A stretch of 64,000 bases of DNA from Wenjunlia vitaminophila DSM 41686 (GTDB lineage: Bacteria > Actinomycetota > Actinomycetes > Streptomycetales > Streptomycetaceae): the NCBI RefSeq assembly GCF_000380165.1, contig NZ_KB904651.1, forward strand, positions 1 through 64,000, read 5' to 3'. The translations under genes were made by a program, and so were the position numbers. This document shows positions 1 to 64,000 of this stretch, in pieces. Each line of letters begins with the position of its first letter. Position 1 is the stretch's first letter. Under the pieces are notes generated by a model. The model did no database searches. It saw nothing but the letters and a program-made list of their open reading frames with translations, and had not been told where the DNA came from.

Positions 1-22
1 GTCGTCATGGCACGTTTCTAGC

Positions 23-181
23 ATGGAAGACGAGAAGCGGATCTCTCTCCGCCTACCAACCCACCTGCACACACGCCTGGTTGAAGCGGCCCGTACCGAC
101 CGGCGGTCACTCAACTCTGAGATTGTCCACCTGCTTGAGGTCGCACTCGGTCCCGCGGTTGAAGACGACCAATCGCCCTGA
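23..181 (+). CDS. Arc-like ribbon-helix-helix DNA-binding protein (52 aa)
   Basis: This short reading frame encodes 52 residues. An N-terminal strand KRISLRLP (residues 5-12) is followed by two predicted helices (about 13-25 and 29-42), the layout of the Arc/CopG ribbon-helix-helix fold. Such proteins bind DNA as dimers, often as antitoxins or self-repressors. The ATG lies one base after an in-frame TAG at 19-21 that may end an upstream gene outside the window, so the two could be coupled. No partner toxin is visible. It is slightly less GC-biased at third positions than its neighbours. The family call is from pattern only; the target is unknown. Confidence 0.7.
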   Translation: MEDEKRISLRLPTHLHTRLVEAARTDRRSLNSEIVHLLEVALGPAVEDDQSP

Positions 182-224
182 CGGCGACTACTCTTTCCTT
201 GCCCTGCTCCGCAGGAGTCCGATT

Positions 225-250
225 CCTCCCCGGCCTGAAGGCCGGGGCAT
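225..250. repeat. Hairpin resembling an IS200/IS605 element end
   Basis: CCCCGGCC (228-235) and GGCCGGGG (240-247) form a perfect 8-bp stem with a TGAA loop, preceded by TTCCT. Imperfect hairpins of this kind mark the ends of IS200/IS605 elements and are recognised by the TnpA transposase. No tnpA or tnpB gene is present within the window, so this is either the end of an element extending left or a relic. A simple terminator is less likely because no T-run follows. Confidence 0.4.
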
Positions 251-313
251 CCTCGCAGCGATCTGGTGACACTTCGGTCCCCGCCGAAGCGACCCGACCC
301 TACGCTGCTCGGT

Positions 314-1048
314 ATGAACACGGCATCCCCTAGCAAACCGCCCGCACAGAGAGTCGCCGACCACCTGGAGATCGAGCCGAGCATCCTGTACTTCGGGACG
401 CCAGTGGTACTCCTGTCCACAGAGAATCAGGACGGCTCGTTCAACCTCGCCCCGATCTCGTCCGCATGGGCCCTGGGGCAGACGGTCGTGATCGGACTGG
501 GCCGTGAGGGACAGACCGCGTACAACCTCGGCAGCCGCCCCGACCTGGTCATCAACCTGCCGGCCCCCGCCCAGTGGCCGGCCGTGGAGCGGCTGGCGCC
601 ACTGACCGGCCGCAATCCGGTGCCCTCCGGCAAGCCCGAGGGCTGCCGCTTCGAGCCGGACAAGTTCGCCGCGGCGGGTCTGACCGGCGAGCCCTCCCGT
701 CTGGTCCGACCGCCCCGCGTCGCCGGTTGTCCGATCCAACTGGAGGCCCTCGCCGAGCGGGTGCGGCCGGACGTCTCCGGGGAGTTCGTCATCGTCGAGG
801 CCGTCGTGCGCAAGGTGCACGCCGACTCCCGCATCGTCGTCCCGGGCACCGACCACATCGACCCCGCCGCCTGGAGCCCTCTCATCTACAACTTCCGCCA
901 CTACTTCGGACTCGGCCCGGAACTCGGCCGCTCCTACCGCACCCAGACCCCCCGCAACGTCGAGGGGTCCGCCCCCGCCGACACGGGCCGCACCCACGGG
1001 AATGAGGCGACGGGTGCTACTTCCCGGCCGTGCCGGGTTCCTCACTGA
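314..1048 (+). CDS. Flavin reductase-like (FMN-binding split barrel) protein
   Basis: A 244-residue protein of the flavin reductase-like family, which binds FMN and usually supplies reduced flavin or acts as a small flavoenzyme. The N-terminal stretch with LSTENQDGSFNLAPISS (about 30-46), followed by a GLGREGQTAYNL segment, matches the FMN-binding core of DIM6/NTAB proteins. The last about 45 residues look disordered. The ATG at 314 was chosen over an in-frame ATG at 266 because the domain begins soon after it. The 3' end overlaps the convergent DUF1048 gene by 32 bases. The substrate is unknown. Confidence 0.8.
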   Translation: MNTASPSKPPAQRVADHLEIEPSILYFGTPVVLLSTENQDGSFNLAPISSAWALGQTVVIGLGREGQTAYNLGSRPDLVINLPAPAQWPAVERLAPLTGRNPVPSGKPEGCRFEPDKFAAAGLTGEPSRLVRPPRVAGCPIQLEALAERVRPDVSGEFVIVEAVVRKVHADSRIVVPGTDHIDPAAWSPLIYNFRHYFGLGPELGRSYRTQTPRNVEGSAPADTGRTHGNEATGATSRPCRVPH

Positions 1049-1343
1049 TGGACTCCTGATAGACGTCCGCATAGGTGCGTGAGTCCTTGACCAGGTCGTC
1101 GCAGAAAGCGGCGACGTCGTTGCCGACGAGTTCCAGGACCCCCTTTCCCGCGGCGGCGCCCTCCTCGAAGAAGTCGACGACCCCGGGGAGCAGGGGCCCG
1201 TCAGCGAGGTCGGTCGGTCCGACCTTGAACAGGTACCTCTGAATCTCCTTGTAGACGATCTGGTAGTCCTGCGGGAGCGACTTGACGCGGGCCGTGTGCG
1301 CCCGCCACTGCTTCTTGCCCTCGATGATGTCGTGGATGCTCAC
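1017..1343 (-). CDS. DUF1048 family protein (copy 2)
   Basis: A 108-residue, mostly helical protein starting with GTG at 1343. It contains the W-x(n)-LP-x-DY and FFEEGAAAGK-VLELVGNDV-FCDDL features of DUF1048. Members of this family commonly sit directly behind a PadR regulator; their biochemical role is unknown. It lies one base downstream of a second DUF1048 gene, and the two proteins align along most of their length, so they look like an old tandem duplication. The three genes (PadR, DUF1048, DUF1048) are almost certainly one transcript. Confidence 0.85.
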   Translation of the reverse strand: MSIHDIIEGKKQWRAHTARVKSLPQDYQIVYKEIQRYLFKVGPTDLADGPLLPGVVDFFEEGAAAGKGVLELVGNDVAAFCDDLVKDSRTYADVYQESISEEPGTAGK

Positions 1344-1344
1344 G

Positions 1345-1701
1345 TCAGCCCTCCAGCCGACTCAGTTTCCTGGCGACGTTCCTGTTCAACTGCTCGCGCC
1401 ACCGGTCACGATGGGTGCGAGCCCCTGCTCCACCGGCCAGCGCCGCGCAGAAGCCCCGGATGTCGTCGCCGAGCACCTCATGGACGCTCTGCCCGTCCGC
1501 CGCCGTTTCCTCGAGCAGCCCCAGGGCGGCGTCGAGGATCGGCATCAGGTTGCGGCCGGTGAAGTCCGCACGGGGGAAGAGGTGGCCCTTGATCTGTTCC
1601 CAGGCCGCCCGGTGGTCGTCCGGCAGGGCCTCGGCCCGGGCTTCGAACGCCTTCCACTCCCTGGTGAGATCGCTGCCTGTGATGGTCTCCCAGAAGTTCA
1701 T
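1345..1701 (-). CDS. DUF1048 family protein (copy 1)
   Basis: A 118-residue helical protein of the DUF1048 family. The ATG at 1701 overlaps the TGA of the PadR gene (ATGA, 1698-1701), showing translational coupling. Conserved features are the LPDDHRAAWEQIKGHLF segment (about 29-45) and GQSVHEVLGDDIRGFC (about 72-87), matching positions in the next gene. No signal peptide or membrane segment is visible. Function is unknown. By association with PadR it may be a regulator-linked effector or may modulate the regulator; that is inference. Confidence 0.85.
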   Translation of the reverse strand: MNFWETITGSDLTREWKAFEARAEALPDDHRAAWEQIKGHLFPRADFTGRNLMPILDAALGLLEETAADGQSVHEVLGDDIRGFCAALAGGAGARTHRDRWREQLNRNVARKLSRLEG

Positions 1702-2024
1702 TTCCCGCCCTCCTTGAGCCTGTCGATGCGTGTTGAGACGTACTGCCATTTCGCCCAGAACTTCGCGAGTTCTCCGCGGCCGGCGTCGTTGAGCGCGTAG
1801 AACTTGCGGGGCGGACCGACCCCGGAGGGTCGCTTCGTCACCTGGACGAGCCCGTTCCTCTCCAGCCGCAGCAGGATGGTGTACACCGTCCCCTCGATGA
1901 CGTCGGTGAAGCCGAGCTCGTTCAGGCGACGGGTGATGGCGTACCCGTAGGTCTCCTCGCTGCCGATGATCTCGAGCACGCACCCTTCCAGCGTGCCCTT
2001 CAGCATCTCCGTCAGGTCGTCCAA
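1698..2024 (-). CDS. PadR family transcriptional regulator
   Basis: A 108-residue PadR-type winged-helix repressor. The sequence from MLKGTLEGCVLEIIG through YGYAITRRLNELGF to VYTILLRLERNGLV is the canonical PadR recognition domain, and the C-terminal helix (GRGELAKFWAKW) is the dimerisation helix. I chose the TTG at 2024, which gives the usual MDDLTEMLKG-type beginning and has a GAGAGGG ribosome site 6-8 bases upstream; the ATG at 2006 has its GACGGAG directly abutting. It heads the PadR-DUF1048-DUF1048 operon and probably represses it through the AGTACT repeats just upstream. Confidence 0.9.
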   Translation of the reverse strand: MDDLTEMLKGTLEGCVLEIIGSEETYGYAITRRLNELGFTDVIEGTVYTILLRLERNGLVQVTKRPSGVGPPRKFYALNDAGRGELAKFWAKWQYVSTRIDRLKEGGK

Positions 2025-2045
2025 GGCCAGCCCTCTCAGCCCTCT

Positions 2046-2070
2046 CAGTACTACGTGATACAGAGTACTG
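2046..2070. promoter_or_regulatory. Candidate PadR operator
   Basis: CAGTACT (2046-2052) and AGTACTG (2064-2070) form a 7-bp inverted repeat with an 11-base spacer, about 22 bases upstream of the padR start. The position and symmetry fit an autoregulatory site for the adjacent PadR repressor. The spacer contains GTGATAC, which may carry the leftward -10 element. Assignment is by position only. Confidence 0.45.
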
Positions 2071-2196
2071 CTATACGGTACCACCGACTAGTGGGAGGTC
2101 GGCGATCGGCGAGCCGCGGACCTACCGCCCCCGGCGGCCCGGCCCCGGGCGGGGCACCCGGAACGGGAACGTCGCGGGGCGGGATACAGTCCGAAC

Positions 2197-3582
2197 GTGC
2201 TTGCCATCGCTGTTCTGTTGGTCGCCGCGCTGCTCCTGGTCGCGGGCGTGCACTACTACCTGTGGCGGAGGCTGGTGCGGGACACCACCGCGCCGGGCAG
2301 CCGGGGGCGGTTGGTGGGCACCGTGGCGGTGCCCGTGCTCGCCGTGATCGCCGTCGCCGCCCTGGTGGCCGGGCGGACGCTGCCCATCGCCGTGGCCCGG
2401 GTCTTCGCCTGGCCCGGCTACCTGTGGCTGGCCGTGGTGCTTTACCTGCTGCTCGGGCTGCTGGTCGGCGAACTGATCCGCCCGGTGTGGCTGCGGGTGC
2501 TACGGCGCCGCGGCGAGCCGGCGGGCCGGCCGGCGGCGCACGACGCGCGGCTCACGGTGGGGTCGCCGTCACCCGCGGTGACCCTGGCCGGGGCCGGCAC
2601 CCCGGGGGCCGCCGGCCCGACGGAGACGACCGCCCCCGTGAACGGGGAAGGGCCGGCCGCCGACCCCGCCGCCACGGGTCCGAGCTCCGCGGTGGCCCCG
2701 GCGGACACCACCTCCCCCGGGGCCGCCGCCCCACCCGACGGCCCGGGCCCGCGGGAGACCAGCCGTCGGCTGTTCGTGGCCCGTGGTGTCGCCCTGGTGG
2801 CCGGTGCCACGGCCGTGGGCACCGTCGGCTACGGAATGCACACCGCCCTGGGGCCCCCGCGGCTGAAGCGGGTCACCGTCCCCCTGGGCAAGCTCGACCC
2901 CAGGGCACACGGTTTCCGGATCGCCGTGGTCAGCGACATCCACCTGGGCCCCATATCCGGCCGGGCGCACACCCAGCGCATCGTGGACACCATCAACCGC
3001 ACCGAGCCCGACCTGGTCGCCATCGTCGGCGACCTGGTGGACGGCAGCGTGGAGCAGCTCGGTTCGGCCGCCGAGCCGCTCGCCGGGCTGCGGTCCCGGC
3101 ACGGCAGCTTCTTCGTCACCGGGAACCACGAGTACTTCTCGGGGGCCGAGGAGTGGGTGGCGCAGGTCCGTACCCTCGGGGTCCACCCCCTCGAGAACGA
3201 GCGGGTGGAGATCGCCGGGTTCGACCTGGCCGGGGTCAACGACGTCGCGGGTGAGGACGAGGGGCAGGGCCCGGACTTCGACCGCGCCCTGGGCGACCGC
3301 GACCCGTCGCGGGCCTCGGTGCTCCTGGCCCACCAGCCGGTCCAGGTGCACGAGGCGGTCAGGCACGGCGTGGACCTCCAGTTGTCCGGACACACCCACG
3401 GCGGGCAGATGTGGCCGGTCAACCTGGTCGCCGACCTCGCCAACCCGACCCTCGCCGGGTTGGAGCGCCACGGGAACACCCAGCTCTACGTCACCCGGGG
3501 GGCGGGGTTCTGGGGTCCGCCCGTTCGCGTGGGCGCGCCGCCGGACATCACCGTGGTCACCCTGGCCTCCCCGGACGCCTGA
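2197..3582 (+). CDS. Membrane-anchored calcineurin-like metallophosphoesterase
   Basis: A 461-residue protein. The N-terminus has hydrophobic segments at about 1-22, 41-60 and 73-92, then a disordered Ala/Pro-rich stretch (about 105-185) and another hydrophobic segment (about 193-212) before the catalytic domain. The metallophosphoesterase signature is complete: SDIHLG (D247, H249), GDLVDG (D279), GNHEY (N310, H311), AHQP and SGHTHGGQ (H399, H401). This arrangement matches YkuE/YaeI-type membrane phosphoesterases, some of which act on lipid or UDP-sugar pyrophosphates; the substrate here is unknown. The start is the GTG at 2197; the ribosome site is weak. Confidence 0.9.
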   Translation: MLAIAVLLVAALLLVAGVHYYLWRRLVRDTTAPGSRGRLVGTVAVPVLAVIAVAALVAGRTLPIAVARVFAWPGYLWLAVVLYLLLGLLVGELIRPVWLRVLRRRGEPAGRPAAHDARLTVGSPSPAVTLAGAGTPGAAGPTETTAPVNGEGPAADPAATGPSSAVAPADTTSPGAAAPPDGPGPRETSRRLFVARGVALVAGATAVGTVGYGMHTALGPPRLKRVTVPLGKLDPRAHGFRIAVVSDIHLGPISGRAHTQRIVDTINRTEPDLVAIVGDLVDGSVEQLGSAAEPLAGLRSRHGSFFVTGNHEYFSGAEEWVAQVRTLGVHPLENERVEIAGFDLAGVNDVAGEDEGQGPDFDRALGDRDPSRASVLLAHQPVQVHEAVRHGVDLQLSGHTHGGQMWPVNLVADLANPTLAGLERHGNTQLYVTRGAGFWGPPVRVGAPPDITVVTLASPDA

Positions 3583-3716
3583 CGGCCGGGCGAACGGGTT
3601 TTCTGGTCATGCTCGACACCGATGGAGTTGGAGCACCCTTGAGAATGTCTGATATTCACTCAAATGCATGTGATAATAAGACTGGCTTATCGGTTTACTC
3701 CAGGTACGGTCTCCGC

Positions 3717-5027
3717 GTGCGCACCTTTCGCCATGTCACCTCCGCCGCGCTGACCGCGCTCGTCCTGTTCGCCTCGGCGGCACCGGCCACCGCCGACCCG
3801 TCCGACGCCACCGCCGACCCCGCCCCGCCCTCACGCATGTCCGCCGTGGGCGGGCCGCTGCTGGGGAAGCCCGGCACGCAGGTGCGGCCGGCGACCGGGA
3901 CCCCGGCGCTGCCGGCGAAGCTGACCGCCCGTTCCTGGATCGTGGCGGACGCCGACAGCGGCGAGGTGCTCGCTGCGCACAACGCGCACTGGAGGCTCGC
4001 CCCGGCCAGCACCCTGAAGATGCTCTTCGCCGACACCCTGCTCCCCCGGTTCGACAAGGGCACCAAGCACCGGGTCTCGCTCGCCGAGCTCAGCGGGGTC
4101 CAGCCCGGCAGCAGCCTGGTGGGGGTCAAGGAGAACCAGACCTACACCGTGCACGACCTGTGGCTCGGGGTCTTCCTCCGCTCGGGCAACGACGCGGTGC
4201 ACGTGCTGTGCGCGATGAACGGGGGGGTGGACACCACCGTCCGCCAGATGCAGGAGCAGGCCGAGGAACTCCAGGCCAACGACACCCGCGTGGTCACCCC
4301 GGACGGCTTCGACGCCCCCGGCCAGGTGTCCTCGGCCTACGACCTGACCCTGTTCGCCCGCCACGGGCTGCGGAACCCGGACTTCCGCGGCTACAGCTCC
4401 ACCCAGCGGGCGCGGTTCCCCGGACTGACGGGGAAGAACGGCAGGCGGGAGACGTTCGAGATCCAGAACACCAACCGGCTCCTCACCGGCACCTACGGAC
4501 TGACCCGCTACCCGGGGCTGACCGGGGTAAAGAACGGCTACACCTCCCACGCCGGCAACACCCTGACCGTGGCGGCCGAGCGCAACGGCCGGACCCTGCT
4601 GGTCACCCTGATGCACCCGGACTCCGGCGGCAACACCGTCTACGAGGAGTCGGCCAAGCTGCTGGACTGGGGTTTCGCGGCGGGCGACACCGTGCAACCG
4701 GTGGGCACGCTGGTGCCCCCGAAGTCGGAGGCCGTCGCCTCCGCTGAGCCCACCGGGCCGGACGACCAGGAGCCGCCCGGCAACAGGGCCGGCGGTTCCC
4801 AGTCCGACCTGGCCTCGGGGGACGACGACCCCGCCGGGGTCCCGACGACCGGTCTGGTTCTGGCCGCGGTCGCCGCGGTGCTCCTGGGCGGGGTGGTCTT
4901 CCTGATCCGGCGCCGGCCACTGCCCGGGGTGCTCGGACCCGGCGGCTGGGCGCGGCACCAGTCAGGCGCCGGTTCCGCCGGCCGCCGTCAGTGGTTCCGG
5001 AGGAAGCCGCGCCTGCCCCGCCGCTGA
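3717..5027 (+). CDS. D-alanyl-D-alanine carboxypeptidase (peptidase S11)
   Basis: A 436-residue penicillin-binding protein of the DacA/DacC type, which removes the terminal D-Ala of peptidoglycan pentapeptides outside the membrane. A Sec signal peptide covers about residues 1-31. The catalytic SxxK is STLK (S98, K101) and the second motif is SGN (156-158). The third motif reads KNG (272-274) rather than the usual KTG. After a Pro-rich linker there is a C-terminal membrane helix (about 378-400) and a basic tail, so the enzyme is anchored. The GTG at 3717 gives a proper signal peptide. The 134 bases upstream are AT-rich and probably carry the promoter. Confidence 0.92.
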   Translation: MRTFRHVTSAALTALVLFASAAPATADPSDATADPAPPSRMSAVGGPLLGKPGTQVRPATGTPALPAKLTARSWIVADADSGEVLAAHNAHWRLAPASTLKMLFADTLLPRFDKGTKHRVSLAELSGVQPGSSLVGVKENQTYTVHDLWLGVFLRSGNDAVHVLCAMNGGVDTTVRQMQEQAEELQANDTRVVTPDGFDAPGQVSSAYDLTLFARHGLRNPDFRGYSSTQRARFPGLTGKNGRRETFEIQNTNRLLTGTYGLTRYPGLTGVKNGYTSHAGNTLTVAAERNGRTLLVTLMHPDSGGNTVYEESAKLLDWGFAAGDTVQPVGTLVPPKSEAVASAEPTGPDDQEPPGNRAGGSQSDLASGDDDPAGVPTTGLVLAAVAAVLLGGVVFLIRRRPLPGVLGPGGWARHQSGAGSAGRRQWFRRKPRLPRR

Positions 5028-5048
5028 GGGCGCCGGGCCGCGGCGGGG
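5016..5048. terminator. Possible terminator between convergent genes
   Basis: CCCCGCCGC (5016-5024) and GCGGCGGGG (5040-5048) can form a 9-bp stem with a 15-base loop at the end of the carboxypeptidase gene, overlapping its stop codon. There is no T-run, so it is a weak candidate. Confidence 0.35.
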
Positions 5049-5124
5049 GACGGCCGGTTCGTCCGGCCTCCCGGCCTCCTGGCCTCCTGGACCGGCGGCG
5101 GGCAGCGGGCGGTGTGCCCGGCTC

Positions 5125-5697
5125 TCACCCGCGGGCGCTGGTCGGCAACTGTCCGGCCTCGGGCTGGTGGGGCAGGGCCGGGGCCGGGAAGCGGTACTCC
5201 CGGATCTGCCGCCAGACCCCGTCCGCACCCTGCTGGTACAGGGCGAAGCCGGGGGTGGCCCAGGCGGCGCGGAACCGGGCGAGTTCCGCGTGCGCCTGGT
5301 CCAGGGCGTCGTCCGGGACCCCATGGGCGATGGTGACGTGCGGGTGGTACGGGAAGGCCAGGTCACGCCGCAGCGGCCCGGACCGCACCCGTTCCTGGAG
5401 CCTGCGGCACTCCTCCGCCCCCCGCACCAGCCGGACGAAGACCACCGGGGACAGCGGCCGGAAGGTGTCGGTGCCGTCCAGCCATATCTCGAACACCCTG
5501 CCGATCGCCGCCACACCGGCGAGGTGCGCCTCGATCCCCGACAGCGCCTCGGTGCCGACCTCGGTCGGCGGCAGCAGGGTGACGTGCGTGGGGATGCGCC
5601 AGGCCTGCGGATCGCCGAACCCCGCCCGGCGCCGCTGGAGCAGGCTGCCGTAGGGCTCCGGGACCGCGATCGACACCCCGATGGTGCAGGTCCCCAC
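5125..5697 (-). CDS. 2'-5' RNA ligase-family (2H) phosphoesterase
   Basis: A 190-residue protein with the two HxT motifs of the 2H superfamily: HVTLLP (about 38-43) and HVTIAHG (about 118-124), about 80 residues apart as expected for 2'-5' RNA ligase/cyclic phosphodiesterase-like proteins. These act on 2',3'-cyclic or 2'-5' phosphodiester bonds in RNA or nucleotides; the physiological substrate in actinomycetes is not settled. It sits 24 bases downstream of trpS in the same direction and is probably co-transcribed with it. The C-terminal about 30 residues look unstructured. Confidence 0.85.
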   Translation of the reverse strand: MGTCTIGVSIAVPEPYGSLLQRRRAGFGDPQAWRIPTHVTLLPPTEVGTEALSGIEAHLAGVAAIGRVFEIWLDGTDTFRPLSPVVFVRLVRGAEECRRLQERVRSGPLRRDLAFPYHPHVTIAHGVPDDALDQAHAELARFRAAWATPGFALYQQGADGVWRQIREYRFPAPALPHQPEAGQLPTSARG

Positions 5698-5721
5698 GCG
5701 TGTCCCTCCTCCCGGGCGTGC

Positions 5722-6750
<1,029 letters not shown>

Positions 6751-6839
6751 TCAGGCCCCGGACCCCCCGTTCATCCGGATTCCCCGGGATGCCGCCCGGC
6801 CCGCGGCCCGCGGCCCGCGGCCCGTAGACCGCACCGGGC

Positions 6840-6886
6840 CGGCGGACGCGGACGGGGGACGGGGACGGGCCCGCCCCCGTCCGCCG
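6840..6886 (-). terminator. Terminator of glyA
   Basis: CGGCGGACG (6840-6848) pairs with CGTCCGCCG (6878-6886); a G-rich run and CCCCC inside extend the stem. It lies 10 bases past the glyA stop codon on the minus strand. Just beyond it, 6794-6825 holds several direct copies of CCCGCGG, a short GC repeat of no evident function. Confidence 0.6.
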
Positions 6887-6896
6887 ACCCCGCGTC

Positions 6897-8171
<1,275 letters not shown>

Positions 8172-8181
8172 GGGTCTGACG

Positions 8182-8234
8182 TCCTCCCGGGTCGGTCGGC
8201 GCGCCCCGCGGCGCGCGCGTTTCACGTACCCGGG
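8182..8234 (-). promoter_or_regulatory. Expression platform masking the glyA ribosome site
   Basis: Reading the minus strand, the sequence just after the aptamer contains CCCGGGT (from 8234 to 8228), which pairs perfectly with ACCCGGG (8192 to 8186). The GGG of the latter is the beginning of the GGGAGGA ribosome-binding site (8188 to 8182). Between them lies a local GC hairpin. The simplest reading is a helix that hides the ribosome site unless ligand holds the 3' strand of the aptamer; this is inference from pairing. Confidence 0.55.
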
Positions 8235-8333
8235 GCCCAGGCGGACGGCACCGCGGAGAGGTCACGGAGTCGTGCTCCGCCATGCCGCTTCCCCGTGGTC
8301 GCTTCCACGTTCGCCAGTCGCGACGCCTCCACC
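8232..8333 (-). ncRNA. ZTP (pfl) riboswitch upstream of glyA
   Basis: On the minus strand the leader contains, in order, the pfl/ZTP aptamer elements: GTCGCGACTGGCG (about 8330-8312), GAACGTGG and CGACCACGGGGAAGC (about 8312-8285) forming the small GUGG/CCAC hairpin, a variable stem, and the conserved 3' CCGCCTGGGC (8244-8235). This family binds ZMP/ZTP, the signal of formyl-folate shortage, and is well known in front of glyA and purine or folate genes in actinobacteria. The call rests on conserved core residues; no covariance model was run. Confidence 0.85.
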
Positions 8334-8509
8334 CTAACGGTTCTCGACCCGCGGTTCGCGGCGCCGGGCCGCACCCGCGGCCGGCACCTCTCCTAGCGGC
8401 CCTACCGCAACGCTCCAGCGGACAAGAAGAACGATGCGCAAAACTGGCGGGGGCGGATAGAAATGACCTGTCCCCGGCGATCCACGCGCAGATTTCAAGG
8501 AGTGCCACG

Positions 8510-9790
8510 ATGACGACCGCACCCACCAGCTCCCTGCCACCCAGCCAGCCGTCCGCCGGATCGCCCTCCGCCGGCACCCCTGCGAGCGCGACTGCCGCCG
8601 AGCTGATCAGCACCGCGGAGCAGTACAGCGCGCACAACTACCACCCGCTGCCGGTCGTGGTGTCCAGCGCGGAGGGCGCCTGGATGACCGATGTGGCCGG
8701 CCGGCGCTACCTGGACATGCTCGCCGGCTACTCGGCCCTGAACTTCGGCCACGGCAACCCCCGGCTGCTGCACGCCGCCCGGGCACAGCTCGACCGGTTG
8801 ACCCTCACCTCGAGGGCGTTCCACCACGACCGCTTCGCGCCGTTCTGCTCGGAGCTGGCGGCGTTGTGCGGCATGGAGATGGTGCTCCCGATGAACACCG
8901 GCGCGGAGGCCGTGGAGACGGCCGTGAAGACCGCCCGGAAGTGGGGGTACCGGGTCAAGGGGGTGGGCGAGGGCCGGGCGAAGATCGTCGCCGCGAGCGG
9001 CAACTTCCACGGCCGGACCACCACGGTGATCAGCTTCTCCACCGACGAGGAGGCCAGGGCCGACTACGGTCCCTACACCCCCGGCTTCGAGATCGTTCCC
9101 TACGGCGACGTGGACGCCCTGGAAGCGGCGGTGGACGACGACACGGTCGCGGTGCTGCTCGAGCCGATCCAGGGTGAGGCCGGGGTGCTGGTGCCCCCGC
9201 CCGGCTACCTCGCCGCGGTGCGGCGGATCACCCGTGAGCGCGGGGCGCTGTTCATCGCCGACGAGATCCAGTCCGGCCTCGGCCGCACCGGGCGCACCTT
9301 CGCCTGCGAGCACGAGGACGTGGTCCCGGACATGTACGTGCTGGGCAAGGCGCTGGGCGGTGGCGTGGTCCCGGTCTCCGCGGTGGTGTCGTCCCGGGAG
9401 GTGCTCGGCGTCTTCCGGCCGGGCGAGCACGGCTCCACCTTCGGCGGCAACCCGTTGGCCTGCGCCGTGGGCCTGGAGGTCATCGCGATGCTACGCACTG
9501 GGGAGTACCAGCGCCGGGCGGCGGAGCTCGGCGAGCACCTGCACCGCGAGCTGCGCGCGCTCGTCGGCGCCGAGGTGGTCACCGAGGTCCGGGGTCGCGG
9601 GCTGTGGGCGGGTGTGGACATCGCCCCCGAGCACGGCACCGCGCGGGAGGTCTCCCAGGCGCTGATGGACCAGGGGGTGCTGGTCAAGGACACCCACGGG
9701 CAGACCATCCGGATCGCCCCGCCGCTGGTGATCAGCCGGGAGGACCTGGACTGGGCGCTGGACAGGCTGCGGGGCGTCCTGGGCGGTTAG
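8510..9790 (+). CDS. rocD: Ornithine--oxo-acid transaminase
   Basis: A 426-residue class III aminotransferase converting ornithine and 2-oxoglutarate to glutamate semialdehyde and glutamate. The order ISTAEQYSAHNYHPLPVV, LDMLAGYSALNFGHG, LPMNTGAEAVETAVKTARKWGY, EPIQGEAGV and DEIQSGLGRTG, then the PLP lysine in VLGKALGGG (K280), is that of ornithine aminotransferase. ATG 8510 has an AAGGAG ribosome site seven bases upstream. The first about 30 residues (Ser/Pro/Ala-rich) are extra to the domain. It is divergent from glyA and convergent with mdh. Confidence 0.95.
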   Translation: MTTAPTSSLPPSQPSAGSPSAGTPASATAAELISTAEQYSAHNYHPLPVVVSSAEGAWMTDVAGRRYLDMLAGYSALNFGHGNPRLLHAARAQLDRLTLTSRAFHHDRFAPFCSELAALCGMEMVLPMNTGAEAVETAVKTARKWGYRVKGVGEGRAKIVAASGNFHGRTTTVISFSTDEEARADYGPYTPGFEIVPYGDVDALEAAVDDDTVAVLLEPIQGEAGVLVPPPGYLAAVRRITRERGALFIADEIQSGLGRTGRTFACEHEDVVPDMYVLGKALGGGVVPVSAVVSSREVLGVFRPGEHGSTFGGNPLACAVGLEVIAMLRTGEYQRRAAELGEHLHRELRALVGAEVVTEVRGRGLWAGVDIAPEHGTAREVSQALMDQGVLVKDTHGQTIRIAPPLVISREDLDWALDRLRGVLGG

Positions 9791-9811
9791 CCGACCGCCG
9801 ACCCGGGAGTC

Positions 9812-9849
9812 CCCGTCTGGACCGGACCGCGGGGTCCGGTCCAGACGGG
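9812..9849. terminator. Bidirectional terminator rocD/mdh
   Basis: A perfect 17-bp inverted repeat (9812-9828 with 9833-9849) and a GCGG loop lie between the convergent rocD and mdh genes. No T-run follows, as is common in high-GC actinomycetes. Confidence 0.75.
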
Positions 9850-9863
9850 TGGACCGGTGAGGG

Positions 9864-11712
<1,849 letters not shown>

Positions 11713-11927
11713 ATCGCATCCCTGTCCCTGGTCGGGGCCGTTGACGCGGACACCGGACGGGGTCGCACCGCGCCGTGCGCCCAGGGCTTGTGTGACCTCT
11801 TGTCCACCAGGTAACCCCGCGAACGGCCCGAGAGGTACTGCCGCCAACGAGAGCGAACGAATCCCGCCACACCGGGGTCGGTGGGTGGGGAGGGGAACGG
11901 GGGCGGCCCGGAGGTCGCGACGGGTGG

Positions 11928-13145
11928 CTACGCGGCCAGCTTCGCCCGCAGGTTGTCGTCGAGCGCGCCCAGGAACTCCTCGGTGGTCAGCCACGGCTGG
12001 TCCGGGGAGATCAACAGCGCGAGGTCCTTGGTCATCTGTCCGCCCTCGACGGTCTCCACGCAGACCTGCTCCAGGGTGTGCGCGAACTCGGTCACCCGCG
12101 GGGTGCCGTCGAGGACGCCGCGGTGGGCGAGGGCGCGGGTCCAGGCGTACACGGAGGCGATCGGGTTGGTCGAGGTCGCCTTGCCCTGCTGGTGCTGGCG
12201 GTAGTGCCGGGTGACGGTGCCGTGGGCCGCCTCGGCCTCCAGGGTCCGGCCGTCGGGGGACATCAGCACCGAGGTCATCAGGCCGAGGGAGCCGAAGCCC
12301 TGGGCCACGAAGTCGGACTGCACGTCACCGTCGTAGTTCTTGCAGGCCCAGAGGAAGCCGCCCTCCTCCCGCAGCGCGTGGGCGACCATGTCGTCGATCA
12401 GGCGGTGCTGGTAGCCGAGTCCGGCCCGGTCGTAGTCCGCCTTGAACTCGGCGTCGAAGACCTCCTGGAAGATGTCCTTGAACCGGCCGTCGTACGCCTT
12501 CAGGACCGTGTTCTTGGTGGACAGGTAGACGGGCAGGCCCCGGTCCAGCCCGTAGCGCAGGCAGGCACGGGCGAAGTCGCGGATCGAGTCGTCCAGGTTG
12601 TACATGGCCAGCGCCACTCCGGGCCCGGGGAACGTGAAGACCTCCAGCTCGGTCTGGTCCGAGCCGCCCTCCGGGGTGAAGGTCAGGGTGAGGGTGCCCG
12701 GCCCGGGAACCTTGAGGTCGGTGGCCCGGTACTGGTCGGCGAAGGCGTGGCGGCCGATCAGGATCGGCTTGTGCCAGTGGGGCACCGGCCGGGGCACGTT
12801 GCGCATGATGATCGGCTCGCGGAAGAGGACCCCACCGAGGAAGTTCCGGATGGTGGCGTTCGGCGACGGGTACATCCTCCGCAGGCCGAACTCCTCAACC
12901 CGGCCCTCGTCCGGGGTGATGGTCGCGCACTTCACCCCGATGCCGTAGGTCCAGATGGCGTGCGCGGCCTCCCGGGTCACCCGGTCACTGGTGGCGTCCC
13001 GGTGCTCGATCCCCAGGTCGAAGTACCGCAGGTCGATGTCGAGGTGCGGCAGGATCAGTGTGTTCTTGATGGCGTGCCAGATGATGCGGGTCATCTCGTC
13101 GCCGTCGAGTTCCACGACCGGGTTGGCGACCTTGATCTTGGCCAT
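11928..13145 (-). CDS. icd: Isocitrate dehydrogenase (NADP+), dimeric eukaryotic-like type
   Basis: A 405-residue enzyme producing 2-oxoglutarate, CO2 and NADPH from isocitrate. [20 protein letters not shown] at the N-terminus, the phosphate-binding [23 protein letters not shown] with the catalytic aspartates, and [16 protein letters not shown] with [13 protein letters not shown] are diagnostic of the dimeric subfamily II enzyme rather than the monomeric one. The ATG at 13145 begins exactly at the family start. With mdh, sucC and sucD it makes four TCA-cycle genes in this window, each group with its own promoter region. Confidence 0.97.
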
Positions 13146-13288
13146 TGGAGCGATCCGTCCCTCTCGCGCTGTTTGTCGGCTAAGCCCTCCCCTGGGAGTG
13201 TTCGTCCTCAAGCTACCGATTCCCTGCGCGGCGGGGCGCGAGGGCGGGGGTCGAGCCGCCCCCGGCGTCCCCGGGGCCCGCCGGTCGC

Positions 13289-13693
13289 TCACCGCACGGC
13301 GAACCGCATCACGTCCTGCATCCAGGGGATGTCCAGCACCGGGTCCGGCATCGCCGTCAGCGCCAACAGCACGATGCCCGCTCCCAGCACCCCGTAGGTG
13401 ACGACGTCGGTGAACCGGCTGCGCACGGCCAGCATCCCGACGTTGCGCACCACCGCCCGCAGCACCCCCCCGAACAGCACGGAGCCGCCGACCACCACCA
13501 CGCCGGTGCGGAAGTTCACCTGACTGACCAACAGCCCGAGCGCCACCCCGGCGAGGACCAGCAGGATCGGCCACTGGCGCACCGGGGCCGGGGCGTCACC
13601 GCCCGCCGCCCGGTGCCCCCCCTCGGGCCGTGCGGTGGTCTCCGTCTTCCGCGGGGGCCTGCGGGACCCGCCCATGCTCTGCACGCCTGCCAT
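13289..13693 (-). CDS. DUF3017 family membrane protein
   Basis: A 134-residue protein: a polar, basic N-terminus (1-38) followed by three hydrophobic segments (about 40-58, 64-82 and 97-117) and a short tail. DUF3017 proteins are encoded directly behind folD in many actinobacteria. The gene begins 8 bases after the folD stop codon, so the two are surely co-transcribed. No catalytic motif is visible and the function is unknown. Confidence 0.85.
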
Positions 13694-13700
13694 CCGGCTC

Positions 13701-14561
13701 TCAGCTTTCCTTCGCGGCCCGCTCCGCCGCCTCGACCACGTTCGTCAGCAGCAGCGCCCGGGTCATCGGCCCCACCCCGCCCGGGTTGGGGGCGACCCAG
13801 CCGGCCACGGCACGCACCGCCGGGTCCACGTCGCCCACCAGTTTGCCGTCCCGGTCGCGGCTGACCCCCACGTCGAGGACCGCCGCGCCCGGCTTGACGT
13901 GGTCGGCGGTGACCAGGTGCGGGGAGCCGGCCGCCGCCACCACGATGTCCGCCTGGCGGAGCTGGGCGGCCAGGTCGCGGGTGCCGGTGTGGCAGAGCGT
14001 GACCGTGGCGTTCTCGCTGCGCCGGGTGAGCAGCAGCCCGATGGAGCGGCCGACGGTGATGCCGCGGCCGACCACGCACACGTGCGCGCCGTCGGTCTCC
14101 ACCCCGTGGCGGCGCAGCAGTTCCACGATGCCGTGCGGGGTGCAGGGCAGGGGGGCCTCCTGGTTGAGCACCAGTCGCCCGAGGTTGGTCGGGTGGAGCC
14201 CGTCCGCGTCCTTGGCCGGGTCGATCGCCTCCAGCACCCGGTTGGTGTCCAGGCCCTTGGGGAGGGGGAGCTGGACGATGTACCCGGTGCACGCCGGGTC
14301 CTCGTTGAGCTCGCGCACGACCGCCTCGACGTCCGCCTGCGAGGCCGTGGCGGGGAGCTGGCGCTGGATGCTGGCGATCCCGACCTGGGCACAGTCACGG
14401 TGCTTGCCGGCGACGTAGGAGTGGCTCGCCGGGTCGTCCCCGACCAGCAGGGTGCCGAGGCCCGGGGTGATGCCCCTGGCCTTGAGCGCGTGGACACGGA
14501 CGGAGAGTTCGGACTTGATCGCTGCGGCGGTGGCCTTGCCATCGAGAATCTGGGCGGTCAT
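13701..14561 (-). CDS. folD: Bifunctional methylene-THF dehydrogenase / methenyl-THF cyclohydrolase
   Basis: A 286-residue FolD, the standard length. It interconverts 5,10-methylene-THF and 10-formyl-THF, using NADP. Key signatures are [20 protein letters not shown] with the catalytic lysine (YVAGK), [13 protein letters not shown], and [16 protein letters not shown] plus [15 protein letters not shown] in the nucleotide-binding half. ATG 14561 is preceded by GGATGGACCCC; an in-frame ATG three codons upstream is the alternative. 10-formyl-THF made here feeds PurN and PurH. The promoter probably lies around 14630-14660, where the minus strand has GGTATAAG. Confidence 0.97.
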
Positions 14562-14985
14562 GGGGTCCATCCTCTCGGACCGGGCCGGGAACGTCCCAAT
14601 CATCTCGTGAGCCGGACGCCGATTCCTCCTCTTATACCCGGACGATATTCGACAACTGGAACATATCTGTTCGGATGGTGTTGCAGATTCGGCACAGCCC
14701 TCGAACTCCGCTGGACAGTCGCGTCGGCGCGCCACCACCATGGGCCGGGCAAGCCGTCGATAAGCGGACCATCCGCTCGGCGCACCAAGGATTCACTCGG
14801 GGGGAAACCGTGAGTAGTGAGCGCGGCTTGCCGCGCCCGCCCCGGAGTCTTCCGGGCACCAGGCCGCCGGCGCGGCGACCAGGGCCACCACGCGCCCGGC
14901 CCCGGCGCGGACGCACGCCCGACGACATCCAGCGGACCCGGTCCGCCACCTCACCGTCCCCACCGCAACACACGGAGGAACTCAC
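14562..14985. other. Divergent promoter region folD / RDD gene
   Basis: This 424-base region is AT-richer than its surroundings between 14630 and 14710 and probably carries both promoters; the best leftward -10 candidate is TATAAG near 14636. The right half contains a possible short reading frame, listed separately. No RNA motif recognised. Confidence 0.4.
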
Positions 14986-14989
14986 GTGA
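14810..14989 (+). CDS. Possible 59-residue upstream ORF coupled to the RDD gene
   Basis: A GTG at 14810 preceded by GGGGGGA opens a 59-residue frame rich in Arg and Pro whose TGA overlaps the GTG of the RDD gene (GTGA, 14986-14989). The overlap suggests translational coupling, but the composition looks random, no family is recognisable, and the RDD gene has its own GGAGGA. It could equally be untranslated leader. Confidence 0.25.
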   Translation: MSSERGLPRPPRSLPGTRPPARRPGPPRARPRRGRTPDDIQRTRSATSPSPPQHTEELT

Positions 14990-15657
14990 GCTACCCGCCT
15001 GGCCCCCAGGACCCGTACGGGCAGCCGGCCCAGCCCGGCTACGGCCAGCCCCCGCAGCAGCCCGGCTACGGCTACCCGCAGCAGCAGCCGGGCTACGGCT
15101 ACCCCCAGCAGGGCGGCGCCGACCCGAACGCCGCCTACGGCTACCCGCAGCAGCAGCCGCAGCCGGGCTACAACTACCCCCAGGGTGGTCCCGACCCGAA
15201 CGCCGCCTACGGCTACCCGCAGGGCGGCTACCCGCACGCCGGGCAGGTGCAGCAGTTCTACGCCGGGTGGGGATCACGGGTGGCCGCCTCCCTCGTGGAC
15301 GCCCTGGTCGTCGGTATCCCGGCGGGCATCTGCGTCGGCGTCGGCATCGCCATCGGCGGTGGCGCCGGAGTCGGGGTGTCGGTGCTCGGCTACGCCATCG
15401 CCTTCTGCATCATGCTGTGGCTGCTGCACCAGAAGGGCACCACCGGCCAGTCCATCGGCATGAAGACCGTCAACATCCAGATGCTCCGGGAGTCCGACGG
15501 CCAGTACCTCGGCTTCGGCATGACCTTCGTCCGGTACCTGTGCCACTTCATCGACGGCCTCCCCTGCTACCTGGGGTACCTGTGGCCGCTGTGGGACGCC
15601 AAGAAGCAGACCTTCGCCGACAAGATCATCGGCACCGTGGTGGTCAAGACCCAGTAG
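14986..15657 (+). CDS. RDD family membrane protein with Pro/Gly/Tyr/Gln-rich N-terminus
   Basis: A 223-residue protein. The first about 85 residues are a low-complexity tail of GYGYPQQQP-type repeats. From about 88 on there is an RDD domain with the conserved WGSRVAASLVDALVVGIP (first helix with R and D), a second hydrophobic segment (about 120-150), GQSIGMKTVNIQ, and a final KKQTFADKIIGTVVV typical of the family. RDD proteins are small integral membrane proteins, some implicated in ion transport or antiport; the role here is unknown. GTG 14986 has GGAGGA six bases upstream. Confidence 0.88.
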   Translation: MSYPPGPQDPYGQPAQPGYGQPPQQPGYGYPQQQPGYGYPQQGGADPNAAYGYPQQQPQPGYNYPQGGPDPNAAYGYPQGGYPHAGQVQQFYAGWGSRVAASLVDALVVGIPAGICVGVGIAIGGGAGVGVSVLGYAIAFCIMLWLLHQKGTTGQSIGMKTVNIQMLRESDGQYLGFGMTFVRYLCHFIDGLPCYLGYLWPLWDAKKQTFADKIIGTVVVKTQ

Positions 15658-15674
15658 CCGGAGACGGCACCGGG

Positions 15675-15711
15675 AAGGGGGCCGCGGGCGCGTCGCGCCC
15701 GCGGCCCCCTT
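15675..15711. terminator. Bidirectional terminator RDD gene/purH
   Basis: A perfect 17-bp inverted repeat, 15675-15691 with 15695-15711, loop GTC, lies between two convergent genes. The arms end in AA and TT, giving short A/T edges in both directions. Confidence 0.85.
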
Positions 15712-15746
15712 CGTACGACTCCGGGTGGATGCCCCGAACGGGTGGG

Positions 15747-17342
15747 TCAGTGGTAGAAGTGCCGGCTCCCGGTGAGGTACATGGTCACGCCCGCTGCCTG
15801 CGCCGCGGCCACGACCTCCTCGTCCCGCACCGAGCCGCCCGGCTGCACCACCGCCGCCACCCCGGCGTCGATCAGCACCTGGAGACCGTCGGCGAACGGG
15901 AAGAACGCGTCCGACGCGGCGAACGAACCGTTCGCCCGCTGCTCCGCGCGCTGCACCGCGAGCCGCGCCGAGTCCACCCGGTTGACCTGCCCCATCCCCA
16001 CACCGACGGTGGCACCGCCGCGGGCCAGCAGGATGGCGTTGGACTTCACCGCCCGGCAGGCCCGCCAGGCGAACGCCAGTTCCCGCAGCCCGGTCCCGTC
16101 CAGCGGCTCACCGGAGACCAACGTCCAGTTCCGCGGGTCGTCCCCCTCCGCCTGGAACGCGTCCACCTGCTGCAACAGCGCCCCGCCGGAGATCTGCTGC
16201 ACGTCCGCCGCCCTGCCCGGGCCCTCCGGGCACCGCAGCACCCGCAGGTTCTTGCGGCGGGACAGCACCTCCAGCGCGCCCTCCTCGTAGCCCGGGGCGA
16301 CGATGACCTCGGTGAAGATCTCAGCGACCTGCTCGGCCATGGCCACCGAGACCGGACGGTTCACCGCGATGACGCCGCCGTACGCCGAGACCGAGTCGCA
16401 GGCGTGCGCCTTGCGGTGGGCCTCCGCGACGTCGGCGCCGATCGCGATGCCGCACGGGTTGGTGTGCTTGACGATGGCCACGCACGGCTCGTCGTGGTCG
16501 TAGGCCGCGCGCTGCGCCGCCTCGGTGTCCACGTAGTTGTTGAACGACATCTCCTTGCCGTGCAACTGCTCGGCGCCGGCCAGGCCGGGGCCGCTGGCCA
16601 CCGACGTGTCCACGTAGAGCGCCGCCGCCTGGTGCGGGTTCTCCCCGTACCGCAGCACGCTCCTGCGCTGCCAGGTGGCGCCGAGGAACCCGGGCAGCTC
16701 GCTGTGCTGCCCGCCGTCCTCCCGCTCGGGGCGCTGCGTGCGGTAGCCGTCGGAGAACCACGAGGCCACGGCCACGTCGTAGGCGGCGGTGTGCTGGAAC
16801 GCCTCGGCGGCCAACCTCCGCCGCGCGTCCAGGTCGAAGCCCCCCATGCCGACGGCGGCCAGGACGTCCGGGTAGCGGGCCGGGTTGACCACGACCGCCA
16901 CCGACGGGTGGTTCTTCGCCGCGGCCCGCACCATCGAGGGGCCGCCGATGTCGATCTGCTCCACGCACTCGTCGGCGCCGGCGCCGGACGCCACCGTCTC
17001 CCGGAACGGGTAGAGGTTCACCACCACCAGTTCGAACGGTTCCACGCCCAGCTCGGCGAGCTGCGCCCGGTGGGACTCCAGGCGCTGGTCGGCGAGGATG
17101 CCCGCGTGCACCCGGGGGTGCAGGGTCTTCACCCGGCCGTCCAGGCACTCGGGGAACCCGGTCAGCTCCTCCACCGGGGTCACCGGGACCCCGGCCGCGG
17201 CGATCCGTGCGGCGGTGGAGCCGGTGGAGACCAACTCCACCCCGGCCTCGTGCAGGCCCTGGGCCAGTTCCTCCAGGCCGGTCTTGTCATAGACGCTGAC
17301 CAGCGCACGGCGGATCGGCCGCTTCGTCGTTCCGGTACTCAC
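15747..17342 (-). CDS. purH: Bifunctional AICAR formyltransferase / IMP cyclohydrolase
   Basis: A 531-residue PurH carrying out the last two steps of de novo IMP synthesis: formylation of AICAR with 10-formyl-THF, then ring closure. The N-terminal cyclohydrolase half has [16 protein letters not shown] and VSTGSTA, and the C-terminal transformylase half has [23 protein letters not shown] and [10 protein letters not shown]. The GTG at 17342 overlaps the purN TGA (GTGA, 17339-17342), so translation is coupled. The product of a stalled PurH step, ZMP, is the ligand of the riboswitch on glyA 8 kb away. Confidence 0.97.
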
Positions 17343-17971
17343 GGGACCAGGACCTTTCTTCCTTCGATGCGGTAGCCTTCGCGGGCCATGCGGCCCACGA
17401 CCTCGACGAGCGCGGTGCGCTCGACGGTCTTGATACGCTCGTGGAGCGTTTCCTCGGTGTCGTCCTGGTGGATCTCCACCGCCCGCTGGGCGATGATCGG
17501 ACCGGTGTCCACCCCGTGGTCCACGAGGTGGACGGTACATCCGGTGACCTTCGCGCCGTAGGCGAGCGCGTCGCGCACGCCGTGCGCGCCGGGGAAACTG
17601 GGCAGCAGGGCCGGGTGGGTGTTGATCAGCCGGCCGCCGAACCTGGCCAGCGTCCCGGTCCCCAGGATCTTCATGAACCCGGCACAGACCACCAGGTCGG
17701 GGCGGTGTTCACTGATCGCTTCGGCCAGGGCCAGGTCCCAGTCGGCCCGGTCGGCGAAGTCACCGACCCGGCGGACGAACGTCGGCAGGCCGGCCTTCGC
17801 GGCCCGGTCGAGCCCGACGGTGCCGTCCCGGTCCGCGCCGACGGCGACGACCACCGCCCCGTACTCGGGGTCGGCGGTCGCGTCGAGCAGGGCCTGCAGG
17901 TTGGTGCCCGAGCCGGACACCAGGACGACGAGACGGGCGGGGGGCGAGATGGACGGGCTGGACGCACCCAC
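17339..17971 (-). CDS. purN: Phosphoribosylglycinamide formyltransferase
   Basis: A 210-residue PurN that transfers a formyl group from 10-formyl-THF to GAR in purine synthesis. [17 protein letters not shown] (phosphate-binding loop), [26 protein letters not shown] with the catalytic Asn and His, and [13 protein letters not shown] with the catalytic Asp are all present. It heads a two-gene purNH operon. The start at 17971 gives a short Ser/Pro-rich lead ([11 protein letters not shown]) before the domain. In related genomes I recall the DUF6350 gene sitting directly upstream; here a rightward membrane-protein gene lies between. Confidence 0.96.
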
Positions 17972-18383
17972 GGCTGGGCTCTTCTCTCACGGACTGCTGA
18001 CGGCCTGGGCCGGGGCGGACGGGATCGGGGAACCTCAGGCGCCGCGCGGCCGTCAGCAACGATACTGGCACACCGTGCCGCCCCCCTCCGGTGGTGACCG
18101 GCTCGCCGGGGTAGCGTCTGAGGCGAGGGCGGAACGAAAGAGGACGTATTCACCGATGCAGCAACGAGGGGTTGGCGCCACCACCATGAGCAACGGCCGC
18201 ACTTTCTGCCTCAGCGGCCCCTGGGCCGCGGGGCCTTCCGGCGGTCCGGCGACCGCCGCGCCCACCGCGACCGCCGCGTCCGTCGTGGCTGCCTCCCCGG
18301 CACGGTCCACCAGCCGACCGGGGAGCCCGGTGGGGTTCCGGCCCGCGGCGGCCGGTGGCCCCGGGGGCGTCCGCGTGGTGGTG
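17972..18383. other. Region between purN and a divergent membrane-protein gene
   Basis: About 410 bases carrying the purN promoter. CTCGCC (18102-18107) and GGCGAG (18122-18127) form a short inverted repeat around TAGCGT, a possible -10 element for the rightward gene. The frame of the downstream gene stays open here, with ATGs at 18156 (preceded by AGAGGA) and 18186, so part of this stretch may be coding. Confidence 0.35.
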
Positions 18384-19142
18384 ATGGCGCACGGCTCCCG
18401 TCCGCCCCTGGCGTCGAACGACCAGCCCCTGGCGTCGAACGACCAGCAGGGCCAGACCGGTGGCACGACCACCGACCACGGCGACCAGGACAACCCGTTC
18501 GCCCCGCCTCCCGAGGGGGCCCCGGACCGCCCCTGGGAGCCCCGCACCCCTCCGGACCAGCGCCAGCGGCCCCCCGCCGGCGGGGACCAGCCGGACCAGC
18601 GGCGGCCCGTGCCCTGGGGCGCCCGCCGGCCGGAGCAGCGGGACAGCGGTGACGGCTCCCGCAACGGCGGCTCCGGCGGGACCCGGTTCGACGTCACCGA
18701 CCCCACCCAGCGCCGCGCCCGCTACGCGCTGCTCAGCGGCATGTGGGCGTTCTTCTTCGTCATCTTCAGCATCCCGTACCTGGCGCTGCTGCTCGGAGCG
18801 CTCGCCGTCCACTGGGGCATCAGCTCGCTGCGCGGTCGGGGTCCGTCCAGGAACAACCAGACGGCTCCGGCTTCCGCGTTCAACCGCAGCCAGCCCGACG
18901 CCGGCCCCGCCGGAGCCGGGCGGAGCGGACGGACCACCTCGAGGCCGCAGTTCGCCACCGCGATCAGCGGCCTGGTCTCCGGTGGCGTGGCCCTGGCCAT
19001 GGTGTTCGGCCTGTTCGGCCTGCAGATCGTCTACCGCGACTACTACGAGTGCGTCTCTGACTCGCTGACCTCCGCGGCCCGCGCCTCCTGCGACGACAAG
19101 ATCCCGTCCTGGGTGGAGCGCGTGGCCGGCGAGAACGGCTGA
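18384..19142 (+). CDS. Two-helix membrane protein with disordered N-terminus (unrecognised)
   Basis: With the ATG at 18384 the product is 252 residues. The first about 105 are polar and Pro/Gly/Gln-rich, including a tandem 7-residue repeat (LASNDQ twice) encoded by a 21-bp direct repeat at about 18411-18452. A hydrophobic segment follows (about 115-137), then a polar linker, then a second one (about 194-214), then a short tail containing two cysteines (YYECVSD and RASCDDK). No catalytic motif. Upstream in-frame ATGs at 18156 or 18186 would add about 66-76 residues. The 3' end overlaps the convergent DUF6350 gene by 100 bases. Confidence 0.6.
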   Translation: MAHGSRPPLASNDQPLASNDQQGQTGGTTTDHGDQDNPFAPPPEGAPDRPWEPRTPPDQRQRPPAGGDQPDQRRPVPWGARRPEQRDSGDGSRNGGSGGTRFDVTDPTQRRARYALLSGMWAFFFVIFSIPYLALLLGALAVHWGISSLRGRGPSRNNQTAPASAFNRSQPDAGPAGAGRSGRTTSRPQFATAISGLVSGGVALAMVFGLFGLQIVYRDYYECVSDSLTSAARASCDDKIPSWVERVAGENG

Positions 19143-21226
19143 CCCAACGGCGGGTCGCGGTCCGAGCCGGCCGCCCCGCCGGTGTCGTCCCGCTCCGTTC
19201 GCGGGCCGTCCTCCCGCGGGGCGTCCTCCCGCGGGCCGTCCTCGGGGTGGGCGGCCGGGAACGGCGGCACCAGTCCTCCGGAGGCCACCCGCAGCCGCTC
19301 CCAGCGGGCCGCCCGGTCGGGCCGCTCCGGCGGGGCGCTCCCGCGTCGGGGCGGGACCGGTGCGCGCCCGTGGGGGCTGCCCCACGGGCCCGGCAGCGCC
19401 TTGGTGAACCGCACCAGCAACGGGTGCGCGCGCCGCTCGACCGCACCGGTCGCCACCCCGACCTCCTCCCCACCAGGCGGGCCGGCCGCCGCCGCCGGCC
19501 CGGCGGCGGCCGGTGGGGTGGGCAGCGGTCCCGTCGGGGGCGGAGCGCCGCGGACGGGAGGCGACGCGGTCGGTTCCGCCGCGGCCGGGGCCGGGGCACC
19601 GCGCAGTTGCCACCAGCGGACCACCGGGACCAGCGGGACGCTGAGCGCGAGGGTCCAGCAGCACGCCGCGGTGCCCGTGGCCCACCACAGGGGTCCCAAC
19701 TCGGCCAGGCGGTGCTCCCCCAGCGGCCCGGACGCCCAGGCGGCGAGGAGGGCGGTGGCGACTCCGACGCCCACCGACGACAGACCCGCCACCGCCGCCG
19801 CCCCGGGAACGCCGCACCGCGCCGGCGGCAACGCGCGCATCCCCCGGGCGACCACGGCGACGACCACCACGGCCGCGGTGATCGGCACCATCAGCGTCAG
19901 CCAGCCGGCGGTGCCGCCGTCCCCCTGCCCCGGGAGAGCGGCGAACAGCGGGAACCGGGGGAGCTCGGAGTACCGCGCCCCGGCCGGCGCCACCACCGTG
20001 TCCGTTCCCACGGCGAACCCCGGGGTCAGTGCGTAGCAGGCGGCCCAGACCGCCGCGTTGGGCAGCAGGACGAGGGCGAGCGCCAGTACCCCGAGCCGGT
20101 CGGAGAACGACCCGCTCAGGTCGGAGAACGCCGCGCTGGCCGCCGACGCGTGCCCGGCCAGGGAGCCCGCGGTGAGCAGCGCTCCCCCCGCGACCAGCGT
20201 CAACGTCCCGGCTGCCGCCGCCCGGAGGGCCACGGTCAGCCGGGCGCCGGGGACGAGCCCGTCGCCGGGGAGCGCCCCGCCGGCGCACGCCCCCACCCGA
20301 CCGGCCGCTCCGCCGCGGTCCCCGTCCTTCCGGGGCGTCCGCGGGAGGCGGCCCGTGGGCAGCCGTAGCACCGCCCGGCGCGCCACGGAGGTGGGCGTCG
20401 GAACCCCGGAGCCGACGACGGACCGGCGTGTCCCGGCCAGGCGGACCAGCAACGGGCGCACGGCGGACGGGGACACCGGGGGACAGCCCAGCACCGACCA
20501 GGCACCGGCACCGGCCCAGAACCCGGCGACCAGCGGCATCACGACCAGTGCGCTCAGTGGACGGCTGCGCAGGGGGCCGGTCGAGGTGTAGAGCACTGCC
20601 GCCAGGCCGACCAGGCAGTAGCCGGCAACCAGCCAGGCCACCGCGCCGGCGGGTCCGGAACGGCCCGGGAGCGGGGGCTGGGGCTCTGGCTCTGGCTCGG
20701 CCCCTGGCTCGGCCCCTGGCTCGGGCTCGGACTCGGACTCGGGCTGGGGCTGGGGCTCGGGCTGGGGCTGGGGCTGGGGCTCGGCGGGAGGCTGTCGGGG
20801 CTCACGCGCGTCCGGGTCGTCAACGGCCCCGCGGGCGGCCGGGGCGGGGAGGTGCCCCTCCACGGCGAGGCCACCGAAACGGTAGAGCAGCCAGAGCGGC
20901 AGGGCGGACAGCAGGAGCGGCGTCAGGCCCACCGGGGCGGGATCGCCGCTGACCGTGACCGTGCGCAGGAGGTCCGCGCCGTGGGCGAGCAGCCACAGGT
21001 TCGCGGCGACGCGCAGGGCCGCGCCGGGATCGCCCCCGGAGGACGGGGAGGTGACCCACAGGAACAGCACCACCACGGCGATGACGCCCAGACCGAGTCC
21101 GGCCGCGAGGACCCCGCCGAGCAGCCCGGAGAGAGCCGCCGGGAGGGGGTGGTCGGCCGGAGGCCGGGTGGTCCCCGGCCGACGGGTCGGGGACCGGGGC
21201 GTCGGAGGACCGATCAGTTGGCTCAC
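19043..21226 (-). CDS. DUF6350 family polytopic membrane protein
   Basis: A protein of about 727 residues from GTG 21226 (an in-frame GTG at 21277 is the alternative). The N-terminal region has hydrophobic segments at about 28-50, 64-80 and 92-110. A Pro/Glu/Gln/Ser low-complexity insert follows, then roughly eight more membrane segments and a long disordered, charged C-terminus that runs 100 bases into the 3' end of the neighbouring gene. DUF6350 genes sit near purN in actinomycetes; the molecular function is unknown. Codon bias is strong throughout, including the overlap, which argues that the long C-terminus is real. Confidence 0.75.
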   Translation of the reverse strand: MSQLIGPPTPRSPTRRPGTTRPPADHPLPAALSGLLGGVLAAGLGLGVIAVVVLFLWVTSPSSGGDPGAALRVAANLWLLAHGADLLRTVTVSGDPAPVGLTPLLLSALPLWLLYRFGGLAVEGHLPAPAARGAVDDPDAREPRQPPAEPQPQPQPEPQPQPESESEPEPGAEPGAEPEPEPQPPLPGRSGPAGAVAWLVAGYCLVGLAAVLYTSTGPLRSRPLSALVVMPLVAGFWAGAGAWSVLGCPPVSPSAVRPLLVRLAGTRRSVVGSGVPTPTSVARRAVLRLPTGRLPRTPRKDGDRGGAAGRVGACAGGALPGDGLVPGARLTVALRAAAAGTLTLVAGGALLTAGSLAGHASAASAAFSDLSGSFSDRLGVLALALVLLPNAAVWAACYALTPGFAVGTDTVVAPAGARYSELPRFPLFAALPGQGDGGTAGWLTLMVPITAAVVVVAVVARGMRALPPARCGVPGAAAVAGLSSVGVGVATALLAAWASGPLGEHRLAELGPLWWATGTAACCWTLALSVPLVPVVRWWQLRGAPAPAAAEPTASPPVRGAPPPTGPLPTPPAAAGPAAAAGPPGGEEVGVATGAVERRAHPLLVRFTKALPGPWGSPHGRAPVPPRRGSAPPERPDRAARWERLRVASGGLVPPFPAAHPEDGPREDAPREDGPRTERDDTGGAAGSDRDPPLGQPFSPATRSTQDGILSSQEARAAEVSESETHS
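20673..20785. repeat. Degenerate GGCTCG/GGCTGG tandem repeat inside the DUF6350 gene
   Basis: About 110 bases of six-base units of the form GGCTCG, GGCTGG, GGCTCT or GGACTC, encoding a Pro-Glu/Pro-Gln/Ser-Glu/Gly-Ala dipeptide run between membrane segments. Such microsatellite-like tracts are prone to length change; the unit stays in frame because six is a multiple of three. Confidence 0.7.
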
Positions 21227-21273
21227 GTCGCCCCATGCTGCCGGACACGGCACCCTATCCGCCTGGTTAGTAG

Positions 21274-21312
21274 GCACATGACAGTCGTGTCGCAGAAGAT
21301 AGGGCTATGTGC
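21274..21312. promoter_or_regulatory. Inverted repeat in the divergent DUF6350/sigma-like promoter
   Basis: GCACAT (21274-21279) and ATGTGC (21307-21312) form an inverted repeat within the short intergenic region between the two divergent genes. It may be a regulator site controlling both; no known regulator is implied. Confidence 0.25.
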
Positions 21313-21371
21313 ATTTTCATCCGATATGCCGCGATGGTCGGGCACGCCGACCGGCTCGTCGGGCCAGCGTC

Positions 21372-22844
21372 GTGAACCAGGCCGATCCCATCGCCCGCGC
21401 GTTCGATGACCTCTACGCGCGAACGGTGGAGCCGCTCACCCGGCAGTTGCTCCTGCTCACCGGGGACCGGGAGCTGACCGAGCAGGCCGTGGACCACGCC
21501 TACGGCCGGGCGTGGCGGCACTGGTCCGAGATCGCCGTTGACCCACAGCCGGAGGGCTGGCTGCGGACGGCCGGGTACGACTACGCCCTCTCCCCGTGGC
21601 AGCGCCGTGTCCTCCTCGACCCCTGGCGGGGCGTCCGGTGCGGGCGACGGGCCACGGCCAACCGGCCGCACCAGGACGCCGGGACGGGGCGGCCCCCACC
21701 CCCTCCCGATCCGGACGCCGGCAACCCGCCCGCAGCCGCCCCCACGACGGCCACGCCCCCTGCCGGCGCACCCCGCACCGCGCCGCCCCCCGACGGAACA
21801 CCCGCCGCCACCGGCTCCGGCCCCTCCGCGGTGTCGGGGAACGCTCCCGTCTCCGCGGCCTTCCCCGCCACGGCGCAGACCCTCGCCGCGGCGGACGGCG
21901 GAACCACGGGCGACCCCGCCGAGGACAACGGAACCGCCGCGGGCCACGCCGCGGACCGCCCCGCCGACACGGACCCCCCGGCCCCCGACTCCCCCGCCCC
22001 CGACTCCCCGGTCGGCACCACGGCCGCCCCGGGGACGCCTCCCCCTGACGAGATGTCACCCGGCGGCGGGGCCGGGGCGCGGCGCACCGGCCGGAGGAAG
22101 CCGCGCCGGCGTGCCAGGCCGCGGCCCCGGCCGGACCACGTCGGAGACGGGCCGCCCGCCGTCGCCGTGGAGGCACCGTCAGCCGCCCCGTCGGGACCCC
22201 CGGGCACCTCGGAGGCCGCCGTGGCGGACCCCCCACGAACCGGCGCCACCGCCCCAGCCGCCCCCGCCGCCCCCGCCGCCGCCCCAGCCGCCGCGCCGGA
22301 TGCTCCCCCCTCGACTGCCCCGGCGGAGAGCACCGCCCCCGAGCCGGGTGACCCGCCGGGCGGTCCCGAGGTCGCCGCCGCCCTGCTCGCCCTCCCCCCG
22401 GCCCAGCGGCGGGCGGTCCTGCTCTACGACGGCCTTGGCCTCGACCTTCCGGAGGCCGCCGCCGAACTGGAGGCCAGCACCGCGGCCGCCGGGTGGCGCC
22501 TCGTCCACGCCCACCACGCGCTGTGCTCCACCGTGCCCGCCCTCGCGGGAGCCGACCCCGAACACCCCGAGTTCCCGGCCCGGGTGGGTCGGCTGCTGGC
22601 CGAGGCGGCCTCGGCGATGGACGTCTCCCCCCGGCCCCCCGCCCAGGTGCGCGCCGCGGAGGAACAGCAGGCCCGGCGGACGGTGCTGGCCGTGCTCGCC
22701 CTGCTCGCCGTCGTGGCCCTGGTGGTGGCCGTCGTCTCGGTGGTGAACCACCTCACCCACTCCCCCACCCCCGTCCACGCCCCCGCGCAGCAGTCACCAC
22801 CCGTGCCGGTGCCGGCGAACCCCCCGCCCTCCCCGCCGCGGTGA
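21372..22844 (+). CDS. Sigma-70-like protein with long disordered linker and C-terminal membrane helix
   Basis: A 490-residue protein from GTG 21372. Residues about 8-60 (AFDDLYARTVEPLTRQLLLL to QPEGWLRTAGYD) resemble the helical region 2 of ECF sigma factors. About 250 residues of Pro/Ala/Thr-rich disorder follow. Residues about 338-392 (ALLALPPAQRRAVLLYDGLGLD and on) look like region 4, with the helix-turn-helix weakly conserved. A hydrophobic segment (about 437-458) and a Pro-rich tail end the protein. It may be a membrane-tethered sigma-like regulator or a degenerate sigma factor. No anti-sigma gene is adjacent. The linker GC bias is extreme. Confidence 0.55.
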   Translation: MNQADPIARAFDDLYARTVEPLTRQLLLLTGDRELTEQAVDHAYGRAWRHWSEIAVDPQPEGWLRTAGYDYALSPWQRRVLLDPWRGVRCGRRATANRPHQDAGTGRPPPPPDPDAGNPPAAAPTTATPPAGAPRTAPPPDGTPAATGSGPSAVSGNAPVSAAFPATAQTLAAADGGTTGDPAEDNGTAAGHAADRPADTDPPAPDSPAPDSPVGTTAAPGTPPPDEMSPGGGAGARRTGRRKPRRRARPRPRPDHVGDGPPAVAVEAPSAAPSGPPGTSEAAVADPPRTGATAPAAPAAPAAAPAAAPDAPPSTAPAESTAPEPGDPPGGPEVAAALLALPPAQRRAVLLYDGLGLDLPEAAAELEASTAAAGWRLVHAHHALCSTVPALAGADPEHPEFPARVGRLLAEAASAMDVSPRPPAQVRAAEEQQARRTVLAVLALLAVVALVVAVVSVVNHLTHSPTPVHAPAQQSPPVPVPANPPPSPPR

Positions 22845-22899
22845 CCCGGGCGTGCCGCGACGGCCCCGCGCCCGGTCGCGCCCGGGCGCCGGGCCGCCG

Positions 22900-23580
22900 T
22901 CAGGGGTTCCCCGTGGCCGTGACCGGCCCGGAAGCGGGCGCGGGTGTGGGTGTGGCGGGCTTGACGGCGGCGAGCCGCTCGACCGTGCCGAGGGAGTACC
23001 GGTCCCGGTGGACGACCACCAGCCCGGCCTCCCGGACCAGGTGCAACGGCCGACGTAGCTGGTGGTCGCCGGCCACCCGCACCGACAGCGGGTCGATCAG
23101 GCGCTGTACCGCCCGGACCACGGGGTGGTGACTGACGACGTGGTCGATGAGCAGCAGGGTGCCGCCCGTTCGCAGCACCCGGCGCATCTCCGCCACCGCC
23201 GTGCGGTCGTCGGGGATGCAGCACAGGGCCAGGGTGCACACCACCGTGTCGAAGGCGCCGTCGGGGAAGGGGAGTTCGGTGGCGGACGCCTCGGTGAGCG
23301 TGACGCGCACCCCGAGTTCGCCGGCCCGTCGGCGGGCGCGCCCGAGCATCGCCGGGGACAGGTCCACGCCGGTCAGCTCCGTGTCCCGCGCGTAGCAGGG
23401 GAAGTTCAGCCCGGTGCCGACGGCCACCTCGAGCACGCGTCCCCGCGCCTGGCCACAGACCCAGGCGCGGCCGTCGCGGACCAGGTACCGGTCGTAGAGG
23501 CGGATCCGCCGGTCGTAGTGCGGCGCCGCCCGCTCCCAGATCCCCCGTGTCCGCGCCTCTCCGTCCTGTTCGGCCTGCAT
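22900..23580 (-). CDS. Class I SAM-dependent methyltransferase
   Basis: A 226-residue methyltransferase of the Methyltransf_11 type. Motif I is VLEVAVGTGLNFPCY (about 50-64), the acidic residue of motif II is in ELTGVDLSPAML, and motif IV is in FDTVVCTLALCCIPD, followed by EMRRVLRTGGTLLLIDHV. The ECF-like ending after LGTVERL is short and Pro/Ala-rich. UbiE/phosphatidylethanolamine N-methyltransferase-like proteins are the closest group I recognise; the substrate cannot be told from sequence. It stands alone between a convergent and a codirectional gene. Confidence 0.85.
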   Translation of the reverse strand: MQAEQDGEARTRGIWERAAPHYDRRIRLYDRYLVRDGRAWVCGQARGRVLEVAVGTGLNFPCYARDTELTGVDLSPAMLGRARRRAGELGVRVTLTEASATELPFPDGAFDTVVCTLALCCIPDDRTAVAEMRRVLRTGGTLLLIDHVVSHHPVVRAVQRLIDPLSVRVAGDHQLRRPLHLVREAGLVVVHRDRYSLGTVERLAAVKPATPTPAPASGPVTATGNP

Positions 23581-23794
23581 GGATCGCTCCTCGGAAGTGG
23601 TGGGCCCCGGCCGGGTGTCGCGGCGCGGCTGCGCCGCCCCACCGGGGACCGGCCGGACCCGGCGTTCCGCATCGTTTCACGCCGTTCACGCCCTGCCCCG
23701 GCGGACGCCGGAGCCACGGGCGACGCCGCCGCGGGCCGCGGCACGGTCGGCCCGTTCCCCGGCCACGCCGAGGCCGCCCCCGCGGGCGGGTCGA

Positions 23795-24430
23795 TCACAC
23801 GCGCCCCTCGTTCCGCAGGTACGCCCCCGCGCGTGCCGCGGCCGCGGCGGCTTCTGCGGCCCGGTCCGCGGCGGCTTCGTCAGGGTGTTCGCCGCTGGTG
23901 AGCAGGCGGTAGTAGAGGGGGGCGGAGACGGCGCGGACCACCTCGTGGGTGTCGGTGCCCCCGGGCACCTCGCCCCGGTCGACGGCCTGCTGAACGCAGG
24001 GGGCCCACTCCTCGACGCGGACGTCGTAGAAGTGCCGCAGGGCCTCGGCGGTCTTGGTCTCACAGGTGGCGGCCGCGATCACCGCCTTGAACAGCGCCCC
24101 CTGCCGCGGGTCGGCCAGGGTGCGCTGCACGAGCCGGGCGTTGGCCCTGAGGTCGCCGAGCAACGAGCCGGTCTCGGTGCGCGGCAGCGACTGCTCGGCC
24201 ATGTCCGTCAGCAGGTCGGCCACCAGGCCGGTCACCGTCCCCCAGCGACGGTAGACGGTCGTCTTGCCCACCTCGGCGCGGCGCGCGATGTCGGCGAGGT
24301 CCAAGTGGGCGAACCCCCGCTCGGCCAGGGTGTCCCCGGCCGCCCGGAGCACCGCCGCCCGAACCCGCGCCGTGCGCCCCCCCGGCCGGACGGTTCCCGG
24401 CTCCGCGCCTTCCGCACCCTCAGCAGCCAT
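23795..24430 (-). CDS. TetR family transcriptional regulator
   Basis: A 211-residue TetR/AcrR repressor. The helix-turn-helix spans about 22-66 (RAAVLRAAGDTLAERGFAHLDLADIARRAEVGKTTVYRRW), followed by an all-helical ligand-binding domain with the segment WAPCVQQAVDRGEVP typical of the TetR_C group found beside oxidoreductase genes. It is divergent from an aldo/keto reductase gene. Two near-identical operators lie between them, one overlapping this gene's own start codon, implying autorepression plus control of the reductase. Confidence 0.92.
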   Translation of the reverse strand: MAAEGAEGAEPGTVRPGGRTARVRAAVLRAAGDTLAERGFAHLDLADIARRAEVGKTTVYRRWGTVTGLVADLLTDMAEQSLPRTETGSLLGDLRANARLVQRTLADPRQGALFKAVIAAATCETKTAEALRHFYDVRVEEWAPCVQQAVDRGEVPGGTDTHEVVRAVSAPLYYRLLTSGEHPDEAAADRAAEAAAAAARAGAYLRNEGRV

Positions 24431-24451
24431 AACGGGACTCCAGTTTCGTTA
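24430..24451. promoter_or_regulatory. TetR operator 1 (overlaps tetR start)
   Basis: A 22-bp palindrome of the form TAACG-nn-ACT-nn-AGT-nn-CGTTA. Its first bases are the start codon region of the TetR gene, so a bound repressor would block its own expression. It matches operator 2 at 17 of 22 positions. Confidence 0.7.
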
Positions 24452-24483
24452 ACCGTCGACATCTGCTACCTTGAGGACCATAT

Positions 24484-24505
24484 TAACGGAACTACAGCAC
24501 CGTTA
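24484..24505. promoter_or_regulatory. TetR operator 2 (in the aldo/keto reductase promoter)
   Basis: A second 22-bp site of the same plan, TAACG-nn-ACT-nn-AGC-nn-CGTTA, ends 32 bases before the reductase ATG. The two site centres are 54 bases apart. It is well placed to block the rightward promoter. Confidence 0.7.
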
Positions 24506-24537
24506 GTCGCGGTAGCTGAGGGGATCGAGGAGTGACC

Positions 24538-25596
24538 ATGGAATACCGACGGCTGGGTGCATCCGGGCTCAGGGTCCCCGCGTTGAGTTTCGGCGCCGGC
24601 ACCTTCGGAGGCCGGGGACCGCTCTTCGGCGCCTGGGGCAACACGGGTGCTCGAGAGGCACGCCGCCTCGTGGACATCTGCCTGGACGCCGGGGTCACGA
24701 TGTTCGACACCGCCGACGTCTACTCCGGCGGCGCGTCCGAGGAGGTGCTGGGCGAGGCCATCAAGGGCCGCAGGGACCGGGTTCTCGTGTCCACCAAGAC
24801 CAGCCTGCCGATGGGTGACGGCCCGGGTGACGCGGGCTCCTCCCGGTCACGCCTGATCACCGCGTGCGAGGACGCGCTGCGCCGGCTGGGCGTTGACCAC
24901 ATCGACCTGTTCCAGTTGCACGCCTTCGACGCCGGCACGCCGATCGAGGAGGTCCTGTCCGCCCTCGACGACCTCGTCCGCGCGGGAAAGGTCCGCTACC
25001 TGGGGGTCTCCAACTTCTCCGGCTGGCAGGCGATGAAGTCCCTCGCGATCGCGGACGGGCACGGCCACCCCCGCTACGTCGCCCACCAGGTCTACTACTC
25101 CCTCATCGGCCGCGACTACGAGTGGGAACTGATGCCCCTCGGGCTCGACCAGGGCCTCGGGGCACTCGTCTGGAGCCCGCTCGGCTGGGGACGGCTCACC
25201 GGCGGAGTCCGCCGCGGCCAACCGCTACCCGCCGGCAGCCGGCTGCACCGCACCGCCGACTACGGTCCACCGGTCGAGGACGAGCACCTCTACCGCGTGG
25301 TGGACGCCCTCGACGAGGTCGCGCAGGAGACCGGCAGGACCATTCCGCAGATCGCCATCAACTGGCTCCTGCAACGGCCCACCGTCTCCTCGGTCATCAT
25401 CGGCGCCCGCAACGAGGAGCAGCTCCGCCAGAACCTCGGTGCCGTCGGCTGGGCGCTCACGCCCGACCAGATGGCCAAGCTCAACGCGGCGAGCAACAGG
25501 CCAGCGCCCTACCCGTACTTCCCCTACCAGCGCCAGGAGGGCTTCGCCCGCCTCAACCCGCCGGTGGCTGACCGCACCCCTCCGACCGCTGCCTGA
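24538..25596 (+). CDS. Aldo/keto reductase
   Basis: A 352-residue NADPH-dependent aldo/keto reductase. The catalytic tetrad can be placed: Asp in FDTADVY, Tyr in the same segment, Lys in VLVSTKTS, and His in [22 protein letters not shown] and the C-terminal cofactor loop [15 protein letters not shown] complete the family pattern. It is close to the YajO/general stress protein 69-like group. ATG 24538 has GAGGAG five bases upstream; a GTG two codons earlier overlaps the ribosome site. Expression is probably released when the divergent TetR repressor binds its ligand, perhaps a substrate aldehyde (inference). Confidence 0.93.
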
Positions 25597-25623
25597 CGTG
25601 GGCCACACGTCACTTACGCGAAC

Positions 25624-25665
25624 GCCGAGGGGGCGCCGTGCCCGTCGGCTCGGCGCCCCCTCGGC
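25624..25665. terminator. Bidirectional terminator aldo/keto reductase/sucD
   Basis: A perfect 15-bp inverted repeat, 25624-25638 with 25651-25665, loop of 12 bases, sits between the convergent genes. Confidence 0.8.
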
Positions 25666-25687
25666 TGCTGCTGTCCCGGGACGCGGG

Positions 25688-26584
25688 TTACGCCCCCGCT
25701 CCCCCAGCGAGCTTGGCCCGCGCCAGCCGCGCGGTCTCCGAAGGCGTCTTGCCGACCTGCACGCCGGCCGCCTCCAGGGCCTCCTTCTTCGCCTGCGCGG
25801 TGCCGGAGGAACCGGACACGATCGCGCCGGCGTGGCCCATCGTCTTGCCCTCCGGGGCGGTGAAGCCCGCGACGTAGCCGACGACCGGCTTGGTCACGTT
25901 CTCCTTGATGAAGGCCGCGGCCCGCTCCTCGGCGTCGCCACCGATCTCACCGATCATCACGATGAGGTCGGTATCCGGGTCCTCCTCGAACGCCTTCAGG
26001 CAGTCGATGTGGGTCGTCCCGATCACCGGGTCGCCACCGATGCCCACGGCGGTGGAGAAGCCGAGGTCCCGCAGCTCGTACATGAGCTGGTAGGTGAGGG
26101 TGCCCGACTTGGAGACCAGGCCGATCCGGCCGGAGCTGGTGATGTCGGCGGGGATGATGCCGGCGTTGGACTGGCCGGGGCTGATCAGGCCCGGGCAGTT
26201 GGGACCGATGATCCGCGTCCGGTTGCCCTTGGCGCCGGCGTGCGCCCAGAACGCCGCGGTGTCGTGCACCGCGATGCCCTCGGTGATCACCACCGCGAGG
26301 CCGATCTCGGCGTCGATGGCCTCGATCACCGCGTCCCTGGCGAACTTCGGCGGAACGAAGATCACGGTGGTGTCGGCGCCGGTGGCCTCCATGGCCTCCT
26401 TGACGGAGCCGAACACCGGTACCTCGGTGCCGTCGAAGTCCACGGTGGTGCCGGCCTTGCGCGGGTTCACACCGCCGACGACGTTGGTGCCGGAGGCGAG
26501 CATCCGGCGGGTGTGCTTGGTCCCCTCGGAGCCGGTCATCCCCTGGACGATGACCTTGCTCTCCTTGGTGAGGAAGATAGCCAT
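25688..26584 (-). CDS. sucD: Succinate--CoA ligase, alpha subunit
   Basis: A 298-residue alpha subunit of succinyl-CoA synthetase, which makes ATP or GTP from succinyl-CoA in the TCA cycle. [19 protein letters not shown] (CoA-binding Rossmann part), [18 protein letters not shown], and [21 protein letters not shown] with the phosphorylated histidine (GHAGA) are present. It lies 16 bases downstream of sucC, so the two subunits are co-expressed. A strong hairpin follows. Confidence 0.97.
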
Positions 26585-26600
26585 GTTGTGACGCCCGTCC

Positions 26601-27776
26601 CTACTTCGCAGCCGCGAGCTCGGCGGCCCGCTCGGCCGCGCCGTCCATCGTGTCCACCTGCTCCACCAGCGGGTGGTTCGCCTCGGTGAGGATTCGCCGG
26701 CCCTCCTCGGCGTTGTTCCCGTCCAGCCGCACGACCAGCGGCTTGGTCACGTCCTCGCCCTTGGACTTCAGCAGCTCCAGGGCCTTGACGATGCCGTTGG
26801 CGACGGCGTCGCAGGCGGTGATCCCGCCGAAGACGTTGACGAAGACCGACTTCACCGAGGGGTCGCCGAGGATGATCTCCAGGCCGTTGGCCATCACCTC
26901 GGCGGACGCGCCGCCACCGATGTCCAGGAAGTTGGCGGGCTTGACCGACCCGTGCCGCTCCCCGGCGTAGGCGACGACGTCCAGGGTGCTCATCACCAGG
27001 CCGGCGCCGTTGCCGATGATGCCGACCTCGCCGTCGAGCTTGACGTAGTTCAGCCCCTTGGCCTTGGCCGCCGCCTCCAGCGGGTCTGCCGCGGCCTTGT
27101 CCTCGAGCGCCGCGTGGTCCGGCTGGCGGAAATCGGCGTTGGCGTCCAGGGACACCTTGGCGTCCAGCGCGATGACCCTGCCGTCGCCGGACTTGATCAG
27201 CGGGTTCACCTCGACCAGCAGCGCGTCCTCGGCCACGAAGGCCTTCCAGAGCGTCACCAGCACGTCGGCGATCTGGTCGGCCACGTCCTGCGGGAACTCG
27301 GCCGCGGCCACGATCTCCCGCGCCTTGTCCTTGTCCACGCCCTGGATGGCGTCCACCGGGATCTTGGCCAGTGCCTCCGGCTTGGTGGCCGCCACCTGCT
27401 CGATGTCCATGCCGCCCTCGACCGAGGCCATGGCGAGGAAGGTGCGGTTGGCACGGTCCAGCAGGTAGGAGACGTAGTACTCCTCGGCGATGTCGGCGGT
27501 CTGCGCCAGCATCACCTTGCGGACCTCGTGCCCCTTGATGTCCATGCCCAGGATCTGCCCCGCCTTGGCCACGGCGTCGTCGGGGTCGGCGGCCAGCTTC
27601 ACGCCGCCGGCCTTGCCCCGACCGCCGATCTTGACCTGGGCCTTGACCACGGCCCGGCCGCCCAGCCGCTCGGCGGCCCCGCGTGCGGCCTCCGGCGTGT
27701 CGACGACTTCACCGGCCAGTACTGGTACGCCATGCTTGGCGAAGAGATCCCTCGCCTGGTACTCGAACAGGTCCAC
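26601..27776 (-). CDS. sucC: Succinate--CoA ligase, beta subunit
   Basis: A 391-residue beta subunit with the ATP-grasp domain ([20 protein letters not shown]), LVEVNPLI for metal binding and the C-terminal ligase part ([17 protein letters not shown]). The start is GTG 27776, giving the family-standard beginning [19 protein letters not shown], with an AAGGGGA ribosome site nine bases upstream. An in-frame ATG at 27836 would add 20 basic residues and is rejected. It is first gene of the sucCD operon; the promoter lies within 27777-27975. Confidence 0.97.
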
Positions 27777-27958
27777 GCGCGTCCGTCCCCTTGTGTGGTG
27801 AATCGCGATCCGTTGCTTGCGTGGGCGTGCCGCCACGGTCGTACGTGACGAATCGAGACGTCTTCAGGGCGCACACGTCGGCCGAGCACGCGGCATGTCC
27901 GCCTCGCAGGTTATCCCCGCCCCTCGGGCCTGCCTAAATTACGGGTCACACCCACGGC

Positions 27959-27974
27959 GGTGAGAACGGTCACA
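27959..27974 (-). promoter_or_regulatory. Crp-like box upstream of sucCD
   Basis: On the minus strand this reads TGTGACCGTTCTCACC, nine of ten positions of the Crp consensus TGTGA-N6-TCACA. A second GTGTGACC lies about 15 bases downstream. Actinobacterial Crp homologues use the same consensus; whether this organism's Crp acts here is unknown. Confidence 0.35.
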
Positions 27975-28129
27975 ACCGCCCGGACGCGCGGAACCCGCCC
28001 GGCCCCGCACGACGGCGCGAAGCCGAGGAGCGGCGCCCGCGCCGGGGGTCGCCCGGCGGCGGTCCGGGGCGTTTCCCGGCGGCCCGCGGCTTGGCGAGTC
28101 GGTGGGTGGAGTCGATCTGCCCGGACGGC

Positions 28130-28155
28130 GGTCCGGGGGCCACCGCCCCCGGACC
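28130..28155 (-). terminator. Terminator of the MoxR-DUF5682-VWA operon
   Basis: A perfect 11-bp inverted repeat, 28130-28140 with 28145-28155, loop CACC, begins 10 bases past the VWA gene stop codon. Confidence 0.75.
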
Positions 28156-28165
28156 CGTGGTGGGG

Positions 28166-29320
28166 TCAGCCCTCCGGCACCGGAACCGGACGCTTCTCCA
28201 GGGCCGCCGCCATCACCTCGGGGAACAGGTCCGGGGTGCAGGCGAACGCCGGCGCGCCCAGTGCGGCCAGCGCCGCGGCGTGCTCCCGGTCGTACGCCGG
28301 GGCGCCCTCGTCGGAGAGCGCGAGCAGGGCGACGAACTGCACGCCCGCGCCCTTCATCGCGGCCACCCGTTTGAGCATCTCGTTGCGTATCCCGCCCTCG
28401 TACAGGTCACTGATCAGCACCACGACGGTCTCCGCCGGACGGGTGATCAGGGACTGGCAGTAGGCCAGCGCCCGGTTGATGTCGGTACCCCCGCCGAGCT
28501 GGGTGCCGAACAGGACGTCCACCGGGTCGTCGAGCTCCTCGGTGAGGTCCACCACCGCGGTGTCGAAGACCACCAGCTTGGTGTTGATGCTGCGCATCGA
28601 GGCGAGCACCGCCCCGAACACCGAGGCGTAGACCACGGATGCGGCCATCGAACCGGACTGGTCGATGCAGAGGACCACGTCCTTCTTCACCGCCTGCGAC
28701 GCCCGGCCGTACCCGATCAGCCGCTCGGGGACCACCGTGCCGTACTCGGGGAGGTAGTTCTTGAGGTTGGCCCGGATGGTCCGGTCCCAGTCGATGTCCC
28801 GGTGCCGGGGCCGGTTGATCCTCGCCGAGCGGTCCAGCGCCCCGGTGAGGGTGGCGCGGGTCTTGGTGGCCAGCCGCTTCTCCAGGTCCTCGACCACCTT
28901 GCGGACCACCACCCGCGCCGACTCCTTGGTGGTCTCCGGCATCGCCTTGTTCAGCGAGAGCAGGGTGCCCACCAGGTGCACGTCGGCCTCGACGGACTCC
29001 AGCATCTCCGGCTCGAGCAGCAACGAGGACAGCCCCAGCCGGTCGATCGCGTCCCGCTGCATGAGCTGCACCACGCTGCTGGGGAAGTACTCCCTGATGT
29101 CCCCCAGCCAGCGGGCGACCTGGGGGGCGGAACCCCCGAGGCCGGCGCCACGCTGCCCGTTCCGGCCGGTGTCCCCGCCGCCGTACAGCGCGGCCAGGGT
29201 GCGGTCCATCCCGACGTCCCGGCCGCTCAGCGAGCAGCCGGTGCCGTCGGCCTCCCCGCCGCCGAGGACCATCCGCCAGCGGCGCAGCCGCTCGTCCCGC
29301 TCTGCCGTACCGCTGGTCAC
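28166..29320 (-). CDS. VWA (von Willebrand factor A) domain protein
   Basis: A 384-residue protein. The N-terminal half is helical (ARWLGDIREYFPSSVVQLMQ and RKVVEDLEKRL), and the C-terminal half is a VWA domain with an intact metal-ion site: DQSGS (D220, S222, S224), GGGTDINRAL for the threonine and LISDLYEGG for the last aspartate. It closely resembles the VWA members of MoxR-linked operons (E. coli YehP type, as I recall). The GTG at 29320 overlaps the stop of the DUF5682 gene (GTGA) and has GGGGAGG upstream. It probably works with the ATPase encoded two genes upstream in a metal- and ATP-dependent remodelling complex (inference). Confidence 0.88.
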   Translation of the reverse strand: MTSGTAERDERLRRWRMVLGGGEADGTGCSLSGRDVGMDRTLAALYGGGDTGRNGQRGAGLGGSAPQVARWLGDIREYFPSSVVQLMQRDAIDRLGLSSLLLEPEMLESVEADVHLVGTLLSLNKAMPETTKESARVVVRKVVEDLEKRLATKTRATLTGALDRSARINRPRHRDIDWDRTIRANLKNYLPEYGTVVPERLIGYGRASQAVKKDVVLCIDQSGSMAASVVYASVFGAVLASMRSINTKLVVFDTAVVDLTEELDDPVDVLFGTQLGGGTDINRALAYCQSLITRPAETVVVLISDLYEGGIRNEMLKRVAAMKGAGVQFVALLALSDEGAPAYDREHAAALAALGAPAFACTPDLFPEVMAAALEKRPVPVPEG

Positions 29321-31794
29321 CGTGTGCCTCCCCGCACTGCCTGCCGATCCCTGTCCCGCGGGGACGCCCCGAGCAGCAGACCGACCACCGGCAGGACCCT
29401 GTCCGCCCGCGCCGTGTCCGGAACCTCCCCGAACCCGCTGTACCCCACCACCACGGCGGTGGTCGCCGACCTCCCGGCGCCGCCGCGGCGCACCAACTCC
29501 CCAACGGTCCGCCGCACCCCGGGCTCGAACTCCGCGAAGGTGCGCCGCAGCAGCGGCAACACGTCGTGGAACGCCTCGGGGGACACCCCGGTCAGCCAGG
29601 TGTCGATGAGGCCGAGCAGCCGCTCGTCGTGCACCAGCAGCATCCCGCCGCCGGACAGGAAGCCCTCGACCCAGGCCGCGGCGTCGGCCGGCGCGGTCCC
29701 CGGCGACAGGGCGAGCCCCATCAGCCGAGCGGCCTCGGTCGCCTCCAGTTCGCCGTCGTCCATGAGCAGCCGGGCGGCCCGGCCGCGCAGCAGCCCGGAG
29801 ACGCCCGGGACCGTGTCCGTCCCGGCCTCCCGGCGGGCCAGCGAGCCGAGCATGCCCAGCCACTGGCGGCGCAGGTCGGCGTTGTCCAGCAGCCCGATGG
29901 CCTGGTGGGCGCCGTCCAGGTGCTGGCGCATCTCCTGCGCGCCGTCCTGGTCGAGCCCGAGGCACGCCGGGGGCAGCCCCACACAGATCCGGAAGGCCAG
30001 GCCGTCGGCGACCTCCCGCAGCGCCGCCGCGTCGGTACCGCGCACGTCCCCGTACCTGGCGGACCGCACCAGGGCGGGCAGTGCCTGCGCCAGGTGGCCG
30101 ACGTCGGCGTCGAGTGCGGCCAGGTCGGACAGCGCCCGCATCACGGTCGGCAGCGCGTCGGGGAGCTGGGCGCGCAGACAGCGTTCGGCGAGCGCGGTGA
30201 CCTCGGCGAGCGCCGTGGCCTTGACCGCCTGGTCCTCCGCCTTGGCGGTGGCCGCGGCGACCACCGTGGTGCCCCAGGCCCCTGCCTCGGCCACCGAGAC
30301 GGCGAGCTCGGGCTCCCAGCGCAGCCGCCAGGTCTCCCGGAACGTGCCGGTGTTGTTCCGGCCCCTGACCGGCTCGCCCCACCCGATGCGCAGCAGGCTC
30401 AGCCGGTGCAGCAACTGGCTCCGGGCGAGCCCGGTCGGCTCGCGCAGGTCCAGCTCGTACTCCTTCTCCAGCGCCTCCGGCTTCAGCCGCAGGGTGCGCT
30501 GGGTGCGGGTCAGGTCCCGTTGCAGGGGAACGGCCGGTGCGGCGTCGGGCACCTCCCCGAGGTCGTCGCCGATGACGAGCCGTTCGGCGACCAGGGCCAG
30601 CGGGACGTCCGATCCGTCGCACATCACCGCCCGCACCGCGTCGGTGGCCTCGGTGAGCCCGGCGAGCGGACGGCCGCGCATGACCGCCAGGCTCTCGGCG
30701 AGCCGCACCGACTCGATGACGTGGGCTGAGGACACCGGGAAGTCCTCCTCCCGCAGCAGCCCGGCCACCCTGGTCATCCACCGGGTGACCGGACGGTCGG
30801 GCGCGGTGAACAGGTGGTGGTACCAGCCGGGCGAGGTGATCCCGGCGCCGTAGCCGCTGCTCAGCCCTAGCCGGCGGTGGGTCCACGGCACCCAGGTGAC
30901 CTCCACCTTGGCCTTGGGCAGCCCCTTGAGCTCCTGGCGGTCGGCGGTCACGGTCGTCCTGGCGGTCAGCGCCGGCACGTGCCAGGCGCCGCACACCACG
31001 GCGACGCGGTCGAACTCGCGCCTGGCCTCCCGTATCCGCAGCCGCATGTGGGCCTCGCGCACCGGGTCGTTCCGGTGGCCGCCGTCCCCGTACTCCTCAC
31101 GCAGTGCCGCCATCGCCTCGGCCAGTGCCTCGAACGGGGCCAGCGCGTCGCCGTCGCACTGCTCGACGCGGTGTTCGACGGCGTCCTCCCACCAGCGTTC
31201 GGCGTCGTCGTACCCGGCCGCCTCGGCGAGGGTGCGAATGGGGTCGACCCGCACCTCGTCCTCCCCCGAGCCGTCCCTCTCCGAGCCCCCGTCCCCCGCC
31301 GCGCCCTCGTCCGCCGACGCGCCCGCACGGTCGGTGGAGCCGCCCTGCTCGGAGCCCGGCGTGGCCTGCCCCTCCGCGGTCTCCCCCCGTGCGGCCTCCT
31401 CCTCGGCGGCGAGGCGCTCGGCGAGCTCACGCTCCGCCCGGGCCGCGGCCATGGCGAGGCCGTGCGAGGCCGGCAGGTCGATGAAGCGGACCGGAACGCC
31501 GCGGTGCTGCGCGTGCCGGATGGCCACCCACTCCGGGGAGAACTCCGCCACCGGCCAGAAGGCCATCTTGGCGGGGTCGTCCACCACGTGGGCGAGGAGC
31601 GCCACCGGTGGACGCATCTGCTCGTCCGCGGCGAGGTGGAGCACCCCGTCCGCCTCCGGCGGGCCCTCCACGAGAACCACGTCCGGCTCGAACTGCTCGA
31701 GGGCGGCCCGCACCGCCCTCGCCGACCCGGGCCCGTGGTGGCGGACGCCGAGCAGCGCCAGCTCGCCGCGGTCGGACGCGCGGGTGCCCGCCAT
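29317..31794 (-). CDS. DUF5682 family protein
   Basis: An 825-residue protein. The beginning, LALLGVRHHGPGSARAVRAAL then DVVLVEGPPEAD, and VCGAWHVPAL further on match DUF5682, whose start resembles TraB/ChaN-like folds with conserved His and Glu residues. An acidic, low-complexity insert at about 125-185 splits the first part, and the C-terminal half is mainly helical. Function unknown; genes of this family are found between a MoxR ATPase and a VWA gene (E. coli YehM type, as I recall). The start ATG shares one base with the MoxR stop (TGATG), and the stop overlaps the VWA start, so all three are translationally coupled. Confidence 0.85.
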   Translation of the reverse strand: MAGTRASDRGELALLGVRHHGPGSARAVRAALEQFEPDVVLVEGPPEADGVLHLAADEQMRPPVALLAHVVDDPAKMAFWPVAEFSPEWVAIRHAQHRGVPVRFIDLPASHGLAMAAARAERELAERLAAEEEAARGETAEGQATPGSEQGGSTDRAGASADEGAAGDGGSERDGSGEDEVRVDPIRTLAEAAGYDDAERWWEDAVEHRVEQCDGDALAPFEALAEAMAALREEYGDGGHRNDPVREAHMRLRIREARREFDRVAVVCGAWHVPALTARTTVTADRQELKGLPKAKVEVTWVPWTHRRLGLSSGYGAGITSPGWYHHLFTAPDRPVTRWMTRVAGLLREEDFPVSSAHVIESVRLAESLAVMRGRPLAGLTEATDAVRAVMCDGSDVPLALVAERLVIGDDLGEVPDAAPAVPLQRDLTRTQRTLRLKPEALEKEYELDLREPTGLARSQLLHRLSLLRIGWGEPVRGRNNTGTFRETWRLRWEPELAVSVAEAGAWGTTVVAAATAKAEDQAVKATALAEVTALAERCLRAQLPDALPTVMRALSDLAALDADVGHLAQALPALVRSARYGDVRGTDAAALREVADGLAFRICVGLPPACLGLDQDGAQEMRQHLDGAHQAIGLLDNADLRRQWLGMLGSLARREAGTDTVPGVSGLLRGRAARLLMDDGELEATEAARLMGLALSPGTAPADAAAWVEGFLSGGGMLLVHDERLLGLIDTWLTGVSPEAFHDVLPLLRRTFAEFEPGVRRTVGELVRRGGAGRSATTAVVVGYSGFGEVPDTARADRVLPVVGLLLGASPRDRDRQAVRGGTR

Positions 31795-32897
31795 CAGGAG
31801 ATCTCCCGGCAGGCACGGTAGAAGTCCTTCCAGCCGTCCCGCTCGCGCACCACGGTCTCCAGGTACTCCCGCCAGACGACCTTGTCGGACGACGGGTCGC
31901 GGACCACCGCGCCCTGGATGCCGGCGGCGACGTCACTGGCGCGCAGGACGCCGTCGCCGAAGTGGGCGGCGAGCGCGAGGCCGTTGGTCACCACGGAGAT
32001 GGCCTCCGCGGTGGACAGCGTCCCGGACGGTGACTTGACCTTGGTGCGGCCGTCGTTGGTCAGGCCGTTGCGCAGCTCGCGGAAGACGGTGACCACCCGC
32101 CGTATCTCGTCCGCTCCGGCCGGCGCCTCGGGCAGCTCAAGGGAGCGGCCGATCTGCTCCACCCGACGGGAGACGATGTCCACCTCGTCCTCGACCGTGG
32201 CCGGCAGGGGCAGCACCACGGTGTTGAACCGGCGGCGCAGCGCGCTGGACAGGTCGTTGACGCCGCGGTCGCGGTCGTTGGCGGTGGCGATCAGGTTGAA
32301 CCCGCGCACCGCCTGGGTCTCCTCGCCGAGCTCGGGCACCGGCAGCGTCTTCTCGGACAGGATGGTGATCAGCGTGTCCTGGACGTCGGCGGGGATGCGG
32401 GTGAGCTCCTCGAGACGGGCGATCTTGCCGTCCTGCATGGCCCGCATCACCGGGCTGGGGACCAGGGCGTCGCGGCTGGGGCCGTGCGCCAGCAGTTGGG
32501 CGTAGTTCCAGCCGTACCGAATGGCCTCCTCCGCGGTGCCCGCGGTGCCCTGGACCAGCAGCGTGGAGTCGCCGCTGACCGCGGCGGCGAGGTGCTCGGA
32601 GACCCAGGTCTTCGCGGTACCGGGTACTCCGAGCAGCAGCAACGCCCGGTCGGTGGCCAGGGTGGTGACCGCCACCTCAACGATCCGGCGCGGGCCGACG
32701 TACTTGGGCGTGATCACCGTGCCGTCGCCCAGCGTCCCGCCGAGCAGGTAGGTGGCGACCGCCCACGGCGACAGGTTCCACCGGGCGGGGCGGGGCCGGT
32801 CGTCCGCGGCGGCCAGCGCCTTCAGCTCCTCGGCGAACGCGTCCTCGGCGTGCGGCCGGAGCGTCTCGCCCGGCCGGGTGGTCGTCGCGGTGGTCAT
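31794..32897 (-). CDS. MoxR-type AAA+ ATPase
   Basis: A 367-residue AAA+ ATPase of the MoxR branch. Walker A is GVPGTAKT (90-97). A Walker B-like stretch follows in DGKIARLEELTRIP, a sensor 1 Asn in NLIATANDRDRG, and the arginine-finger region in LSSALRRRFN. MoxR proteins partner VWA proteins to remodel or load metals into targets. The ATG at 32897 follows a GGGGGG run; an in-frame ATG seven codons earlier is possible. It heads the operon MoxR-DUF5682-VWA. Its promoter lies in the 334-base gap shared with the divergent chitinase gene. Confidence 0.92.
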   Translation of the reverse strand: MTTATTTRPGETLRPHAEDAFAEELKALAAADDRPRPARWNLSPWAVATYLLGGTLGDGTVITPKYVGPRRIVEVAVTTLATDRALLLLGVPGTAKTWVSEHLAAAVSGDSTLLVQGTAGTAEEAIRYGWNYAQLLAHGPSRDALVPSPVMRAMQDGKIARLEELTRIPADVQDTLITILSEKTLPVPELGEETQAVRGFNLIATANDRDRGVNDLSSALRRRFNTVVLPLPATVEDEVDIVSRRVEQIGRSLELPEAPAGADEIRRVVTVFRELRNGLTNDGRTKVKSPSGTLSTAEAISVVTNGLALAAHFGDGVLRASDVAAGIQGAVVRDPSSDKVVWREYLETVVRERDGWKDFYRACREIS

Positions 32898-33152
32898 CGT
32901 TGGGTAACCCCCCATGATCGGCGATCGGTCAGCCTCCGGGCGTGACGAACCGCACCGGTGGCGTGTGTGGGTGCGTGGCCGGCGCCCGAGGGACGGGCGG
33001 GACCGGTTGGGGCGCAGACGGCCCGATCGGCCCCCGATGGCGCATACTCCGCGGGCCGTCTGCGCGGTCTTCTCGACTGCAGAACCAACGATGCCGCACG
33101 GCACTGACAACCGCTCACCCAGCGAGCCGCGAATCCTCGGTGACTCGACCTT

Positions 33153-33189
33153 CCAATGACTTGACATGTTCATTGGTCTAGCCCATCTT
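33153..33189 (+). promoter_or_regulatory. Chitinase promoter with inverted repeat around the -35
   Basis: TTGACA (33161-33166) is a perfect -35 hexamer; 17 bases later CATCTT (33184-33189) is a weak -10. CCAATGA (33153-33159) and TCATTGG (33170-33176) form a perfect 7-bp inverted repeat with the -35 in the spacer, a layout typical of a repressor operator. The first DasR-like box overlaps the right arm and the spacer to the -10. Confidence 0.6.
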
Positions 33190-33209
33190 GGCGACAGGTC
33201 TGGACCAAT
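33172..33209. promoter_or_regulatory. Two DasR-like (dre) boxes
   Basis: ATTGGTCTAGCCCATC (33172-33187) and ACAGGTCTGGACCAAT (33194-33209) both resemble the DasR-responsive element centred on TGGTCTAGACCA. DasR is the GntR-family regulator that couples chitinase genes to aminosugar supply in streptomycetes. The boxes are 22 bp apart, two helical turns. Matches are imperfect, so this is a strong suggestion rather than proof. Confidence 0.6.
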
Positions 33210-33231
33210 ACCCCCAGCGTTGGAGGCCGTT

Positions 33232-34935
33232 GTGACCCACGCCCAACCCAGACGTCGCCGCCGGGCCAGCCGGCTGATCACCGGAGCCCTGACCGCCGCC
33301 CTCACCGTGTTCGGCCTCGGCGCCATCTCCACGGGAACCGCGGCCGCCGCCGACAACCTGCTACTCAACGCGGGCTTCGAGGCCGGCAGCACCGGGAGCT
33401 GGACCTGCACGGAGGGCACGAACGCCCAGTCCAGCACCGTACACACGGGCAGCCACGCGCTGACTGGAGCCCCCGCCGGCCTGGACTACGCACAGTGCTC
33501 CCAGCAGGTGACCGTCCAGCCCAACTCCGAGTACAAGCTCTCCGGATGGGTCCAGGGCCCCTACGTCTACCTCGGCGCGACCGGCACCGGAGGAACCGAT
33601 CCCAGCACCTGGACCAGCTCCTCAACCTGGACCCAACTCAACACCTCCTTCACTACTGGCGCGAACACAACAAAAGTGACGGTCTACGTCCACGGCTGGT
33701 ACGGCCAGGCCGCCTACTTCGCCGACGACCTCGTGTTGTCCGGCCCCGGCGAGGACCCGGAGCCGCCACAACTCCCGACCGCACCCACCGGGCTCACCGC
33801 GGGCACCCCCACCTCGTCCTCCGTCCCGCTGTCCTGGAACCCGGTCTCCGGCGCGACGTCCTACCAGGTCTACCGGGACGGCAACCGCGTCAGCACCGCC
33901 ACCTCGACCTCCACCACGGTCACCGGACTCTCCGCCTCGACCGCGTACTCGTTCCAGGTCAGCGCCGTCAACGCGGCAGGCGAGTCGGCCCGGTCCGCCG
34001 CGGTCACCGTCACCACCAAGGAGTCGAGCGGCGGCGGCGACGTGCCCAAGCACGCCCTCACCGGCTACTGGCAGAACTTCGACAACGGCGCCGCGCTCCA
34101 GCGCCTTGGCGACGTGCAGAGCCAGTACGACATCATCGCCGTCGCGTTCGCCGACGCCACCACCCAGCCCGGCGCCATCACGTTCAACCTGGACCCGACC
34201 CTGGCCAGCAAGCTCGGCGGCTACACCAAGGCCGACTTCATCGCCGACATCCAGGCCAAGCAGGCCCAGGGGAAGAAGGTCATCCTGTCCGTCGGCGGGG
34301 AGAAGGGCACGATCAGCGTGGGCAGCACGGAGGCCGCCACCAACTTCGCCAACAGCGCGTACGCGCTGGCCCAGGAGTACGGCTTCGACGGCGTGGACAT
34401 CGACCTCGAGAACGGCGTCAACCCCACCTACATGAGCCAGGCCCTGCACTCCCTGGCGAGCAAGATGGGCGCCGGCTTCGTGCTGACCATGGCCCCGCAG
34501 ACCATCGACATGCAGTCCACCCAGGGCGGCTACTTCCAGCTCGCGCTGAAGACCAAGGACATCCTCACCGTCGTCAACATGCAGTACTACAACTCGGGTT
34601 CCATGCTGGGCTGCGACGGCAAGGTCTACTCACAGGGCACCCTGGACTTCCTGACCGCGCTGGCCTGCATCCAGCTCGAGGGCGGCCTCGACCCGTCCCA
34701 GGTCGGCCTCGGCGTCCCCGCCTCCAGCCGGGCGGCCGGTGGTGGCCAGGTCGCCCCGAGCGTGGTCAACAACGCCCTGGACTGCCTGGCCCGCGGCACC
34801 AACTGCGGCACCTTCAAGCCCAGCCGCACCTATCCCGGCATCCGCGGCGCCATGACCTGGTCCACCAACTGGGACCAGACCAACGGCAACGCCTTCTCCA
34901 ACACCGTGGGGCCGCACGTCCACGCCCTGCCGTGA
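33232..34935 (+). CDS. Secreted chitinase, GH18, with carbohydrate-binding and FnIII domains
   Basis: A 567-residue secreted enzyme. A basic signal peptide ending near AAA (about residue 41) is followed by a beta-rich module beginning DNLLLNAGFEAGS (about 42-165), which looks like a carbohydrate-binding module; a fibronectin type III domain (about 180-265, PTGLTAGTPTSSSVPLSWN and on); a Gly/Ser linker; and a GH18 catalytic domain (about 275-567). The catalytic DxxDxDxE motif is intact as DGVDIDLE (386-393). It hydrolyses chitin to GlcNAc oligomers outside the cell. GTG 33232 has TGGAGG five bases upstream; an ATG at 33166 lies inside the promoter and is rejected. Confidence 0.95.
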   Translation: MTHAQPRRRRRASRLITGALTAALTVFGLGAISTGTAAAADNLLLNAGFEAGSTGSWTCTEGTNAQSSTVHTGSHALTGAPAGLDYAQCSQQVTVQPNSEYKLSGWVQGPYVYLGATGTGGTDPSTWTSSSTWTQLNTSFTTGANTTKVTVYVHGWYGQAAYFADDLVLSGPGEDPEPPQLPTAPTGLTAGTPTSSSVPLSWNPVSGATSYQVYRDGNRVSTATSTSTTVTGLSASTAYSFQVSAVNAAGESARSAAVTVTTKESSGGGDVPKHALTGYWQNFDNGAALQRLGDVQSQYDIIAVAFADATTQPGAITFNLDPTLASKLGGYTKADFIADIQAKQAQGKKVILSVGGEKGTISVGSTEAATNFANSAYALAQEYGFDGVDIDLENGVNPTYMSQALHSLASKMGAGFVLTMAPQTIDMQSTQGGYFQLALKTKDILTVVNMQYYNSGSMLGCDGKVYSQGTLDFLTALACIQLEGGLDPSQVGLGVPASSRAAGGGQVAPSVVNNALDCLARGTNCGTFKPSRTYPGIRGAMTWSTNWDQTNGNAFSNTVGPHVHALP

Positions 34936-34947
34936 CCTCCCCGGCCG

Positions 34948-35136
34948 TCAGACCCTGACCTCCCCCGCCTTCACCGCGCGCACCAGCGCACCGACCCGGG
35001 CGGGGGAGGTCGCTATCACGGTGCCGGGCTCCGCGCTCTCCCGGAGGAGGACGGTGCCGTCGGAGGGACGGGCCAGCTCCACACAACTGTTGCCCTGAGC
35101 GCAGTACGACGACTTCTGCCACTGGACCTCGGTCAT
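34948..35136 (-). CDS. DUF397 protein (62 aa), module 1
   Basis: A 62-residue DUF397 protein with the family pattern W-QKSSYCAQGNSCVELARP, GTVLLRESAEPG and a C-terminal FLRAVK-like helix (ALVRAVKAGE). DUF397 proteins (BldB/AbaA-associated small proteins) accompany DUF5753-type helix-turn-helix proteins and probably modulate them, in the way proposed for WhiJ partners. Its ATG overlaps the stop codon of the upstream XRE gene (ATGA, 35133-35136). It is 73 percent or so similar by eye to the copy at 36131-36319. Confidence 0.92.
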   Translation of the reverse strand: MTEVQWQKSSYCAQGNSCVELARPSDGTVLLRESAEPGTVIATSPARVGALVRAVKAGEVRV

Positions 35137-35984
35137 TTCCACTGCTCCTTCGCCTTGTGGATGACTGCTCTCGATGCTTCGGGATCGAGGGACCGCTGTT
35201 CCATGAGATCGAGCAGACTCCGGTAGTTGGCCAGTTCCGCCGGTGAGTCGATGAAGACGACGCCGTGTGCCGTATCGAGCTGCACGGTGTCGAGCTCGGG
35301 GACCGGGCCACAGGCATAGAGGATCGACTGCCCGGCTCCCGGAAAACCCTCCGTCCCGAAGGGAATGACCTGGATGTCGATCCCTTCGCGTTCGCCCATG
35401 TCAAGCAGGTGCTGGCACTGTGCGCGCGCCACTTCCGCACCGCCGAACCCCATATGCAGAGCCGCCTCATGGAGTACCGCCGAGAACTCGGCCCCCGGTT
35501 GGGCAAGAACCCTCTTCCGCTCCATCCGATGCGCCACCCGCAGTTCCACCTCCAGCCGGGACAGCGGCGGTACGGCGAGGGAGAAGACAGCCCGCGCATG
35601 GTCCTCGGTCTGCAACAAGCCGGGGATGTGCACCGTCTGAGCAGCACGCATGCGGGCGGCGTGGTGCTCCAGCTCCGCCATGTCCAACAACCCCGCAGGG
35701 AGCTTCCCCCGGTACTCCTCCCACCAGTGGCGCCGCCGCAACCCCGTCATCTGGGCCAGGGCCCCCACCAGCGCCTCGTCCGAGCAGCCGTAGGCAGTCG
35801 TCAGTCTGCGCAGTCGTTCCTCGCTGACACCGACTCGACCCGACTCGATGTTGGAGATCAACGGTCGCTCACCGCCCAACACTCCGGCGGCCTCCAGGAC
35901 GCTCATCCCCGCGTGCTCCCTGAGCTTCCGCAGCTCCGCGCCCAGTCGCCGATGTCGCGCTGTCGGCGTGCTCCTCGGCGCCAT
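35133..35984 (-). CDS. XRE-type helix-turn-helix protein with DUF5753 (WhiJ-like), module 1
   Basis: A 283-residue protein. The N-terminal helix-turn-helix spans about 10-65 (RLGAELRKLREHAGMSVLEAAGVL, then ISNIESGRVGVSEERL), followed by the DUF5753 domain (about 95-275) with HIPGLLQTEDHARAVF, VELRVAHRMERKRVL and GVVFIDSP. This is the architecture of WhiJ/AbaA-type developmental regulators (also called Scr1 family). Same length as the paralogue at 36319-37170. ATG 35984 was chosen because both paralogues begin MAPRSTPTAR; a further 31 upstream residues are possible but not conserved. Confidence 0.93.
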   Translation of the reverse strand: MAPRSTPTARHRRLGAELRKLREHAGMSVLEAAGVLGGERPLISNIESGRVGVSEERLRRLTTAYGCSDEALVGALAQMTGLRRRHWWEEYRGKLPAGLLDMAELEHHAARMRAAQTVHIPGLLQTEDHARAVFSLAVPPLSRLEVELRVAHRMERKRVLAQPGAEFSAVLHEAALHMGFGGAEVARAQCQHLLDMGEREGIDIQVIPFGTEGFPGAGQSILYACGPVPELDTVQLDTAHGVVFIDSPAELANYRSLLDLMEQRSLDPEASRAVIHKAKEQWK

Positions 35985-36130
35985 GCTCCCCACCACCTTC
36001 ACGCTTTCGAGGTACGGGATGACCTTGCGCCGCGGCATGGGCCGCGACACTAGCCATCCCCTCAACTTCCAGGCCATTGGATGTGGTCAATGACGTGGAC
36101 GGCCTGTCCCGCATAACGGCCAAGCCGACT

Positions 36131-36319
36131 TCAGACAGCCAGCTTCCCCGCCTTGACCGCGCGCACCAGCGCACCGACCCTGGCTGCGGAGGTCGCTATC
36201 ACAGTGTCGGGCTCCGCACTCTCCCGAAGCATGACGATGCCGTCGGCGGGCCGGCCCAGCTCGATGCAGTTGCTGCCCTGGGCGGAGAACGACGATTTCT
36301 GCCACACGATCTGAGTCAT
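36131..36319 (-). CDS. DUF397 protein (62 aa), module 2
   Basis: A 62-residue DUF397 protein (VWQKSSFSAQGSNCIELGRP, IVMLRESAEPDTVIATS, ALVRAVKAGKL). Its ATG shares one base with the TAA of the upstream XRE gene (TAATG), so the module is translationally coupled like module 1. The two DUF397 proteins share most residues, notably the RESAEP-TVIATS-ARVGALVRAVKAG block. Confidence 0.92.
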   Translation of the reverse strand: MTQIVWQKSSFSAQGSNCIELGRPADGIVMLRESAEPDTVIATSAARVGALVRAVKAGKLAV

Positions 36320-37170
36320 TACCAGTCCTCCTTCACCTTGTGGATCAGCTCTCGTGACTCAGCCGGACCGAGAGCAACGCCCTCCATCCGGTCCAACAAG
36401 TCCCGGTAGTTCGCCAGTTGACCCGGTGAGCCGAGGAACACCATTCCGTGCTCGGTATCGACCTGCACCACGTCGAGCTGCGGAACCGGCCCCTCGGCGT
36501 AGCCGATTGTGTGCCCGTCCCCAGGAAAGCCATCAGGGCCGAACGGAATGACCAATATGGTGACGTGCTCCTGCTCAGTTGCCTCGAGGATGTGGCTGAG
36601 TTGCGCCCGCGCGATCCGTCTACCGCCGAACCCGATGCGCAACACGGCCTCGTGGACGATCGCCAGGTACTGGGGCGGGGCCTCACGCTGAAGGATCGCC
36701 TGCCGCCGCATCCGATGGGCCACCCGCAGTTCGACCTCCAGACGGGAAAGCGGCGGCACCGCCAGTTCGAAAACCGCCCTGGCATGGTCCTCCGTCTGGA
36801 GAAGTCCGGGCATGTGCACCATCTGGGCGGTCCGCAGCCGAACAGCATGGTGCTCCATCTCGGCGAGATCAGCGAAACCCGACGGCAGTGCGGCACGATA
36901 GTCCTCCCACCACTGCCCTTTGCGTTCACGCGCCATCCTGGCCAACACCTCGACGAGGGCGGCGTCTCGCACCCGGTAGTGAGACACGAGCCGACGGAAC
37001 CTGTCCTCACTGACGCCGACCCGCCCCGCCTCGATGTTGGAAATCATCGTCCGATCAGTCCCCAGGAGCGTTGCGGCCTGGAGCAGGGAGAGTCCCGCGT
37101 CTTCGCGCAGAGTGCGCAATTCGGCGCCGAGTCGCCGTTGACGAGCCGTGGGCGTACTTCTTGGTGCCAT
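36319..37170 (-). CDS. XRE-type helix-turn-helix protein with DUF5753 (WhiJ-like), module 2
   Basis: A 283-residue paralogue of the module 1 regulator. The helix-turn-helix (RLGAELRTLREDAGLSLLQAATLL, ISNIEAGRVGVSEDRF) and DUF5753 domain (HMPGLLQTEDHARAVFELAVPP, VELRVAHRMRRQAIL, GMVFLGSP) align end to end. Divergence is concentrated around the second half, so the duplication is not recent. It is probably first in its own transcript; the 37171-37308 interval contains a long inverted repeat that may be its operator, shared with the divergent ATPase gene. Confidence 0.93.
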   Translation of the reverse strand: MAPRSTPTARQRRLGAELRTLREDAGLSLLQAATLLGTDRTMISNIEAGRVGVSEDRFRRLVSHYRVRDAALVEVLARMARERKGQWWEDYRAALPSGFADLAEMEHHAVRLRTAQMVHMPGLLQTEDHARAVFELAVPPLSRLEVELRVAHRMRRQAILQREAPPQYLAIVHEAVLRIGFGGRRIARAQLSHILEATEQEHVTILVIPFGPDGFPGDGHTIGYAEGPVPQLDVVQVDTEHGMVFLGSPGQLANYRDLLDRMEGVALGPAESRELIHKVKEDW

Positions 37171-37221
37171 CCGTCCTCTCTTCGACAGTCCGTGCGCATG
37201 CGTCACTCACACAGGGATCGT

Positions 37222-37260
37222 AGGAGCACTGTTTGCGACTTTAGGTAGCAAAGTGCTCCT
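37222..37260. promoter_or_regulatory. Long inverted repeat between the WhiJ-like and ATPase genes
   Basis: Left arm AGGAGCACTGTTTGC (37222-37236) and right arm GCAAAGTGCTCCT (37248-37260) pair along 13 bases with a 2-base bulge. It sits in the divergent promoter region, so it may be the operator of the adjacent XRE regulator. A hairpin in RNA is the alternative. Confidence 0.55.
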
Positions 37261-37308
37261 CACTGAGCCTACTCTCAGCAACCAGACGTTTACCCGTTGG
37301 GAGAACCC

Positions 37309-37731
37309 ATGACGTTCTGGTCCTATGCCCTTTCCCTCCCCCATGACCCCCGCGCGGCGCGCGTGGTGCGCGACACCCTGCGCAGCGCGCTCACCGTCAA
37401 CGAGCAGCCGCACCTGGTGGACACCGCCACCCTGCTCGCCTCCGAGCTGGTCGGGAACGTCCTGCGCCACTCCAACGGGCGGTCCCTCGTAAGGATGCGC
37501 GGACACGGCGACACCGTGCGGATCAGCGTCTGGGACCGCGGCCCCGGGCTCCCCCGTCGCACGGCGGCCCTTCCGGACAGCACCGACGGACGGGGCCTGA
37601 CCCTGCTGGACGCCTGCGCCGACCGATGGGGAGTGGTCACCGCCTGGCGGCCCGGGTCCGGCACGCCCGGGAAGTCCGTGTGGTTCGAACTTTCCGGTGC
37701 CCGGGTATTCACTGATTGCCATCACATCTGA
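37309..37731 (+). CDS. GHKL ATPase, anti-sigma-factor-like (AbaA-associated type)
   Basis: A 140-residue HATPase_c_2 protein of the kind called ATP-binding protein beside WhiJ/AbaA-type genes. The N box is LASELVGNVLRHS (about 44-56), the G1 box is VWDRGPGLP and the G2 box DGRGLTLLDACADRWGV. It has the full length of the fold without a receiver or phosphatase. Related proteins act as anti-sigma kinases or as partners in the bald/white developmental loci. ATG 37309 has a GGGAG ribosome site six bases upstream; the upstream in-frame ATG at 37297 overlaps it. Confidence 0.9.
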   Translation: MTFWSYALSLPHDPRAARVVRDTLRSALTVNEQPHLVDTATLLASELVGNVLRHSNGRSLVRMRGHGDTVRISVWDRGPGLPRRTAALPDSTDGRGLTLLDACADRWGVVTAWRPGSGTPGKSVWFELSGARVFTDCHHI

Positions 37732-37741
37732 GGCCGCCTCA

Positions 37742-37756
37742 GGGCAAAATTTGCCC
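37742..37756. promoter_or_regulatory. Perfect palindrome before the AAA ATPase gene
   Basis: GGGCAAA-A-TTTGCCC, a perfect 7+1+7 palindrome whose flanks CTC and GAG nearly extend it. It lies 45 bases upstream of the ATPase start and 11 after the preceding stop. It could be an operator or a small terminator. Confidence 0.45.
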
Positions 37757-37800
37757 CAGAGCGGCAGTAGACACGCACCATGACTGTGGCAGGAGACGAA

Positions 37801-39078
37801 ATGCTACTCCGGTTCACCGTCGCCAACTTCGCGTCGGTCCGTGACGAGCAGGAGCTCAGCGCGATCGCCGCCGACCGCCACGACGACATCGCCGTCCGCG
37901 CGGTCCCACGAACCCAGCACCACGTGCTGCCCGCCCTGGGGATCTTCGGACCCAACGCCTCGGGGAAGAGCAACATCGTGGACGCGCTGGCGTTCGCCAG
38001 GTCGGCGGTGGTCAACTCCCACCAGCGGTGGCGGCCGAACGACCCCATCCCCCGCCGACCGTTCCAGCTCGATCCGGTCCGGGAGAAGGAGCCGAGCGAG
38101 TTCGGCATCGAGTTCGTCGCCGAGGGGATCAGGTACCAGTACGGCTTCGTGTGCGACTCCGTGGAGTTCCACGAGGAATGGCTCTACGGCTACCCCGAAG
38201 GCCGGCAGCGCCGCCTTTTCGAGCGGAAGCGCGGTACCTCGATCCGCTTCGGTCAGGGACTCCAGGGTGAACGCAAGCTCATCGAACGGTTGCTGCGCCC
38301 CAACAGCCTCTACCTCTCCGCCGCCGCGGCCAATGGCCATGCCCAGCTCCTCCCGGTGTACGACTGGTTCGCCAAGCACCTGAGGGTGGCGGTCGAGGGG
38401 AACGCACACAGCCGACTCCAGGAAACCCGCCACCTCCTGGAAGAACACGACGCGCAGGCGGTACTGCACCTGTTGCGGTATGCGGACCTGGGAGTGGGGA
38501 ACGTCCGGTTCTCCGACCGGAAGCTCCAGCCGGAGCACGCCGCGAAACTCGCCGATCTGCTCAGCGTCATAGAGGGGGAGAAGATCTCCCCAAGCGAGAT
38601 CTCCATGGGCGTGGACGTGGAGGTGACCCACCTGGTGGGGGACCGGGAGTTCGAGTTGCCCATGGAACTCGAGTCCAGCGGAACCCAGACCTGGCTGGCC
38701 CTCGCGGGTCCGGTCATCAACGCGCTGGCCACGGGGGACGTGCTGGTCGTGGATGAACTGGACGCCCGGCTCCACCACCACCTGGCCAGTCAGTTGGTCC
38801 GTCTCTTCCAGGAGCCCGAGACCAATCCGAACGGTGCCCAGCTCGTCTTCAACTCCCACGACCACTCCCTGCTGGGGCACGACACGGCGCGCTTGCGCCG
38901 TGACCAGGTGTGGTTCACCGAGAAGGAAGACGGAGCCACCCGCTGCTTCCCCCTGACTGACTACAAGGTGCGCTCCGTCGAGAACGTCGAGAAGAGGTAC
39001 CTGTCGGGACGCTATGGCGCTGTCCCGTTCTTCGACGAGGAGTTACTGAGCGCCATCGCCGTGGAAGTGAGCTGCTGA
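37801..39078 (+). CDS. AAA family ATPase (RloA/AbiLi-like, SMC-type nucleotide-binding fold)
   Basis: A 425-residue ATPase beginning MLLRFTVANFASVRDEQELS, the typical start of AAA_15/AAA_21 ATPases related to RecF and OLD. Walker A is GPNASGKS (50-57), Walker B is VLVVDELDARLHHHL (D318, E319) and the switch histidine lies in FNSHDHSLL. In its relatives this protein is encoded with RloB in an AbiL-like phage defence or restriction-linked pair. Here the partner immediately downstream is a short broken copy. The protein itself looks intact. ATG 37801 has GGAG six bases upstream; GTG/ATG at 37780 is less likely. Confidence 0.88.
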   Translation: MLLRFTVANFASVRDEQELSAIAADRHDDIAVRAVPRTQHHVLPALGIFGPNASGKSNIVDALAFARSAVVNSHQRWRPNDPIPRRPFQLDPVREKEPSEFGIEFVAEGIRYQYGFVCDSVEFHEEWLYGYPEGRQRRLFERKRGTSIRFGQGLQGERKLIERLLRPNSLYLSAAAANGHAQLLPVYDWFAKHLRVAVEGNAHSRLQETRHLLEEHDAQAVLHLLRYADLGVGNVRFSDRKLQPEHAAKLADLLSVIEGEKISPSEISMGVDVEVTHLVGDREFELPMELESSGTQTWLALAGPVINALATGDVLVVDELDARLHHHLASQLVRLFQEPETNPNGAQLVFNSHDHSLLGHDTARLRRDQVWFTEKEDGATRCFPLTDYKVRSVENVEKRYLSGRYGAVPFFDEELLSAIAVEVSC

Positions 39079-39084
39079 GAACCC

Positions 39085-39334
39085 ATGCGTATCAAGGACA
39101 GAAGCCTGTGCCGTCGCCCCCGCACGACCGCTCGGGACCCGAAGAAGAAGGTCCTGGTGTGCTACGAGGGGAAGGTCACCGAACGCCTGTACGTGAACGG
39201 CTAAGGAACGGGCCCGGCGGCTGGACAGGTGGTACCCCGAGCACCTGGACCACCAGAAGCGGAACCCCTGGACCTCCATGTGGACGTTCGTCCAGTTCCT
39301 CGAGGACCACGGCTGGTCACCGATCCTCAACTGA
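39085..39334 (+). pseudogene. rloB-like gene with an internal deletion
   Basis: ATG 39085 begins 6 bases after the ATPase stop. The first 39 residues contain KKKVLVCYEGKVTERLY, matching the RloB/TOPRIM-like start with its CEG-x-x-TE-x-Y motif, and end at TAA 39202-39204. In the next frame, from about 39200 to the TGA at 39334, the sequence reads AKERARRLDRWYPEHL and NPWTSMWTFVQFLED, which looks like the C-terminus of the same family. About 120 central residues, including the rest of the catalytic core, are missing and the join is out of frame. It is therefore very probably non-functional. Confidence 0.75.
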
Positions 39335-39390
39335 GCCGCGCCCGCCGCGGCCGGGCGTCAGTGTCAGTGTCGGCGCCTAGCGTCGTGGGC

Positions 39391-40746
39391 ATGGAGGAAC
39401 GCTGGACGGCGGAGCAGGTGTTGGCGCTTGCTCCTGATGCCGCATCACGCAAGGCCGCGGGGAAACTCTCGGCGCCGGGCCCGTGGTCCGGGACGGGGAC
39501 CGCGGTGCTGGCCGACGGCGCGGGGACGGCGGTGTGGGGGCTGTGCAGGGGGAGCGGGAGCAAGCCCTACCAGACGGTGGTCGATCTCGACGCCCCCGCG
39601 TACAAGTGCAGTTGCCCGAGCCGGAAGTTCCCGTGCAAGCACGCCCTGGGGCTGCTGGTGCTCTGGTCGGCGGGGGCCGACGCGGGGGTGGCCCCGGCCG
39701 AGCCGCCGGAGTGGGTGGCCCAGTGGGCGGACGGCCGGCGGAGCCGGGCCGAGCAGAAGGCAGTGCGGGCCGCCACCGGCCCGGCGGACGAGGCCGGTGC
39801 GCGACGTAGGGCCGAGCGGCGGGCACGGCAGATGGCCGAGGGGGCCGGCGAACTCGAGCGGCGCCTCGCCGACCAGCTCAGGGCCGGGCTGGCCGGGGCT
39901 GACCGGGAGGGGTACGGGGTCTGGGACGAGGTCGCCGCCCGGATGGTGGACGCCAAGGCACCAGGGCTCGCGTCGCGGGCCAGGAACCTCGCCGTCGTCC
40001 CGTCCACCGGTGCCGGCTGGCCGTCCCGCACGCTCCAGGAGTTCGGCCTGCTGCACCTGCTGGTCAAGGGGCTCCTCGCGGTGGACGGGCTCCCCGAGCC
40101 GCTCGCGGCGACGGTGCGCAGCCGCGCGGGTGTCCCGATGGACACCGCCGACGTGCTGCGGGTCGGCGAGTCGGTGCGGGACCTGTGGGTGGTGCTGGGC
40201 CAGGAGGACGCCCAGGACAGCAAGCTGACCACCCGCCGGCTGTGGCTCCAGGGCACGACGACGGGGCGGGCGGCGATGGTGTTGTCGTTCGGCGCCGCTG
40301 GCAGGGCCCCCGAGTTGACGCTGCCCACCGGTCTCTCGATCGACGCGGACCTCACCTACTTCCCGGGGGCGCGCCCGCTGCGGGCCGCGATCGGCGAGCG
40401 GCACGGTCCGCCAGTGGCCTCGCCCGTGCCCCACGGGGTGCCGGTGGGGCAGGCACTGGACCGTTACGCGGAGGCGCTCGTCGAAGATCCCTGGCTGGAC
40501 TCCTGGCCGACCGTTCTCGCGGACGTGGTCCCGATACCCGGCCCGGAGGGTTGGCAGTTGGCCGACGCCAGCGGCGACGAGGCGCTTCCCGTGACCGCCC
40601 GCTTCGGTGGTGCGCAGGGGCTGTGGCGGCTGGCCGCCGTCTCCGGCGGGCGCCCGGTCACCGTCTTCGGCGAGTGCGGTCACCGCGGCTTCACCCCGCA
40701 CACGGTGTGGGGCGAGGCACAGGACACGAGGGGAGTGGCGCTGTGA
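39391..40746 (+). CDS. SWIM zinc-finger family protein
   Basis: A 451-residue protein with a SWIM zinc finger near the N-terminus: CSC-x6-CKH (C73, C75, C82, H84) in KCSCPSRKFPCKHALGLLVLW. The middle is helical and charged (about 118-185) and the rest has no motif I recognise. SWIM proteins bind DNA or protein. Members of this subfamily are encoded with a DUF5691 gene and MoxR, DUF5682 and VWA genes (YehQ-like in E. coli, as I recall). There is no ribosome site before ATG 39391, but TAGCGT seven bases upstream suits a -10 element, so the mRNA may be leaderless. The stop overlaps the next start. Confidence 0.9.
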   Translation: MEERWTAEQVLALAPDAASRKAAGKLSAPGPWSGTGTAVLADGAGTAVWGLCRGSGSKPYQTVVDLDAPAYKCSCPSRKFPCKHALGLLVLWSAGADAGVAPAEPPEWVAQWADGRRSRAEQKAVRAATGPADEAGARRRAERRARQMAEGAGELERRLADQLRAGLAGADREGYGVWDEVAARMVDAKAPGLASRARNLAVVPSTGAGWPSRTLQEFGLLHLLVKGLLAVDGLPEPLAATVRSRAGVPMDTADVLRVGESVRDLWVVLGQEDAQDSKLTTRRLWLQGTTTGRAAMVLSFGAAGRAPELTLPTGLSIDADLTYFPGARPLRAAIGERHGPPVASPVPHGVPVGQALDRYAEALVEDPWLDSWPTVLADVVPIPGPEGWQLADASGDEALPVTARFGGAQGLWRLAAVSGGRPVTVFGECGHRGFTPHTVWGEAQDTRGVAL

Positions 40747-42545
40747 ACGACCAGGAGATGGGGCAGGCCGGCGGAGCAGCCCTGGCGACCGGGGGGACGG
40801 GGACCGACTCCGACTGGGAGGAGCTGGTCACCACGGCGCTGCTGGGCCTGGACCGCAGGGGGGCGCCGCGGCGCCCCTCAGCGGCCGGTACGGCGCTGGC
40901 CGAGACCGCCGCCCTGCTGGACGACGCCGATCCGGCGCTCGCCGTGCTGGACCTGGCGGCCCTGCACACCGTCCACCAGCGCGCCGGGCTGCGTCCGGCC
41001 GCGGCCCGCCCCCGGCCCGAGCCGGCGCCTGTCGATCCCCGGCCGCCGTTGCCCCGCGCCGCGCGGCACCGGCTGGCCACGCTGCTCGCCGACCGTTCCT
41101 CTCCCGGGGGCGGTGTCGCCCCGAACCTGTCGGAGCTCCTGCCGCAGTGGCTGTTCGCGGCCCGCGAGCACGGGTACCGGGCCCCCGAGGCGTTGCTGCC
41201 CGATCTGCTCGAGATCGCCCGCACCCGCAGCGACCTGCGCCGGGACGCCCTGGCCCTGGCCGGCCCCCGAGGGCTGTGGCTGGCCGCGGCCAACCCCTCC
41301 TGGAAGTACGCGCTGCGGGCGGGCATCGCCCCGGTGGCCTCCGGTGAGGACGAGGCGGACCAGAAGCTGTGGGAGGAAGGGCTCTTCGCGGAGCGGATGG
41401 CGATGCTCAGCCAGCTCCGCGCCCGGGACGCGGGCGCCGCGCTCTCCCTGCTGCGCTCCACCTGGAGCACCGAGCGGGCCGAGGACCGGCTGCTGTTCCT
41501 GGACGCGTTGCGGACGGGGCTCTGTCTGGACGACGAACCGTTCCTCGAGGGCGCGCTGGCCGACCGCAGCAAGAACGTGCGGGTCACCGCCGCCGAGCTG
41601 TTGTCCAGCCTGCCGGGGTCCGCGCTCGCCGCCAGGATGGCCGAGCGGGCCCGGGTCTGTGTGGGTCCGGAGACGGTGGACGGAGCCGTCCGCGTCCTGG
41701 TGCGGGCGCCCCAGGAGTGCGACGCGGCGATGCAACGGGACGGGATCTCGCCCAAGCCGCCCACCAACCGGGGGAAGCGCGCCTGGTGGCTCGGGCAGTT
41801 GGTCGAGTCGGCGCCGCTTTCGCTGTGGACGGAGCTGTTCGGGTTGCCCCCGGAGAAGATCGTGGCACTGCCGGTCGCCGACGACTGGCGGAACGACCTG
41901 CACGCGGCGTGGAGTCGGGCCGCGGTCCGGCAGCGGGACGCCACCTGGGCCCGGGCGCTGTTGGGCGCGCCGTTCGGCGACCTCGCCTCGGAGGAGGTCC
42001 CGGCGGAGGCCCCGAAGAAGACCCGCACGATTCGCCGCCCGCCCGACCGGCACTGGATCGGGAGGGGCGCCCGCGGGAACGGACCGAACGCGTACCGGGC
42101 CGGTACGGCGGGCATGGCCGGCGACCCGGCGAAGCTGCTGTCGGTGTTGCCGGCCGCTGAGCGGGCACGCTGGGTGGCTGGCTTCATCAGGAGGTACGGC
42201 CTCCCGGAGGCGTTCCAGATGCTCGGGGTGTGTGCGGTGCCCTGGGCGGAGCCGCTGGGCCGGGCGGTGGTCAACGCCCTGGCCGCCGCGCGGGACGGCG
42301 GCCACTACCCGTGGAGTTACAGCACGGTGATCGGTCTGGCCGAGCGCTGTCTCGACCCGGAGTTGGCCCCCTGGGTGGACGCGCTGGCCACCCCTGCGAA
42401 GGCGGCACATGCCGCCGGGGCGCGGAGCCACTGGTCGGAGGCGTTCCAACGGCTGATCAACACGCTGCGGCTGCGCGCCACCATGCTGGCGGAGCTGGCC
42501 GCGGACGGAGCGCCGCCGGACGCCGACGGCGGGAGCGGGGGCTGA
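40743..42545 (+). CDS. DUF5691 family protein
   Basis: A 600-residue, mainly helical protein that looks like an array of HEAT-like repeats (WLAAANPSWKYAL, LLRSTWSTERAEDRLLFLDALR, DRSKNVRVTAAELLSSLPGSALAARM), a feature of DUF5691 proteins. No catalytic residues are evident. GTG 40743 overlaps the SWIM gene stop (GTGA), so the two are coupled. HEAT-type scaffolds usually hold protein partners, which would fit a role in a complex with the SWIM protein and the MoxR/VWA proteins; this is inference. Confidence 0.82.
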   Translation: MNDQEMGQAGGAALATGGTGTDSDWEELVTTALLGLDRRGAPRRPSAAGTALAETAALLDDADPALAVLDLAALHTVHQRAGLRPAAARPRPEPAPVDPRPPLPRAARHRLATLLADRSSPGGGVAPNLSELLPQWLFAAREHGYRAPEALLPDLLEIARTRSDLRRDALALAGPRGLWLAAANPSWKYALRAGIAPVASGEDEADQKLWEEGLFAERMAMLSQLRARDAGAALSLLRSTWSTERAEDRLLFLDALRTGLCLDDEPFLEGALADRSKNVRVTAAELLSSLPGSALAARMAERARVCVGPETVDGAVRVLVRAPQECDAAMQRDGISPKPPTNRGKRAWWLGQLVESAPLSLWTELFGLPPEKIVALPVADDWRNDLHAAWSRAAVRQRDATWARALLGAPFGDLASEEVPAEAPKKTRTIRRPPDRHWIGRGARGNGPNAYRAGTAGMAGDPAKLLSVLPAAERARWVAGFIRRYGLPEAFQMLGVCAVPWAEPLGRAVVNALAAARDGGHYPWSYSTVIGLAERCLDPELAPWVDALATPAKAAHAAGARSHWSEAFQRLINTLRLRATMLAELAADGAPPDADGGSGG

Positions 42546-42651
42546 GGGGACGCCCACCGAGCGGGGGCCGTGCAGAACGCCGCGGCGGTCCGAGCGGGTG
42601 TGGAGGGGACCCGCGGGGGCCGTCGCGGCGGGTGGGCAGCAGGTGGTGGGA

Positions 42652-43065
42652 TCAGACGTCGGCGGGGGCGCCGACGTTGTCGCGCACCCAGGTCACCACG
42701 GCGTTGGTGGTGGTGCCGGGGGTGAAGATCTCGGCCACACCGAGCTCCTTGAGCGGGGGGATGTCGGCGTCCGGGATGATGCCGCCGCCGAAGACCTTGA
42801 TGTCGGAGGCGTCCCGCTCCCGCAGCAGCTCGAGCACCTTCGCGAACAACGTCATGTGGGCACCGGACAGGACGGAGAGGCCGACCGCGTCGGCGTCCTC
42901 CTGGATGGCGGTGTCCACGATCTGCTCCGGGGTCTGGTGGAGGCCGGTGTAGATGACCTCCATCCCGGCGTCCCGCAGCGCCCTCGCGATGACCTTCGCC
43001 CCGCGGTCGTGCCCGTCCAGGCCGGGCTTGGCCACCACCACACGGATCGGACCGGACACTCCCAT
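42652..43065 (-). CDS. Cobalamin B12-binding domain protein (small mutase subunit-like)
   Basis: A 137-residue stand-alone B12-binding domain with the DxHxxG signature DGHDRG (His19 would coordinate cobalt), GLSVLSGAH and the final GGGIIPDAD segment. It matches the C-terminal cobalamin domain of methylmalonyl-CoA/isobutyryl-CoA mutases and the separate small subunits. No large subunit gene is in the window, so it may pair with one elsewhere. ATG 43065 has GGAGG five bases upstream; an ATG at 43077 is part of the ribosome site. Confidence 0.9.
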
Positions 43066-43548
43066 CACTGCCTCCATGGAGAATGATCGCCGCCCAACTC
43101 GCCGGCGTGAACGAACGTTATCTGCACAGCATCGCGCATGGCGCCCTCCCCGTGAGGCAAGGGAGGGGGAAATCACACACCGGAACCACCGGGAAACCAG
43201 CAGCGATCCACCGGTGGGTCCCCGGCCGGTCGCCGGGGAACGTTCGGCGGCGGTTCCGCGGCGGCGGGGCGACGGTGCCGGGGGGACGGTCGGACGCCGG
43301 ACCCCGCGGACCTCGGCGCACCGGGTGCACCCGGGCCCACCTGCGCGTTTCCCGCGGCCTCCGGCGGGGTACCGCGAAGGAGCCGGTGATGTGCGGCAAC
43401 GTCACCCGGCGCCGGCGTCGCCCGGTTCCCCGTGAGGGGCAGCCGCGACACCGGACGGGTCCAGCCCGAAAGGCAGCATGGCCGCCGGGCGACGGGCGTG
43501 CGGGGTCCGGAGCGTTCCCCGACGCGTGCTGGTCGGGAGGTGTGTTCG
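43066..43548. other. Non-coding region between B12-binding protein and lipase genes
   Basis: 483 bases. The left end must hold the leftward promoter and has a GAACGAACGTTATCTG stretch of lower GC. The remainder is GC-rich. A short frame starting at ATG 43389 has an AAGGAG-like site but its sequence is Arg/Pro-rich, runs on into the lipase gene and matches no family, so I do not call it a gene. Confidence 0.4.
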
Positions 43549-44334
43549 ATGACCGTCCCGTTTCTCCACCGGGTCGCCAGGGTCCGCAGTGTGGGGATGG
43601 AACTGGCGATGATCGCGGGACACGTGCTGCTGTACCCGACGGGGATGGCCGCGGAGGCCGCACGCGAGCCGGAACGATCCTCCCCGAACCCGTCCACCGA
43701 CCCCTCCCCCCGTCCCCCCGTGCTGCTGGTCCACGGCCTGGTGGACAACCGTTCGGTGTTCACGGTGCTGCGGCGCTCACTGCTCCGGCACGGCTGGCCA
43801 CAGGTGTGCGCGTTGAACTACTCGCCGCTCACCCTCGACGTGCGCCGGGCCGCCGCCGTGCTGGGCGAGCGGGTCCGGGAGCTGACCGAGCGGTCCGACA
43901 CCTCCCGGGTGGACGTCATCGGTCACAGCCTGGGCGGGTTGGTCGCCCGGTACTACGTCCAGCGGCTCGATGGCGACCAGCGGGTCCGGACCCTGGTCAC
44001 CCTGGGCACTCCGCACACCGGTACCACCGCGGGCCCCCTGCTCGACGCCCACCCGATGGTGCGCCAGATGCGCCCCGACTCGGACCTGATGAGGGAGCTC
44101 GCCGCCCCGGCCCCGGGGTGCCGCACCCGCTTCGTGGCGATCTGGAGTGACATGGACCAGGTGATCAGCCCGGTGGAGGCCGCCCGCCTGCACCACCCCG
44201 ACCTGGACGCCCGGAACGTCCTGGTCCCCGGGATCGGACACCTCACCATGCCGGTGCACGGCGCCGTGACCGCCGGGGTCCGCCGCGCGCTGCTGGCCGC
44301 GGAGCGGACGCCGGGCACGTTCGAGGCCGCCTGA
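43549..44334 (+). CDS. Alpha/beta-hydrolase, lipase class 2-like
   Basis: A 261-residue hydrolase. The oxyanion region is VLLVHGLVDN (about 58-67), the nucleophile elbow is GHSLGG (S127), and the acid and base can be placed at the Asp of SDMDQVISP and the His of GIGHLTM. This matches triacylglycerol lipase/PGAP1-like esterases of actinomycetes. An N-terminal hydrophobic stretch (about 15-35) might be a membrane anchor or a non-cleaved signal. ATG 43549 has GGGAGG eight bases upstream. It is monocistronic, with an AT-rich promoter-like region following. Confidence 0.88.
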   Translation: MTVPFLHRVARVRSVGMELAMIAGHVLLYPTGMAAEAAREPERSSPNPSTDPSPRPPVLLVHGLVDNRSVFTVLRRSLLRHGWPQVCALNYSPLTLDVRRAAAVLGERVRELTERSDTSRVDVIGHSLGGLVARYYVQRLDGDQRVRTLVTLGTPHTGTTAGPLLDAHPMVRQMRPDSDLMRELAAPAPGCRTRFVAIWSDMDQVISPVEAARLHHPDLDARNVLVPGIGHLTMPVHGAVTAGVRRALLAAERTPGTFEAA

Positions 44335-44629
44335 CCCCCTCCCCTGCGGACCGCCACTGACCGCCGACACAGGAACACCCCGCATCGGGCCATTCTTGAC
44401 CATACCGGGGTGAATCACTTGCACTCCGCGGCGTCAAACGCGTTTTCCACCCCAAGAAATTCGAACTTGAATCGAACGAATATGGACGGCGCGTAAGGAT
44501 CTGCCCGCCAAAGGCCACCAAATGCCCCGCCCTCACGGGCCGAACTCCAGACGGAGATTGTCCGCGCCACTTCATGGGGGATACAGTCGCGGCTAATTCT
44601 CCTGCTGCCGAGGCGAAAGAGAAGTGGTG

Positions 44630-46468
44630 GTGAACGACCCTCTCTCGTCAGGGATGCACTCCCCGACCACTGCCTCAGTAGACGCTTCGAGCGGCTATTA
44701 CGTTGCCGGATACGGCGAGGAGGGTTCGTCTCCCGCGTGGGACGGCCAGGCCGGCTTCGACGATCCGCTGTTCGGGCCCGTGCCCGGTGATGGGTCCACC
44801 ACCACCGGCTACGCCCAGGACCTCTCGTCCTTCGGCACGGCTTTCCATCAGGGCGCGGACTTCGGCCACGGCTACGCGGTCCACCCGGACCAGACGCCCG
44901 GTTACGACACCGGCGCCCACCTGGGGTACCCCACCGCCGACCACGACCCCTCGGGGTACGCGGACTTCGGCCACACCGGCCAGGCCCTCCCCGGTCAGGA
45001 CCCCTTCGGTCAGGACCCCTTCGGCCAAGGCCCGTTCGATCAGGACCCCCTGGGGTACGACGCCCTGGGGCAGAGCCACTTCGGCCAGGACCAGTTCGGT
45101 CAGGGCACCTTCGGTGGGAACGCCCTGGGTCACGGTTCGTTTCCCGCCGACGCCTTCGGCCAGGACGCGCCGGGACACAGCCGGTCAGAACAGGAAGCCT
45201 TCGGGTACGGGGCCGGCGGCTACCCCGCCGACGCCCATGGACTCGGAGCCCAGGGACACGACGGCGGGTACACCGCCGTGGGCCACGGTTACGGGCAGGA
45301 CTTCCCGACGGGCCAGGTGGACGCGTTCCCCACGGAGTACCCGTACCCGGGCGGTCTCCCGACCGATCCCCTGGTCCACGGGGGTTGGGGTGCCGACGAC
45401 CTCGCCACGTCGAACGAGGTGACGGCACATCACTTCGCCGCCGACCCCCAGCCGCCCTACGCCGCCTACGCCCAGGTCCCCGACAGCGGTCGGCGCGGGG
45501 CCCCGGACCTGGACACCGACTTCGGGCCCGACCCGGGCGCCGGCGATCCGTCCTCATCGGTCCCGGAGCAGGACGGCCTGCCCGGCGCGGAGCCAAGCCC
45601 CGGCACCGACCGGCCCAGGAGCCGCCGCACCGAGCCGGCGACGCGCGAATCCGGCCACCCGGAAGAGGACGCCCCCCCGGCCGGCGGTCGTGACGAGGAG
45701 AGGATCGCTGCCCTCCGCGACCGTGACGGCACCACCGCGCGCAGCCGCCGACGCCGAGGCGTCAGGCGCTCCGCCCTGCTGACCGTGGCGGTCCCGTCAG
45801 TCTGCGTGGTGGGCGTGGCCGGGGTGGCCGCGGCGACCGTCGTCACCACCTCCTCGGACAAGGGCAGCTCCACCCAGCAGGACACGGCGGCCAAACCCAT
45901 GGCCAAGACCCCGCCGTCCAAGCTGGACAGCCAGCTCACCAACCTCTCCGCCGGCGCCGAGGACTTCGCCGGACGCGCCAGCCGGACCCAGGAGCGCATC
46001 GACCTCAAGGAACGTCAGGCCCTGGAGCGCAAGCGCAAGGAGGCCGAGGCCGCCCGCAAGGAAGCGATGCGTCCCAAGTTCGTCCTCCCGGTCGCCGCCA
46101 GGGGGCTGAGCGCAAGCTACGGACAGTCCGGGATCAACTGGATGTCGCTCCACACCGGCATCGACTTCCCGGTGGGCATGGGCACCTCCGTGATGGCCGC
46201 CACCGACGGCACGGTGCGCACCCAGTGGAACGACGCCTACGGCAACATGGCCATCGTCACCGCGCCCGACGGGACGGAGACCTGGTACTGCCACCTGAGC
46301 AGCACGCGGATCCGCTCGGGCAGCGTCAAGGCCGGCGACGTGATCGCCTACTCGGGGAACACCGGGAAGTCCACCGGGCCGCACCTGCACTTCGAGGTCC
46401 GACCGGCCGGCGGCAGCCCGATCGACCCCGTCCAGTGGCTGCTGAGCAAGGGCCTCGACCCCCGCTGA
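44630..46468 (+). CDS. M23 family peptidoglycan endopeptidase with repeat-rich N-terminus
   Basis: A protein of about 612 residues starting at one of three successive GTG codons (44624, 44627, 44630; the last has the best spacing). Residues about 1-345 are a disordered stretch rich in Gly, Gln, Asp, Phe, Tyr and Pro, with loose GQ-x-x-F five-residue repeats (about 120-170). A membrane helix follows (about 382-405), then a coiled-coil KE-rich segment (about 440-480), and a LytM/M23 domain with the zinc ligands in HTGIDFPVG and HLHFEVR. The catalytic domain is outside the cell, and the repeat region is cytoplasmic if the helix is inserted in the usual direction. It probably trims cell wall during growth or septation. 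Confidence 0.92.
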   Translation: MNDPLSSGMHSPTTASVDASSGYYVAGYGEEGSSPAWDGQAGFDDPLFGPVPGDGSTTTGYAQDLSSFGTAFHQGADFGHGYAVHPDQTPGYDTGAHLGYPTADHDPSGYADFGHTGQALPGQDPFGQDPFGQGPFDQDPLGYDALGQSHFGQDQFGQGTFGGNALGHGSFPADAFGQDAPGHSRSEQEAFGYGAGGYPADAHGLGAQGHDGGYTAVGHGYGQDFPTGQVDAFPTEYPYPGGLPTDPLVHGGWGADDLATSNEVTAHHFAADPQPPYAAYAQVPDSGRRGAPDLDTDFGPDPGAGDPSSSVPEQDGLPGAEPSPGTDRPRSRRTEPATRESGHPEEDAPPAGGRDEERIAALRDRDGTTARSRRRRGVRRSALLTVAVPSVCVVGVAGVAAATVVTTSSDKGSSTQQDTAAKPMAKTPPSKLDSQLTNLSAGAEDFAGRASRTQERIDLKERQALERKRKEAEAARKEAMRPKFVLPVAARGLSASYGQSGINWMSLHTGIDFPVGMGTSVMAATDGTVRTQWNDAYGNMAIVTAPDGTETWYCHLSSTRIRSGSVKAGDVIAYSGNTGKSTGPHLHFEVRPAGGSPIDPVQWLLSKGLDPR

Positions 46469-46484
46469 CCAGCGCGAACAAGCC

Positions 46485-46530
46485 GACGGCCCGCCACACC
46501 GGTCACCGGGGACGATGGGGCCGGGCCGTC
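46485..46530. terminator. Weak terminator between the M23 gene and pcrA
   Basis: GACGGCCCG (46485-46493) and CGGGCCGTC (46522-46530) form a 9-bp stem with a CCGGTCACCGG hairpin inside the loop. It lies between convergent genes and touches the pcrA stop codon. Confidence 0.45.
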
Positions 46531-49003
46531 AGAGCTTCTGCACCGGCGCGTACAGTAGCACCAGCCGCTTGGGCCGCCCGTCACCGAAGTCGATGGTCGC
46601 CTTCGCGTCCTTGCCCGCCCCCTCGACGGCCACCACGGTGCCGAGCCCGAAGGTGTCGTGGGTGACCCGGTCGCCCACCGCGAGCGACACCACCTCCCGC
46701 TCCGCGACCCGGCGGGCGGCGTATCCGGACGGTCCCGTCCTCGCCCGTGACGAGGACAGCGTCCCGGCCACCGGCGCACCGACCTTGCCGCCGGTGCGCT
46801 TCCAGTCGATCAGCGTGCTGGGGATCTCCTCGAGGAACCGTGACGGCGGGTTGTAGGCGGGCTGTCCCCAGGCGCTGCGCAGGGTGGCCCGGGACAGGTA
46901 CAGCCGCTGCTGGGCCCGGGTGATGCCCACGTAGGCCAGCCGCCGTTCCTCCTCCAGCTCCTTGGCCTGCCCCAGCGCGCGCATGTGCGGGAACACCCCG
47001 TCCTCCATGCCGGTGAGGAAGACCACGGGGAACTCCAGACCCTTGGCGGTGTGCAGGGTCATCAGGGTGATGACGCCGTTCCCGCCCTCGTCGTCGGGGA
47101 TCTGGTCGGAGTCGGCGACCAACGCCACCTGCTCGAGGAAGTCCGCGAGCGAACCCCCGGGGTTCTCCTGCTCGAACTCCAGGGCGACCGCGGCCAGCTC
47201 CTGGAGGTTCTCGATCCTGGTCTCGTCCTGGGGGTCGGTGGACGCCTGGAGTTCGGCGAGGTACCCCGTCTCCTCGAGCACCGCCTCGAGCACCGCCGCC
47301 GGTCCGGTCCCGGACTCGACGACCGTGCGCAGCTTGTCGAGCAGTTCGTTGAAGCGTTTGACCGCGTTGGCCGAGCGCGACGCCATGCCGTAGGCCTCGT
47401 CCACCCGGCGCAGCGCCTGGGCGAAGGTGATCCGTTCCCGTTGGGCCAGCGCCTCGATCATGGCCTCGGCGCGGTCGCCGATGCCCCGCTTGGGCACGTT
47501 GAGGACCCGCCGCAACGGCACCATGTCCTCGGGGTTGGCCAGCAGCCGGAGGTAGGCCAGGATGTCCCGGACCTCCCTGCGCTCGTAGAAGCGCACCCCG
47601 CCGACGACCTTGTAGGGCAGCCCGACCCGGATGAACACCTCTTCGAAGACCCGGGACTGGGCGTTGGTGCGGTAGAAGACGGCGACGTCACCGGGCCGGG
47701 CGTCCCCGGCGTCGGTGAGCCGGTCGATCTCCTCGGCCACGAACTGGGCCTCGTCGTGCTCGCTGTCCGCGACGTACCCGGTGATCACCGAGCCGGCCCC
47801 GGCGTCGGTCCACAGGTTCTTCGGGCGCCGGTTCGCGTTCTTCTCGATCACGGCGTTGGCGGCGCTGAGGATGGTCTGCGTGGAGCGGTAGTTCTGCTCG
47901 AGGAGGATGGTGGTGGCGTTCGGGTAGTCCTCCTCGAACTGGAGGATGTTGCGGATGGTCGCGCCGCGGAACGCGTAGATCGACTGGTCCGCGTCGCCCA
48001 CCACGCACAGCTCCGCGGGCTCCACCTCGGCCACCCCCGCGAGGGCGGGGTTCACCAGGTCGCCGTCCACGGTGCGCCTGGGCTGCTGGCCGGCCGCGCC
48101 GCCGACCAGCTCCCGCACCAGGGTGTACTGGGCGTGGTTGGTGTCCTGGTACTCGTCCACCAGCACGTGCCTGAAGCGCCGCCGGTAGTGCTCGGCCACG
48201 TCCGGGAACGCCTGGAGCAGGTGGACGGTGGTCATGATGATGTCGTCGAAGTCGAGGGCGTTCGCCTCGCGCAACCGCTGCTGGTAGAGCGCGTACACCT
48301 GGGCGAGCTGGCGCTCGGCGGGGTTGTCCGCCTGCGCGGCGTAGTCCTCGGCGTCGATGAGTTCGTTCTTGAGGTTGGAGATCTTCGCCGTGTACGCCTT
48401 CGGCGGGAACCGCTTGGGGTCCAGGTCGAGGTCCCGGCAGACCAACCCCATCAGCCGCAGCGCGTCGGCGGCGTCGTAGATGGAGAAGCTGGAGGTGAAG
48501 CCGAGCAGCTTGCTCTCCCGGCGCAGTATCCGCACGCAGGCGCTGTGGAAGGTCATCACCCACATGGCCCGCGCCCGGGAGCCCACCAGGTGCTCCACGC
48601 GTTCCTTCATCTCCCCGGCGGCCTTGTTGGTGAAGGTGATCGCCAGGATCTGCCCGGGGTGGGCGCCGCGGGCGGCCAGCAGGTGGGCGATGCGGTGGGT
48701 GAGCACCCGGGTCTTGCCCGAACCGGCCCCGGCGACGATGAGCAGCGGCGAACCGGTGTGCACCACGGCCTGTCGCTGCTGGGGGTTGAGTCCCTCGAGG
48801 AGCTGCGCGGGATCGGTGACGGTCCGCTCGGCCCCGTTGCGGTGGTACGCGTCACGCCCCGGGGGCACCGCGAAGGGGTCCCCGAAGAAGTCGGCGGGGA
48901 GCTCCTCGGGGGCCCCCTCGTCGTCCTCCGGAGGCGGCAACGGCTCGTCTGCCGACTGCGGATCGAGGCCGGGGAGCGGGATGTCGTCGAAGAGGCTGCT
49001 CAT
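46529..49003 (-). CDS. pcrA: ATP-dependent DNA helicase PcrA/UvrD
   Basis: An 824-residue superfamily 1A helicase for repair and replication restart. Helicase motifs can be read in order: LNPQQRQAVVHT (Q), AGAGSGKTRVL (I), AITFTNKAAGEMK (Ia), DEYQDTN (II), GDADQSIYAFRGA (III), EQNYRST (IV), TLHTAKGLEFPVVFL (V) and YVGITRAQQRLYLS (VI). The C-terminal about 50 residues form a PcrA-specific Tudor-like domain (VAVGDRVTHDTFGLGTVVAVEG). The ATG at 49003 follows GGGAGCG. An acidic 55-residue N-terminal tail precedes the fold. Upstream bases contain TAGACT, a plausible -10 with a very short leader. Confidence 0.96.
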   Translation of the reverse strand: MSSLFDDIPLPGLDPQSADEPLPPPEDDEGAPEELPADFFGDPFAVPPGRDAYHRNGAERTVTDPAQLLEGLNPQQRQAVVHTGSPLLIVAGAGSGKTRVLTHRIAHLLAARGAHPGQILAITFTNKAAGEMKERVEHLVGSRARAMWVMTFHSACVRILRRESKLLGFTSSFSIYDAADALRLMGLVCRDLDLDPKRFPPKAYTAKISNLKNELIDAEDYAAQADNPAERQLAQVYALYQQRLREANALDFDDIIMTTVHLLQAFPDVAEHYRRRFRHVLVDEYQDTNHAQYTLVRELVGGAAGQQPRRTVDGDLVNPALAGVAEVEPAELCVVGDADQSIYAFRGATIRNILQFEEDYPNATTILLEQNYRSTQTILSAANAVIEKNANRRPKNLWTDAGAGSVITGYVADSEHDEAQFVAEEIDRLTDAGDARPGDVAVFYRTNAQSRVFEEVFIRVGLPYKVVGGVRFYERREVRDILAYLRLLANPEDMVPLRRVLNVPKRGIGDRAEAMIEALAQRERITFAQALRRVDEAYGMASRSANAVKRFNELLDKLRTVVESGTGPAAVLEAVLEETGYLAELQASTDPQDETRIENLQELAAVALEFEQENPGGSLADFLEQVALVADSDQIPDDEGGNGVITLMTLHTAKGLEFPVVFLTGMEDGVFPHMRALGQAKELEEERRLAYVGITRAQQRLYLSRATLRSAWGQPAYNPPSRFLEEIPSTLIDWKRTGGKVGAPVAGTLSSSRARTGPSGYAARRVAEREVVSLAVGDRVTHDTFGLGTVVAVEGAGKDAKATIDFGDGRPKRLVLLYAPVQKL

Positions 49004-49268
49004 CGCTCCCGAGTCTAGGGCGTGGCGCCGACACCCGAGCCTCCGCCACCGCCGCGACCGTGATCCCGCGCCACCACCTTCGGCGGTGACCACGCAGAGC
49101 GACGTGTGCGGATTCCTGTCCGGGTTCTCCTCTGGTGAGCTGAAAGGTCTCGAACATATTTCGTTCACATGTCAGATCTGCCTTCCCAGTGGTCGCACCA
49201 CATGAGTAACGTGCCCGTCCAAGACAGGCCGTCCCCCACGGCGCCCCCCATGGAAGGAGCCGCCGGCC

Positions 49269-50462
49269 TTGGCTTCCCACCGCAAGCCCGGACCCGCCCG
49301 CGGTCCCCTGGCCGCCCCCGGCGCCCGGACCGCGATCGGACTCAGCTCCGCCGCGTTGGCCACCCTCACCCTGCTCAGCGAGACCGCCGCCGCGGCGCCG
49401 GCCGAGCCGGAACCCTCCATCACGGAGGTCAAGGCACAGGTCGACGCGCTGTACCGACAGGCCGAGGTCGCCACCCAGCGCTACAACCAGGCCAAGGAGA
49501 AGACGGACAAGCAGCGCCGCCAGGTGGACCGGCTGCTGGACCAGGTCGCCGCCCAGACCGACGAGCTGAACGACGCGCGCAGCACCCTGGGCCGGTACGC
49601 CGCCGCCCAGTACCGCGCGGGCGGCGCCAGCACCACCGCCACCCTGCTGCTCACCGACGACCCCCAGGAGCTGTTCGACCAGGAGCGGCTGCTGGACCGG
49701 ATCGCCGACGACCAGGCCGAGGCGGTTTCGGAGTTCCGCACCAAGCGGACCCGCACCACCGAGAAGCGGGAGGAGGCATCCCGGAGCCTGACCGACCTCT
49801 CCGAGTCGCAGCGCCAGCTCGCCACCGAGAAGAAGGCCGTGCAGAGCAAGCTGTCGGAGGCCAGGACCCTGCTCGCGGACCTCACCGAGAAGGAACGCGA
49901 GCGCCTGGCGGAGCTGGAACGCCAGCGCCGGGAGGAGGCCCAGCGCAGGGCCGAGGAGCTGGCGCGCAAGGAGCGGGAGCGGGACGCGGCGGCCGAGCGG
50001 CAACAGCAGGAACAGCAGGCACAGCAGCAACAACAACAGGAACAGCAGCAGGAGCAGCAGGATTCCACCGCGGAGCAGGAGGACACCTCCACCTCGACCG
50101 ACGGCGGGTACGCCACCAGGGCACAACAGGCGGTGGACTTCGCCCGGGCACAGCTCGGCAAGCCGTACGTGTGGGGAGCGACCGGCCCCAACTCCTACGA
50201 CTGCTCCGGACTGACCCAGGCCGCCTGGAAGGCCGCCGGGGTGGACCTGCCACGGACCACCTGGGACCAGGTCAACGCCGGCCAGCGCGTGGCGACCGCC
50301 GACCTGCTCCCCGGTGACCTCGTCTTCTTCTACGACGACATCAGTCATGTGGGGCTGTACATCGGCGAGGGCCAGATGATCCACGCCCCCAAGCCGGGAG
50401 ACGTCGTGAAGATCGCACCGATCACCGAGATGCCGATCTACGGCAACGTGCGCCCTGCCTGA
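49269..50462 (+). CDS. NlpC/P60 peptidoglycan hydrolase with coiled coil (RipA-like)
   Basis: A 397-residue secreted hydrolase. A signal peptide (about 1-44) precedes a long coiled coil (about 50-265, many QRR, KEK and ERE heptads) that becomes a Gln-rich tract (about 245-262). The C-terminal NlpC/P60 domain has the catalytic Cys312 in DCSGLTQ and His360 in SHVGLYIG. It cleaves stem peptides in the wall, as RipA and CwlO-type enzymes do. Start TTG 49269 has AAGGAG nine bases upstream. The coiled coil suggests control by an FtsX-like partner (inference). Confidence 0.93.
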   Translation: MASHRKPGPARGPLAAPGARTAIGLSSAALATLTLLSETAAAAPAEPEPSITEVKAQVDALYRQAEVATQRYNQAKEKTDKQRRQVDRLLDQVAAQTDELNDARSTLGRYAAAQYRAGGASTTATLLLTDDPQELFDQERLLDRIADDQAEAVSEFRTKRTRTTEKREEASRSLTDLSESQRQLATEKKAVQSKLSEARTLLADLTEKERERLAELERQRREEAQRRAEELARKERERDAAAERQQQEQQAQQQQQQEQQQEQQDSTAEQEDTSTSTDGGYATRAQQAVDFARAQLGKPYVWGATGPNSYDCSGLTQAAWKAAGVDLPRTTWDQVNAGQRVATADLLPGDLVFFYDDISHVGLYIGEGQMIHAPKPGDVVKIAPITEMPIYGNVRPA

Positions 50463-50803
50463 CCGAGTGCGGACTCTCCGGCCGGCTGCTGGTGGCGGCG
50501 GGCCGGCGCGGCCCGACGGGGGAACGGGCCGCACCGGCGTGCCGGTAGCCTGGAACCGTCGGGTTGACGGCGCGGGGTCGGCTACCTGGCAGCGACGTTA
50601 TCCGCTGTCGAGGCAGCGGAGGGGGCTCAGACCGAAGATGAGCGTAATCGCCCGCAATCCGATGGAAGCGGGACAAATGCTCCCCCTATACCGGTCCTGC
50701 CGATCGTCAACGTGATCGATCCCCGGGATTCGGCCACCGGCCTTCGGCGCCCTGCCCCCACCCACCCCGGAGCCGGTCCGGTACCCGAAGTTATGCTCCG
50801 GCC
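50463..50803. other. Intergenic region, nothing recognised except a small hairpin
   Basis: 341 bases. CCGCTG (50602-50607) and CAGCGG (50614-50619) make a short hairpin. The part from about 50620 to 50720 is less GC-rich and may hold the promoter of the next gene. No gene, repeat or known RNA motif seen. Confidence 0.35.
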
Positions 50804-51157
50804 ATGGACGCCACCATCAACGCCTTCGTCGGTCTGCACATCATCGGGATCGCCGCCCTGCTCGGCGGCTTCCTGACCCAGACGAAGGCCATGGCCTCGG
50901 ACGAGGCCCGGATGACGCCGGCCATGCTGCACGGGGCGCTGACCATGCTGGTCACCGGGCTGACCCTGGTCGGTCTCGACCAGGCCGACGACCGCGACGT
51001 CAACAACGTCAAGATCGGGATCAAGCTGGCCGTGCTGACCGCCGTGCTGATCCTGGTCTACGTCAAGCGGGACGAGGCCAGGGCGGGCAAGGCGGCGTTC
51101 GGCGCCGTGGGCCTGCTCACCATGACCAACATCTTCATCGCGGTGATGTGGACCTGA
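50804..51157 (+). CDS. Small four-helix membrane protein (unrecognised)
   Basis: A 117-residue protein with hydrophobic stretches at about 5-25, 42-60, 72-88 and 98-116, separated by short charged loops (DEARMT, DQADDRDVNNVK, VKRDEARAGK). It resembles small actinobacterial integral membrane proteins found as single genes. No catalytic or binding motif is present. It is convergent with the response regulator gene 42 bases away. ATG 50804 is the only start that keeps the first helix intact. Confidence 0.7.
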   Translation: MDATINAFVGLHIIGIAALLGGFLTQTKAMASDEARMTPAMLHGALTMLVTGLTLVGLDQADDRDVNNVKIGIKLAVLTAVLILVYVKRDEARAGKAAFGAVGLLTMTNIFIAVMWT

Positions 51158-51199
51158 CCGGGACGGCCACCGGTCCGCGGGCCGCCGCCCGGCTCCGGT

Positions 51200-51895
51200 T
51201 CAGACCAGGCGGCGCGCGGTCGCCCAGCGGGTCAGCTCGTGGCGGTTGCTGAGCTGGAGCTTGCGCAGCACGGCGGAGACATGGCTCTCCACGGTCTTCA
51301 CCGAGATGAACAACTGCCTGGCGATCTCCTTGTAGGCGTAGCCACGGGCGATCAGCCGCAGGACCTCCCGTTCCCGTTGGGTGAGCCGGTCCAGGTCCTC
51401 GTCCACCGGCGGGGTGTCGGTGGCGGCGAACGCGTCCAGCACGAAACCGGCGAGCCGGGGCGAGAAGACCGCGTCGCCGTCGGCGACCCGGAACACCGCG
51501 GCCACCAGGTCGGGCCCGGTTATGGTCTTGGTGACGTAGCCGCGGGCCCCGCCGCGGATGACCCCGATGACGTCCTCCGCCGCGTCCGACACCGACAGCG
51601 CCAGGAACCGCACCGGTCGCTCGTCGGTCATCAGCGAGGAGCAGCGGCGCAGCACCTCCACCCCGCCGCCGCCCGGCAGGTGCACGTCCAGCAGCACCAC
51701 GTCGGGACGGGTGGCGGACACCACCGACACCGCCTGGTCCACGTCGGCGGCCTCGCCGACCACGTCCACCCCGGTGCTCGGGGTGTCGCCGATCTCCGCC
51801 TGCACCCCGGTGCGGAACATCCGGTGGTCGTCCACCAACACGACGCGCACCTGCCGACCCGGCGTGGTTTCCGTACTCGTCCCCGTGTCCGTCAT
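51200..51895 (-). CDS. LuxR/NarL-family response regulator
   Basis: A 231-residue response regulator. The receiver domain (about 12-135) has the acidic pair in VVLVDDHRMF, the phosphorylated Asp in VVLLDVHLPG and the lysine in YVTKTITG. The C-terminal LuxR helix-turn-helix (about 165-225) reads LTQREREVLRLIARGYAYKEIARQL. Its ATG overlaps the stop of the sensor kinase (ATGA, 51892-51895). With the kinase it makes a LiaRS-like cell-envelope stress pair. Confidence 0.96.
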   Translation of the reverse strand: MTDTGTSTETTPGRQVRVVLVDDHRMFRTGVQAEIGDTPSTGVDVVGEAADVDQAVSVVSATRPDVVLLDVHLPGGGGVEVLRRCSSLMTDERPVRFLALSVSDAAEDVIGVIRGGARGYVTKTITGPDLVAAVFRVADGDAVFSPRLAGFVLDAFAATDTPPVDEDLDRLTQREREVLRLIARGYAYKEIARQLFISVKTVESHVSAVLRKLQLSNRHELTRWATARRLV

Positions 51896-53181
51896 GACCG
51901 CACCCTCTCCATCTCCAGCTCCACCTCGGTCCCACCGCCCGGGACACCGCGCAGCACCGCCCGGCCCCCGTTCCGCCGCATCCTGCCGATGATCGACTCG
52001 CGCACGCCCATCCGGTCCGCGGGCACCTGCTCCGGGTCGAAGCCCGGCCCGCGGTCCCGGACGAAGACGAGCACCGTGGCCTCCTCGACCTCGGCGTAGA
52101 CCTGCACCGGCGCACCGCCACCGTACTTGGCGGCGTTCACCATGGCTTCCCGCGCGGCCTGCAGTTGTGCGGCCAGCCGCTCGTCGAGCGGGCAGTCGCC
52201 GACGCAGACGACCTCGACCGGCACCCCGTGGGCGTCTTCGACCTCGCCCGCGACCCGGCGCACCGCCTCGGCGAGCGTGCTGGGCTCGTCCTCCCGGTCG
52301 GCGTCCGGCTGGTACAGCCAGCGCCGCAGCTCACGCTCCTGGGCCCGGGCCAGCCTGGCCACCTCCCGCGGGTCCTCGGCGTGGCGCTGGATCAGGGTGA
52401 GCGTGTGCAGGACCGAGTCGTGGACGTGGGCGGCGACCTCGGCCCGCTCCTGGGCCCGGATGCGCATCAGCCGCTCCGAGGACAGGTCCTGGGCCATCCG
52501 CACCAGGTAGGGGCCGGCGATCAGGGCGATGCCGGCCAGGACGGCCACCACGGCCTGGAACACGGCACCGAGGTGTTCGACCGACCCCTGGATCACGATG
52601 AACCCGGCGACCCCGAAACCGACCAGGACCACGCCCGCGGCACTGCGGGCGACCGGCAGCAACCGTTTGTTGGACCTGCCCATCCGCACCCAGCGGGCCC
52701 TGCGGGTGTCGTCGGCCTGCCGCCACACCAGGACGACGCCCGTGCCGACCAGCGCGAACGGCCAGACGTACGGGCTGAAGAGGCCGAACTCCAGGTTGCC
52801 GGCCAGCACGCCGAAGGCGACCACCAGGGTCAGCGCGGCGACCACGCCCATCCGCTCGTTCCGGCCGTCCAGCCGTCGCCGGTGGCGCTTGTCGGTCGCG
52901 TCCTGCGGCTGTACGCCGCCGACGCCGAGCGGCACCACGAACCAGAAGACGGCGTAGAGCAGCACCCCCATCCCCCGGGGGAACATCAGCACGAGGAAGG
53001 CCAGCCGCACCCAGAGCACCGGCAGCCCCAGGTGTCCGGCGAGCCCACGGGCGACCCCGCCGCATATTCGACCCTCGGCGCTGCGGTACAGCTTGCGCGG
53101 CGGCGACTCCTTGGGACCCGACTGGGCCGCGGAGGACCACGGCGGGACCGCGGAGTCGGCCGGCGGAGGGCTGGTGGGCAT
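51892..53181 (-). CDS. Sensor histidine kinase with PspC domain (LiaS-like)
   Basis: A 429-residue membrane kinase. The N-terminal PspC domain (about 33-95, RKLYRSAEGRICGGVARGLAGHLG) is followed by several membrane helices (about 65-90, 110-130, 137-155, 180-220). A HisKA_3 dimerisation domain with HVHD (phosphoacceptor H254) and a HATPase_c domain (EAMVNAAKYGGG N box and RDRGPGFD G box) end it. PspC-HK proteins answer to envelope stress in actinomycetes. ATG 53181 was chosen over 53196 because it keeps the domain start and lies close to the promoter. It is divergent from a gene for another PspC protein, suggesting common regulation. Confidence 0.95.
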   Translation of the reverse strand: MPTSPPPADSAVPPWSSAAQSGPKESPPRKLYRSAEGRICGGVARGLAGHLGLPVLWVRLAFLVLMFPRGMGVLLYAVFWFVVPLGVGGVQPQDATDKRHRRRLDGRNERMGVVAALTLVVAFGVLAGNLEFGLFSPYVWPFALVGTGVVLVWRQADDTRRARWVRMGRSNKRLLPVARSAAGVVLVGFGVAGFIVIQGSVEHLGAVFQAVVAVLAGIALIAGPYLVRMAQDLSSERLMRIRAQERAEVAAHVHDSVLHTLTLIQRHAEDPREVARLARAQERELRRWLYQPDADREDEPSTLAEAVRRVAGEVEDAHGVPVEVVCVGDCPLDERLAAQLQAAREAMVNAAKYGGGAPVQVYAEVEEATVLVFVRDRGPGFDPEQVPADRMGVRESIIGRMRRNGGRAVLRGVPGGGTEVELEMERVRS

Positions 53182-53360
53182 ACCGTCGATCCTCACACGT
53201 GCGGGCGCGCCCGGACATCAGGGTCTCCCCCCAGTCCGCCCGCCGGCGAACCCCCGGCGCCGGGGGGCCGACCGGGGGACAGGCCCTAGGGGTGCGTACC
53301 GGGAGGGTTCAGGGTGGGACCCGGTGGGACCCGGCCAGGGCCGACCGCCACCATGGAGCC
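53182..53360. promoter_or_regulatory. Divergent promoter region of the two PspC operons
   Basis: 179 bases between the kinase operon and the PspC/LiaF-like operon. It is GC-rich; GTTCAGGGTGGGACC-type direct repeats (GGGTGGGACCCGGTGGGACCCGG) around 53311-53333 are a candidate regulator site. No certain -10. Confidence 0.35.
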
Positions 53361-54668
53361 ATGAGCCAGGACGACACGACGGGCACCGGCTCCGCCGGTG
53401 CCGCGTCGGAACACTCCACCCCGCCGGAGGGCGGGCCGGGGGGCCAGGACGAGGCACCCCGGCGGCCGGGGCCGCTGCGGCGCAGCCGGCAGCACCGGGT
53501 GATCGGTGGGGTGTGCGGCGGCCTCGGCCGTTACTTCGACGTGGACCCGGTGCTGTTCCGGATCGTGCTCGGGGTGCTCGCCGTGACCGGTGGCCTGGGG
53601 CTGCTGGTGTACGGCGTGGTGTGGTTGTTCTCCCCGGAGCACGGGGAGGAGCACAACGAGGGCCACCGCATGCTCTCCGGCCAGGTCGGCGGGCAGGGCA
53701 TGGCGGCGGTGCTCACCGCGCTGAGCGGCTGCGCGGTCTTCCTGACCACCATCGGCCGGGACAGCGAGGACCCCTTCCCCCTCCTGGTCACCGCCGCGGT
53801 GCTGGGCGGGACGTACTGGTCCCGGCGGCGCCGGCGGGAGGTCGCCCAGGCGATGGCGGCCGACCCGGGGGGCGCCGCCACCGTGACCGACGCCCCGCCC
53901 GCCGCCGGCCCCCCGCCGGCACCCGGCGGCCCCTCGTGGTGGAGGGGCGGCACCGAGGAGAGCGGCTACCTGTGGGGGCCCGACGACGGCGGAACCGACA
54001 CCGCCGGCCCGGCGTCGCCCCCGCGACCGCCGCGCGAGCCCCGTTCGCCGCTGCCCTGGCTCATCGGGCCGGTCGCGTTGGTGGTGGGCACGGTCGCGAC
54101 GTCCCTGTCCTGGTCCCGCCCGCTGGGCACGGCGCTCCAGATCGGGCTGGCCTGCGCCCTCGCGGTGATCGGTGTGGGCCTCGTGGTGAGCGCCCGGTAC
54201 GGCAGGGTGCGGTGGGGCACCATGGTCCTCGCTCTCGTCGTCGGCGGGCTGCTGGTGTGCGCGTCGGCGCTGCCCAAGAGCATCGGGACCGAGTGGCACA
54301 CCCAGGTGTGGCGTCCCGCCGGGGTGGCCCAGCTCCAGCCGAGGTACGAGCTCGGCACCGGTGCCGCCACCCTGGACCTGACCGGGGTGGACCCGGGCGG
54401 CAGGACCGTGCGGGTGGACGCCGAGGTCAGTGCGGGCCGGCTGCGGGTCCGGGTGCCGGACACCGTGCGGGTGGAGGTCAGCACCCGCACCGACGTGGGA
54501 GTGGTCCGGCTCCCTGCCGGCCGGGGTTCCCACGAGGACGTGGACGTCGTGGTCAACGACCGGCGGAACACGGTGCTCGTGCCGACCGCCCCGGTCGGGG
54601 AGCGGAAGGACGGCACCCTGCGGCTCTGGTTGAGGATCGACGTCGGTTACCTGGAGGTCATCCGGTGA
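53361..54668 (+). CDS. PspC-domain membrane protein with C-terminal LiaF/toast-rack-like region
   Basis: A 435-residue protein. A PspC domain (about 40-100, RQHRVIGGVCGGLGRYFDVDPVLFRIV) with its membrane helix is followed by more hydrophobic segments (about 112-130, 232-250, 255-275, 290-310) separated by a Pro-rich linker. A beta-rich C-terminal region (about 335-435, GAATLDLTGVD, VRVDAEVSAGRLRVRVPDTVRVEV) resembles the LiaF/DUF4097 toast-rack fold. Together with the divergent kinase pair it forms a LiaFSR-like envelope-stress module. Start ATG 53361. Confidence 0.85.
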   Translation: MSQDDTTGTGSAGAASEHSTPPEGGPGGQDEAPRRPGPLRRSRQHRVIGGVCGGLGRYFDVDPVLFRIVLGVLAVTGGLGLLVYGVVWLFSPEHGEEHNEGHRMLSGQVGGQGMAAVLTALSGCAVFLTTIGRDSEDPFPLLVTAAVLGGTYWSRRRRREVAQAMAADPGGAATVTDAPPAAGPPPAPGGPSWWRGGTEESGYLWGPDDGGTDTAGPASPPRPPREPRSPLPWLIGPVALVVGTVATSLSWSRPLGTALQIGLACALAVIGVGLVVSARYGRVRWGTMVLALVVGGLLVCASALPKSIGTEWHTQVWRPAGVAQLQPRYELGTGAATLDLTGVDPGGRTVRVDAEVSAGRLRVRVPDTVRVEVSTRTDVGVVRLPAGRGSHEDVDVVVNDRRNTVLVPTAPVGERKDGTLRLWLRIDVGYLEVIR

Positions 54669-54871
54669 AGTCCCACGAGTTCCGGCCGTCCCACCTGGTG
54701 GCCGGGGTGGTGTGCCTCGCGGTGGCGGTGACGTACCTGTTGGACGCCTCGGGGCTCTGGCAGGTGCCGACGGTGGTCGGCGGCAACGTCTTCCTGCTCG
54801 GCATGGTGGCGGCGGCCGTCACCGGCACGGTGCACCGCTCGCTGCGGCGCCGTGCGCGGGACGCTGACTGA
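54665..54871 (+). CDS. 68-residue two-helix membrane protein
   Basis: A GTG at 54665 overlaps the stop of the PspC gene (GTGA, 54665-54668) and opens a 68-residue frame, KSHEFRPSHLVAGVVCLAVA onward, with two hydrophobic segments (about 10-28 and 36-55) and a basic tail (RSLRRRARDAD). Size, overlap and codon use support a coupled real gene. Small proteins of this type often follow PspC genes in actinomycetes; the function is unknown. Confidence 0.75.
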   Translation: MKSHEFRPSHLVAGVVCLAVAVTYLLDASGLWQVPTVVGGNVFLLGMVAAAVTGTVHRSLRRRARDAD

Positions 54872-54895
54872 CCGGCGCCCCGGGACCGGCCCGGG

Positions 54896-54939
54896 GACGG
54901 ACGCGCGCCCCCGGGAGGTCCCGGGGGCGCGCGTCCGTC
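54896..54939. terminator. Bidirectional terminator PspC operon/guaA
   Basis: A perfect 21-bp inverted repeat, 54896-54916 with 54919-54939, with a minimal loop, lies between convergent genes. It is the longest perfect stem in the window. Confidence 0.85.
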
Positions 54940-54957
54940 AGGGGTGTTCGGTGCGGG

Positions 54958-56541
54958 TCACTCCCACTCGATGGTGCCCGGCGGCTTGCTGGTGACGTCC
55001 AGCACCACGCGGTTCACCTGCGGCACCTCGTTGGTGATCCGGGTGGAGATCCGGGCCAGCACGTCGTACGGCAGCCGGGACCAGTCGGCGGTCATGGCGT
55101 CCTCGGAGGAGACCGGGCGCAGCACCACCGGGTGCCCGTAGGTGCGGGCGTCCCCCTGGACCCCGACCGACCGGACGTCGGCGAGCAGCACCACCGGGCA
55201 CTGCCAGATGTCCCGGTCGAGGCCGGCCCGGGTCAGTTCCTCCCGGGCGATGGCGTCGGCCTTGCGCAGCAGTTCCAACCGCTCCGCCGTGACCTCGCCG
55301 ACGATCCGGATGCCCAGTCCCGGACCGGGGAACGGCTGCCGCCAGACGATCTCCGCGGGCAGGCCGAGCTCCTCGCCGACCTTGCGCACCTCGTCCTTGA
55401 ACAGCCGGCGCAGCGGCTCGACGAGCTGGAACTGGAGGTCGTCGGGGAGTCCGCCCACGTTGTGGTGTGACTTGATGTTGGCGGTGCCGGTGCCGCCCCC
55501 GGACTCCACCACGTCGGGGTAGAGGGTGCCCTGGACCAGGTACTCGACCTGCGCCCCGTGCGCCCCGGCCTCCGCGACCACCTCGGCGGCGGCCTGCTCG
55601 AAGACCCGGATGAACTCCCGGCCGATGATCTTGCGCTTCTGCTCCGGGTCGCTGACGCCGGCCAGCGCGGTGAGGAACCGCTGCTGTGCGTCCACGACCT
55701 TCAACTGGACGCCGGTGGCGGCCACGAAGTCCTTCTCCACCTGCTGGGGCTCGCCCTCGCGCAGCAGCCCGTGGTCGACGAAGACGCAGGTGAGTTGGTC
55801 CCCCACGGCCCGCTGCACCAGGGCGGCGGCCACCGCGGAGTCCACTCCGCCGGACAGTCCGCAGATCACCCGCTTGTCGCCCACCTGGGCACGGACGGCC
55901 CGCACCGACTCCTCCACCACGTTCTGCGTGGTCCAGGACGGCGTGAGGCCGGCGCCCCGGTACAGGAAGTGCTCCAGGAGCTGCTGTCCGTGGCTGGAGT
56001 GCATCACCTCGGGGTGGTGCTGGGTGCCGTAGAGCCGGGCCTCGTCGTTCTCGAACGCCGCCACCGGCGCGCGCTCGGAGGTGGCGGTCACCACGAAGCC
56101 CTCGGGCGCGACGGTGCAGGCGTCGCCGTGCGACATCCACACCGACTGCTCCTCGGGGGTGCCCTGGAACAGCGTCGAACCGCCCCGGGTCACGGTCAGC
56201 GCGGTGCGCCCGTACTCGCGCTGACCGGTGTTGGCGACGGTGCCGCCGAGGGCCAGCGCCATGGCCTGGAAGCCGTAGCAGATCCCGAGGACGGGGACGC
56301 CGGCCTGGAACAGTTCGGGGCCCATGGCGGGGGCGTCGTCCGCGTAGACCGAGGCCGGTCCGCCGGACAGGATGATGGCCTTCGGGTTCCTGGCCAGCAT
56401 CTCGGACACCGGCATGGAGTGCGGAACGATCTCGCTGTAGACGCGGGCCTCCCGCACCCGGCGGGCGATGAGCTGGGCGTACTGGGCCCCGAAGTCGACG
56501 ACGAGGACCGTGTCGGGGACGGGCGGGGGCGCTGCGGCCAC
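54958..56541 (-). CDS. guaA: GMP synthase (glutamine-hydrolysing)
   Basis: A 527-residue GuaA that aminates XMP to GMP. The class I glutaminase domain has [18 protein letters not shown], the catalytic Cys in [15 protein letters not shown] and the His-Glu pair in QHHPEVMHS. The synthetase domain has the PP-loop [13 protein letters not shown] and VDHGLLR, and the C-terminal dimerisation domain ends in PPGTIEWE as expected. With PurN and PurH it completes the link from IMP to guanine nucleotides. ATG 56541 starts a short Ala/Pro lead before the fold. Confidence 0.97.
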
Positions 56542-56643
56542 GGGCGGCTGCCTTCCGGCGGAGAACTCACAGGGGTCACCCCGAGTCTACTGGCGCCCTC
56601 CGGCGCCACCGCACCCACCGGGTCGTCCCACCGTGCGACCGGT

Positions 56644-56672
56644 TTGGTCGGAGTGCGGGCCTCGGGCATACT
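56644..56672 (+). promoter_or_regulatory. Promoter of the aroQ leader
   Basis: TTGGTC (56644-56649) and CATACT (56667-56672), spacing exactly 17, are good -35 and -10 matches. Six bases after the -10 is the ATG of the leader peptide, so transcription would start at or next to the A of the ATG, giving a leaderless mRNA. Confidence 0.65.
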
Positions 56673-56678
56673 GGAGCC

Positions 56679-56747
56679 ATGTCGCGCTTTGCAGATGTCT
56701 TTACCTATGGCACCGGATGGTCCGGCTGCCATGGTGACGCTGCGTGA
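56679..56747 (+). CDS. 22-residue aromatic-rich leader peptide
   Basis: The frame MSRFADVFTYGTGWSGCHGD plus two Ala ends at TGA 56745-56747. Within 14 residues it has Phe4, Phe8, Tyr10 and Trp14. No ribosome site of normal spacing precedes it, but the promoter places the ATG at +1, as is frequent for leader peptides in actinomycetes. It is followed by two hairpins and then a chorismate mutase gene, the structure of a transcription attenuator. The role is inferred, not proven. Confidence 0.55.
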   Translation: MSRFADVFTYGTGWSGCHGDAA

Positions 56748-56800
56748 GCGACTGACTCACCGACTTCGTACCGGCGCCCCGGGCCAACTGGCCCGGGGCG
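56743..56800 (+). terminator. Attenuator-type hairpins between leader peptide and chorismate mutase
   Basis: GTGAG (56744-56748) pairs with CTCAC (56756-56760) around the leader stop codon. Then a perfect 12-bp stem, 56775-56786 with 56789-56800, is followed by TTCGTCGTCC. The second hairpin has the shape of an intrinsic terminator and lies 107 bases before the chorismate mutase start. Confidence 0.6.
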
Positions 56801-56906
56801 TTCGTCGTCCTCCGGGCCGCACGGTCCGGGACGCCCACGGGTTGGCCTCGGCACCCACGACGGTTCCCGGGCAGCGCCCCGGGAACGGACCCCAGGAGCG
56901 GACGAC

Positions 56907-57194
56907 ATGGACACGCAGGTCATGGACGAGCAGGTCATGGACGAGCAGCGGGCGGCGCAGATCATCGCCGGTGCCCGGGAACGGATCGACGACCTGGACG
57001 CGCGGCTGATCGCCCTGATCCAGCAACGGATGGAGGTCTCGGCCGAAGTGCAGCGCGCACGCATGGCCTCCGGCGGGCGCCGGCTCTCCCTCAACCGGGA
57101 GATGGAGATCCTCAACCGGTACAACGACGTGCTGGGCAGGCCCGGCACCACCTTGGCGATGACTCTCCTCGAGTTGTGCAGGGGCAGGGTCTGA
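56907..57194 (+). CDS. Chorismate mutase (AroQ class)
   Basis: A 95-residue helical protein matching the AroQ fold: ARERIDDLDARLIALIQQRMEVSAEVQRARMASGG with the Arg and Lys/Arg residues that bind chorismate, followed by REMEILNRYNDVLG. It converts chorismate to prephenate, the first step toward Phe and Tyr. The N-terminus carries two copies of a 15-base unit encoding VMDEQ, giving in-frame ATGs at 56907, 56922 and 56937; the first has GGAGCGGACGAC upstream. A preceding leader peptide and hairpins suggest attenuation control. Confidence 0.9.
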   Translation: MDTQVMDEQVMDEQRAAQIIAGARERIDDLDARLIALIQQRMEVSAEVQRARMASGGRRLSLNREMEILNRYNDVLGRPGTTLAMTLLELCRGRV

Positions 57195-57539
57195 AGCCCT
57201 ACTGACCAGGCACGACAGGGCGGTTCACCCGTCCGGAGCGTGACCGTCGCCGCGGGTCCTCGTTGGTCCCGTTGTCCGTGCCAACCAGGGGCGGTCGCCC
57301 GTCGGGGACGGGACATCCACCACGTGTGGACATCGTCAGTCCGCCGGAGTGATGGGACGGGCCTGTCGGGCCGTCGTGGGACCTCGCTCCGGTGCGGTGA
57401 CCGGCCAGCAGGGGACAGCAGTCCGGTCACGACTGAGGAAGGCGGCCGGTTCCGGGGACGCCCGGGACCGGCCGCCCGGCGGGTCAACCCGGCACGGGCG
57501 TCGAGCGGCGCCGCGGGACGGCGCCCCCGGGGCGGTAGC
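57195..57539. other. Intergenic region between chorismate mutase and an alpha/beta hydrolase
   Basis: 345 bases between convergent genes. A hairpin at about 57442-57475 (CGGCCGGT with ACCGGCCG) and another at 57507-57525 (GGCGCCG with CGGCGCC) probably act as terminators for the two genes. No reading frame with the local codon bias is seen. Confidence 0.5.
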
Positions 57540-58379
57540 TCACCCCAGGAACGTCGAGGCGGTCGCCACGAACCGGTCGGCGTCGTCGAGCCAGGGGAAG
57601 TGCCCGGCCCCGGGCTGGATGACCAACTCCGCGCGCGGGAACAGCCCGGAGAACTCAGTGATCGCGGGCGGCGGGGAGTTCAGGTCCACCTCCCCGGCGA
57701 GCAGGAGCACCGGCGACGCGAACCGGGCGAGCGCCGCGCGGGTGGCCTCCGGGTCGAAGGCCCCGTCGGCGCCGAAGACAGCCGCGGCCACCTGGTTCCG
57801 CTGCCCGGCCTCAGCGGCCTGGTGGGCCCTGGCCGCCTCGTCCCAGCGGCCGTAGAAGAACGGCGCGATGGCCTGCCAGGCGTCGGCGCCCGCTGTGCCG
57901 GCGAACAACGCCTCCAGGGCCGCGAACGCCGCGGGGAACCACGGCTCGTCCCGCCGGAGCAGGGCCGTGTCGCGCCTGACCTCCCCGGTGACCGGAATCC
58001 CCACACCGATGGTGCTCGGCGTGACCAGGAGCAGCTTGGTGACGCGTTCCGGGTGGCGCTCGGCGTAGCGCGCGGCCAGGTTGGCGCCGGCGGAGTGCCC
58101 GAGCAGGTCCACCCGGTCGAGGCCGAGGTGCTCGCGCAGCGCCTCCACGTCGTCCACCAGCCGGTCACAGCGGTAGGAGGCGGGGTCGTCGGGCACCGCC
58201 GAGCCGCCGGTGCCCCGGAGGTCCAGCCTGATCAACTGACGGTGCGCGGAGAGACCGCCGAGGTCCCCGAGGTACGCGGAGTCCTGCATCGGTCCGCCGG
58301 GGAGGCAGACCAGTGCGGTGCCGTGTCCGGAAACGGTGTAGGCGAGCGTGGTGCCGTCGTGCGCGGAGAAGGTGGGCAT
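57540..58379 (-). CDS. Alpha/beta-fold hydrolase, prolyl-aminopeptidase/epoxide-hydrolase-like
   Basis: A 279-residue hydrolase. VCLPGGPMQDSAYLGDLGGL gives the oxyanion HGG-like loop, LDLRGTGGSAVPDD is the conserved turn, the nucleophile is in LLGHSAGANLAARYAERHP, the Asp in LLAGEVDLNSPP and the His in QPGAGHFPWLDD. The PGGP and RGTGGS segments resemble proline iminopeptidases, but no substrate can be assigned. ATG 58379 is the first sensible start; longer frames run into sequence without the expected codon bias. Confidence 0.88.
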   Translation of the reverse strand: MPTFSAHDGTTLAYTVSGHGTALVCLPGGPMQDSAYLGDLGGLSAHRQLIRLDLRGTGGSAVPDDPASYRCDRLVDDVEALREHLGLDRVDLLGHSAGANLAARYAERHPERVTKLLLVTPSTIGVGIPVTGEVRRDTALLRRDEPWFPAAFAALEALFAGTAGADAWQAIAPFFYGRWDEAARAHQAAEAGQRNQVAAAVFGADGAFDPEATRAALARFASPVLLLAGEVDLNSPPPAITEFSGLFPRAELVIQPGAGHFPWLDDADRFVATASTFLG

Positions 58380-59009
58380 GGGCCGCGACCCTGTCACAGC
58401 GATCGGGCGTGGACAACGGAATTCCCCGCGGATCGGGGCGTCGCGCCCGCGGTGTGGGGGACCGTCCCCACGGCCGCTCCCCCGGAGGAACCCCGCGGTC
58501 AGGGCACGCAGCGTGAGGTGCACCGGAGGGTTCACGCCACGATGGAGTGAGTCGAAGAGGTTGCGCCGAGCGATCCGGGTCGAGCACGATAAGCCACGAG
58601 GCCACGGCACCGCATCCGGGACCGATTCCGGATACTGTCCTGGTCATCGTGCTACACCCGCATGTCCGGCAGGCGCACCACGGCACCAAGGCACCACGCA
58701 CCGTACTGGTTGGCAACCGCGCCGGCCCGCAACCGCACCGCGGGGCCGGGTACGGAACCGACGCGTCCGGCACGATCTGCACGGCGCGAGCGGCACCGTA
58801 CGTCCGCCCCACCCTCCGCCCGACGCAGCACGCACGACGATCCGCCGCCACCAACGGCCGCACCGACACCCTGAATCACGCACCACCCCGACCCCGCAAG
58901 GCCCTGACCCGCCCTGCTCCAACAGCAGAACCGAAGGCCAACCAACGGCGCTTCCCCGGCGCCGCCCCACAGCACCGGCGCTGCCCTGACGCCGCGTGCT
59001 GACGGCCGA
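58380..59009. other. Long non-coding region
   Basis: 630 bases upstream of the hydrolase. Frames exist on both strands but all are Arg/Pro/His-rich with no domain and with the wrong third-position bias, so I do not call a gene. The stretch from 58640 to 58990 is visibly poorer in G on the plus strand and rich in CA-containing words (CACCG, GCACC). It may be regulatory or decayed sequence. Confidence 0.4.
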
Positions 59010-59047
59010 GGGCCCCACGCCGGAGGTGCACTTCCGGCGTGGGGCCC
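59010..59047. terminator. Terminator downstream of the GMC oxidoreductase
   Basis: A perfect 15-bp inverted repeat, 59010-59024 with 59033-59047, loop of eight bases, followed on the plus strand by TTTGCTT. It lies 27 bases beyond the GMC stop codon. Confidence 0.8.
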
Positions 59048-59073
59048 TTTGCTTGGTCCCCGGGGCGCGGGGC

Positions 59074-60858
59074 TCAGTCGACGGGGCCGGCCGGCCGGGT
59101 CAGCCGCAACGCGGCGAACGCGCCGTCCGGGACGACCGGGTTCTTCGGCACCACGGGTTCCAGCCGGCGGTACCCCTCCCCCTGGGCGGGACGCGGGTCG
59201 TGCTCCCCGTTGTTCGGCCACAGCGACATGGCCCGCTCGGCCTGGGCGGTGATGGTCAGCGAGGGGTTGACCCCGAGGTTCGCCGACACCGCGGACCCGT
59301 CCACCACGTGGACCCCGGGGTGCCCGTGCACCCTGTGGTACGGGTCGATCACCCCGTGCTCGGCGTCGGTGCCGATCGGGCAGCCCCCCAGGAAGTGGGC
59401 GGTCATCGGGATGTTGAACACGTCCCCCACGGTGCCGCCGGCGAAGCCGCCGATGTCCTCGGCGATGATCTCCGCGGTGCGCTGGCCCTCGGGAATCCAG
59501 TTCGGGTTGGGCTGGCCGTGGCCCTGGCGGGAGCTGAGCTTGCCCTTGCCGAGCCCCTTGGGTTTGCGGAACGTCGTGAGGGAGTTGTCGTGGGTCTGCA
59601 TCACCAGGGCGATGATGGTCCGCTCCGACCAGCGGCGTTTGGACAACGACCGGGCGAAGACCGCCGGGTGCGCCGCGGCCAGCGCCAGGAAGCGCAGCCA
59701 GCGCGGGGCCCGGCCGCCCCCGGGGACCTGGATGGTGGACATGAGCCCCATGGCGTTGGAGCCCTTGCCGTAGCGGACCGGCTCGATGTGCGTGGTGGCG
59801 TCGGGGTGGATCGACGAGGTGATCGCCACGCCCTGGGTGAAGTCGGCGCGCCGGGCGGGACCGCCGGCCCGGCTGCCGTGCCTGCGGTAACGACGGTCGG
59901 TGGTCTGCGCCCCGACCAGCGCCTCGGAGTTGGTGCGGGTCAGCTCCCCCAGCCGCGGGGAGAGCCGGGGCAGCCGGCCGGAGTCGCGCAGCGCGTGCAG
60001 CAGGGTCTGGGTGCCGTAGGTCCCGGCGGCGACCACCACCTGACGTGCCCGCCACTGCCGGGTGGGGCCCTTGGGCTTGTCGGTGCTGACCGAGGTGACG
60101 GTGTACCCGCCGTCGGGGTGCTCCACCAGGTCGGTGACCGTGGTCATCGGGTGCACCTGCGCCCCGGCGCGCTCGGCGAGGTGGAGGTAGTTCTCGTTGA
60201 GGGTGTTCTTCGCGCCGTGCCGGCAGCCGGTCATGCACGCGCCGCACTCGATGCAGGCCCTGCGCCGCGGGCCCACCCCGCCGAAGTAGGGGTCGGCCAC
60301 CTCCCCGCCGGGCTCCGCGGTGGCCGAGCCGTCGGCGTCCTTCCCGTCCCCGAAGAACACCCCGACCGGCGCCAGGTGGAACGTGTCGCCGACGCCCATC
60401 CGCTCCGCCGCGCTGCGCAGGTGCTCGTCCGCGGGCGTGACCGTGGGGTTGATCCGTACCCCCAGCATCCGCTTGGCCTGGGCGTAGTAGGGGGCCAGCT
60501 CGTCCTTCCAGTCGGTGATGTGCGCCCACTGCGGGTCCTGGTAGAAGGGCTCCAGGGGCTCGTAGAGGGTGTTGGCGTAGTTGAGCGAACCGCCGCCCAC
60601 GCCGGCACCGGCCAGGACCAGCACGTTGCGCAGCAGGTGGATGCGCTGGATGCCGTAGAGGCCCAGCGCCGGGGCCCACAGGTAGTTGCGGATGTCCCAC
60701 GAGGTCCTGGGCAGGGTGTCGGCGGTGAACCGGCGGCCGGCCTCGAGGACGGCGACCCGGTAGCCCTTCTCCGACAGCCGCAGCGCGGAGACCGAGCCGC
60801 CGAACCCGGAGCCGATGACGACGACGTCGTGGTCGTCCGAGGGGTGCGAGGAGTGCAA
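59074..60858 (-). CDS. GMC family oxidoreductase (cholesterol oxidase-like)
   Basis: A 594-residue flavoenzyme. The FAD-binding GSGFGGSVSALRLSEKG is near the start; GAGVGGGSLNYAN, the cysteine-rich ECGACMTGCRHGAKNTL (about residues 195-215) and the C-terminal VVDGSAVSANLGVNPSLTI follow. The combination matches the ChoD-type GMC oxidoreductases of mycobacteria and other actinomycetes, often annotated as cholesterol oxidases, though true substrates are debated. The start is inferred as TTG 60858, which has GGGAG five bases upstream and precedes HSSHPSDDHDVVVIG; no ATG fits. It starts 23 bases after the aldehyde dehydrogenase stop, so they are probably co-transcribed. Confidence 0.9.
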   Translation of the reverse strand: MHSSHPSDDHDVVVIGSGFGGSVSALRLSEKGYRVAVLEAGRRFTADTLPRTSWDIRNYLWAPALGLYGIQRIHLLRNVLVLAGAGVGGGSLNYANTLYEPLEPFYQDPQWAHITDWKDELAPYYAQAKRMLGVRINPTVTPADEHLRSAAERMGVGDTFHLAPVGVFFGDGKDADGSATAEPGGEVADPYFGGVGPRRRACIECGACMTGCRHGAKNTLNENYLHLAERAGAQVHPMTTVTDLVEHPDGGYTVTSVSTDKPKGPTRQWRARQVVVAAGTYGTQTLLHALRDSGRLPRLSPRLGELTRTNSEALVGAQTTDRRYRRHGSRAGGPARRADFTQGVAITSSIHPDATTHIEPVRYGKGSNAMGLMSTIQVPGGGRAPRWLRFLALAAAHPAVFARSLSKRRWSERTIIALVMQTHDNSLTTFRKPKGLGKGKLSSRQGHGQPNPNWIPEGQRTAEIIAEDIGGFAGGTVGDVFNIPMTAHFLGGCPIGTDAEHGVIDPYHRVHGHPGVHVVDGSAVSANLGVNPSLTITAQAERAMSLWPNNGEHDPRPAQGEGYRRLEPVVPKNPVVPDGAFAALRLTRPAGPVD

Positions 60859-60881
60859 CGGATCTCCCGTCAGATCCAGGT

Positions 60882-62489
60882 TCAGCGGAGTCGGAGGGTC
60901 TTCATGGCCCGCAGGCCCTTGTTCATCAGCGCGGCGTACCCGGCGTCGGTCATCCCCGACGACGGCGCCAGCGGCAACAACCGCTGGGTGGCCACGGTCT
61001 GGGCCTCGGTGTACTTCCAGATGCCCTCGGCCCCGTGGCGGCGGCCGAGCCCGGACTGGCCCATGCCGCCCATGGGCGCGGCGACGCTGGCGTAGGCCGC
61101 AGCGTAGCCCTCGTTGACGTTGACGGTCCCGGTGCGCAGCCGAGCGGCGACTGCCCGGCCACGGCGGGTGTTCCGCGTCCACACCGACGAGTTGAGCCCG
61201 TAGGGGGTGCCGTTGGCCCGGTCCACGGCCTCCTCGACGTCCCCGAACCTGTAGACGGAGACCACGGGGCCGAAGGTCTCCTCGGTGCACACGGCCATCG
61301 GGGGCTCCACGCCGTCCAGGATGGTCGGCTCGTAGAACAGCGGGCCGACGTCCGGCCGGGGGCGTCCGCCGGTCAGTACGGTGGCCCCCTTGGCCCGGGC
61401 CTCGTCCACGTGCCGGGTGACCACCTCGAGCTGCCGGGCGGAGACCAGGGAACCGAGGTCGGCGCCGTAGGCGAGCCCGGTGCCCAGGCGCATCGCCCTG
61501 GTCCGCTCGGTGAACTTGCCCAGGAACTCCTCGGCGACGGCCGCGTGCACGTAGAGCCGCTCGATGGAGATGCACAACTGGCCCGCGGAGGAGAAGCAGG
61601 ACCGCACGGCGCCGTCCACGGCCTTGTCGATGTCCGCGTCGTCCAGCACCAGCATGGCGTTCTTGCCGCCGAGTTCCAGGGTGGAGCCGACCAGCCGGGC
61701 GGCGGCCCGCTGGGCGACGTCGCGGCCGGTGCGGGTGGAACCGGTGAACGAGACGTAGTCGCCCTGCTCCACCACGGCGGGCCCGACCACCGGGCCCTCG
61801 CCCAGCACGATCTGCCACACGTCCTCGGGCAGCCCCGCCTCGATCAGCTTCCGGCGCCCCCACAGCGCGGTCAGCGCGGTCTGCGAGTCGGGCTTCATCA
61901 CCACGGCGTTGCCGGCGACGAAGGCCGGCAGGGCGTCACCGGCGGACAGCTCGAACGGGTAGTTCCACGGCGAGATGTGCCCGACCACGCCCTTGGGGTG
62001 GCGCAGCACCAGGGCCTGGGTGAGCAGCGGCACCGCGCCGAGGTGGCGGCGGGGGCGCAGGTAGGACGGGGCCTTGCGGCCGTAGTGGCGGGCGACCACG
62101 AGGACCGCCTGCATCTCCTCGTGGGCCTGGAGCCTGGTCTTGCCCGTCTCGAGCTGTATCAGGTCGAGCAGTTCGTCCTGGTCCCGCAGCACCAGGTCGT
62201 GGAAGCGCAGCAGCACCGCGGCGCGGGCCCGCACCGAGCGTTCCGCCCAGGCGCGCTGGGCGGCGCGGGCGTCCTCGTAGGCGGCGGCGACGTCGTCGGT
62301 GGAGCAGGTGGGGAACTCCGCGAGCACCTCACCGGTGAACGGGCAGTGGTTGGTGTCGGTGCCGCTGCCGCGGATGCCCGCGGTGAGCCGGGCGACGAGC
62401 TCGGGCGTCACCACGTCGCTGGCTCTGCGCTCGCCCGCCGGAGCGACCGGGTTGCCGTCAGAGGGAGCCACAACCACTGAGTCCGTCAT
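60882..62489 (-). CDS. NAD(P)-dependent aldehyde dehydrogenase (succinate-semialdehyde type)
   Basis: A 535-residue aldehyde dehydrogenase. ISPWNYPFELS (cofactor loop), FTGSTRTGRDVAQRAA, the catalytic glutamate in LELGGKNAMLVL and the catalytic cysteine in SSAGQLCISIERLYV can all be placed, as can EETFGPVVSV. The FTGSTRTGR and GQLCISIERL pattern fits the succinate-semialdehyde dehydrogenase group of actinomycetes. It is followed by a GMC oxidoreductase and preceded by an FAD oxidoreductase gene in the same direction, suggesting stepwise oxidation of an alcohol or sterol side chain, or unrelated redox genes; inference only. ATG 62489. Confidence 0.93.
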   Translation of the reverse strand: MTDSVVVAPSDGNPVAPAGERRASDVVTPELVARLTAGIRGSGTDTNHCPFTGEVLAEFPTCSTDDVAAAYEDARAAQRAWAERSVRARAAVLLRFHDLVLRDQDELLDLIQLETGKTRLQAHEEMQAVLVVARHYGRKAPSYLRPRRHLGAVPLLTQALVLRHPKGVVGHISPWNYPFELSAGDALPAFVAGNAVVMKPDSQTALTALWGRRKLIEAGLPEDVWQIVLGEGPVVGPAVVEQGDYVSFTGSTRTGRDVAQRAAARLVGSTLELGGKNAMLVLDDADIDKAVDGAVRSCFSSAGQLCISIERLYVHAAVAEEFLGKFTERTRAMRLGTGLAYGADLGSLVSARQLEVVTRHVDEARAKGATVLTGGRPRPDVGPLFYEPTILDGVEPPMAVCTEETFGPVVSVYRFGDVEEAVDRANGTPYGLNSSVWTRNTRRGRAVAARLRTGTVNVNEGYAAAYASVAAPMGGMGQSGLGRRHGAEGIWKYTEAQTVATQRLLPLAPSSGMTDAGYAALMNKGLRAMKTLRLR

Positions 62490-62599
62490 AACCTTCAGGG
62501 TATGCCTGCCGGCTCGGCTGTGTGTACCCGTCGGTAATGCTTTTTGGCGTCCCCCGGTGACGGCCCCGGAGCGGAGCGTTCGCGTGTGCGCCCGACCGG

Positions 62600-63988
62600 T
62601 CAGCCGGCGTCCCGCAGTGCGTCCCCGATCGCCCGGTGGAAGGTGGGGAACGCCCAGATCGTCCGGTGCAGTTCGTCCACCGGCACCCGGGCGTGCACCG
62701 CGACCGTCAGCGCGCCCAGCACCTCGCCACCCCACGGGCCCACCGAGGTGGCGCCCACCAGCACCCCCTCCCGGTCGTCCACCACGACCTTGACCAGCCC
62801 CTGGTTGCCGGCGCGGTGGATGTAGCCGCGGGAGCTGCGGGCCACGTCGGCCAGGCCCACCCGCACCGCGAGGCCCCGCTCCCGCGCCTGCTCCTCGGTG
62901 AGGCCGACCGCGCCCACCTCCGGGTCGGTGAAGGTCACCCGGGGCACCGCGTGGTACGCCGCCACGGCGCCGCCGTGCCGCAGGATGCCGTTGACCACGA
63001 TGCCCGCCTGGTACACGGCCATGTGGGTGAACGCGCCCTTCCCGGTGATGTCGCCGAGCGCCCACACCCCCGGCGCGCTGTCGGAGGCGGTGAGCACCCG
63101 CATCCGCTCGTCCACGGGGAGTGCCCTGGCGTCGGGGTCCACCCCGATGTTCACCACGCCGAGCCCGGCGAGGTCGGTCCGGCGCCCCGTGGCGACCAGC
63201 AGGCGTTCGGCGTCGAGCCGCTCGCCCCGCTCCCCACTGAGGGTGAAGCCGTTCCCGTCGTGCACCACCAGGGCCGCCCGGGCCCCGGTGCGCACCTGCA
63301 CGCCCTCGTCACTGAGGACGCGGGCCAGCAGCTCCCCGGCCTCGGGCTCCTCCTGGGGCAGCAGGCGCGGGGCGGACTCGACGACCGTCACATCGGTGCC
63401 GAACCGGGCGAACGCCTGGCCGAGCTCCAGGCCGATGGCGCCACCACCGAGCACGATCAGGGAACGCGGGAGGCGTTCGGCGGCCACCGCGTCACGGTTG
63501 GTCCAGTAGGGGGTGCCGTCCAGCCCGGGGATCGGGGGCGGCGCCGGCTCGGTGCCGGTGGCCAGCACGATGGCCCGCCCGGCCTGGAGCACCGTCTCCT
63601 GGCCGTCGGGGGCGCGCACGGTGACCTCGTCGCGGCCGGTGAGCCGGGCGGTGCCGCGCAGCACCCGGCAGCCGCGGGAGGTGAGCCGGTCCACCGCGGC
63701 GGTGTCGTCCCAGTCCGCGGTGGCCTCCCGCACGTTCCTGGCGACCGGGTGCCACTCGGCGCGGACCATCGCGGTGCCGGCCATCCCGGGGATGCGGTGC
63801 CCCTCGGCGACCAGGTCGGCGGCGCGCACCATGATCTTCGACGGGATGCAGCCCCAGTACGGGCACTCCCCGCCCACCAGGTGCCGGTCCACGCCGACCA
63901 CGTCCACACCGGCGTCGGCCAGCCGGCCGGCCACCTCCTCACCACCCGGGCCGAGCCCCACGACGACCGCGTCCACGTGCACTGGCAT
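62600..63988 (-). CDS. FAD-dependent pyridine nucleotide-disulfide oxidoreductase
   Basis: A 462-residue flavoprotein of the dihydrolipoamide dehydrogenase/mercuric reductase family. FAD is bound by VVVGLGPGGEEVA; the redox-active disulfide is CPYWGC (C42, C47) in GECPYWGCIPSK; the second dinucleotide site is VLGGGAIGLELGQAFARFG; and VWALGDITGKGAFTHMA closes the FAD site. The C-terminal region that normally carries the His-x4-Glu acid/base pair reads WAFPTFHRAIG, without that pair, so the enzyme may not reduce typical disulfides; mycobacterial LpdA-like quinone reductases also lack it. ATG 63988; it lies 110 bases upstream of the aldehyde dehydrogenase gene. Confidence 0.92.
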   Translation of the reverse strand: MPVHVDAVVVGLGPGGEEVAGRLADAGVDVVGVDRHLVGGECPYWGCIPSKIMVRAADLVAEGHRIPGMAGTAMVRAEWHPVARNVREATADWDDTAAVDRLTSRGCRVLRGTARLTGRDEVTVRAPDGQETVLQAGRAIVLATGTEPAPPPIPGLDGTPYWTNRDAVAAERLPRSLIVLGGGAIGLELGQAFARFGTDVTVVESAPRLLPQEEPEAGELLARVLSDEGVQVRTGARAALVVHDGNGFTLSGERGERLDAERLLVATGRRTDLAGLGVVNIGVDPDARALPVDERMRVLTASDSAPGVWALGDITGKGAFTHMAVYQAGIVVNGILRHGGAVAAYHAVPRVTFTDPEVGAVGLTEEQARERGLAVRVGLADVARSSRGYIHRAGNQGLVKVVVDDREGVLVGATSVGPWGGEVLGALTVAVHARVPVDELHRTIWAFPTFHRAIGDALRDAG

Positions 63989-64000
63989 GGAATGGTGCTC

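Follow-up and report, generated by a model that had tools for sequence, protein, structure and literature searches.

A putative leaderless Phe/Tyr-coded transcription attenuator ahead of the chorismate mutase gene in Streptomycetaceae

Upstream of the monofunctional chorismate mutase (CM) gene of Wenjunlia vitaminophila DSM 41686, a short leader open reading frame (ORF) is accompanied by a set of hairpins, and its frame, its codons and the hairpins are conserved in the family Streptomycetaceae. In our reading, to which we give a probability of roughly 0.86, this element acts as a ribosome-mediated transcription attenuator of the trp/phe type which reports the charging of tRNA-Phe and tRNA-Tyr. 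Phenylalanine and tyrosine are the amino acids in which the CM branch ends. While attenuators of this kind are already known, the instance, the constraint on its codons and its spread appear to be new.

Results and Discussion

Layout of the locus

The window analyzed here is a stretch of 64,000 nt (contig NZ_KB904651.1, positions 1 to 64,000), and all parts of the element are located on its plus strand. A -35 hexamer, TTGGTC (56644-56649), and a -10 hexamer, CATACT (56667-56672), can be read directly from the sequence, agree with the sigma-70 consensus at 3/6 and 4/6 positions, respectively, and are separated by the 17 bases that the earlier note had given, with six further bases leading to an ATG. 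Generic scanners called neither a promoter nor a terminator at the element. Among 196 elements, a TTG precedes the -10 region at a spacing of 17, 18 or 19 nt in 37, 55 and 32 cases (124/196), and at any other spacing between 10 and 24 nt in at most one. The -10 region, mostly CATACT, ends 5-7 nt ahead of the start codon at the loci obtained by DNA searches, and so transcription probably begins at the start codon; the transcript would then be leaderless, with its first base at the ATG (56679).

The leader ORF (56679-56747) comprises 22 codons and encodes MSRFADVFTYGTGWSGCHGDAA, followed by a stop codon, as seen by direct reading and from the conservation of its frame. As previously stated, it contains two Phe, one Tyr and one Trp residue (Phe4, Phe8, Tyr10 and Trp14). 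The codons TTT ACC TAT GGC for Phe8, Thr9, Tyr10 and Gly11 (56700-56711), marked by codon conservation, form the putative sensor core. Folding of 88 elements places a hairpin within the ORF (hairpin 1, 56705-56734), consisting of arm 1 (56705-56717), a loop formed by the Trp codon (56718-56720), and arm 2 (56721-56734). Downstream, a small hairpin GTGAG/CTCAC holds the stop codon (56744-56760; direct reading and folding), and the putative terminator hairpin CGCCCCGGGCC-AACT-GGCCCGGGGCG is found at 56775-56800. CM, a protein of 95 amino acids (56907-57194; NF005894, TIGR01808) and the sole PF01817 match in its genome, starts 106 bases past the terminator stem and is preceded by a Shine-Dalgarno-like AGGAG (56894-56898, by eye). 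The divergent neighbor on the minus strand, guaA for GMP synthase (54958-56541, by annotation match), lies outside the element. None of the Rfam covariance models reached its gathering score at the element, including riboswitch and T-box models. Elsewhere in the window, a ZMP/ZTP riboswitch scores above the gathering threshold at 8228-8331 on the minus strand.

Distribution within the Streptomycetaceae

The 22-residue peptide was found in 12 of 61 genomes including its own, all belonging to the family of the window, the Streptomycetaceae. At E 0.01, a profile of these 12 peptides, with 22 candidates scored per genome, hit 235 of the 394 genomes of the family, many of them with weak scores. At the DNA level, we used a covariance model (R1) which was built from 58 elements, starts six bases before the core and makes no use of the start codon. 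Applied to 394 genomes of the class, R1 gave some match at E 0.01 in 172; among the matches listed, 39 of 40 family genomes reach an E-value of 1.5e-17 or lower, and the remaining one is G139, a genome without a CM match. The exact core pattern occurs in 87 of 249 family genomes and in 13 of 17 genera; a reversed pattern used as control gave none among the rows listed. The core pattern was also found in at least 119 stretches of named genomes, with Streptomyces, Streptacidiphilus, Actinacidiphila and Yinghuangia among the matches listed. All 30 + 119 loci found at the DNA level, 145 of them distinct, carry the element. In 144 of the 149, CM follows on the same strand at a distance of up to 600 nt, and for the other five the sequence stops no more than 278 nt beyond the element.

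Fourteen family genomes lacking the exact core were checked. Nine have this CM gene; in the other five, G014, G026, G022, G007 and G139, no match to this CM was obtained at E 0.001. The best CM loci of the nine all bear a diverged element, for example with FSYGTG, and loci L050 (genus g10), L305 and L307 (g5) and L311 (g4) extend the element to 16 of the 17 sampled genera. In genus g14, neither of the two genomes examined gave a match to CM. G020 has a further, weaker CM match (L313) that falls outside these nine best loci. The check for conservation in relatives that the earlier note had suggested thus turned out positive, since the peptide frame, hairpin 1 and the terminator hairpin are kept upstream of CM. 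As far as sequence can tell, neither of the two refuting conditions of the note was encountered: frame and hairpin are conserved, and the position of the -10 region favors a transcription start at the ATG over one downstream of 56747.

Frame and codons of the leader ORF

The distance from the start codon to the core is a multiple of three at 145 of 145 distinct loci from the DNA-level searches, which are blind to the start codon; the chance expectation is one third, although related species are non-independent and some species are also present in the protein-found set. This result indicates that the frame is under selection. The distances range from 18 to 33 nt, apart from a distance of 12 nt in L156, where the start pick is doubtful and the in-frame result is unchanged. 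Of the 88 protein-found elements, 87 have their start codon in frame, and the exception, L011, goes back to a wrong ATG chosen by the automatic rule, an in-frame ATGTTC being visible by eye. The leader ORF is apparently translated.

For codon counts, elements were located by their place upstream of CM with up to five substitutions from the core. This gave 88 protein-found, 30 model-found and 9 CM-found distinct elements with a union of 118, none picked by the exact pattern; the model-found set is not sequence-blind, since R1 was built from elements carrying TTT and TAT. Both TTT and TAT are present in 116 of the 118, the remaining two reading TTC-TAT and TTC-CAG. Both codons are rare in 22 ORFs of the window, where TTT makes up 2 of 247 Phe codons (~1%) and TAT 5 of 221 Tyr codons (~2%). 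The choice of TAT is partly explained by hairpin 1, in which its A and T are paired. The wobble position of the core Phe codon (56702) holds a T in 116/118, and no pairing was found that requires this T. At the amino acid level, F-T/S-Y-G is nearly invariant across the family, with the Tyr codon lost in L310 (FTQGAG), and the position two codons before the core Phe is Phe or Tyr in 98/118. At the Trp position, Trp was found in 26 of 118 elements, along with Pro (69), Gly (9) and Arg (7). On codon conservation, the predicted sensor codons are those for Phe and Tyr; of the end products proposed in the earlier note as sensed amino acids, these two hold (116/118) and Trp does not. A Trp sensor was rejected because the Trp codon is placed at the loop of hairpin 1, because a ribosome stalled there would cover arm 2, and because the codon is not conserved. 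The near-invariant pair of TTT and TAT makes the element a clean test case for the selection of slow codons in attenuators.

Hairpins

Hairpin 1, the 5′ arm of which overlaps the Tyr codon, folds in 88 of 88 elements with a mean energy of -18.4 kcal/mol versus -11.2 kcal/mol for shuffled sequences, and is below all 30 shuffles in 62/88. Where the loop has changed to CCCGGCCCGCCGG (L088 and others), the stem is preserved by a shift in register, and it still folds where the end of the peptide has changed frame (L044, L104, L109). The covariation test detected no pair of hairpin 1 with changes on both sides. Downstream of the core, judging from these comparisons, it is the predicted RNA structure rather than the peptide that is conserved.

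With hairpin 1, the predicted 1:2 / 2:3 / 3:4 layout of attenuators of the trp type is complete. The small hairpin around the stop codon, noted earlier, is present, but the stronger hairpin 1, which had been overlooked, is the competing structure relevant to attenuation. Some hairpin touches the stop codon in 88/88 elements, with an energy barely better than that of shuffled sequences and below all 30 shuffles in only 7/88; it was therefore rejected as the main switch and retained as a possible spacer, and is the weakest part of the original observation.

Downstream of the leader ORF, an uninterrupted stem of at least 10 pairs was found in 84 of 88 protein-found, 30 of 30 model-found and 9 of 9 CM-found elements, all located without reference to the terminator; the four others of the 88 lack ten consecutive pairs, so that interrupted stems do exist. 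The hairpin of the window had been described as a perfect 12-bp stem; the hairpin is there, with 11 Watson-Crick pairs and two possible flanking G-U pairs in place of the 12. Neither the scanners nor the folding of the elements revealed a T-run after the stem. For hairpin 1 and the terminator hairpin taken jointly, cells with changes on both sides of a pair number 20 versus 6.2 in shuffles (0/500). All four pairs changed on both sides fall in the terminator hairpin, and this number of pairs is itself unexceptional (reached by 133/500 shuffles). With elements located by the core alone, 91 of the 94 perfect stems found at the element carry the sequence GCCCCGG on the arm, versus 1 of 113 other perfect inverted repeats at the same named loci. 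Its retention, to which the shared ancestry of the elements also contributes, suggests a second constraint on the 5′ arm of this hairpin (arm 3). We infer that the hairpin at 56775-56800 acts as a terminator between leader and CM.

A candidate antiterminator

The proposed antiterminator pairs arm 2 with arm 3 (~56719-56735 with ~56770-56785). For masked folding of 88 elements, the edge of the ribosome was stepped along the leader, and this edge was taken to lie ~13 nt beyond the point where the A-site codon begins. In this set, which also served for the folding of hairpin 1 and of the stop-codon hairpin, was chosen for a GCGCCCC downstream and excludes L044 by that rule, the 2:3 helix forms in 88/88 when the edge lies 13-22 nt beyond the beginning of TTT, in 19/88 at an edge of 25 and in none at 28 and beyond. 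Such a range suits stalls at the Phe, Thr and Tyr codons, as well as at Gly11, and excludes Trp. At equilibrium in the absence of a ribosome, the 2:3 helix still beats hairpin 1 in 81/88, and the complete terminator hairpin beats the 2:3 helix in 88/88, which implies that a switch built from these helices must be kinetic. Kinetic folding is typical of known attenuators.

The arm 2:arm 3 duplex has an energy of -20.7 versus -17.7 with a shuffled arm 2 (0/50). When partners were permuted among species, pairing was as good (-20.65, 51/200), and a shuffled arm 2 placed in context still paired over at least 9 bp in 1382 of 1760 trials. Within the family, no pair of the 2:3 helix has changed on both sides. 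Across families, covariation of this helix is weakly indicated with p=0.041 for 32 distinct flank combinations, the flanks of the other families having been typed by hand; at loci of families f39 and f33, both flanks have changed together, GAGTCCGG being paired with CCGGGCTC. The complementarity in 88/88 elements would allow a mutually exclusive antiterminator, to which covariation lends weak support.

Proposed mechanism and alternative explanations

From the arrangement of these parts we infer where transcription starts, how the ribosome stalls, how the antiterminator forms, in which order the helices fold and how termination comes about, as follows. Transcription would start at the ATG, and a ribosome would load on the leaderless 5′ end. 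If Phe and Tyr are plentiful, it would pass TTT-ACC-TAT, proceed to the stop codon and cover arm 2, so that the terminator (3:4) could form at 56775-56800 and CM would be left untranscribed. If either amino acid is short, the ribosome would wait at TTT (56700) or TAT (56706) and cover arm 1, whereupon arm 2 would be free to pair with arm 3 and RNA polymerase would continue into CM. In the absence of translation, hairpin 1 would form first and termination would be the default. The conservation of frame, codons, hairpin 1 and terminator hairpin bears out the layout of ribosome-mediated attenuation that had been proposed. Chorismate, Phe and Tyr serve Streptomyces as precursors of many products, so that removal or retuning of such an attenuator may offer a simple handle on precursor supply.

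Of the explanations weighed against this mechanism, the one deserving most attention, though unlikely, is a variant compatible with its remaining steps, in which attenuation works by another competing helix or by a factor instead of the proposed 2:3 pairing. It draws on the fact that this pairing is backed by complementarity and hardly by covariation; it is opposed by the possibility of the helix in 88/88 elements, by the joint change of the flanks GAGTCCGG and CCGGGCTC in f39 and f33, and by the conservation of arm 3 far beyond that of nearby inverted repeats. A sensor of the TnaC type, in which the nascent FTYG and its neighbors would bind a ligand in the ribosomal tunnel and stalling by the peptide would set the terminator, is improbable. 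TnaC-type peptides are defined by conserved nascent-chain residues up to a stall site near the C-terminus. The nearly invariant F-T/S-Y-G would agree with this, but the C-terminus varies by substitution and frameshift (L104 and L109 end with VRLPWSCCLS.., many others with SGCHGRAA), the part before the core varies between 6 and 11 codons, or down to 4 if the doubtful start of L156 is right, and conservation reaches the level of codons (TTT, TAT), for which an arrest peptide has no need.

Since every base is conserved in large parts of the core, wobble positions included, one might also think of a riboswitch or a repressor site in which an ORF is present by coincidence. The 145/145 in-frame starts at variable distance argue for translation, and at the element all Rfam families stay below their gathering scores; this reading is slightly less probable still than an arrest peptide. 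Least credible of all is the reading in which an ORF arose by chance within a small regulatory RNA or within an ordinary terminator for transcription coming from upstream: judged by the layout, the leader could end as an RNA of ~120 nt, yet the element has its own conserved promoter, a frame under selection and a constant place before CM. Attenuation by the ribosome, with Phe and Tyr as the sensed amino acids, is thus the reading we prefer.

Comparison with known attenuators

In C. glutamicum, the attenuator of aroR-aroF was reportedly described by Neshat in 2014. The pheA gene of E. coli encodes a bifunctional CM-prephenate dehydratase, and its leader pheL is not known to be leaderless or to have a Tyr core; the likeness to our element is one of description. 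According to the accessible part of a review, pheL-pheA has in common with the element a Phe-coded leader and a terminator before a gene with chorismate mutase activity (PMC11802643). The aroR-aroF leader likewise belongs to an actinomycete and carries Phe-Tyr-Phe ahead of an aromatic gene, as far as the accessible parts of two papers describe it (PMC11802643, PMC4046766). It differs in controlling the DAHP synthase gene aroF and not CM, and, according to the same review, it is derepressed by Phe limitation, the availability of Tyr being without effect (PMC11802643); here, too, the likeness is by description, without sequence alignment.

Closer in phylogeny are the trpL, leuL and ilvL leaders of Streptomyces, leaderless leader peptides of the same group that serve other amino acids and other genes (accessible parts of PMC8079986 and PMC1262725). 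In S. lividans, 17% of the transcripts and several leader peptides are reported to be leaderless; eight leaders are listed, none of them at CM, and the word “chorismate” occurs 0 times in the main text, as far as this source is accessible (PMC8079986). A comparative study of 2005 found no conserved RNA structures ahead of Phe/Tyr operons in Actinobacteria, as its accessible part states (PMC1262725). Our element, if it is an attenuator, would fill this gap at the chorismate branch point. The accessible text of PMC7247131 covers ribosomal-protein leaders, and the element is unmentioned in that of PMC1173090 and PMC8914203. An attenuator at a CM gene was not found in the open-licence literature searched, a scope outside which most subscription papers lie, and to the extent that these partly accessible sources allow, the former statement that none is described for this gene holds within the same scope.

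Aromatic leaders in other actinomycete families

A diverged element was also detected before CM in three other actinomycete families. From the R1 matches, 20 of the better hits outside the family of the window were fetched; many of the 172 matches cover the terminator part only. Five of the 20 are located before CM, ten represent a leader before a DAHP synthase gene, one (L143) is a terminator matched on the opposite strand next to a leader of this kind, and four (L147, L149, L151, L152) look like chance terminators and were discarded. The five CM leaders contain YFYYGTG, FFYYGTG, FFYGHR, FFFYGSG and YFYGTG. Of these loci, L133, L134 and L139 show a clear hairpin 1 and L142 a short one, and in L144 the folding did not resolve it.

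The leaders before DAHP synthase, the enzyme of the common first step of the aromatic pathway, all belong to family f19. At ten loci, MQRNFWRFYGYRP..ALR, ending at a stop codon, or relatives thereof follow close behind a -10 region, and an eleventh is found on the other strand of L143 (L135-L138, L140, L141, L143, L145, L146, L148, L150). Like the CM leaders, they are leaderless by the position of the -10 region and have a Phe/Tyr core, mostly TTT TAT GGC, and a terminator; they differ in the gene downstream and in a Trp, which is present in 10 of the 11, the leader usually reading FWRFYGY. The downstream gene is a DAHP synthase in 11/11, at least ~79% identical to that of L135 (NF006421/TIGR01361). 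R1 also matches unrelated terminators, so that matching by the same model does not establish a shared ancestry of the CM and DAHP synthase leaders. We tentatively consider a single aromatic-attenuator cassette of actinomycetes with a near-obligatory sensor of the rare TTT and TAT, which would sense Phe and Tyr where it precedes CM, in Streptomycetaceae and their relatives, and additionally Trp where it precedes DAHP synthase, in another family, and in which codon choice may tune sensitivity; this idea is more doubtful than not.

In the genome of the window itself, inspection by eye of ~800 bases ahead of the DAHP synthase gene and of the prephenate dehydratase gene revealed no such leader. On the minus strand of locus L272 (contig C18 of this genome), a leader MRALTTSSWWWPLPEAASLLTRA, ended by a stop codon and followed by a GC hairpin, starts from ~2983 of the reverse complement. 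The ORF behind it resembles the anthranilate synthase TrpE by eye and is divergent from a class II DAHP synthase gene; with its WWW, this is probably a Trp leader of the known type ahead of trpE.
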